Source of the DNA: an uncultured Bacteroidales bacterium
GTDB lineage: Bacteria > Bacteroidota > Bacteroidia > Bacteroidales > UBA932
DNA: 33,749 nucleotides
Direction of reading: 5' to 3'
Assembly (NCBI GenBank): GCA_900318565.1
Contig: ONLD01000017.1
Span: 1 to 33,749 of the forward strand
How positions within the stretch are numbered: position 1 is the first letter of the stretch; each line of letters begins with the position of its first letter. Below, in pieces: positions 1-33,749 of the stretch. A program made the position numbers and the translations under genes. The notes under the pieces are model-generated. The model was not told where the DNA came from. It worked only from the letters and a program-made list of their open reading frames with translations, and did no database searches.

Positions 1-651
1 AATGCCCACCGACGAGGCGGCCGCATCTCCGCCGACTATATCAAGGATTGCTTCCCCGAGGATGGGGACCAGCACCATCAGGAAGGAGAACTGCGCCATC
101 TTCTCGCGCTTTACTCCGCAGAGCAGACCGGTGCTGATGGTGGTGCCGGAGCGGGACAGTCCTGGAATCACGGCGAGGGCCTGTCCGATACCCACGACGA
201 AAGCCTGCCAGAATGAGATGCCGCCGCGGTATTCGCGCACGGTTTTCTGGCGTCCCGCCATCCAGTCGGAGAAGGTCAGCAGGGTCGCGGTCACGAGCAG
301 GGCGATGCCGACCACGGTCAGCGAGCCGAACAGGGCTTCCACGCTGTCCTTGAAGAACACACCTACGATGAAGACAGGAATCATAGACACGCAGATCTTC
401 GCGATGTAGTCCGTCTCTTCGTTGTATTTGAACTTGAAGAGTCCTTTGAGAAGGTCCCATATCTGCCTGCGGAACACGACAATCGTCGCGAGCACCGTGG
501 CGGCGTGGACCGTGACCTCGAATAACAGGTCTTCGGTGGGTTCGATTCCCAGCAGGGCCTTGCCGATTGCGAGATGGCCGCTGCTGCTGACGGGGAGAAA
601 TTCGGTGAGGCCTTGCACAAGGCCGAGAATCAGCGCCTGTAACCAGTCCAT
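1..651 (-). CDS. uppP: Undecaprenyl-diphosphatase UppP/BacA (C-terminus beyond window)
   Basis: Integral membrane enzyme that dephosphorylates undecaprenyl diphosphate so the lipid carrier can be reused for peptidoglycan and O-antigen synthesis. The ATG at 651-649 opens [14 protein letters not shown]. The N-terminal catalytic (E/Q)xxxE motif is Q13-G-L-T-E17, followed by [10 protein letters not shown], and the second family motif reads PGLSRSGTT. About 217 of the usual 265-270 residues are inside the window; the frame is still open at base 1, so the gene is partial, not truncated. It is the last visible gene of the ftsX / DUF3098 / uppP operon, starting 3 nt after the DUF3098 stop, which suggests translational coupling. 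The identification is firm because both signature motifs are intact. Confidence 0.97.
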
Positions 652-654
652 AGC

Positions 655-891
655 TTATTTCTCCTCCTTTCCGCCGTCGAATCGGCCCATAATTGCCAGC
701 ACCACGATTACGATTCCGGCGAGTATCACCAGCGGGGCCGCCACCAGCCGGCGGGCGTCGAACATAGCATAATTGAACACGTTGGGATCCGGGCTGAAAC
801 CTCCCATCATCAACACGTAGCCCGCGACCATCACGAGCAGCCCGGCCAGCAGAAGCCGGATTCCCTTGCGGGACATTGCCATTTTATCCAT
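655..891 (-). CDS. DUF3098 family small membrane protein
   Basis: A 78-residue protein with two hydrophobic segments (about residues 12-30 and 48-68) separated by the motif GGFSPDPNVFN and a conserved-looking RRLVAAPLVILAG stretch, the pattern of DUF3098. The family is typical of Bacteroidota and commonly lies between ftsX and uppP, as here. The function is unknown; the position suggests a cell-envelope or division role, which is inference. The start ATG (891-889) lies one base after the ftsX TGA (895-893), so its ribosome-loading region is inside ftsX. The C-terminus is charged (RFDGGKEEK) and probably cytoplasmic. Confidence 0.85.
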   Translation of the reverse strand: MDKMAMSRKGIRLLLAGLLVMVAGYVLMMGGFSPDPNVFNYAMFDARRLVAAPLVILAGIVIVVLAIMGRFDGGKEEK

Positions 892-892
892 A

Positions 893-1771
893 TCAATAAT
901 ATAACCGGTCCTTGTCGAGGGACACGAGCTTGTTTACTACTAAATAAGTGCTCAGCAGGCAGATAGCCACGCCGCACATTATGACCGTACCCGCCACGAT
1001 GAGCAGCGAGCGCAGCTCTATGACCGCAAACATCTGCGGGAAGGAACGGCGCAGCAGCGCCAGCACGCCTGCAAGAGCCACCAGCGCGAGGACCGAGGAG
1101 ACGAGCCCCTGGAGCAGGGCTCCGTTCATAAAGGGCTTGCGTATGAAGCGGCGCGTGGCTCCGACGAGCTGCATCGTGTGGACGGTGAAGCGGCGGGAGA
1201 ATACGCCCAGGCGTACCGTGTTGTTGATGAGCACGAAGGAGATGAAGAGCATCAGCAGGATGAAGACGCCCAGCACCAGGGAAATCTTGGCGAGGTTCGC
1301 ATTGAGCGCCTCGACCAGCGACTGCTGGTATTCCACTTCTTCGACCTTGTCGGAGGCGGAAAGGGTCCTCCGTACGAAGGCGACGCTGTCCGGGGCCACA
1401 TAGTCGGCCTGGAGGGTGATTTCCAGCGAGACCGGCACGGGGGATGTCTCGAACACTGAGAGGAAATCGTCGCCCAGCATACCGGCGAGTTCGGCTGCGC
1501 CTTCCTCGCGGGTCACGAGCCTCGTGCCCTTGATGAACGGCAGGGTCTCGACGGATTTTTGGTAGCTCAGCGCGTCCTCGTCGCTTACGTCAGGCTTCAG
1601 AATTACGGAGAGCTGCATATTTTCCTTGAAATAGTCCGAAACCGAGCGGGCGTTGACTATCAGCAGCGTGGCTATACCTATGAGCAGCAGCACCAAACTG
1701 ATGCTTATGATGCTGGAAGCGTAGGCGTTGCGCAGGCGCCGGCGGATTATTTTGTTTTCTTCTTTTGCCAT
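893..1771 (-). CDS. ftsX: Cell-division ABC-type permease FtsX
   Basis: FtsX pairs with the ATPase FtsE and couples the divisome to peptidoglycan hydrolase activation. The protein has one N-terminal membrane segment (IISISLVLLLIGIATLLIV), a periplasmic domain of about 120 residues, and three C-terminal segments within an FtsX permease domain (VLGVFILLMLFISFVLINN onward, with QLVGATRRFIRKPFMNGALLQG). I chose the ATG at 1771 (MAKEENKIIRRRL), preceded by GGGAG five bases upstream; a TTG at 1792 would add seven residues and overlaps the predicted promoter. From this start the protein has 292 residues, normal for Bacteroidota. ftsE is not next to it here. Confidence 0.93.
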   Translation of the reverse strand: MAKEENKIIRRRLRNAYASSIISISLVLLLIGIATLLIVNARSVSDYFKENMQLSVILKPDVSDEDALSYQKSVETLPFIKGTRLVTREEGAAELAGMLGDDFLSVFETSPVPVSLEITLQADYVAPDSVAFVRRTLSASDKVEEVEYQQSLVEALNANLAKISLVLGVFILLMLFISFVLINNTVRLGVFSRRFTVHTMQLVGATRRFIRKPFMNGALLQGLVSSVLALVALAGVLALLRRSFPQMFAVIELRSLLIVAGTVIMCGVAICLLSTYLVVNKLVSLDKDRLYY

Positions 1772-1789
1772 AATCTCCCAAATTGACTT

Positions 1790-1818
1790 CAAAGATAATG
1801 AATTATCGAAATTTCAAA
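1790..1818 (-). promoter_or_regulatory. Predicted promoter of the ftsX operon
   Basis: On the minus strand a TATCTTTG element (plus coordinates 1797-1790) matches the Bacteroidota -7 consensus TAnnTTTG exactly, with TTTG (1818-1815) 17 nt upstream. The predicted start near 1783 gives a leader of about 12 nt before the ftsX ATG. Confidence 0.6.
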
Positions 1819-1827
1819 AAAAATTCT

Positions 1828-1835
1828 TACCTTTG
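1828..1835 (+). promoter_or_regulatory. Possible -7 element upstream of the GT5 gene
   Basis: TACCTTTG matches TAnnTTTG, but I see no good -33 element at the expected distance. The ATG of the gene lies only 5 nt further on, so if this element is real the transcript would be nearly leaderless. Confidence 0.35.
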
Positions 1836-1840
1836 TGCGA

Positions 1841-2659
1841 ATGGCAGAAAATGTAAACAGAGTCCTATTCGTCAATTCCGAGATGTGTCCTTACCTCCCG
1901 GAATCGCCTATAGCCAGCGTAGCCCGCCTTCTCCCGCAAGCTGTGCAGGAGCGTAAGCGGGAAATCCGTTCGTTTATGCCCCGTTACGGGTTTATCAACG
2001 AGCGCAAGAATCAGTTGCACGAAGTGATCCGTCTGTCGGGAATGAACATCATAATATCCGACGTCGATCACCCGCTGATCATCAAGGTGGCCTCTATATC
2101 GGCCGCCCATATCCAGGTCTATTTCATTGACAATGAAGACTATTTCCGTCGCAAGCAGATGTATTGCGACGAGTCCGGAGCCTTCTTCCAGGACAACGAC
2201 GAGCGGGCCATATTCTATGCCCGCGGCGTGCTTGAGACCGTAAAGAAGCTCCGCTGGGCTCCTGACGTCATCCACTGCCAGGGCTGGATTTCGCAGCTTG
2301 TGCCGGCCTACCTCAAGAAGGCGTACAAGGACGATCCTATCTTCTCTTCCAGCAAAATAGTCTTGTCGCTCTACGGTGATACCCCCGAGGCCGAATTCCG
2401 TCCCGGGTTCGCTTCCAAGGCCGCTTTCGGCGGACTGGACGCCACCGACCTGCCCTTCCTGAAGAAGCCGGATGGCATAAATCTTGCTAAAACCGCCATC
2501 CAGTACGCCGACGGCATCATCATCGGCTCGCCCGACGTGGACCCCAAGCTGGAGAAGTACGCCAAGTCCCTGAAACTTCCCGTGCTACAGTACGACGAGG
2601 CCGCGATGAAGGACGGAAGCTATGTCGAAGCGTACAATGCTTTTTACGACACTATCTGA
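1841..2659 (+). CDS. Starch/glycogen synthase-like GT5 N-terminal domain protein
   Basis: A 272-residue protein resembling the N-terminal catalytic domain of GT5 glycogen/starch synthases: RVLFVNSEMCPYLPES near the start, MPRYGFINER, and PDVIHCQGWISQLVPAYLK in the position of the DxxHxHDW region. The C-terminal GT1 nucleotide-sugar-binding domain (about 200 residues) is absent; such short GT5 proteins are common in Bacteroidota, so this is a family form and not a truncation. Whether it has glycosyltransferase activity is uncertain, since ADP-glucose binding needs residues from the missing lobe. I prefer the ATG at 1841 to a GTG at 1835, which lies inside the predicted -7 box. The DUF4270 gene starts 2 nt after its stop. 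Confidence 0.85.
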   Translation: MAENVNRVLFVNSEMCPYLPESPIASVARLLPQAVQERKREIRSFMPRYGFINERKNQLHEVIRLSGMNIIISDVDHPLIIKVASISAAHIQVYFIDNEDYFRRKQMYCDESGAFFQDNDERAIFYARGVLETVKKLRWAPDVIHCQGWISQLVPAYLKKAYKDDPIFSSSKIVLSLYGDTPEAEFRPGFASKAAFGGLDATDLPFLKKPDGINLAKTAIQYADGIIIGSPDVDPKLEKYAKSLKLPVLQYDEAAMKDGSYVEAYNAFYDTI

Positions 2660-2661
2660 CG

Positions 2662-4377
2662 ATGAAAATTTCTTTTCCTGCCATAGCGGCGGCCCTGTTC
2701 TGCTGCTTGTCTTGTGTGGAAATCAATCCTGAGCTGGGAGGCAACCTCATCCCGGCCGACCAGACATATAACGTCTATCCGGTGGAGGCCGCCCTGCCCG
2801 CCGGCTCCCTTAAGATGATGCCTTCCGATTCGCTGTCCGGCTATTCCCAGAGGCGCATCACCATCGGCGCCATCAGGGACGACGTGTACGGCCTCACGAC
2901 CCGCACGGCCTCGTTCACCCTCGTGCCCGCATTGGATTCGCTGGACTTCGGCAATGTCGCGGCCGCCAAGGTGCGCCGCTTCCATTTCGCAGCGGCCTTC
3001 GATACTGTGTCCGTGGCGACAAGAGGTCAGGAACGCATCCTGCAGAACGTGCGCGTCCATTCGCTCGCCTCGCCCCTGCGGCCCGGGCGCGACTTCGACA
3101 TCAATGGTGACGCCATAAAAGTGGACTACAGCCGCTCCATCGCCCAGGGCAATCCCGTGGTGGACGGCACCGATTCGCTTTCTTTTGACTTTACGGAAGA
3201 GTACGCCCGCCGCTTCCTGCAGATTACGCAGGACGACCTGAAAGACTTCTCCAAATACACGAAAAAGATTCCCGGCATCCACATCTCCACCGACCTTCCC
3301 ATCGGGCGGGGCGGACGTATCAATATGTTCGAGCTGCAGGTGGGCTACGACAGCCAGGTGGGCTATGTGGTCGGCAATTACGCCATCCTGGATCTTACCT
3401 GCGATTATGACCGCGACGGCGTGGCCGAGACCGATACCTCGTTCTTCTTCTCCTACGGCCTGACCGACTTCACCGACCTGGATTCGCTATTCGAGTCCAG
3501 CACCAAGCGCGGATACTATCCTGAATACTGTCTCAACCAGACCACCCAGGAGACCCGGCACCTCGCCGGAGACTCCAAGGAGAAAGTGCTCATAGAGGGC
3601 GGCGGCGGTCTCAAGCCCGTGGTGTCGGCCCTCGGGCTCAAGCGCCTTGCCGAAAGCCTTATCCGCGAGAAGGGGGGAGATCCGGAGGGTGCGGTCATCA
3701 ACAAGGCGACGCTCGTGCTGCCTTTCGAATTCCCCGAGGACTACAGGGAAATGTACAAGTACCCCCAGATTCTTTCGCCTACCTGCCGCATCAGGCAGAA
3801 CGATACGACCGTGGTCTTCGCGGGCCTGACCGATGCGAGCTCTGAAAATGAGAACCACGGAGACATCAACCGCAGCACCCTGTGCTACTCTCCGGACATT
3901 ACCTACCACCTGCAGGAGTTGCTGAAAATCAAGGAGGTACCTTCCGGAAGCGAGACTTCGACCGAGGCTTACAAGCGCAAGAAACTGTATGCCGGCGAGT
4001 ATGATATATGGTTGATCATCAACGCCAACGAAACAGTCGTGAATCCGACCGGGTCTTCGGCTATGGATTCCTACCTCCAGATGATGGCCTACCAGAACTA
4101 TTACAACAGTATGTATTACGGAGGCTACGGAATGGGCGGTTACGGCTACGGCGGCTATGGTATGGGAGGTTACGGCTATGGCTACGACCCCTACACCAAC
4201 TACACTTCTTACGCCCTTATGGCTCAGTATGCCAGCGCGGCTTCGACAAACTCCTCGACTACGGTTGTCGAAATGCTCGACACCGACCGATATTACTGCG
4301 CTACGCTGTACGGTCCCGGGGCTGCGAACCCTTCGCTGCGGCCGCGTCTCGAACTGACCTTCTCCCTGGCAAAGTAG
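2662..4377 (+). CDS. DUF4270 family lipoprotein
   Basis: A 571-residue exported protein with a short signal sequence and a lipobox ending at Cys18 (FCCLSC), so it is probably lipidated and anchored in the envelope. The body, from ELGGNLIPADQTY and the FTLVPALDSLDFG segment to the C-terminal RPRLELTFS, fits DUF4270, a Bacteroidota family of unknown function often found beside the short GT5 gene. Residues 487-506 are two tandem decapeptides of the form GGYGMGGYGY inside a longer Tyr/Gly/Ser-rich insertion (about 468-540), giving a locally repetitive surface loop. The gene is 2 nt from the GT5 gene, forming a two-gene operon closed by the terminator at 4400-4426. Confidence 0.85.
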   Translation: MKISFPAIAAALFCCLSCVEINPELGGNLIPADQTYNVYPVEAALPAGSLKMMPSDSLSGYSQRRITIGAIRDDVYGLTTRTASFTLVPALDSLDFGNVAAAKVRRFHFAAAFDTVSVATRGQERILQNVRVHSLASPLRPGRDFDINGDAIKVDYSRSIAQGNPVVDGTDSLSFDFTEEYARRFLQITQDDLKDFSKYTKKIPGIHISTDLPIGRGGRINMFELQVGYDSQVGYVVGNYAILDLTCDYDRDGVAETDTSFFFSYGLTDFTDLDSLFESSTKRGYYPEYCLNQTTQETRHLAGDSKEKVLIEGGGGLKPVVSALGLKRLAESLIREKGGDPEGAVINKATLVLPFEFPEDYREMYKYPQILSPTCRIRQNDTTVVFAGLTDASSENENHGDINRSTLCYSPDITYHLQELLKIKEVPSGSETSTEAYKRKKLYAGEYDIWLIINANETVVNPTGSSAMDSYLQMMAYQNYYNSMYYGGYGMGGYGYGGYGMGGYGYGYDPYTNYTSYALMAQYASAASTNSSTTVVEMLDTDRYYCATLYGPGAANPSLRPRLELTFSLAK

Positions 4378-4399
4378 CATATTCCTATTTATTATAATG

Positions 4400-4426
4400 A
4401 TCCCGTGGAAACACGGGATTTTTTTT
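4400..4426 (+). terminator. Intrinsic terminator after the DUF4270 gene
   Basis: A perfect 8-bp stem (ATCCCGTG / CACGGGAT) around a GAAA loop runs directly into eight T residues. Confidence 0.93.
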
Positions 4427-4472
4427 GTTGTCCGGGGAGGGGAGAAAGCGGCTTTCGAAAAGTGTTTTCGGA

Positions 4473-4593
4473 CGTGTCGAAAAAGTATTGGAAAATTTTT
4501 GGGCGACTCTTGTAAGTGATTAATAATACGGATAGTTAACTGAAAATTTTCGTGTCGAAAATGTTTGAAAATTTTTTGCCGGACGCTTGCTAA
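4473..4593. repeat. Imperfect direct repeat in the rplP upstream region
   Basis: A segment at 4473-4514 and one at 4551-4593 share the order CGTGTCGAAAA, a run of the GAAAATTTTT type, a G/C-rich clump and CTTGTAA / CTTGCTAA, with scattered differences. The TTGC of the second copy supplies the predicted -33 element of the rplP promoter. The first copy has no good -7 element downstream, so it may be a decayed duplicate promoter or a second protein-binding site. Confidence 0.5.
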
Positions 4594-4616
4594 TTGGAAT
4601 TTTTTTACTAACTTTG
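4587..4616 (+). promoter_or_regulatory. Promoter of the rplP-rplQ cluster
   Basis: TTG (4587-4589), a 19-nt spacer and TAACTTTG (4609-4616) fit the Bacteroidota consensus. The expected start is near 4622, giving a leader of about 84 nt before rplP. Confidence 0.8.
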
Positions 4617-4705
4617 CAATCCCAAAATTTGGCTCTTTGTGGGCTATCCCATTGAGAATCAATGATTTAGGGTTTAACGATAATTATTTTTAAAGTAATA
4701 CTACA
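4617..4705 (+). promoter_or_regulatory. rplP 5' leader with palindrome and hairpin
   Basis: An 11-bp palindrome CCAAAATTTGG (4622-4632) lies at the predicted transcription start, and a perfect 6-bp hairpin (CATTGA, loop GAA, TCAATG; 4650-4664) sits in the leader. No T-run follows the hairpin, so it is not a terminator. Ribosomal protein operons often carry autoregulatory leaders; that role here is inference. There is no Shine-Dalgarno sequence before the ATG, only an A/T-rich stretch. Confidence 0.4.
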
Positions 4706-5125
4706 ATGTTACAACCTAAGAGAACAAAATTTAGAAGGGAACAGAAGAACCGTATGAAGGGCAACTCCCAGAGGGGAAACCAGCTCGCTTTCGGTTCCTT
4801 CGGTATCAAGACCCTTGAAAATTGTTGGCTCACTGCGCAGCAGATCGAGGCCGCCCGTCAGGCTATCTCCCGTAGGATGAACCGTGAAGGTCAGATCTGG
4901 ATCAGGGTCTTCCCTGTGAAGCCTATCACCAAGAAGCCTCTCGATACCCGTATGGGTAAAGGTAAGGGTGATCCCTATGCATTCGTGGCTCCCATCACTC
5001 CCGGCCGCATCATCTTCGAGGCCGAGGGCGTGTCCCTGGAGACTGCCAAAGAGGCAATGCGCCTGGGCGCCAACAAGCTCCCCATCGCGACCAAGTTCGT
5101 CGTCCGCAGGGATTATGTCGAATAA
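4706..5125 (+). CDS. rplP: 50S ribosomal protein L16
   Basis: L16 binds 23S rRNA near the A site and the peptidyl transferase centre. The 139-residue sequence has the expected basic N-terminus ([19 protein letters not shown]) and the core [23 protein letters not shown], with [21 protein letters not shown] toward the C-terminus. It opens the cluster here; in most Bacteroidota it follows rpsC inside the S10 cluster, but here a terminator, a promoter and an unrelated DUF4270 gene precede it. Confidence 0.98.
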
Positions 5126-5143
5126 TTTAATGGAGAAAAGAAA

Positions 5144-5338
5144 ATGAAAGCAGCTGAAGCACGCGAAATGTCTGTAGCAGACCTGCGCGACCGAATCGCA
5201 ATCGAGAAGAGCAATCTCGACACAATGAAGATCAACCACGCGATTTCTCCATTGGAGGACACATCCAAATTCAAGAAGACCAGAAAGGATATCGCTCTTA
5301 TGATCACTATCCTCGCTGAAAAAGAAAAACAGAACTAA
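5144..5338 (+). CDS. rpmC: 50S ribosomal protein L29
   Basis: A 64-residue, mostly helical protein ([25 protein letters not shown]) of normal L29 length; it sits at the exit of the peptide tunnel on the large subunit. It lies 18 nt after rplP in the canonical order L16-L29-S17. A weak GGAG occurs in the gap, otherwise the leader is A-rich. Confidence 0.97.
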
Positions 5339-5349
5339 ATCAGAGCTTT

Positions 5350-5604
5350 ATGGAAAGAAATCTTCGTAAGGAAAGAGTAGGAGTAGTGGTCAGCAGCAAG
5401 ATGGACAAGACCATCATCGTCGCTGTCGAGCGCAAGGAAAAGCATCCTCTCTATGGCAAGTTTGTCAAGAAGACCACCAAGTTCGTGGCACAGGACGACA
5501 AGAACGAGTGCGGTGAAGGTGATACCGTCCGCATTATGGAGACCCGTCCCCTGAGCAAGACCAAGAACTGGAGATTAGTTGAAATCGTAGAAAAAGCCAA
5601 GTAG
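5350..5604 (+). CDS. rpsQ: 30S ribosomal protein S17
   Basis: S17 is an OB-fold primary 16S rRNA-binding protein. The 84-residue sequence has [24 protein letters not shown] and the conserved [14 protein letters not shown], with [21 protein letters not shown] at the end. It is 11 nt after rpmC and 2 nt before rplN. Confidence 0.98.
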
Positions 5605-5606
5605 TT

Positions 5607-5972
5607 ATGATACAGCAGGAAACACGTTTACAGGTGGCCGACAACTCCGGAGCTAAGGAAGTCCTTTGCATCCGTGTGCTTGGCGGAACCAACCACCGTT
5701 ATGCTACGGTCGGCGACAGAATCGTCGTCACCATCAAGAGCGCCATCCCCGGATCGGATGCCAAGAAGGGTACCGTGTCCAGGGCTGTCGTCGTGCGTAC
5801 CAAGAAGGAAATCCGCCGTCCCGACGGTTCTTATATCCGCTTCGACGACAATGCCTGCGTTCTTCTGAACAACGCCGGCGAGCTCCGCGGCACCCGTATC
5901 TTCGGTCCCGTGGCCAGGGAGCTGCGTGAGAATTATATGAAAATCGTTTCACTGGCACCGGAGGTCCTTTAA
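5607..5972 (+). CDS. rplN: 50S ribosomal protein L14
   Basis: L14 contributes to the 30S-50S interface. The sequence starts [19 protein letters not shown] and carries the typical [21 protein letters not shown] segment; 121 residues is the normal length. It starts 2 nt after the rpsQ stop, so the two genes are probably coupled. Confidence 0.98.
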
Positions 5973-5984
5973 TATTTAAGTACT

Positions 5985-6296
5985 ATGAACAGAATCAAAA
6001 AAGGCGACACCGTGTATGTAAATGCCGGTAACGACAAGGGAAAGACCGGTAAGGTTCTCTCCGTCGATCCCGCAAAGGATCGCGCTATCGTGGAAGGCGT
6101 CAATATGGTCAGCAAGCACACCAAGCCCAACGCCAAGCAGCCTCAGGGTGGCATCATCAAGAAGGAAGCCCCCATTCACATATCCAATCTCAACCTCATT
6201 GATCCCAAGAGCGGCAAGCCCACTCGCGTAGGTTTCAAGGTGGAGGGAGACAAGAAAGTCCGTATCGCTAAAAAATCCGGTGAGGAGATCAAGTAA
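5985..6296 (+). CDS. rplX: 50S ribosomal protein L24
   Basis: L24 is an early large-subunit assembly protein. The KOW motif is clear ([25 protein letters not shown]), followed by [21 protein letters not shown]. The length of 103 residues is normal. It ends 2 nt before rplE. Confidence 0.98.
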
Positions 6297-6298
6297 TT

Positions 6299-6895
6299 AT
6301 GGCAAAGAAAGCAAAAGAAGTTGAGGTTCAGGCTCTGCCTGCAGGATATGTTCCTACCCTCAAGAAAGTTTATAAGGAGGAGATCATCGAGAAGCTGACC
6401 AAGCAGTTCGGTTACACCACCGTGATGCAGGTCCCCAAGCTCGTCAAGATCACCATCAACGAAGGCGTCGGACAGGGCACCCAGGACCGCAAGGTCGTGG
6501 AGGAAGCCGCCGAGGAGCTCAGTCTCATCACCGGCCAGAAGGCTCTCATCACCTCTTCCCGCAAGGACGTTTCCAACTTCAAGCTCCGTAAGGGTATGCC
6601 CATCGGAACTAAAGTGACCCTGCGCAACGTCAAGATGTACGAATTCCTCGAGAAGCTCATCCGTGTGGCTCTCCCTCGTATCCGCGACTTCAACGGCATC
6701 GCCGAGAAGATGGACGGACAGGGCAACTACACCCTCGGCCTCAAGGAGCAGATCATCTTCCCTGAAATCGACATCGACAAGAACCCCCGTATCCACGGTC
6801 TCGAGATTACATTCGTGACGACGGCCCGCACCGATGAGGAGTGCCACGCTCTTCTCGCCGCGTTCGGTCTGCCTTTCAAGAAACATAACAAATAA
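6299..6895 (+). CDS. rplE: 50S ribosomal protein L5
   Basis: L5 binds 5S rRNA and contacts the small subunit. Recognised by [20 protein letters not shown], the [22 protein letters not shown] region and the [15 protein letters not shown] motif. It has 198 residues, about a dozen more than many L5 proteins because of an N-terminal extension ([15 protein letters not shown]). The ATG used here directly follows the rplX stop. Confidence 0.97.
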
Positions 6896-6901
6896 GATAC
6901 T

Positions 6902-7171
6902 ATGGCAAAAGAATCAATGAAAGCCCGCGAAGTAAAGCGCGCAAAACTGGTTGCTAAGTACGCAGAAAAGAGAAAGGCACTCAAGGAGGCCGGTGACTGG
7001 GCTGCTCTCGACAAGCTCCCCAAGAACGCATCTCCGGTCCGTCTCCACAACCGTTGCACCCTCACCGGCCGTCCCAAGGGCTATATGAGGGCATTCGGCC
7101 TGAGCCGTATCCAGTTCCGTGAGATGGCCTCCAACGGTCTGATCCCGGGCGTCAAGAAGGCAAGTTGGTAA
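6902..7171 (+). CDS. rpsN: 30S ribosomal protein S14 (zinc-free form)
   Basis: The 89-residue sequence ends with the family signature [28 protein letters not shown]. Only one cysteine is present, so the CxxC...CxxC zinc ribbon of short S14 proteins is missing; this is the longer zinc-independent type. It sits between rplE and rpsH as in the standard spc order. Confidence 0.97.
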
Positions 7172-7190
7172 AAATTAAACATTCAACAAT

Positions 7191-7586
7191 ATGACAGATC
7201 CTATTGCAGATTACCTCACCAGGATTCGCAACGCCTATCTGGCCGGCAACAAGGTCGTGGAGATTCCTTCGTCCAAGATGAAGGTCGCCATCACCCAGAT
7301 CCTTTGTGAGAAGGGCTACATCCTCAGCTACAAGGTAGTTGAAGGCACCCCTTATAATACCATCAAAATAGCTCTCAAGTACCACCCTCAGACCAAGGCC
7401 GCCGCTATCAAGAAGATTGAGCGCGTGTCCAGCCCCGGTCTGCGTCAGTACACCGATGTGGAGAATATGCCCCGCGTGCTCAACGGCCTCGGAATCGCCA
7501 TCCTCTCCACCTCCAAGGGCATCATCACCGACAAGGAAGCCAAGGAGCTCGGCGTCGGCGGTGAAGTTATTTGCTACGTCTATTAA
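7191..7586 (+). CDS. rpsH: 30S ribosomal protein S8
   Basis: S8 is a central-domain 16S rRNA-binding protein and, in enterobacteria, the repressor of the spc operon. It begins TDPIADYLTRIRNAYLAGN and ends with GIAILSTSKGIITDKEAKELGVGGEVICYVY; 131 residues. No obvious copy of an S8-binding helix was recognised in the leader of this cluster. Confidence 0.98.
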   Translation: MTDPIADYLTRIRNAYLAGNKVVEIPSSKMKVAITQILCEKGYILSYKVVEGTPYNTIKIALKYHPQTKAAAIKKIERVSSPGLRQYTDVENMPRVLNGLGIAILSTSKGIITDKEAKELGVGGEVICYVY

Positions 7587-7606
7587 TCAAACAAAACAGT
7601 ACAGTA

Positions 7607-8167
7607 ATGTCAAGAATTGGTAAATTGCCTGTAAGCCTTCCGTCCGGGGTCAGCGTCGAGCTGCTCGACGGCAACGTGTTGAAGGTTAAAGGACCTCTTG
7701 GTCAGATGTGCCAGAAAGTTGATCCGGACATCAAAGTGACCATTGAGGACAATCAGATCAAGTTCGAGCGCCCTACCGACCAGCCCCGTCACCGCTCTAT
7801 GCACGGTCTCTACCGCGCCCTGGTGCACAATATGGTCGTCGGCGTGTCCGAAGGTTTCACAACTCAGCAGGAACTGGTGGGCGTCGGTTACCGTGTCTCC
7901 GTCCAGGGCCAGATTCTCACTTTCTCCCTCGGCTATTCGCACGAGATTCAGCTTATGCTTCCCGAAGAGGTCAAGGCTGAGATTCCCGATGTCAGGAAGG
8001 GAGAGAATCCTCGTCTGGTGCTGAAGAGCTGCGACAAGCAGCTGGTCGGCCAGGTAGCAGCCAAAGTGCGTTCATTCCGCCGTCCGGAGCCGTACAAGGG
8101 CAAGGGTATCAAGTTCGTTGGTGAGCAGCTCCGCCGTAAGGCAGGCAAAACTGCATCCGCAAAATAA
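7607..8167 (+). CDS. rplF: 50S ribosomal protein L6
   Basis: L6 lies near the GTPase-associated centre. The ATG at 7607 gives MSRIGKLPVSLPSGV, the normal N-terminus; the reading frame extends further upstream into rpsH but that extension is not conserved-looking. The protein has 186 residues with the C-terminal motif RRPEPYKGKGIKFVGEQLRRKAGKTA. Confidence 0.97.
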   Translation: MSRIGKLPVSLPSGVSVELLDGNVLKVKGPLGQMCQKVDPDIKVTIEDNQIKFERPTDQPRHRSMHGLYRALVHNMVVGVSEGFTTQQELVGVGYRVSVQGQILTFSLGYSHEIQLMLPEEVKAEIPDVRKGENPRLVLKSCDKQLVGQVAAKVRSFRRPEPYKGKGIKFVGEQLRRKAGKTASAK

Positions 8168-8182
8168 AAGGAGGATTGAATT

Positions 8183-8545
8183 ATGGCACTCAATAAAATT
8201 GAAAGAAGAAGAAGGATCCACTACCGTATCCGCAAGCACGTCAACGGTACTGCAGAGCGTCCTCGTATGGTCGTGTTCCGCAGCAACAAGCAGATTTACG
8301 TGCAGGTCGTGGATGATCTCCAGGGTAAGACCCTCTGCGCAGCAGCTTCCAACGACAAGGAACTCGCCGCACAGTGCAAGGGTAAGTCCGGCATCGAGGC
8401 CGCGGCTGTGGTCGGCAAGGCCATCGCCGAGCGCGCACTCGCCAAGGGTATCACCACCATCTCGTTCGACCGTGGCGGATATCTTTTCCACGGCAGGGTT
8501 AAAAGTTTGGCAGACGCAGCCCGTGAAGGCGGTCTCATTTTCTAA
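8183..8545 (+). CDS. rplR: 50S ribosomal protein L18
   Basis: L18 binds 5S rRNA with L5. The 120-residue sequence contains [20 protein letters not shown] and the C-terminal [23 protein letters not shown]. An AAAGGAGG Shine-Dalgarno sequence (8167-8174) precedes the ATG by 8 nt, unlike most genes in this cluster, which have none. Confidence 0.98.
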
Positions 8546-8556
8546 TCGGAAAGACT

Positions 8557-9075
8557 ATGGCAAATACAAATGTTAAAAGAGTAAAGACGTCTGACCTCGA
8601 GCTGAAGGACAGACTGGTCGCCATCCAGAGGGTCACCAAGGTGACCAAGGGTGGACGCCACTTCCGCTTTGCCGCCATCGTCGTCGTCGGCGACGAGAAC
8701 GGTGTCGTGGGTTATGGTCTCGGAAAGGCTAATGAGGTCACCGCTGCCATCGCCAAGGGCGTGGAAGATGCAAAGAAGAATCTTGTCAAGATTCCCGTCA
8801 TCAACACCACCATCCCTCACGAGCAGGAAGCAAAATTCGGTGGTTCCCGCGTATTTATGAAGCCCGCTGCTCCCGGTACCGGTGTAAAGGCCGGTGGCGC
8901 TATGCGTGCCGTCTTCGAGTCTGCCGGTATCCAGAACGTCCTCGCTAAGTCGAAGGGCTCGTCCAACCCTCACAACCTCGTGAAGGCCACCGTGAACGCC
9001 CTGACCCAGATGAGGGACGCCTACACCGTCGCAGGTCTCCGCGGTATTCCTATGAATAAGGTTTTCAACGGCTAG
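8557..9075 (+). CDS. rpsE: 30S ribosomal protein S5
   Basis: S5 is involved in translational accuracy. The N-terminal double-stranded RNA-binding part reads [21 protein letters not shown] and is followed by [17 protein letters not shown]; 172 residues. Its TAG stop (9073-9075) is part of the Shine-Dalgarno sequence of rpmD. Confidence 0.98.
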
Positions 9076-9087
9076 GAGGACACGATT

Positions 9088-9270
9088 ATGGCAAAGCTCA
9101 GAATTACACAGATTATAAGCAGCAACGGTGAGACCAAGCGCCAGAAGGACAACCTCAGGTGCCTCGGCATCCGCCGTATGCATCAGACCGTAGAGGTGGA
9201 GCAGAACCCTGTCACTATGGGACAGCTCGCTAAGATCGCCCACCTCGTTAAGTATGAAGTTATTGACTAA
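9088..9270 (+). CDS. rpmD: 50S ribosomal protein L30
   Basis: A 60-residue protein of normal L30 length (AKLRITQIISSNGETKRQKDNL, then LGIRRMHQTVEVEQNP). TAGGAGGA (9073-9080), which includes the rpsE stop codon, lies 7 nt upstream of the ATG, so termination and re-initiation are probably coupled. Confidence 0.97.
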   Translation: MAKLRITQIISSNGETKRQKDNLRCLGIRRMHQTVEVEQNPVTMGQLAKIAHLVKYEVID

Positions 9271-9284
9271 GGAGGACCGTGATT

Positions 9285-9734
9285 ATGAAACTTGAGAATC
9301 TCGCACCCGCAGTTGGTGCAACCAAAACGAGCAAGCGACTGGGTCGCGGTCAGGGTTCCGGCAAGGGCGGCACTGCCACCCGCGGTACCAAGGGCGCACA
9401 GGCCCGTGCAGGATATGAGCACAAGATCGGCTTTGAAGGCGGTCAGATGCCTATCCAGAGGCGCCTCCCCAAGTTCGGCTTCAAGAATCCCACCCGTGTT
9501 GAGTACAAGGCCGTCAATGTCGCTGACATCGAGGCTCTTGCCGCTCGTCTCGGACAGAAAGAAATCGGCGTCGAAGACATCAAGGCCGCCGGTCTCGCCG
9601 GCAAGAACGACCTTGTGAAGGTCCTCGGGAACGGCGAAATCACCGCCGCCGTGACCGTCACCGCAGACGCTTTTTCCAAAACCGCTGTTTCAAAAATCGA
9701 GGCTGCCGGTGGTAAGGCAGTCGTAACCGAATAA
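9285..9734 (+). CDS. rplO: 50S ribosomal protein L15
   Basis: A late assembly protein of the large subunit, with the Gly-rich N-terminal segment RLGRGQGSGKGGTATRGTKGAQAR and KIGFEGGQMPIQRRLPKFGF. The ATG at 9285 (MKLENLAPAVG) is preferred over the GTG at 9279 because GGAGGA (9271-9276) is then 8 nt away; this gives 149 residues. The Shine-Dalgarno sequence directly follows the TAA of rpmD. Confidence 0.97.
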   Translation: MKLENLAPAVGATKTSKRLGRGQGSGKGGTATRGTKGAQARAGYEHKIGFEGGQMPIQRRLPKFGFKNPTRVEYKAVNVADIEALAARLGQKEIGVEDIKAAGLAGKNDLVKVLGNGEITAAVTVTADAFSKTAVSKIEAAGGKAVVTE

Positions 9735-9739
9735 GGACA

Positions 9740-11077
9740 ATGAAGAAGTTTATTGAGACAATCAAAAACATCTTCAAGATCGAAGAGCTGCGGAAGCGCA
9801 TCGTTTACACCTGCCTCCTGGTACTTGTGTATCGTCTCGGGTGTTTCGTAGTGCTTCCCGGCATCGATCCTTCGATGCTTGCACGCTTCCAGGAGAGTAC
9901 GAGCGAAGGCCTCGTCGGCCTCCTCAATATGTTCTCCGGCGGCGCATTCGGCAATGCTTCGATCTTTGCGCTGGGTGTGATGCCTTACATTTCCGCATCC
10001 ATCGTCATCCAGCTCCTGGGTGTTTTTGTCCCTTACTTCCGCAAACTCCAGATGGAGGGCGAAAGCGGTCGTAAGAAGATGAATCAGATGACCAGGTGGC
10101 TCACCATCGTCATCATCTGCATTCAGGGTCCCGCCTATATGGCAGCTCTCCACGGCCAGATTCCCGGACAGGCCTTCGTGGCCGTCCAGCAGCTCGGCTG
10201 GAGCAACTTTATCTTCAATCTCGTCTCCACCATCATCCTGATGGCAGGTTCTATGTTCGTTATGTGGCTTGGTGAGCGTATCACCGACCGCGGTATCGGC
10301 AACGGTATCTCCCTCATCATTATGATCGGTATCGTGGCCCGTCTGCCTTACGCAGTCGTCGCCGAAGTCGGTAGCAAGCTCGGCGCCAACGCCGGCGGCC
10401 CCCTGCTTCTCGTCGTGGAGTTCGTGATTTGGTTCTTCGTCATCATTGCGGCTATCGCGCTTGTGCAGGCTGTGCGCAGGGTTCCTGTGCAGTATGCCAA
10501 GAGAGTGGTCGGCAACCGCCAGTACGGCGGCGTCCGTCAGTACATCCCTTTGAAGATCAATGCTGCCGGCGTTATGCCTATCATCTTCGCCCAGGCTCTG
10601 ATGCTCTTCCCTCTGGTTTTCTCCCGCTGGGATGCGACCAGAGGACTTGCCGCTACGCTCGGAAACTATACCGGATTCTGGTATAACTTCATTTTCTTCA
10701 TCCTCGTTGTGATCTTTACGTATTTCTACACCGCCGTCACCGTGAATCCTCAGATGATGTCGGAAGATATGAAGCGCAACGGCGGATTCATCCCGGGAGT
10801 CAAGCCCGGCAAGAAAACGATGGAGTATCTGGATGCGGTGATGTCGAGAGTGACCCTCCCGGGATCCATCTTCCTCGGCATCATTTCCATTCTTCCTGCT
10901 ATCGCTATCATTTTGGGCGTCAACAACTCCTTCGGCAGCTTCTTCGGCGGTACCTCGCTGTTGATTCTCGTCGGTGTCGTGCTCGATACGCTCCAGCAGG
11001 TTGAAAGTTATTTGCTGATGCGCCACTATGACGGCCTTATGAAGACCGGCCGTCTGAGCGGGCGTTCAGGACTGTAG
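9740..11077 (+). CDS. secY: Preprotein translocase subunit SecY
   Basis: SecY is the channel of the general secretion pathway in the inner membrane. The 445-residue protein has about ten hydrophobic segments and the typical N-terminal region IEELRKRIVYTCLLVLVYRLG followed by a plug-like GLLNMFSGGAFGNASIFALGVMPYISASIV. The cytoplasmic loops include GERITDRGIGNGIS and RRVPVQYAKRVVG. It is co-transcribed with the ribosomal genes, in the usual place after rplO; the gap is 5 nt and includes AAGGA. Confidence 0.98.
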   Translation: MKKFIETIKNIFKIEELRKRIVYTCLLVLVYRLGCFVVLPGIDPSMLARFQESTSEGLVGLLNMFSGGAFGNASIFALGVMPYISASIVIQLLGVFVPYFRKLQMEGESGRKKMNQMTRWLTIVIICIQGPAYMAALHGQIPGQAFVAVQQLGWSNFIFNLVSTIILMAGSMFVMWLGERITDRGIGNGISLIIMIGIVARLPYAVVAEVGSKLGANAGGPLLLVVEFVIWFFVIIAAIALVQAVRRVPVQYAKRVVGNRQYGGVRQYIPLKINAAGVMPIIFAQALMLFPLVFSRWDATRGLAATLGNYTGFWYNFIFFILVVIFTYFYTAVTVNPQMMSEDMKRNGGFIPGVKPGKKTMEYLDAVMSRVTLPGSIFLGIISILPAIAIILGVNNSFGSFFGGTSLLILVGVVLDTLQQVESYLLMRHYDGLMKTGRLSGRSGL

Positions 11078-11100
11078 ATCTTTGAAAAATACGAAGGAAA

Positions 11101-11880
11101 ATGGTTAAGCCCAAGACTGAGGAAGAGATAGCACTGCTGCGCGAGAATGCCATAATCGTCTCCAAGACGCTGGCAGAGGTCGGCCGCCACGTAGCTCCCG
11201 GTGTGACCACCAAAGAGCTCAACAAGATTGCCGACGAATTCATCCGCGACCACGGTGCCATCCCCAGCTTCCTCGGATATGAGGGCTTCCCCGCAGCACT
11301 TTGTATGTCCGTCAACGACGTGGTGGTCCACGGATTCCCGTCCGACTACGCTCTCAAGGAGGGAGACGTGGTGTCCGTGGACTGCGGCACGTTGTACAAG
11401 GGCTACCAGGGCGACTCCGCCTACACTTTCCCCGTCGGGGAAGTGGACGAGCAGACCCGCCGGCTCCTGGACGCGACAAAGGCCTCCCTCTACAAAGGCA
11501 TCGAGGCGGCTGTGGCGGGCAACCGTACCGGCGACATCGGATACGCGGTACAATCGTATGTGGAAGCGCTTGGCTTCTCTGTGGTACGTGAACTTGAAGG
11601 CCACGGGCTCGGACGCGAAATGCACGAGCAGCCCGGAATACCCAATTACGGGCGCCGCGGCAAAGGCACGCACCTCGTGGAAGGACTGGTGATTTGCATC
11701 GAACCTATGATCAATGCGGGCGTGAAAAGTGTGTACCTCGACCGCAACGGTTGGGCGGTGCATACCTCCGACCATAAGAAGTCCGCGCATTACGAACTTA
11801 CGGTTGTTGTCCGGAAAGGCCGTGCGGAGCAGCTCTCGACCTTCGATTTTATCGAGAAAGATCCCACGATCAATTTTTAA
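11101..11880 (+). CDS. map: Type I methionine aminopeptidase
   Basis: Removes the initiator methionine from nascent proteins in the cytoplasm. The 259-residue protein has the pita-bread fold ligands in order: the Asp pair in VSVDCGTLYKGYQGDSAYTF, His in EGHGLGREMHEQP, Glu in VICIEPMINAG and Glu in HYELTVVV. It lacks the extra N-terminal zinc-finger domain seen in some homologues. The position between secY and infA is standard for Bacteroidota. Confidence 0.97.
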   Translation: MVKPKTEEEIALLRENAIIVSKTLAEVGRHVAPGVTTKELNKIADEFIRDHGAIPSFLGYEGFPAALCMSVNDVVVHGFPSDYALKEGDVVSVDCGTLYKGYQGDSAYTFPVGEVDEQTRRLLDATKASLYKGIEAAVAGNRTGDIGYAVQSYVEALGFSVVRELEGHGLGREMHEQPGIPNYGRRGKGTHLVEGLVICIEPMINAGVKSVYLDRNGWAVHTSDHKKSAHYELTVVVRKGRAEQLSTFDFIEKDPTINF

Positions 11881-11892
11881 AGTGTTTTTTTA

Positions 11893-12111
11893 ATGTCGAA
11901 ACAGGTAGCTATAGAACAAGATGGAAAGGTCATCGAGACCCTTCCCAATGCGATGTTCAAAGTCGAACTTGAGAACGGTCACGTCCTGCTCTGCAACATT
12001 TCGGGCAAGATGCGTATGAACTTCATCCATATCCTTCTCGGCGACAGGGTACGAGTTGAAATTTCACCTTATGATTTGACCAAAGGCAGAATATCTTTCA
12101 GATACAAATAA
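11893..12111 (+). CDS. infA: Translation initiation factor IF-1
   Basis: A 72-residue OB-fold protein that blocks the A site of the 30S subunit during initiation. Diagnostic segments are [35 protein letters not shown] and [23 protein letters not shown]. The leader is T-rich with no Shine-Dalgarno sequence. Confidence 0.98.
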
Positions 12112-12124
12112 AAATTTCCACGAT

Positions 12125-12241
12125 ATGAAAGTCAAAACATCCATTAAAAAGCGCAGCGAGGATTGCAAGATAGTCCGCCGCAAGGGCCGTCTGTACGTGA
12201 TCTGCAAGAAGAACCCCAAGTTCAAGATGCGTCAGGGATAA
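12125..12241 (+). CDS. rpmJ: 50S ribosomal protein L36
   Basis: A 38-residue protein that starts [19 protein letters not shown] and ends [11 protein letters not shown]. Of the four zinc ligands of classical L36, C14 and C27 remain, but C11 is Ser and the His near position 32 is missing, so zinc binding is probably lost. It lies between infA and rpsM, the canonical position. Confidence 0.96.
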
Positions 12242-12272
12242 TAATCAGTAACAAATTAAGTAAAGTATAATT

Positions 12273-12650
12273 ATGGCACGTATAGCCGGTGTTGATTTAC
12301 CTAACAACAAGCAAGGAGAAATAGGTCTGACCTATATCTTCGGTATCGGCCGCAGCTCCGCCAGGAGGATTCTTGACAAGTGCGGTATCGATAGAACCAT
12401 CAAAGTGGGTGACTGGAACGACGAACAGATTGCCAAGATCCGTACCGAAATCAATGAAGAGTACAAGATCGAAGGCGAGCTCCGCTCCTCTGTCCAGATG
12501 GACATCAAGCGTCTTATGGACATTGGTTGCTACCGTGGCATCCGTCACCGTGCAGGTCTCCCTGTCCGCGGACAGAGCACCAAGAACAACGCCCGTACAA
12601 GGAAGGGCAAGAAGAAGACCGTTGCCAACAAGAAGAAGGCGACCAAGTAA
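12273..12650 (+). CDS. rpsM: 30S ribosomal protein S13
   Basis: S13 is at the head of the small subunit and contacts P-site tRNA. It starts [30 protein letters not shown] and has the C-terminal basic tail [32 protein letters not shown]; 125 residues. It is the first of the alpha-operon genes S13-S11-S4-rpoA-L17. Confidence 0.98.
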
Positions 12651-12661
12651 TCAGATGAATT

Positions 12662-13048
12662 ATGGCAAAGAAAACTACAACATCCAAGAGAGTTGTCAAG
12701 GTTGAAGCTTATGGCGAGGCCCATATTTCATCAACCTTCAACAACGTGATCGTTTCCCTTACCAACGCCCAGGGCCAGGTCATCAGCTGGGGCTCTGCCG
12801 GCAAGTGCGGTTTCAGGGGTTCAAAGAAGAACACTCCCTACGCTGCCCAGATGGCGGCCGAGGATGCTGCCAAGACAGCATACGATGCAGGCCTCCGCAG
12901 GGTCAAGTGCTTCGTCAAGGGTCCGGGCTCGGGTCGTGAATCCGCCGTCCGCACCATCAACAACGCAGGTATCATCGTGACCGAGATCGTCGACGTCACC
13001 CCGATGCCCCACAACGGATGCAGACCGAAAGGCCGTCGTAAAGTTTAA
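12662..13048 (+). CDS. rpsK: 30S ribosomal protein S11
   Basis: A platform protein of the small subunit. Key segments are [24 protein letters not shown] and the C-terminal [16 protein letters not shown], which includes the Asn-Gly pair that is isomerised in some bacteria. The length of 128 residues is normal. Confidence 0.98.
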
Positions 13049-13067
13049 TTTTTAAATCAGAATTACT

Positions 13068-13670
13068 ATGGCAAGATATACAGGTCCCAGCACCAAGATA
13101 GCCCGTAAGTTCGGTGAGCCCATTTTCGGCTCCGACAAATATTACGAAAAGCGTAATTTCCCTCCGGGACAGCACGGTCTCGCCTCCAAGCGCAAGAAGC
13201 AGAAGGAGTACGGTACCCAGCTGAAGGAGAAGCAGAAGGTCAAGTATATGTACGGTGTGCTCGAGCGTCAGTTCCGCAACACCTACGAGAAGGCCGCCCG
13301 TATGGCCGGACAGAAGGGTGAGAACCTCATTCTCCTCCTCGAGTCCCGTCTCGACAACGTCGTGTATCGTCTGGGTATCGCTCCCAGCCGCGCCGCCGCC
13401 CGTCAGCTCGTCTCCCACCACCACATCACCCTCAACGGCAACGTGTGCAGCATTCCTTCCGCACAGGTGAAGCCCGGTGACAACGTGGGTGTCAGGGAGC
13501 GCTCCAAGAGCCTCGAGGTCATCCAGGCAAGCGTTGCTTCCGTGACCAAGTATTCCTGGCTCGAGTTCGACCAGAAGACCCTCGTGGGCAAGTTCCTCAA
13601 CCTCCCGACCCGCGCCGAGGTGCCCGAGAGCATCAACGAGCAGCTTATCGTCGACCTCTACTCCAAGTAA
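13068..13670 (+). CDS. rpsD: 30S ribosomal protein S4
   Basis: S4 nucleates 16S rRNA assembly. It starts [21 protein letters not shown], with an S4 RNA-binding domain around [31 protein letters not shown]; 200 residues. The N-terminal cysteine cluster of zinc-binding S4 is absent. Confidence 0.98.
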
Positions 13671-13693
13671 CAGTTACACCTAAAAAGAATAAT

Positions 13694-14704
13694 ATGGCAA
13701 TCTTAGCATTTCAGAAACCTGACAAGGTGATAGTGCTCGAAAGCACCGAGACCGTCGGCCGCTTTGAATTCCGCCCTCTCGAGCCGGGATACGGCCAGAC
13801 TATCGGCAATGCGCTTCGTCGCATCCTTTTGGCTTCTTTGGAGGGTTTTGCGATTTCCCAGATCAAGATTGTCGGAGTTGACCAGGAGTTCCAGACTATC
13901 CCCGGTGTCATCGAGGGTATGCAGGACATCATCCTCAACCTCAAGCAGGTGAGGTTCCGCAGAATGGTCGAGTCCGTCGATTCCGAGACTGTGAACATTA
14001 CCGTCAGCGGCAAGCACGAGTTTACCGCTGAAGATATCTCCAAAGGATTGTCTTCTTTCAAGGTGTTGAACCTGGAGCAGCACATCTGTTCTCTCGAACC
14101 GTCCGTCAAGCTCGAAATCAGCATCACCATCACCAAGGGCCGCGGCTTCGTGCCCGCCGAGGAGAGCCGTGATGAGAACACGCCTATCGGTACCATCCCC
14201 GTGGATGCCATCTACACTCCTATCCGCAAGGTCAACTGGAGCGTCGAAAACTGGCGTGTCGAGCAGAAGACCGACTACGAGAAGCTGACCCTCGAAGTGG
14301 AAACCGACGGCTCCATCAGCCCTGAGAACGCCCTCGAGGAAGCTGCAAATATTTTGATTTACCATTTCAGACTCTTCACCGACGACAAGAAGGTGGCCCT
14401 GGAGAGCGCTGTCGAAGAAACCGGCAACGAGCTCGACGAGGAATCCCTCCGCACCAGGCACCTGCTGATGTCCAAGCTCGCAGACGTGGGCCTGTCGGTG
14501 CGCGCCTTCAACTGCCTCAAGGCTGCTGAGATCGAGACCTTCGCGGATCTCGTGTCCTACACCCGCCCCGAGCTGATGAAGTTCCGCAACTTCGGCCGCA
14601 AGAGCCTGCACGAAATCGAACTGCTCGTCGAAAAGATGAAGCTCGAGTTCGGAATGGATGTCACCAAGTATAATATCGAACCCAAGAAAAAAATCGAACA
14701 GTAG
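13694..14704 (+). CDS. rpoA: RNA polymerase alpha subunit
   Basis: Scaffold subunit of RNA polymerase. The N-terminal dimerisation domain includes [26 protein letters not shown] (residues about 27-52) and the C-terminal domain has the helix-hairpin-helix [42 protein letters not shown]. The length of 336 residues matches the family. It ends 2 nt before rplQ. Confidence 0.98.
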
Positions 14705-14706
14705 AG

Positions 14707-15189
14707 ATGAGACACAATAAAGCTATCAATCATCTTGGACGTCAGAGCGGTCACCGCAAGGCTATGCTCGCCAATATGGCCTCTTCCTTGATTATGCACA
14801 AGCGTATCAATACGACCGTGGCCAAGGCCAAGGCCCTCAAGAGCTATGTCGAGCCGCTTATCACCAAATCCAAGGAGGATACCACCCACTCTCGCCGCAT
14901 CGTGTTCAGCTACCTTAAGGACAAGAACGCAGTGAAGGAACTCTTCAGCGCTATCGCTCCCAAGGTGGCAAACCGTCCGGGCGGATACACCCGCGTGCTT
15001 CACACCGGTTTCCGTCAGGGTGATGCAGCCGAAATGGCATTGATCGAGCTTGTTGACTTCAACGAGGCCGCGCTCGCCAGCGCACCCAAGGCTGAGAAGA
15101 AGGCAACCCGCCGCAGCCGCGCCAAGAAGGCCGAGGCTCCCGCCGAGGCCCCTGAAGCTCCTGCACAGGAGGAGAAGGCAGCAGAATAA
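14707..15189 (+). CDS. rplQ: 50S ribosomal protein L17
   Basis: Last gene of the cluster. The core ([29 protein letters not shown] to the [20 protein letters not shown] segment) is followed by a low-complexity Ala/Glu/Lys-rich tail of about 35 residues ([19 protein letters not shown] onward), common in L17 from this phylum; 160 residues. The intrinsic terminator at 15207 closes the operon. Confidence 0.97.
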
Positions 15190-15206
15190 GACTTAGCAGA
15201 AGATAG

Positions 15207-15244
15207 AGCCCCGGCCGAAGAAAAGGCCGGGGCTTTGTCTTTCT
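15207..15244 (+). terminator. Terminator of the ribosomal cluster
   Basis: A perfect 10-bp stem (AGCCCCGGCC / GGCCGGGGCT) around an 8-nt loop is followed by a T-rich tail (TTGTCTTTCT). The tail also contains the TTTG used as the -33 element of the next promoter. Confidence 0.9.
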
Positions 15245-15265
15245 CAAGTTTTATGCTTATTTTCG
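15234..15265 (+). promoter_or_regulatory. Predicted promoter of hppA
   Basis: TTTG (15234-15237), 20 nt, then TATTTTCG (15258-15265), which differs at one position from TAnnTTTG. The start would be near 15272, leaving a leader of about 18 nt. Confidence 0.5.
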
Positions 15266-15289
15266 CAGACACAATTTAAACCGAACTAT

Positions 15290-17503
15290 ATGAATTCACT
15301 ATTCTATGCAGTCCCCTGCGCATCTGTCGTAGCCCTGCTGTTTGCATTTATCTTCTATCGTCAGATGAAGAAGCAGGATGAAGGGACTCCGACTATGAAA
15401 CAGATTGCCCAGTACGTGCGTGAAGGCGCTATGGCCTACCTCAAGCAGCAGTACAAGGTCGTTGTCATCGTGTTCGTGATTATGGCGGTGTTCTTCGCCG
15501 TTCTCGCGTATGTTTTCAAAGTTCAGAACCCCTGGGTGCCCTTCGCATTCCTGACCGGCGGTTTCTTCAGCGGACTCGCCGGATTCATCGGAATGAAGAC
15601 CGCTACCTTCGCCTCCGGACGCACCGCAGCCGCCGCTCGCCGCTCGCTCAATTCGGGCCTTAAGGTGGCCTTCCGCAGCGGCGCCGTGATGGGTCTCACC
15701 GTCGTGGGTCTCGGACTTCTGGACATAGCGATTTGGTACATAGTCCTCAATGCTTTCATCGCCGAGGCTTCCGAAGCACAGAAGCTGGTTGTCATCACGA
15801 CCACTATGCTGACCTTCGGTATGGGTGCTTCCACCCAGGCCCTCTTCGCCCGTGTGGGCGGCGGTATCTATACCAAGGCCGCTGACGTGGGCGCCGACAT
15901 CGTGGGCAAGGTCGAGAGCGACCTCCCCGAGGACGACCCCCGCAACCCCGCAACCATCGCCGACAACGTGGGCGACAACGTGGGTGACGTGGCCGGTATG
16001 GGCGCAGACCTCTATGAGAGCTACTGCGGTTCCATCCTCTCCACTATGGCCCTCGGTGCTTCCGCGTTCTACGCAGTCGGTCCCGAGATGCAGACCAAGG
16101 CCATCCTCGCCCCTATGCTCATCGCAGCCGTGGGCGTGGTGCTCTCCGTGCTCAGCATCTTCACCGTCCGCACCAAGGAAGGCGCCGGAATGGCCCAGCT
16201 CCTCAAGAGTATGAGCTTCGGCACCAACCTGGCCGCCATCCTCAGCGGCGTCGCTACTTTCGGCATCCTGGCCCTCGTGTTCGGCACCGAAGGCAATGAC
16301 TGGTGGCACTTCGCTTGCTCAGTGGTGGCCGGCCTCCTCGCAGGCGTCATCATCGGCAAGGCGACCGAGTACTATACTTCGCACTCCTACAAGCCCACGC
16401 AAAAGCTTGCTGAGGCTTCCAAGACAGGTCCCGCGACCGTGATTATCAACGGTGTCGGCCTCGGAATGATATCCACCGCCGTGCCCGTGATCGCCATCGT
16501 GTGCGCCATCGTGCTTGCGTATCTCTTTGCAATCGGCTTCGACGTGCAGAATATGATGACCGCAGCCAACCTTTCGAAGGGTCTCTACGGTGTGGCTATC
16601 GCCGCCGTGGGTATGCTTTCGACTCTGGGAATCACGCTTGCGACCGACGCCTACGGCCCCATCGCCGACAACGCCGGCGGCAACGCCCAGATGAGCGAGC
16701 TGGAGCCTGAGGTGCGCGAGCGTACCGACGTGCTCGACGCTCTCGGCAACACCACCGCCGCTACCGGCAAGGGCTTCGCCATCGGCTCCGCCGCCCTGAC
16801 AGCCCTCGCGCTGCTGGCGTCCTACATCGAAGAAATCAAGATAGCCCTCGAGAGGGCCGGAGCTATGGTCAGCGGCGTGGCCGGGCAGGTCAAGGCCGCC
16901 GAGGCTTCCATCCTTGATATCCTCAACAATTACAACGTGTCGCTGATGAATCCGACGGTGCTTGCCGGCGTGTTTGTAGGCTCGATGATGGCATTCCTGT
17001 TCTGCGGCCTTACGATGAACGCAGTGGGCCGCGCCGCCTCCAAGATGGTGGTCGAGGTGCGCCGTCAGTTCCGTGAGATCAAGGGCATCCTGACCGGAGA
17101 AGGTACTCCTGACTACAAGCGCTGCGTGGAAATCTCCACCAAGGCCGCCCAGCACGAGATGCTCGGCCCTTCGCTGCTTGCCATCATAGTGCCTATCGTG
17201 GTCGGTGTGGTGCTCGGCGTGGCCGGCGTGCTCGGTCTGCTCATCGGCGGACTTGGCGCTGGCTTCGTGCTGGCAGTGTTTATGTCCAACTCGGGCGGCG
17301 CCTGGGACAATGCCAAGAAGTATGTGGAAGAAGGCAACTTCGGGGGCAAGAACTCCGAGTGCCACCACGCCACCGTGGTCGGTGACACCGTCGGTGATCC
17401 TTTCAAGGACACCAGCGGCCCTTCGCTCAACATCCTTATCAAGCTTATGAGTATGGTCAGCATCGTGATGGCCGGTCTCACCGCCGGTTTCCACCTGCTG
17501 TAG
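15290..17503 (+). CDS. hppA: Membrane-bound ion-pumping pyrophosphatase
   Basis: Couples hydrolysis of pyrophosphate to export of H+ and/or Na+ across the inner membrane. The 737-residue protein has many hydrophobic segments. The substrate-binding signature lies at about residues 190-243 ([20 protein letters not shown], then [20 protein letters not shown] and ADLYESY), with further acidic motifs [18 protein letters not shown] and [25 protein letters not shown] carries Ala where K+-independent enzymes have Lys, which points to the K+-dependent class. The Glu in ADLYESY is consistent with Na+ or Na+/H+ transport, but the ion cannot be settled from sequence. It is a single-gene unit between its own promoter and terminator. 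Confidence 0.95.
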
Positions 17504-17521
17504 GACTTGCTTTGTATTCTT

Positions 17522-19597
17522 TTATCCTTCCCAGATTTTAAAGAAATCCGGGAAGGATTTTTTTACGCAGGCAGTGTCGTCAATCTCGATGGGGCCGTCG
17601 GCGCCGAGGGAGGCGACGGTGAGGGCCATAGCAAGGCGGTGGTCGTGGCGGGACGTGTAGGCTCCGGAGCGCAGCAGGCGGCCGGAGAGGAGCCGGCTCG
17701 CGAGGCTCTCGCCCTGCACGGCCAGCACATCGCCTTCAGCTTCAGCCTCCACGCCCATTTGGCGGAGCATCTCAAGTATAGCCGTGGCGCGGTCAGATTC
17801 TTTTCCGGCAAGCCTTCCGAGGCCTGCCAGACGGCTCTCGCCTGCGCAGAACGCCGCGAGTATAGCCACGACCGGGAACAGGTCGGGGGAGTGGTTGAGG
17901 TCGAAGGTGAAGGCATCCAGCGGCGCCCGCCGTACGCATACGGTACCGCCCTCCAGCTGTGAGACGATGGCGCCGGCCTCTACGAGTATGTCTATTATGG
18001 CTATGTCGGCCTGGATGGACTTTATGTCCAGGCCTTCGATTTCGGCACTGCCGAATATGGCGCCGGCCACGAGAAATGCGGCAGCAGCGCTCCAGTCGCT
18101 TTCTATGTTCAGGTCGGCTGCCTTGTATGCCTGGCCGCCGCGTATTTTGAAACTTATGCCGGTGCAGGCGCTCCAATCCTCATTTTCAAGCATTTGCGCG
18201 TCTCCTTCCATCTCGCTGCGGGTGCTGATTCCGAAGTGGCGCAGCACGTCCAGCGTGATGTACATATAAGGAAGGCTCTTAGGCTCGCTGACGTAGAGGG
18301 AGCTGTCTTTGTCACAGAGGGGGAGTGCCATCAGCAGGCCGGAAATGAGCTGCGACCCGCCGGCGCCGTTGACTTCAGCGTTGCCGGGAATCAGGCGTCC
18401 GCGCACCGTGAGCGGGACGTGGATTTCGCGCCCGGGGCTCTCGTCAAGGTTGTTCAGCAGCACGCCGAAGGCCGCCATAATGGATGCAGCTTCGTTCATA
18501 GGACGCCGCGTGAGCGTGCCGTAGCCTTCGAGTGCGAACGGGACGCCGTTGATTGCCGACAGCAGGGGAATGGACAGGCGGGCCAGCAGCCCCGATTCGC
18601 CGGCGTTCAGCAGCTGCAGCCCAAGCTCGTGCGTGATGGGGCCTATGCCGGTAATTATCAGCGTGCTGCCGTCCTGCGAGACTGAGGCTCCCAGGGAACG
18701 TGCTGCCTGAAGCGCGGCCTCGCTGTCTTCACAGGGGCTGTATTCATACAGGTGCGAAGTGCCTTCAGCGAGTGCTGCGGCAAGGATTGCTCTCTGGGCG
18801 AAACTCTTGGACGCAGGCATCCTCAGGCCCTTGGCGTGGAAGCCTTTAAGGTCTCCATAGATGGCCTTGCGGAGCTCTTCTGTCACCGGCTGGCCGGGGG
18901 CGGTGGCGTCGCTTTCCGACAGGGCGGCATAGGTGAAGGGAGCGCCGCGTTTAAGGCACTCAATGCGTGTGCTGCGGCCGGCTTCGCCCATCCCGAAAGC
19001 TATCAGGCGGCCCTGGAGTGAATCCACATCTTCCAGGATTATGCTGTACAGGCTCTCTATTCGGGACGTGTCTTCCGGAGTGTGGCAGGTGGTTACTATT
19101 TTTGCGATGTCGGCTCCGTAGCGGAAGCAGCGGGCAAGCGCTATCTGCAGTCCTTTCTCGTCGGGGGTGCCGGAGAAGTCGTGGTGTGAGCGTATCAGGG
19201 ACGTGCCGCATTCGCGGCAGAGCTTCTGGAAGCGGCGGCTGAAATCGGCCGGGGCTTCTATCTCCAGGTCGGCGAAGCGCACGCCAGCCTGCACTGCTAT
19301 GCTGAGCTTGCGCTCGGCTTCCGCCCAGCTTGTGGCTGTGCCGAAGCTATCCCCCTGCACCCCCGAGGGACAAGTGGAAGGTCCCCCTTGAATCCTTCTG
19401 TCCGACCCTGCGGCCGGGCCAAGGGGGGATGCAGCCCGGCAGGTAGCTATGAGAGGAATGTCTGTCTGTCCGAAGAGGTCCTCTATCTGATTGTCGGACA
19501 GGGGGCAGCTGTCCAGGCGTATTTCAGCCATCTCCAGCTTTGGCAGCAGGTTGAGTATTTCCTCGTAAGTTTTATTCTGCAGGCTTGTACAAATCAT
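17522..19597 (-). CDS. Fused 3-dehydroquinate dehydratase (type I) and EPSP synthase
   Basis: Two shikimate-pathway enzymes in one 691-residue chain. Residues 1-250 are a type I AroD: E25-I-R27, the catalytic pair in RSHHDF (H138/H139) and the Schiff-base lysine in IAKIV (K166). Residues from about 252 are Aro[24 protein letters not shown], the substrate-site ESDWSAAAA, catalytic Asp in [22 protein letters not shown] and KSFPDFF. All key residues are present, so both activities are plausible; the steps are not consecutive, since AroE and AroK act between them. Residues about 56-88 of AroD are an extra segment that overlaps a REP-like repeat. No other aro genes are adjacent. Confidence 0.93.
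17524..17564 (+). terminator. hppA terminator inside the 3' end of the convergent aro gene
   Basis: A 9-bp stem (ATCCTTCCC / GGGAAGGAT) extended by an inner GATTT / AAATC pairing ends in a run of T residues (17558-17564). It overlaps the last codons of the minus-strand AroD-AroA gene ([13 protein letters not shown]). The minus strand has no T-run after the stem, so it should act for hppA only. Confidence 0.85.
19348..19417. repeat. REP-like element, copy A, inside the aroD coding region
   Basis: Starts with the same TATCCCCCTGCACCCCC as copy B (20697) and the same first 16 nt as copy C (21009), then keeps the order of a GGGA block, a GGAAGG core and a CCCCCTT arm, and further on CTTCTGTC. 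The central palindrome arms differ from copies B and C but are still largely complementary. The element lies antisense to aroD and adds an even number of codons, leaving the frame open. Confidence 0.75.
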
Positions 19598-19646
19598 AAT
19601 TCCGGATAATTAGTTTACGAAGATAAGCAAAATTGCTATTATTTGT

Positions 19647-19654
19647 TATTTTTG
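19647..19654 (+). promoter_or_regulatory. Possible -7 element of the dehydrogenase gene
   Basis: TATTTTTG matches TAnnTTTG and is 18 nt before the ATG, but no -33 element is convincing. The 75-nt gap 19598-19672 must also hold the divergent promoter of the aro fusion, which I could not define. Confidence 0.35.
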
Positions 19655-19672
19655 CCTGCTATTTGAATCGTT

Positions 19673-20488
19673 ATGGTTGTTCTTATTACTGGTGCCAGCA
19701 GCGGAATAGGCAATGAAGCGGCACGGCAGCTGGCCGCAAAGGGAAATAAAGTATATGCGGCAGCCCGCAGGACGCAGCTGATCGAGCCCCTCCGGGAGTT
19801 TGGGATTGTGCCGTTGAAACTTGATGTTACGGATGAGGAATCGTGCAGGAGCTGCGTGCAGGCGGTCATTGATGCCGAAAAACGCATAGACGTGCTCGTC
19901 AACAATGCCGGCTACGGGTATCTGGGGCCGATAGAATGCGTGCCCCTGGAAGAAGCTCGCAAGCAGGTGGAGACCAATCTGATAGGAATGTCGTGCCTGT
20001 GTGCCTTGGTCGTCCCATATATGCGGGAGCAAGGAGAAGGAAGGATAGTTAATATATCCTCCGCAGCCGGGCAGGCGCCTGTGCTGTTCGGGGGCTGGTA
20101 CAATATCTCAAAGTACGGGGTGGAGGCACTGAGCGACAGCCTGAGGATAGAACTTAAGCCATTCGGTATCAAAGTGGTGAAAATAGAGCCGGGCGGCATC
20201 AAGACGCCTTGGGGAGAAATCGCTGCCGACCACCTGGAGGAGTGTACTGCAGGCAGTGTGTACCAGGAGACGGCCGGGCGAGAGGCTGCACTTTTGCGTA
20301 AGGGATACGGAGGATCGTTGATGACCCATCCTTCGGCAGTCGCCCGTGATATCTGCCGGGCTTGTACTTCCAGGCGCCCGCGGGTGCGTTACCGTCCCGG
20401 CATAGGCGCATCCTTCATCGTGTACGCCCACAACATTTTGCCGCAGCGCTGGTGGGATTCACTTGTCAGGATTATGGGGAAGGTCTAG
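19673..20488 (+). CDS. Short-chain dehydrogenase/reductase
   Basis: A 271-residue classical SDR with the nucleotide-binding TGASSGIG (residues 6-13), NNAG (77-80), an Asn in ETNLIG, and the catalytic Ser in NISS (about 130) with Y143-x3-K147. The Arg residues after beta-2 (AAARRTQ) suggest NADP(H) preference, which is inference. The C-terminal extension ends in a hydrophobic SFIVYAHNILPQRWWDSLVRIMGKV, resembling SDRs that act on lipid-like or sterol-like substrates. The substrate is unknown. It lies upstream of tRNA-Leu, which has its own promoter. Confidence 0.9.
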   Translation: MVVLITGASSGIGNEAARQLAAKGNKVYAAARRTQLIEPLREFGIVPLKLDVTDEESCRSCVQAVIDAEKRIDVLVNNAGYGYLGPIECVPLEEARKQVETNLIGMSCLCALVVPYMREQGEGRIVNISSAAGQAPVLFGGWYNISKYGVEALSDSLRIELKPFGIKVVKIEPGGIKTPWGEIAADHLEECTAGSVYQETAGREAALLRKGYGGSLMTHPSAVARDICRACTSRRPRVRYRPGIGASFIVYAHNILPQRWWDSLVRIMGKV

Positions 20489-20493
20489 TCATA

Positions 20494-20524
20494 TTTGTTA
20501 ATTCCGATTATTTCGGTATCTTTG
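20494..20524 (+). promoter_or_regulatory. Promoter of tRNA-Leu
   Basis: TTTG (20494-20497), exactly 19 nt, TATCTTTG (20517-20524). Both elements match the consensus fully; the start would be near 20531, about 10 nt before the mature tRNA. Confidence 0.9.
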
Positions 20525-20540
20525 CAGACCCTTCCCATCA

Positions 20541-20624
20541 GCCCGAGTGGCGGAATGGTAGACGCGATGGACTCAAAATCCATTGTCCCTTAAAGGCGTG
20601 CGGGTTCGAGTCCCGCCTCGGGCA
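20541..20624 (+). tRNA. tRNA-Leu (anticodon CAA)
   Basis: An 84-nt class II tRNA. The acceptor stem GCCCGAG pairs with CTCGGGC, followed by discriminator A. The anticodon stem ATGGA / TCCAT encloses the 7-nt loop CTCAAAA with CAA in positions 34-36, reading UUG. A long variable arm is present and the T arm is GCGGG-TTCGAGT-CCCGC. CCA is not encoded. Confidence 0.97.
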
Positions 20625-20670
20625 CTGGCCCGGCCGCTTTGGCCGGGCCTTTTCGTGCCCGAGGCGGGAC
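20610..20670. repeat. Inverted repeat of the tRNA-Leu 3' end
   Basis: GTCCCGCCTCGGGCAC at 20610-20625 (T-arm 3' strand, acceptor 3' strand and discriminator) is matched 16 of 16 by its reverse complement at 20655-20670, with the terminator hairpin nested between. The two arms could form one long hairpin in the primary transcript. Confidence 0.85.
20627..20653 (+). terminator. tRNA-Leu terminator
   Basis: A perfect 9-bp stem (GGCCCGGCC / GGCCGGGCC) around GCTTT is followed by TTTT. Confidence 0.9.
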
Positions 20671-20696
20671 GCTGCTGCTGGCGCAGCAGCTCCTAT

Positions 20697-20784
20697 TATC
20701 CCCCTGCACCCCCAGGGGACGGGGGAAGGATTCCCCCGACGCGCTGACGCGCTCCCCCTTCTGTCGTCGCTTCGCGACTCCGAG
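20697..20784. repeat. REP-like element, copy B
   Basis: Begins TATCCCCCTGCACCCCC. A first stem pairs CCCCTG with CAGGGG, a second pairs GGGGGAA with TTCCCCC (20721-20737), and the element ends in a 24-nt segment (20760-20783) identical to that of copy C, which holds the GTCGC-TTC-GCGAC hairpin. Confidence 0.85.
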
Positions 20785-20927
20785 GCCTTTTGGCCAGCCT
20801 CTTTGCCCGTGCTCGCCGGGCGCTACTACGTAGACCCATCCCCAAACCCATTCCCTCGGGGAAGGGACTTAGTCGGCCTGCGGCCTCCGATGGTTTTGGT
20901 CCGGCGGCTGCGTGGTCGCTGCTCTCG

Positions 20928-21008
20928 TGGACAGAAATTGGCAGAAATTGTCCCGCCGGGGCGCTTTCGGGTGCCGCTGGGACAGAAATCGGCAAAAAAA
21001 TGTCCCGC
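20928..21008. repeat. Direct repeat with internal dyad, two copies
   Basis: Copies at 20928-20957 and 20978-21008 share the frame (G)GGACAGAAAT, a GGCA centre, and TGTCCCGC. Each begins with GGACA and ends with TGTCC, so each can fold on itself. The second copy abuts REP-like copy C directly. Confidence 0.65.
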
Positions 21009-21097
21009 TATCCCCCTGCACCCCAAAGGGAGAAGGGGAGGGTTCCCCTTCCGCTGCTGCGCAGCTATCCCCTCTGTCGTCGCTTCGCGACTCCGAA
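21009..21097. repeat. REP-like element, copy C
   Basis: Begins TATCCCCCTGCACCCC. The central stem pairs GAAGGGGA with TCCCCTTC, different bases from copy B but still complementary, followed by GCTGCTGCGCAGC and the same 24-nt end (21073-21096) as copy B. Confidence 0.85.
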
Positions 21098-21212
21098 GAT
21101 GCCCGATTCGGGCCTGAATGTGGCGTTTGTAGGCCGAAAGCTGTGAAAAACCAGCCAATCCGGCCCGAAAAGGGGTCACACGCAAAAAACCGTGGACATG
21201 CAATCAATTAAC

Positions 21213-21243
21213 TTGCGCGTCAACTCTATTTTCGCTATATTTG
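21213..21243 (+). promoter_or_regulatory. Promoter of the HTH gene
   Basis: TTG (21213-21215), 20 nt, TATATTTG (21236-21243). The start is expected near 21250, about 35 nt before the ATG. Confidence 0.75.
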
Positions 21244-21285
21244 TAGTTTGATAAAAAAGACCTTTCAGAAAACATCACGTTTGCA

Positions 21286-21555
21286 ATGAGAAACAGGCAG
21301 GAATGGTTCAATGAGAAGATGGCGGCAGTATCTCCGGGAATTGTGTCCGAGGTGCAGTTGTCGGCCGATATCATTGCCCGCCTTGATGCCATCCTCAAAC
21401 AGAAGAACATGACGCAGAAGGACCTTGCCCGCAAGATGGGTCGGTCGGAAGCGGCCATATCGCGGTGGACTTCGGGTTTTCCCAACCTCACGCTGAAATC
21501 CATTGCCGAGATTTCCACCGCCCTTGGCGAACCCCTGATAAAGGTTACAGAATAA
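21286..21555 (+). CDS. XRE-type HTH protein, antitoxin-like
   Basis: An 89-residue protein with a helix-turn-helix at about residues 42-62 (MTQKDLARKMGRSEAAISRW) preceded by a helical N-terminus (SADIIARLDAILKQKN). The size and layout resemble HigA-type antitoxins and small phage-like repressors. No toxin gene lies immediately upstream or convincingly downstream, so it may be an orphan. It has its own promoter and sits at the edge of the repeat-rich block, consistent with acquired DNA. DNA binding is well supported; the target is unknown. Confidence 0.85.
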   Translation: MRNRQEWFNEKMAAVSPGIVSEVQLSADIIARLDAILKQKNMTQKDLARKMGRSEAAISRWTSGFPNLTLKSIAEISTALGEPLIKVTE

Positions 21556-21702
21556 ATGACTATATCCTTGTCATATTTCTTCGCTTCTAATGCTCTCCTC
21601 ACAATCAGGGATGGGTATAACCGTTTTTTAATCAACAGCTTACGTAACAACAGTCGCGACCTTCGAGAGAAGTGCCGCTGCTATTCGTGTGCCAGCAAGT
21701 AA
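21556..21702 (+). CDS. Possible 48-residue ORF directly after the HTH gene
   Basis: The ATG abuts the TAA of the HTH gene (21553-21555). The predicted peptide (MTISLSYFFASNALLTIRDG at the start, CRCYSCASK at the end) matches nothing I recognise. No ribosome-binding site other than possible re-initiation is visible. It could be a small partner of the HTH protein, or chance. Confidence 0.2.
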   Translation: MTISLSYFFASNALLTIRDGYNRFLINSLRNNSRDLREKCRCYSCASK

Positions 21703-21733
21703 ACAGATATTATTCAAACTAAGACATAATTAC

Positions 21734-21880
21734 ATGGAAATCAAGAACGACAAAACTCTTTACGAAGCGCCATCAACGATGGTGTTCGAGGTCAAGACCG
21801 AGGGCGTTATCTGCCAAAGCGGCGTAAATGCTAATCGCAATGGTTATGGTGCTGCGAACGAACTAACATGGGATGAATAA
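21734..21880 (+). CDS. Small peptide upstream of a fimbrillin-like lipoprotein
   Basis: A 48-residue acidic peptide (MEIKNDKTLYEAPSTMVFEV, then EGVICQSGVNANRNGYG and ELTWDE). It has no signal peptide. The pattern YE-P near the start, an I-C-S-G motif and a Trp-containing acidic end resembles short ORFs that often precede surface lipoprotein genes in Bacteroidales; their function is unknown. Its TAA is fused to the Shine-Dalgarno sequence of the next gene (TAAGGAGGA, 21878-21886), which indicates translational coupling. Confidence 0.7.
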   Translation: MEIKNDKTLYEAPSTMVFEVKTEGVICQSGVNANRNGYGAANELTWDE

Positions 21881-21893
21881 GGAGGAATGAGCA

Positions 21894-23189
21894 ATGAAAA
21901 AGACTTTTGCAATCATATTGGCAGCGGCCTCCTTGGCAGCCTGCGCGAGAGAAGATCTCTCTATTATTGTTGAAGAGCCCGAGGTTCAAACGTATACGAT
22001 GTCCGTTGTGGCCAATAAGGGAGAGAATCCGGATGACGACATAGCCACCCGCGCCCTGTCGCTCAGCGGTTCGACGCTCAATGCCACGTGGTCCCAGGGC
22101 GACGCGGTGGAGGTATGGACCAGTGACGGCACCACGACGAAGTACGGCACGCTGACTGCCGAGACCAGCGGCGCAAGCACGAAGCTGAAGGGCACGCTGT
22201 CGTCGCTGCCCAGCAATGGCCAGTCGCTGCTGCTGAAATATCTCAGCCCCGCCTACGCCACGCAGGACGGCACGCTGACAGGCTCGGAAACGAGCATCGA
22301 CCGCGTGTGCGACTATGCCACAGCCACGGTGACGGCTACCGTCGCGGGCAGCAACGTGACGGCCACGGATGCCTCGTTCGTGAACCAGCAGGCCATCGTG
22401 AAGTTCACGCTGAAGGACAAGGACGACGCATCGGCACTGAGCGTAAACAAACTCTTTGTCACCGTCGGCGGCACCACCTGCGAGGTCACGCCCGCCGCCG
22501 CCATGAGCGAACTCTACGTGGCCGTGCCCGCCGTCGCCAGTGGCCGCGTGACGCTGACGGCCCAGAAGACGAGCCTCGGGTTCACATTCTATTACGACTA
22601 TCTCAAGACGGGCGCGACCTTTGCACAGGGCCAGTACTACGCCATCAACGCCTCGCTGACTCTGGTGAAGAATATAAACGTGGCCACAACTGCCAGCCTG
22701 GGCCGCGTCGTCGCTGCCGACGGCATGATGTATGCATGCGTGGAGTCGGCAACAAACGCAGGCACCACCGCCATAGCCGTGATAACCGAACGGAACAGTT
22801 ATGCGTCCCTCTACGGAGCCATCGCTATCAGCGAGGAGAGCAGGGGGATGAATTGGTCCGATGCAAAAAGTGCCTGCGAGGGCAAGACTCCGAAACTTGA
22901 CGGTGCCAACTGGCGGTTTCCCACCGTTGATCAGTGGAAGTCCATGTGCGCGGCCAACGGGGGGAATGAGTACAATCACACCGGCCTGGACGCGCTCATC
23001 ACCAAAGCTGGCGGTTCACCATTGAGGACTGATTGGTTCTACTGGACGTCTTCGCCTGACGAGGCTAACAGTAACTATAAATACCACGTGTCGTTTTACG
23101 GAAATGGCAGTTTATATTTCCGTAATGGCCAAGATCAGTCCAACAAAGTGTATGTCCGTGCCTTCCTCTATTTTTTGGCAACTAATTGA
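21894..23189 (+). CDS. Fimbrillin-like lipoprotein with C-terminal Lcl/DUF1566-type domain
   Basis: A 431-residue lipoprotein with lipobox LAAC at Cys17. Residues about 30-270 are Ser/Thr/Ala-rich beta-type sequence (NATWSQGDAVEVWTSDG, YYDYLKTGATFAQGQYYAINASLTL) as in fimbrillin-family surface proteins. The C-terminus (about 285-431) has GMNWSDAKSACEG, NWRFPTVDQWKSMC and FYWTSSPDEANSNYKYHVSF, the layout of DUF1566/Lcl C-type-lectin-like domains. It is probably exposed on the outer membrane and involved in adhesion; that role is inference. A strong GGAGGA precedes the ATG. The insertion sequence follows the stop without damaging the gene. Confidence 0.8.
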   Translation: MKKTFAIILAAASLAACAREDLSIIVEEPEVQTYTMSVVANKGENPDDDIATRALSLSGSTLNATWSQGDAVEVWTSDGTTTKYGTLTAETSGASTKLKGTLSSLPSNGQSLLLKYLSPAYATQDGTLTGSETSIDRVCDYATATVTATVAGSNVTATDASFVNQQAIVKFTLKDKDDASALSVNKLFVTVGGTTCEVTPAAAMSELYVAVPAVASGRVTLTAQKTSLGFTFYYDYLKTGATFAQGQYYAINASLTLVKNINVATTASLGRVVAADGMMYACVESATNAGTTAIAVITERNSYASLYGAIAISEESRGMNWSDAKSACEGKTPKLDGANWRFPTVDQWKSMCAANGGNEYNHTGLDALITKAGGSPLRTDWFYWTSSPDEANSNYKYHVSFYGNGSLYFRNGQDQSNKVYVRAFLYFLATN

Positions 23190-23282
23190 ACGGTTAAAAC
23201 CCCGTCGCATAGCGTGTCCCGTGACTGCGCCGTGCCCATGATAGCCGATTTGGGTACGAATAGGAGCGCGATTGATAATAGC

Positions 23283-23310
23283 GCAAAAGCGGTCTTCGGG
23301 CCGCTTTTGC
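23283..23310. other. Hairpin upstream of the IS transposase genes
   Basis: A perfect 10-bp stem (GCAAAAGCGG / CCGCTTTTGC) around an 8-nt loop, 21 nt before the first ORF. No T-run follows on either strand. It may block read-through transcription or hide the start region of the transposase, as in other insertion sequences. Confidence 0.6.
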
Positions 23311-23331
23311 TGTTCATAAGCGATATACAAC

Positions 23332-23766
23332 ATGGACAAAGACACTTCACAACTTCAACTCTATCAGCACTTCCTTAGCTTCTTCCTGCCGGAGGGCATC
23401 CTGGACTTCTTCGAGCCGGTGTGGATGGAGACACAGTCCCTGGACTCCCGGGAGAGCAAGAAGGACATCCTATACGGTTCTTCCCTTCACATCTACCTGG
23501 ATGAACGGGACAATCGGTCCGAAGACATACAGGAATTGCGGCCAAACGGCTTCACGGAGGAGACGGTCATCACGGACTTCCCGGTCCGGGACAGGAAGGC
23601 TGTACTCCACGTTCGGCGGCGCCGATGGCTGACTCCGGAAGGGAAGAACGTAGTGCTGAACGTATATCCGCTGGCTGCATCCGGTACCCGTTACTGCGCC
23701 GAGTTCGCGGCTTTTTTAAAAGATAGTCTTGGATACAACGCCGGTGACGGCACGCTCCCTTGGTAA
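23332..23766 (+). CDS. ISAon1-type transposase, N-terminal ORF
   Basis: A 144-residue protein beginning MDKDTSQLQLYQHFLSFFLP with PEGILDFFEP, a FPVRDRKAVLHVRRRRWLTPEGK segment and CAEFAAFLKDSLGY near the end. This is the separate N-terminal region found with ISAon1-group transposases; it probably contributes DNA binding. Its last 38 nt overlap the downstream ORF, which is in the +1 frame. A TTTTTTAAAA run at 23712-23721 lies near the overlap, but a -1 slip there would not reach the second ORF. Confidence 0.85.
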   Translation: MDKDTSQLQLYQHFLSFFLPEGILDFFEPVWMETQSLDSRESKKDILYGSSLHIYLDERDNRSEDIQELRPNGFTEETVITDFPVRDRKAVLHVRRRRWLTPEGKNVVLNVYPLAASGTRYCAEFAAFLKDSLGYNAGDGTLPW

Positions 23767-24805
23767 GTTCTTTTTCACGGATGGAGACACACTGGAGCGC
23801 TGTTACAAGGACTCGTTGAGCGGGTTCCGGGAATGGGAGCAACTGGATCACGCCTCCGACTGGGCCCTGATGGAGGAGAACATCGGCGAGCATTTGAGCA
23901 TCGACGAGACCTCGTTGCAGGATGACCTGTTCACCTTCCTGTCCAACAAGGAGGGCCACTGCAAGAAAGGAACGATTGTGGCCGCCGTCCGCGGCACCAA
24001 GGCCCAGGATGTCGTGGCAGTCCTGCTCAAGATACCGGAAGAGCAGCGCCTGAAGGTCAAGGAAGTGACCATAGATCTGTCCGAGAGTATGGCCGATATT
24101 GTGATGCAGGCCTTCCCGAACGCGACCATTGTCCTGGACTGCTTCCACATCATGAGGCGCTGCAACGATGCCATTGAGGAGATGCGCCTGCGCTGCAAGC
24201 GGGAGGCCCAGGCCAAGGTCCGCAAAGAGAAAAGCGAGTTCAAGAAGCGCCAGAAGCGCAATGCGGCCCATCGCCGGTGGTATCGCAAGACGCATCCCAA
24301 GAAGTACAAGGGCAAGACCAGGGGCCGCAAGCCGGCCCGTAAAAACGAGAAGTTCAGGCCCACGGTGCTCAGCACGGGCGACACGCTGGTGGAACTGCTC
24401 ACCCGGTGTAGATGCGCACTTACACAAACGCCCGACAAGTGGAGTGAACGGACGAAGGAGCGGATGGACCTGCTCTTCCGCCTGTATCCCAAGATAAAGG
24501 AATCCTATGACATTGTAAACAAGCTAAGAGCCATCTTCAGGAGCACATCCCTTGACAGGGATGCCGCCCGCGAGAAGTTACATGGCTGGTACAAGGCCGT
24601 CAACCGCTGCACCATCCGCGAAATCAAATCGGCCCGCGACGCCATCAAATCCAGGGAGGACAATGTACTGAACTACTTCCTTGAGCGCTCCACCAACGCT
24701 TCCGCAGAGTCACTCAACTCCAAGATGAAAGGCTTCCGGGCTCAGCTGAGAGGGGTGTCCGATCTGCCGTTCTTCATGTTCAGGTTGTGCAGGATCTTTG
24801 GGTAG
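23729..24805 (+). CDS. ISAon1-type DDE transposase, catalytic ORF
   Basis: About 358 residues from a TTG at 23729; the frame is closed by TAA at 23717, so the start or frameshift must fall in 23720-23766. The acidic residues fit a DDE catalytic domain: D59 in SIDETS, D137 in IVLDCFH and Glu near 327 in NASAESLNSKMKGFR. A basic insertion (REAQAKVRKEKSEFKKRQKR to GKTRGRKPARKNEK) separates the second and third. The C-terminal FFMFRLCRIFG is complete, so the element may still be active. Stop-overlapped two-ORF order is normal for this group. Confidence 0.88.
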   Translation: MDTTPVTARSLGKFFFTDGDTLERCYKDSLSGFREWEQLDHASDWALMEENIGEHLSIDETSLQDDLFTFLSNKEGHCKKGTIVAAVRGTKAQDVVAVLLKIPEEQRLKVKEVTIDLSESMADIVMQAFPNATIVLDCFHIMRRCNDAIEEMRLRCKREAQAKVRKEKSEFKKRQKRNAAHRRWYRKTHPKKYKGKTRGRKPARKNEKFRPTVLSTGDTLVELLTRCRCALTQTPDKWSERTKERMDLLFRLYPKIKESYDIVNKLRAIFRSTSLDRDAAREKLHGWYKAVNRCTIREIKSARDAIKSREDNVLNYFLERSTNASAESLNSKMKGFRAQLRGVSDLPFFMFRLCRIFG

Positions 24806-24814
24806 TGGGACACG

Positions 24815-24976
24815 GAAGATTGCAGGTGAGCCCCGAAAAGCCCATTTTTAGGCCCGTGGTGCCCCCCACCCCAACGTTTATTGACTCCACGTCTTTACAA
24901 TATAGGTGGTAAACTAACGATACTTTTACTCCATTAACCATATTATCTTTTTCTGTAAATATACAATACGAATATT
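24815..24976. other. Intergenic stretch after the IS
   Basis: No gene. It changes from C-rich (a CCCCCCACCCC-type run near 24862) to strongly A/T-rich from about 24900, which probably marks the edge between IS-associated and resident DNA. Confidence 0.4.
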
Positions 24977-25006
24977 AAAAAAATAGAGAACCCTTTCGGA
25001 TTCTCT
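24977..25006 (-). terminator. Terminator of the candidate small RNA
   Basis: On the minus strand AGAGAA...TTCTCT pairing (24985-25006, with inner CC/GG pairs and one bulge) is followed by A then seven T residues (24983-24977). Confidence 0.75.
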
Positions 25007-25108
25007 CATAGAAAACAAGCTTGCTGTACCCCAAAAATACTGTTATTACCGCTTTGTACAAAAGGGAACCCTTTTGCGGACGCGCAAATCGCAGCCAAGC
25101 CGTATGTT
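24977..25108 (-). ncRNA. Candidate structured small RNA (about 132 nt)
   Basis: A transcription unit with a full promoter and an intrinsic terminator but no ORF with a start codon and a ribosome-binding site. The predicted RNA folds into an outer stem, GCTTG(G)CTG (25100-25092) with CAGCAAGC (25026-25019); an inner stem, CCGC (25079-25076) with GCGG (25052-25049); and within it a hairpin of AAAAGGG and CCCTTTT (25075-25060). The outer and inner stems are separated by unpaired stretches of about 12 and 22 nt, a rod with a central bubble that resembles 6S-type RNAs. The identity is not established; it could be a known Bacteroidales RNA family that I cannot name with confidence. Confidence 0.6.
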
Positions 25109-25114
25109 TCTTTG

Positions 25115-25146
25115 CAAATATACTATAAATACTCGAGTAATCCAAA
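25115..25146 (-). promoter_or_regulatory. Promoter of the candidate small RNA
   Basis: On the minus strand TTTG (25146-25143), 20 nt, TATATTTG (25122-25115); both boxes match the consensus. Confidence 0.75.
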
Positions 25147-25379
25147 ATAGTCTGGTATTTATAGTAAAACTGAAAAATGGTTCGTTCACAATATATCATA
25201 ATATGCATTCGAAACGGTCTTCAAAGATTGATTGATTATGGCGTAATCGATGGCAAATTAACCGATAGCAAAAGTGTTGTTTGTGCGCAACAATTTTTGT
25301 AAAAAATGCAGTTTACGCGCAACACTTCGTCTGGAAGACTGACGTAGCTGCTGATGTACGGTGGTAATACACTAACGGT
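25147..25379. other. A/T-rich intergenic stretch
   Basis: No gene that I can support. A short plus-strand reading (LIDYGVIDGKLTDSKSVV, ending about 25302) looks somewhat protein-like but has no start. AAGTGTTG and CAACACTT occur in inverted orientation about 40 nt apart (around 25267 and 25313). It may be debris of the gene whose end is at 25399-25560. Confidence 0.4.
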
Positions 25380-25410
25380 TTTGATTATGTCGGAATAACC
25401 ACTATCTTTG
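25380..25410 (+). promoter_or_regulatory. Promoter upstream of the pgeF operon
   Basis: TTTG (25380-25383), exactly 19 nt, TATCTTTG (25403-25410). TGTCGGAATA occurs three times around it, at 25388, 25411 and 25423: once between the boxes and twice just downstream, positions where a bound protein could control initiation. Confidence 0.8.
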
Positions 25411-25560
25411 TGTCGGAATAAATGTCGGAATACCAAGATAGCTGAGGGCCTTGATATGAGTGCCCGGCAGATAGAACGGATAATGGCCGATCTCAAAGCC
25501 AAGGGATTAATCAGGAGAGTCGGTGCAAATCGGAACGGATACTGGGAGGTGCAGGATTGA
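25399..25560 (+). pseudogene. Remnant of a winged-helix gene (AlbA/RecG-like C-terminal wHTH)
   Basis: The open frame reads TKIAEGLDMSARQIERIMAD then LKAKGLIRRVGANRNGYWEV and stops at 25558. This is the C-terminal winged helix typical of AlbA_2/RecG-like ATP-binding regulators, without the 300 or more preceding residues. The frame is closed upstream at 25396. An ATG at 25456 could still express a 34-residue peptide from the promoter at 25380, ending 2 nt before the pgeF start, so it may now act as a leader ORF. Confidence 0.6.
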
Positions 25561-25562
25561 TT

Positions 25563-26243
25563 ATGTTTCAAGATATTCTCTATTATCCATTGTGCGCGGG
25601 TGTTGAAGCTTTTACCACCCGTCGGGATTCCGTCCTCCCTTATCACGTCATCCAGGGCCATCAGGTACACGGGTCAAGGGTAGCTATAATAGACCGGCCG
25701 GAAACAACCAGAGAGGAGCTTGAAGGATATGATGCTTTTCTAACGAATCTTCCCGGCGTTGCAATAGGAGTAAGGACGGCCGACTGTGTTCCTATTCTCC
25801 TATACGGCCCAAAGAATCGCACAATTGCGGCCATACACTCGGGTTGGAAGGGGACAGTGCAGATGATTTCCCGCAAGGTCATAGGAATCCTTGAAGATAA
25901 ATACGGGACCAAGCCTTCAGACATACTTGCTGCTATAGGTCCCTGCATCGGTCCGGATAGTTTTCAGGTCGGAGAGAAAGTTGCGGCTGTATTCAAGGAT
26001 GCCGGTTTCCCAATGGACCGTATCTGGAAGTTTATGGGGCCCAAGGAAAAGAAGCCTATGGAAGGGGGACATCATATCAATCTGCCTGAAGCTTGCCGTT
26101 GGACGCTCCTGGAGGCCGGTGTTCCTGAAGAGAGTATCCTTGTCAGCGGCATCGACACCTACCGTGACCCTTCCTTCTATTCAGCCAGACGTGAAGGAAT
26201 CGAGTGTGGACGGAATATCAATGCTATCAAGATTCTAATTTGA
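25563..26243 (+). CDS. pgeF: PgeF/YfiH-type laccase-domain protein
   Basis: A 226-residue member of the multicopper-oxidase-like YfiH family, described as a purine nucleoside phosphorylase / peptidoglycan editing factor. The metal-site residues are H36 in GHQVHG, C75 in RTADCVP and H92 in AAIHSGWKGT; the C75-H92 spacing of 17 matches the family. Conserved IGPCIGPDSFQVGEKV and the C-terminal CGRNINAI are present. I chose the ATG at 25563 over an upstream TTG at 25557, which overlaps the stop of the wHTH remnant. It leads a short operon with the next two genes. Confidence 0.92.
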   Translation: MFQDILYYPLCAGVEAFTTRRDSVLPYHVIQGHQVHGSRVAIIDRPETTREELEGYDAFLTNLPGVAIGVRTADCVPILLYGPKNRTIAAIHSGWKGTVQMISRKVIGILEDKYGTKPSDILAAIGPCIGPDSFQVGEKVAAVFKDAGFPMDRIWKFMGPKEKKPMEGGHHINLPEACRWTLLEAGVPEESILVSGIDTYRDPSFYSARREGIECGRNINAIKILI

Positions 26244-26287
26244 ATATGTTTCTTCTCTAATCCATCATCGCCTGCGCACTCTTCACC

Positions 26288-26725
26288 TTGTTTGTGTTCT
26301 TGATGTCCAGGAATCCCATCAAGACCATCTTCAATTACCCTCCCGCCATTATAGAACGCTGCAGGACACTTGGGCTAGTCGATGAATCCAACAAGCCGGG
26401 AGGATTCGTGTTTTACGTTAAGAAACTCTCGGCCCTTCTTGTCTTTGGGGTACTCCTCGGGCTCCTGGTGCGATATGTCAACGGCTGCACCTCTTTCTGG
26501 TCCGGAGTCCTTACCGCCTATGCCCTCTGGAATGTTGTAAACTGGTTCGATGCCCTTGTCCTGGACTGCATCTGGTTCTGTCACGACCCACACTTCGTCA
26601 TCCCTGGCACTGAAGATTTGACTGCTGCCTATCACGACTATTGGTTTCATATCAAGGGCTCACTCATCGGTATGCTCCTGGTTGTCCCTTCTGTCCTTAT
26701 AGCCGGTGTTATTGTAATCTTATGA
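26288..26725 (+). CDS. Conserved membrane protein with apparent N-terminal nonsense codon
   Basis: About 145 residues with hydrophobic segments at LSALLVFGVLLGLLV, a GVLTAYALWNVVNWFDALVL region and GSLIGMLLVVPSVLIAGVIV. The motifs ISRNP-like MSRNPIKTIFNYPP, RYVNGCTSFW and VIPGTEDLTAAYHDYWFHIKG recall an uncharacterised membrane family. The expected start is ATG at 26246 (MFLL), but codon 5 is TAA (26258-26260), after which the frame continues SIIACALFTLFVFLMSRNP. Either a TTG at 26288 or the ATG at 26303 is used, losing part of the first membrane segment, or the gene is inactive, or the base is a sequencing error. It overlaps the next gene by ATGA. Confidence 0.7.
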   Translation: MFVFLMSRNPIKTIFNYPPAIIERCRTLGLVDESNKPGGFVFYVKKLSALLVFGVLLGLLVRYVNGCTSFWSGVLTAYALWNVVNWFDALVLDCIWFCHDPHFVIPGTEDLTAAYHDYWFHIKGSLIGMLLVVPSVLIAGVIVIL

Positions 26726-26928
26726 CCCTCCCCGAAGCAATAGTATACCTCCTTGCATCATCCCACAGAGGAATGAAGACGGACAGGATAGCAGCCGAAA
26801 TCAATGCCCGTGGACTTTATCGAAGGAAAGACGGAAGGCCTGTCGACGGGAAGCAAGTCTATGCCGTCGTTATGTCGCATCCTGATACTTTCGTGAAATC
26901 TGACGGGCTGATACGGCTTATGATATAA
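26722..26928 (+). CDS. Small HARE-HTH-like winged-helix protein
   Basis: A 68-residue protein, MTLPEAIVYLLASSHRGMKT then DRIAAEINARGLYRRKDGRP and DGKQVYAVVMSHPDTFVKSDGLIRL. The pattern of a domain that senses a helix-turn-helix after an N-terminal helix, with a C-terminal wing, matches HARE-HTH domains. In larger proteins these are fused to nucleases or chromatin factors; alone, a regulatory or DNA-binding role is inference. The ATG overlaps the TGA of the upstream gene (ATGA at 26722-26725), so the two are translationally coupled. Confidence 0.7.
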   Translation: MTLPEAIVYLLASSHRGMKTDRIAAEINARGLYRRKDGRPVDGKQVYAVVMSHPDTFVKSDGLIRLMI

Positions 26929-27241
26929 CTGAACTCTGCATTAAACATATAATTGGAGCTGAGACCGTTATGTGTCGTCCCAGAAAGTGCGTGTTGCGCG
27001 TGGCTGCTATTCGCCTGAACTTCAATGTTTTATGCAATTTGCTTGCATCGTTTTATATGCAAGCAAAAGCTGTAAGTGGTTGAGACAGAGCAGGATGCCG
27101 GCCACCGCGCAAAAGTCTGGATGAAGTCGGGCAAAAGTCGGGATGGAGTCAGCAGTGCAGGATGCCGGCCGCTGACGGACCCATTTTATTATATCGTTTT
27201 TTTTGGGTAACTTGCAGAGTTATAATATCGGAACTTGGCAT
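26929..27241. other. Intergenic region with inverted and direct repeats
   Basis: No gene. A 9-bp inverted repeat TGCTTGCAT / ATGCAAGCA (27040-27065, 8-nt loop) has no T-run and is not a standard terminator. Downstream, GCAGGATGCCGGCC occurs twice (27090-27103 and 27157-27170), with two related GCAAAAGTC-GGATG-AGTC units between them. The promoter of the next gene was not clear; TAACTTGC at 27209 is a partial match only. Confidence 0.6.
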
Positions 27242-29731
27242 ATGAAAAGATTTGCTGCACTTGTAATGGCGGTTTCTGCCTTTTTTGCCGTCTCATCCTG
27301 CGTTAAGTTTGATGACAGCGAGATTCAAAGCGAGCTCATCAGCATAAAGAGCCGTCTCTCCGCCCTGGAGGACAAGGTGAACACCAACGTCTCCGGCCTG
27401 TGGGAAATTGTGAACGCCCAGAAGGACGGCATCATAATCACCTCTGTGACCGAGACGGACGATTCCTGGATACTCATATTCGGCAACGGCAAGACGGCGA
27501 CCGTCAGCAAGGGCGGCACGGCCAGCGCCCCGGTCGTGGGCGTGAAGAAAGACGCCGACGGCATCTACTACTGGACCCTGTACGGACAGTGGCTGCTCGA
27601 CGAGGGCGGCAACAAGCTGCCCGTCACGGGTGCCGACGGCGTCACCCCCCGGCTCAAGATAGAGGGCGGCGACTGGTACGTCTCGACCGACGGCGGCAAG
27701 ACCTGGACCAGGCTCGGCAAGGCCGCCGGCGAGGACGGCGACGCCTTCTTCAAGGAGGTAAGGATTGACGGGTATTTTGTTTACGTGACTATGTCCGACG
27801 GCACGGAGTTCGTGCTCCGCCGCGGCGAGGGGCCGGTGGCGTCGATAGCGGTCATTCCCGACTACAGCGACGGGGCGGTGAAGGCCGGCGCGGGCCTGCT
27901 CACGATACGCTTCAAGGTGGTTCCTGAAAGCGCTGCCGAGGCCCTTCTGGACCTTGATCCAAGATTCTTCAAGCTGGACGCGGTCTATACGCTCACCAAA
28001 GCCGCCGAAGCGGGCGACCTCATCACGCTCCCCGTACACAAGCGCACGGCTGAAGACGGCATCCTCACCATCACTACCTCCGGAGAAGACCTTGACCCCG
28101 GGTTCGCAAGCAAAAAACTGGGCCTGAGCGCAGCCCTCTCCATCAGCGACGGCGCCTCGCTCGCCGTGACCTCCGGCTACTTTCCCCTTTGGCCCAAGAA
28201 CGAGTATATGGGCCACGGCTACGTGGACCTCGGCCTGGAGTCCGGCAACAAGTTCGCCGACACCAATCTCGGCGCCGAAAACCCCTGGGAGCCGGGAAAC
28301 TTCTACGCCTGGGGCGAGACCGGGCCCAAGAAAAACTACAGCTGGGCAACGTACAAATGGTGCAACGGCACCGAAGAATCCATCACCAAGTATAATAAGG
28401 CCGACGGCTGCCGTTCCTTTGCGGACGATAATTACGGCGATGATGCAGCCCGCCAGGAATGGGGCGGAGAGTGGCGCACTCCCACGGAAGAAGACTGGAA
28501 TGAACTGCTGGACGAGAGCAAATTCAAGTGGACCTGGACCAGCAGGGAAGGAAGGTACGGTTATGAAGTCACAAGCAGAAAACCCGGCTATGCCGGCCGG
28601 TCCATCTTCCTGCCTGTCACCGGAACTATGGCCGGCACTGAGCTTCAGGACAATGGTTCAGGGTATTACTGGGCTTCCACGTTGCATTCGGCATATCCCT
28701 ACGCCAAGACTTTGTACATATATTCGTCCCAGCGCAGCGCCGGAGCCGGATTGCGCAGCAGCGGAAAAGTCATCCGCCCCGTCCTCGGTAAATATGAGGC
28801 AAAGACGATATCCGGCGTGAGCATCGCTCCCGGTTCCCTGGTGCTCGCAGTCGGTATGACGCGGCACCTCGTGGCCAGGTTTGTGCCGGAAGATGCCGAC
28901 AATCCCAAGGTCACCTGGTCTTCCGGCAACCCCGGCGTGGCCACGGTCGCCAAAGACGGCACGGTTACCGCAGTGTCCCTGGGCGAGGCCGCCATTACCG
29001 TAAAAACCATTGACGGCGGCCTCACGGCAACCTGCACCGTTACCGTAAAGCACGAGTCCGAACTCGCTCCGCAGGCGGTTGACCTGGGGCTTCCTTCCGG
29101 AGTGAAGTGGGCAAATATGAATGTAGGCGCCACATCGCCTGAAGACCCCGGAGACTATTTCGCCTGGGGCGAAACCGAGCCGTACTACCTTCCCGGCCAC
29201 GCGCTGGATAATCCTTGCACGGACTGGAAGCCGGGCAAGGAAGACGGTTACTACTGGACGAGCTACCGCTGGTGCAACGGCAGCTACGATTCCCTTAACA
29301 AATACAACGACAGCTATTCGAGCGGCCCGACTGTCGACAACCTTGCCGTCCTGACCGCCGGAGACGATGCCGCAAGCGTGGTAATGGGAGACGGCTGGCG
29401 TATGCCTACCCGCGCCGAGTGGGAAGAACTTCGGAATCCCCAAATGTGTTACTGGGATTGTACGCAAATAAACGGTGTCCCGGGCTACTCGGTCACCAGC
29501 TACATCACCGGCAACTATATTTTCCTCCCGGCAGCCGGCTGTCGAGATGAAGATAGAATCAGCAACCCCGCCACCGAAGGCCTCTTTGGTCAGTACTGGT
29601 CTTCAACCCTGGCTGAAGACCAATGGAACGCATATTCGCTTTTCTTTGTGGACGTGAGCAGCGGAGGAGGCATCTTCGTGCATTCTAACGGACGCTATTA
29701 CGGATACTCCGTCAGGGCAGTGCACGAATAA
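27242..29731 (+). CDS. Large surface lipoprotein: DUF4988, two FISUMP-like domains, Big_2
   Basis: From the ATG at 27242 (MKRFAALVMAVSAFFAVSSC) the protein has 829 residues with lipobox Cys20; an upstream in-frame start at 27203 lacks a signal peptide. A short coiled coil (SELISIKSRLSALEDKV) leads into DUF4988 (KDGIIITSVTETDDSWILIF, GVKKDADGIYYWTLYGQWLL). Then come a FISUMP-like domain (YVDLGLESGNKFADTNLGAE to YYWASTLHSAYPYAKTLYIY), a Big_2 Ig-like domain (VTWSSGNPGVATVAKDGTVT) and a second FISUMP-like domain (VDLGLPSGVKWANMNVGATS to QYWSSTLAED). It is probably exposed on the outer surface for binding. The two FISUMP copies are diverged, implying an old duplication. Confidence 0.85.
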   Translation: MKRFAALVMAVSAFFAVSSCVKFDDSEIQSELISIKSRLSALEDKVNTNVSGLWEIVNAQKDGIIITSVTETDDSWILIFGNGKTATVSKGGTASAPVVGVKKDADGIYYWTLYGQWLLDEGGNKLPVTGADGVTPRLKIEGGDWYVSTDGGKTWTRLGKAAGEDGDAFFKEVRIDGYFVYVTMSDGTEFVLRRGEGPVASIAVIPDYSDGAVKAGAGLLTIRFKVVPESAAEALLDLDPRFFKLDAVYTLTKAAEAGDLITLPVHKRTAEDGILTITTSGEDLDPGFASKKLGLSAALSISDGASLAVTSGYFPLWPKNEYMGHGYVDLGLESGNKFADTNLGAENPWEPGNFYAWGETGPKKNYSWATYKWCNGTEESITKYNKADGCRSFADDNYGDDAARQEWGGEWRTPTEEDWNELLDESKFKWTWTSREGRYGYEVTSRKPGYAGRSIFLPVTGTMAGTELQDNGSGYYWASTLHSAYPYAKTLYIYSSQRSAGAGLRSSGKVIRPVLGKYEAKTISGVSIAPGSLVLAVGMTRHLVARFVPEDADNPKVTWSSGNPGVATVAKDGTVTAVSLGEAAITVKTIDGGLTATCTVTVKHESELAPQAVDLGLPSGVKWANMNVGATSPEDPGDYFAWGETEPYYLPGHALDNPCTDWKPGKEDGYYWTSYRWCNGSYDSLNKYNDSYSSGPTVDNLAVLTAGDDAASVVMGDGWRMPTRAEWEELRNPQMCYWDCTQINGVPGYSVTSYITGNYIFLPAAGCRDEDRISNPATEGLFGQYWSSTLAEDQWNAYSLFFVDVSSGGGIFVHSNGRYYGYSVRAVHE

Positions 29732-29751
29732 GAACGTATAACTTCCTGTAT

Positions 29752-30645
29752 TTATCTCTCTTTCACCCAGGCGGCAAAGAAGGCCCTTATGCGGTTGTAG
29801 GTCGCCTGGGCTGTAGGATTGACGTCCTGAGTGTGCCAATAAAGGGACTGTCTGGCCCCGGAGGCGTAGTTCAGTTCGACAGAGTAGATTGTGCCTCCGT
29901 TCAGGGAGTCGTCTTTCTTGTAGTCGCCCAAAGCTGCGGTTTTCAGGCCGATAAGGTCCTGCTGCAGCCGCAGGACTTTCTGAAGGTCCTCTTCGGTCTC
30001 AAGGTCGAATTGCTCGTGGACCTCCTCTCTGAAGCGGCTGTCGATGTTGAGGTCGTATATGACGCTCGGCATCGTTCCGTCCTGGGCCAGCAGCAAGAAG
30101 TGGTCGGTGCCGCGGCCTGCGACGCTCTCGGCAAAAATCTCGAAACGGACCACAGGGTCGTTCTCCTTTGTGGCCTGCGTGCGCCAGGGCGCGAAAAACG
30201 CCTCTATCATACGGTAGGCGGCCCAGGCTTCCTGCTTCACGTGGTTGCCGTACCAGCGGGCGTTGATTTTCTCGCCCGAATCGTATTCCTGGTAAATCCG
30301 GTGGGAATGTCCTCCGGTGATGGCCTCGTCAACATTGTATCCGTTCAGTTTATAGACCTTTGCTTCTGCAAGCAGCTTGGCAAGCGAGTCAACGGTCTCT
30401 TGCCCTATGGGGTACTCGGCGCGAATCTCCGGATCATTGAATCTGTTGCCCAGATTCAGCGCCACGACTACCTTGGGCGCTTTCCCGGGGTCCGCTATCA
30501 ATTCGCAGTAGTCCTTGCCCAGCCCGGCAGCGCCCGTGCTGGAATAACTGCAATAGGTTAATTTCCCTTTGGGGGCCTGCGCCAGGCAGGAAGTTCCGAA
30601 CAAGCCGAGAGCCATAACGCTAATGATTTTGATGATAAGCTTCAT
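29752..30645 (-). CDS. Unknown lipoprotein with two tandem related halves
   Basis: A 297-residue protein with a signal peptide and lipobox Cys20 (FGTSC). Two halves, about residues 27-155 and 165-297, share an order of features: a beta-rich start, LNLGNRFNDPEIRAEY versus LNIDSRFREEVHEQF, a helical region (TVDSLAKLLAEAKVYKLNGY versus DLQKVLRLQQDLIGLKT), a Y-x-Y/W strand (YDSGEKINARWYGNHV versus YASGARQSLYWHTQDV) and a terminal helix ending FFAPW / FFAAW. I do not recognise the family. It starts 14 nt after the SpoIIE-type phosphatase gene and is probably co-transcribed with it, so it may act in the same response. Confidence 0.75.
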   Translation of the reverse strand: MKLIIKIISVMALGLFGTSCLAQAPKGKLTYCSYSSTGAAGLGKDYCELIADPGKAPKVVVALNLGNRFNDPEIRAEYPIGQETVDSLAKLLAEAKVYKLNGYNVDEAITGGHSHRIYQEYDSGEKINARWYGNHVKQEAWAAYRMIEAFFAPWRTQATKENDPVVRFEIFAESVAGRGTDHFLLLAQDGTMPSVIYDLNIDSRFREEVHEQFDLETEEDLQKVLRLQQDLIGLKTAALGDYKKDDSLNGGTIYSVELNYASGARQSLYWHTQDVNPTAQATYNRIRAFFAAWVKER

Positions 30646-30659
30646 ATACAGCAGGAGTA

Positions 30660-32615
30660 TTATTTATATCTGATGGCGAGCATCGTGAGGTCGTCGCTCT
30701 GCTCCGCGCCGGCGGTAAAAGCGTGGACGGCGTCGGTGAGCTTCGAAATTATATCCTTCGGGCTGCAACCTCTCCACTCGCTCAGCAGCTGCAGGACTCG
30801 CTCTTCGCCGAACTGATCGTGCTCCGTGTTTTCGGCCTCGGTCAGACCGTCGGTGTACAGCAGTATGGTAGTGCCGGGCGCAATGACCTTGTTCTGACGC
30901 AGGTAGCGCCATTCGCTGTCGATTCCCAGAGGAATATTCGACTCGACGTCCAGGAATTTCGCCCCGTCGGCATCGATGACGATGGGGACGTTGTGGCCTG
31001 CATTGCAGAAGTGGAATGCGCCCGAAGAAAGACTGATCATTCCGACGAAGAACGTCGCGAACATCAAGGATTCGTTGCGTCCCGTCATCGCTTCATTGAG
31101 ACCCTCGATTATAACGTCGGGCTGCGTCTCGTGGGCCGACAGGGCGTGGAACTGCGTGTTTATCCCGGCCATCACAAGCGAAGCCGGAACCCCCTTGCCG
31201 GATACGTCGCCTATGCAGAAGAACAGCATATTGTCCCGGATGTGGAAATCGTACATATCGCCGCCGATAATCTTGGCCGGGGTAAGGCTGGCGAAAATCT
31301 TGACGTCGGAACGGTCGGGGAAGGCTTTGGGCAGCATCGACATCTGGATGTCGCGGGCGATGTTCAGCTCGCTTTCGATAGAAGCCCGCTGGGCCGTCGC
31401 GGCCGTGAGCTGGGCGACATAAGTGGACAGCGAGTGCTGCATATCCTCGAATGAATCCCGCAGGCGGCATATTTCGTCCCGGCGCTTGATTCTGGGAAGT
31501 TCCGTCTTGAAGTTGCCCTTGGCTATTTCTTCAGCCGAGGCAGCGAGTTTGACAAGGGGCCTGGTAGTGCTGTGGATGCTCATCCGGCACACTATCATTA
31601 TCACTATCACGGCAAGGCCGATGAACAGCAGCATAAGAAAGCCCAGAAGCACACCCGGGAGGGCTATCGACTTGACCGGCACTACGATGCCCATTGACCA
31701 GCCCGTGCTCTGGAGAGGCCCGTAGTACACGTAAACAGACTGTCCGTTGACGTAAATCTGCGACGACCCTGTCTTGCCGTCCATCATATCACGGCCGGCT
31801 TTTATGTAGCTGCCGTCATCGTCGGGATCGGCATAATCGAAAAAGGTTTTCTTGAGGACGCGGCTGGTATCGGGGTGGACGATGAATTCACCGTTGTTGC
31901 CAAGTATGAAGCTGTAGGTGCGGTATGTCGGGTCGCCTTCGATGAAACTGAAGGTTGAGGTGCGGCGGGCATTATCCTTGGTGTCGTTCTCCTCAAGCTG
32001 TGTTTTGAGCCATTCCAGCTTAAGGTCGGCTCCCATCACGGCCACGGTGTTGCCTTTGCGGTCGCGCACGGGGAGCGAGTAGGTGCATACCACGGCACGT
32101 GCGCCGTCCCGGTCGAAGTAAGGATCCGACCAGGCACCTTCCGGATGCTCCAACCCTTTTTTATACCACTCCATATTGAAATAATCGTGCTGCCCGGAGC
32201 CTATCTGACGGATGTTGATTTCACCTGCGACAGAGTCCCGCGAGGCGTAAGGCTCGAACCACCGTCCGGCATCGCTGAAATAATTGGGGATGAATCCGAC
32301 ACTGGCCCCATTTACATATGGGTTGAGGTGAAGTTCATCGCCCAGGGCGGAGCAAACATTGGAGGGCCTGGCAAGGTTGTAGCTGATTTCGTCTTCTATG
32401 TTGGCGGCGGAAATCTCCACGGCGGACAGCCAGAGATCCATTTCTTCATTGGTGATTTCCATCACGTCAATGAAGTGGGAGCCGATTTGCTGCCCGAACC
32501 TCGTCACTGAATGGTAGAAGACCCATCCTGAAAGCAGCAGCATCGTCACCAGCACGATGGCTATGACCCTGTTGGTGATGCGCCTTGAAAACGAACGCGG
32601 ATATTTCTTCTTCAT
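30660..32615 (-). CDS. Membrane sensor with Cache domain and SpoIIE/PP2C phosphatase
   Basis: A 651-residue protein: membrane segment about 17-34, periplasmic Cache-like domain about 35-315 (WYKKGLEHPEGAWSDPYFDR, FILGNNGEFIVHPD), second segment about 318-343, HAMP about 345-400, a helical linker, and a PPM/SpoIIE phosphatase from about 426. Metal-binding motifs are intact: GGDMYDF (451-457), GDVSGKGVPA (469-478), LYTDGLTEA and SDDLTML. It probably dephosphorylates a phosphoserine on a partner, typically an anti-sigma-factor antagonist, in response to an external signal; no such partner is in the window. The ATG at 32615 (MKKKYPRSFSRR) fits a cytoplasmic N-terminus. Confidence 0.93.
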   Translation of the reverse strand: MKKKYPRSFSRRITNRVIAIVLVTMLLLSGWVFYHSVTRFGQQIGSHFIDVMEITNEEMDLWLSAVEISAANIEDEISYNLARPSNVCSALGDELHLNPYVNGASVGFIPNYFSDAGRWFEPYASRDSVAGEINIRQIGSGQHDYFNMEWYKKGLEHPEGAWSDPYFDRDGARAVVCTYSLPVRDRKGNTVAVMGADLKLEWLKTQLEENDTKDNARRTSTFSFIEGDPTYRTYSFILGNNGEFIVHPDTSRVLKKTFFDYADPDDDGSYIKAGRDMMDGKTGSSQIYVNGQSVYVYYGPLQSTGWSMGIVVPVKSIALPGVLLGFLMLLFIGLAVIVIMIVCRMSIHSTTRPLVKLAASAEEIAKGNFKTELPRIKRRDEICRLRDSFEDMQHSLSTYVAQLTAATAQRASIESELNIARDIQMSMLPKAFPDRSDVKIFASLTPAKIIGGDMYDFHIRDNMLFFCIGDVSGKGVPASLVMAGINTQFHALSAHETQPDVIIEGLNEAMTGRNESLMFATFFVGMISLSSGAFHFCNAGHNVPIVIDADGAKFLDVESNIPLGIDSEWRYLRQNKVIAPGTTILLYTDGLTEAENTEHDQFGEERVLQLLSEWRGCSPKDIISKLTDAVHAFTAGAEQSDDLTMLAIRYK

Positions 32616-32704
32616 TCAGGAAATGTTTTAATTATTGCCGCCGTAAATATACAAAATAGATTTTGATTGCGCTCCCTTCCGGCTCCTTTCCTGTATTCTT
32701 GTCA

Positions 32705-32733
32705 TTGCCGCTCGTATTTTTTTACTATATTTG
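32705..32733 (+). promoter_or_regulatory. Promoter of the hydroxyacyl-CoA dehydrogenase gene
   Basis: TTG (32705-32707), 18 nt, TATATTTG (32726-32733). The start is expected near 32740, leaving a 60-nt A/T-rich leader. The opposite strand of this gap must carry the phosphatase promoter, which I could not define. Confidence 0.7.
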
Positions 32734-32799
32734 GGGACTGAAGAGGCTAAGCGACAGTAGATAAACACTTTTCGATACAATTAAAACAGTTAGTTCCTT

Positions 32800-33749
32800 A
32801 TGAAAAAAGTAGTCATTGCAGGAGGCGGCGTGCTTGGGAGCCAGATAGCGTTCCAGGCAGCTTATTGTGGTTTCGATGTAACGATTTGGCTTCGCAGCCA
32901 GGGAAGCATAGGCCGTACCCAGCCCAAAATCGACAGTCTTCTCAAATCCTACACGGATGCGATTTCCCTGATGGCTTCCGAGCAGGGCGGCGCTTCCTGG
33001 TGCCGCGGCATCGCCGACGCCGACGGCTTTGACCCTGAAGCTTGCCGCCAGAAAGCGCAGAATGCCCATTCATCCATAAAGCTCGAACTGGATATGGCCA
33101 AGGCTGCCGCCGACGCCGACATCATCATCGAGTCCGTCGCCGAGAATGTAAAGGACAAGATTGCTTTCTATCAGGCACTTGCGCCGCTTATGCCGGCAAA
33201 GACCATACTCTGCACCAACTCCTCCACGCTTCTGCCCTCCACCTTCGCGGCACATACGGGCCGTCCCGACAAATACCTCTCGCTGCACTTCGCCAACTCG
33301 ATTTGGAAGAACAATACGGCAGAGGTGATGGCCCAGGACAAGACCTCCAAGGAGTCGTTCGAGGCCGTAATGGCTTTCGCCAACGAAATCCGTATGATAG
33401 CCCTCCCCGTCAACAAGGAGAAGAACGGATACCTTCTCAACTCTATGCTGGTGCCCTTCCTGCTTTCCGGACTCGACCTGTACGTCAACGGCGTCAGCGA
33501 CCCCGAGAGCATCGACAAGGCCTGGAAATATGGCACCGGTGCGCCCAGAGGACCGTTTGAGATTTTCGATGTGGTCGGAATCAACACCGCCTACAACATC
33601 GTCCTCCAGTATCAGAAGGTCCCCGGACTCTTCAGCCCGCTGCTCCGTAAGATGATGATGCCCTACAATTTCAAGGGTATGATAGAAGTCTTCCGCAAGA
33701 TGATTGCGGACGGCAAGCTCGGCAAGAGTTCAGGCGAGGGCTTCTATAA
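32800..33749 (+). CDS. 3-hydroxyacyl-CoA dehydrogenase (3' end beyond window)
   Basis: Oxidises L-3-hydroxyacyl-CoA with NAD+ (fatty acid or butyrate-type metabolism). The Rossmann motif is GGGVLG (residues 8-13), followed by an Asp-ending second strand (FDVTIWLRS). The substrate-binding NSS is in CTNSSTL, and the catalytic His is in SLHFANSIWKNNTAEVM, which differs from the usual HFFNP-x-x-x-x-LVE and marks a subfamily. The C-terminal domain (NGYLLNSMLVPFLLSGLDL, GAPRGPFEIFDVVG) is complete to SSGEGFY. The frame is open at the last base: TAT is a full codon and the final AA begins the next one, so the apparent TAA is out of frame. Confidence 0.93.
   Translation, partial: MKKVVIAGGGVLGSQIAFQAAYCGFDVTIWLRSQGSIGRTQPKIDSLLKSYTDAISLMASEQGGASWCRGIADADGFDPEACRQKAQNAHSSIKLELDMAKAAADADIIIESVAENVKDKIAFYQALAPLMPAKTILCTNSSTLLPSTFAAHTGRPDKYLSLHFANSIWKNNTAEVMAQDKTSKESFEAVMAFANEIRMIALPVNKEKNGYLLNSMLVPFLLSGLDLYVNGVSDPESIDKAWKYGTGAPRGPFEIFDVVGINTAYNIVLQYQKVPGLFSPLLRKMMMPYNFKGMIEVFRKMIADGKLGKSSGEGFY

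Follow-up and report, generated by a model that had tools for sequence, protein, structure and literature searches.

The window analysed here, a 33,749-nt stretch (contig ONLD01000017.1) from an uncultured Bacteroidales bacterium, carries on its minus strand an orphan unit that the initial annotation had proposed to be a structured small RNA gene, possibly 6S-like. This raises the question of whether the unit is a gene at all and, if so, whether it encodes a 6S RNA, another RNA or a short protein.

Promoter, terminator and reading frames

Both ends of the unit were found as first described: a consensus Bacteroidota promoter and an intrinsic terminator (Table 1), the promoter conforming to the housekeeping promoter consensus reported for Bacteroidota in PMC7366714. 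The motif TTTG-N19-21-TAnnTTTG is present in four copies in the window, against a mean of 0.225 per shuffled window, and only the copy at 25146-25115 has a terminator 60-220 nt downstream, a combination that none of 40 shuffles gave. A second exact promoter motif (25062-25032, minus strand) is located within the unit, 26 nt upstream of the terminator stem, and is a putative promoter by sequence match. The -33 element of the main promoter is flanked by a 12-bp perfect dyad, a possible operator; dyads of at least 11 bp with a spacer of up to 40 were contained in 11 of 1000 shuffles of 24833-25380.

Table 1. Predicted features of the minus-strand unit, in window coordinates.
Feature	Position	Strand	Basis
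Bacteroidota-type promoter: -33 element TTTG (25146-25143), 20-nt spacer, -7 box TATATTTG (25122-25115)	25115..25146	-	sequence, motif scan, shuffles, consensus in PMC7366714
12-bp perfect dyad TACTATAAATAC (25121-25132) / GTATTTATAGTA (25155-25166)	25121..25166		repeat pair I1; shuffles
Predicted transcript, ~132 nt	24977..25110	-	sequence; start inferred from promoter spacing
Intrinsic terminator AGAGAATCC-GAAA-GGGTTCTCT (stem 25006-24985, 9 pairs, GAAA loop), then T run	24977..25006	-	central pair ensemble probability 0.999

In a non-random sample of congener loci fetched for other purposes (377,296 bases, with some loci overlapping, and excluding own-genome loci and the non-genus loci L002, L003, L005, L068, L069, L071, L075, L076 and L147-L149), 13 of 66 distinct consensus promoters, each counted once, have a terminator 60-220 nt downstream, compared with 1294 of 50,400 random points (2.6%). 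A tRNA gene was found by ARAGORN directly behind ten of these 13 promoters, and the remaining three (L036, L079 and L080), which lack a tRNA, have the appearance of other small RNAs. In this genus, the combination of promoter and terminator marks RNA genes well, though not perfectly. Because the combination is absent from all 40 shuffles, and because the congener promoters that show it mostly precede tRNA genes, the unit is best read as a stable-RNA gene, and the proposal that an RNA gene lies beneath the short frames is well supported by these two signals.

The ~132 nt behind the promoter hold no credible reading frame, in agreement with the first description; 57 of the 134 transcript positions are G or C, against 55% in the window. 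Start codons within the transcript are limited to one ATG, at 25009, and five TTG. Four of the frames, that of the ATG and those of three TTG codons, read through the terminator, while the other two TTG frames, of 30 and 13 codons, stop before it. Should the unit be a short protein gene, which we regard as very unlikely, the product would come either from the 30-codon TTG frame (25098-25006), open up to a TGA at the terminator edge, or from a listed 77-aa ORF (25208-24975) that is open over its whole length. By our estimate, however, 30 open codons are expected by chance about one time in four per frame, and the 77-aa ORF starts upstream of the promoter, at 25208, and has no Pfam match. Nor did this ORF have a relative in scans of genome and viral collections, which require eight identical residues, may have excluded its own genome and are a weak test for an RNA.

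Predicted fold and search for homologues

The predicted transcript folds at -40.5 kcal/mol with its terminator (z -2.71; 1 of 200 shuffles as good), whereas the body without it (25011-25110) folds at -27.1 (z -1.01; 26 of 200 shuffles as good), so that the excess stability comes mostly from the terminator. The fold is weaker evidence than the promoter and terminator, and that of the body is not beyond chance. Three nested pairings had been described for this RNA: the complementary strings do exist, but the fold that they would form reaches only -28.5 kcal/mol with the terminator, against an optimum of -41.1 for the 136-nt stretch, which places it 12.6 kcal/mol above the predicted optimum. In this calculation the apical stem was scored as six pairs, since seven would leave a 2-nt loop. 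The inner CCGC/GCGG stem has a probability of ~0.01, and the 8-bp outer stem is divided into a GCUU/AAGC half at 0.96-0.99 and another half at 0.10-0.18.

Searches across relatives, congeners, family genomes, phages and plasmids (overlapping samples, from a genus larger than the sample) revealed only short pieces of the unit. By blastn (up to 13 candidates scored per genome), two of 60 other relatives gave matches of 28-35 nt that fall entirely in the promoter stretch, and in both (L002 and L003) the matched stretch stands before other genes, as judged by eye. Among 399 other congeners, with the best two candidates scored per genome, 29 matched, 27 of them only in stretches upstream of the unit: 17 in the promoter stretch of a Fic gene remnant and 11 in a stretch of operator-like repeats, one genome being matched in both. 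A further congener, G244, matches the terminator, and another, G070, gave a 27-nt match (25034-25060, minus strand; 93% alike), probably by chance, inside a frame in L035 that by eye resembles a MiaB-type protein. Three of 215 additional genomes of the family, many of them congeners, gave 28-35-nt matches (best three candidates scored per genome), which fall respectively on the promoter, upstream of it, and at and beyond the terminator end. With two or three candidates scored per genome, weak matches within the unit may be missed in these last two samples.

A covariance model (R1), built from the single sequence of the unit entered twice and scored on up to eight candidates per genome, found a full-length match in one of 400 congeners, the own genome. 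Eight of the 399 others matched at E up to 1 over spans of 55-99 nt, and the six inspected (L078-L082 and L084) carry terminator hairpins. Phages gave a single 37-nt match, annotated as a terminator (E 0.3), and plasmids gave none. The Rfam scan of the unit had no hit, the best sub-threshold family being SSRC38 (22.7 bits against 80), which overlaps the unit only at the terminator.

Several of these congener loci (L078-L081), and also L150-L159, contain a three-hairpin RNA of ~77 nt with its own promoter and terminator. Rfam gave no hit to it in any of the four loci scanned, and the L079 copy is arranged tail-to-tail with a frame resembling CdiA_C (23.1 bits in Pfam, short of the cut-off of 26.6). 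Of 217 congeners, 10, including three training genomes, score at least 54 bits with a model of this RNA built from L078-L081 (R3). The unit has the terminator core GAATCCGAAAGGGTTC and the promoter class in common with this RNA. Over its 3' part (25050-24976) the unit reaches 27.2 bits with the model, and the terminator hairpin alone 16.5 bits; three of the eight pairs of the second hairpin are broken, however, and the first hairpin has no loop letters. Since 19 other genomes of the 217 score 22-31 bits, we take the match of the unit as terminator background, and a distant kinship of its 3' part with the three-hairpin RNA is conceivable.

6S RNA in the genus

In length and in its long-hairpin outline the unit roughly resembles 6S RNA (RF00013) and 6S-Flavo (RF01685), and 6S RNAs are strongly divergent in sequence. 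As for a 6S closing stem, central bubble and apical stem, the strings are present, in a fold that lies 12.6 kcal/mol above the optimum, and the searches gave no homologues from which covariation could be read. We nevertheless consider it highly improbable that the unit is a 6S RNA or a second, divergent 6S-type regulator of RNA polymerase. Rfam gave no 6S match at the gathering threshold, and none up to E 10, in 24820-25300, and a better 6S candidate is found elsewhere in the same genome, on another contig (G000:C55:18782-18899; L118:1383-1500, minus strand).

In the genomes tested, this genus-wide candidate did not rise above the Rfam cut-offs: RF00013 had four weak matches and no genome of 61 above the cut-off, and RF01685 nine weak matches and none of 41, with the own genome among the misses of both. 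Likewise, no Rfam cut-off was reached in four candidate loci scanned (the own locus and those of G129, G016 and G013). With a model (R2) built from four same-genus RF01685 matches (L070, L072, L073 and L074), 144 of 151 congeners, the four training genomes among them, matched at E up to 0.1, each at a single place. The own match (43.8 bits, E 6.5e-6) is among the weakest, with only six lower, and so leans on its neighbourhood. All three same-genus RF00013 matches (G027, G006 and G022) coincide with places found by R2, an agreement independent of RF01685; the fourth, in G039, belongs to another genus.

A reading frame ends no more than 40 nt upstream of the candidate in all ten loci checked of the 144 (the own locus and three training genomes included), and the own frame is ZapA by Pfam (E 2.5e-8; of the ten, Pfam was run on this frame only), with most of the other nine looking alike. 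A position of ssrS behind zapA is described for beta- and gamma-proteobacteria (PMC7641849), and in Bacteroides 6S RNA and its pRNAs are reported as detected by dRNA-seq (PMC7366714). A genus-only alignment of the candidate was used because RNAalifold gave no structure on an order-wide one. It has 35 rows, some of which repeat a place exactly or almost so, and it was fitted to the model and is hence biased in its favour; both partners have changed in 10 of the 16 predicted pairs, and 7-11 rows break several of the pairs. On these sequence comparisons the genus candidates are well supported, though not proven, as 6S RNAs, and the ZapA gene indicates where 6S may be sought in these bacteria, whose candidate stays below the Rfam cut-offs where tested.

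Measured against this candidate, the unit differs. Within the unit the best minus-strand score of R2 was 3.5 bits with filters off; the genus-wide conservation expected of 6S is absent (full length in 1 of 400 genomes, against 144 of 151 for the candidate); and in place of zapA synteny the unit has as neighbours an ISL3 transposase, a Fic remnant and a Cu-oxidase_4 (laccase-type) gene. It has no covariance-model match to RF00013 or RF01685, and the 6S-like part of the first description is not upheld. A regulator of RNA polymerase that is not homologous to 6S is formally conceivable, with nothing in its favour beyond the outline.

Genomic surroundings and possible origin

We consider it probable, if by no great measure, that the unit is an independent gene for a small non-coding RNA, confined to the species or its nearest kin and possibly in decay. 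It shares with the orphan intergenic sRNAs of Bacteroides thetaiotaomicron described in PMC7366714 an intergenic position, a canonical sigma-ABfr promoter and its own intrinsic terminator, the canonical promoter and Rho-independent terminator being the marks of an intergenic sRNA of Bacteroidota. Those sRNAs have mapped starts and reads, whereas the unit is known from sequence alone. The same source gives 76% of B. thetaiotaomicron intergenic sRNA candidates as using the canonical promoter, and 27 of 49 high-confidence intergenic sRNAs as strain-specific, which makes a species-specific gene of this kind ordinary. The unit alone is accordingly of little weight, species-private sRNA genes being common in Bacteroidota.

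Beyond the solid points, namely the promoter, the terminator, the lack of a credible frame and of a homologue in the searches, and the failure of those 6S comparisons that gave a clear answer, we infer how such a gene would work. The housekeeping sigma factor would start transcription at ~25110 from the consensus promoter, possibly under the control of a regulator binding the 12-bp dyad, and transcription would stop at the 25006-24985 hairpin to give an RNA of ~132 nt made of a long imperfect hairpin and the terminator hairpin. If functional, this RNA would most likely act in trans by base pairing with mRNAs, by analogy with the orphan intergenic sRNAs of Bacteroides.

Against the gene reading stand the absence of conservation in the genomes searched and the fold of the body, and the surroundings raise a further doubt. 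The unit is flanked by a mobile element on one side and a broken Fic gene on the other, in a stretch (24833-25380) that has no match in G129, the genome with the best pgeF-type match (86% identical) among 200 genomes, of which 56 matched. The gene order in G129 is short-chain dehydrogenase, tRNA-Leu, Fic gene and pgeF. On the downstream side, 21286-24832 of the window is 97.7% identical to G087:C48 over 3551 bp and carries an HTH gene, a lipoprotein-like frame and an ISL3 transposase, an identity that suggests recent transfer. Most aligned copies put the right end of this IS at 24832, at a distance of 145 bp past the terminator, and a few carry it on to 24841. An inverted repeat (23074-23086 / 25153-25165) was considered as the ends of the element and was taken as chance, its left copy lying inside the lipoprotein frame. 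On the other side, the Fic remnant (25379-25560) consists of a promoter with repeated TGTCGGAATAA boxes (25381-25432) and a C-terminal end from 25433, the 850 bp between them being missing relative to G129.

Given this debris, which also includes orphaned operator-like repeats, the unit may be a relic without present function, whether transcribed or not: either a leader that carries a terminator and whose gene disappeared with the insertion of the mobile element downstream, or an RNA gene in decay. We hold this to be the less likely reading, but one to be taken seriously: the IS end is close, the adjoining Fic gene has kept just its promoter and its C-terminal end, and the genus offers a precedent in L084, where at 1540-1620 a short leader with a terminator is seen by eye between a promoter and a RimP-like frame as a possible attenuator. 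The string AAAGGGTTC, common to the apical hairpin and the terminator (repeat D5), could moreover permit an antiterminator. However, that fold (-22.4 against an optimum of -41.1) is 18.7 kcal/mol worse and was rejected, no gene start was recognised by eye among the frames between terminator and IS, and the promoter and terminator are both intact.

A more specific version of the sRNA gene reading, in which scrap from broken genes has recently been built into a species-private gene with its own promoter regulated through the 12-bp dyad, would amount to the birth of an sRNA gene; we regard it as an unlikely, tentative possibility. The operator-like inverted repeats, AAGTGTTG...CAACACTT, lie at 25265-25327 of the window, and by eye those in L025 adjoin an apparent ATPase gene.
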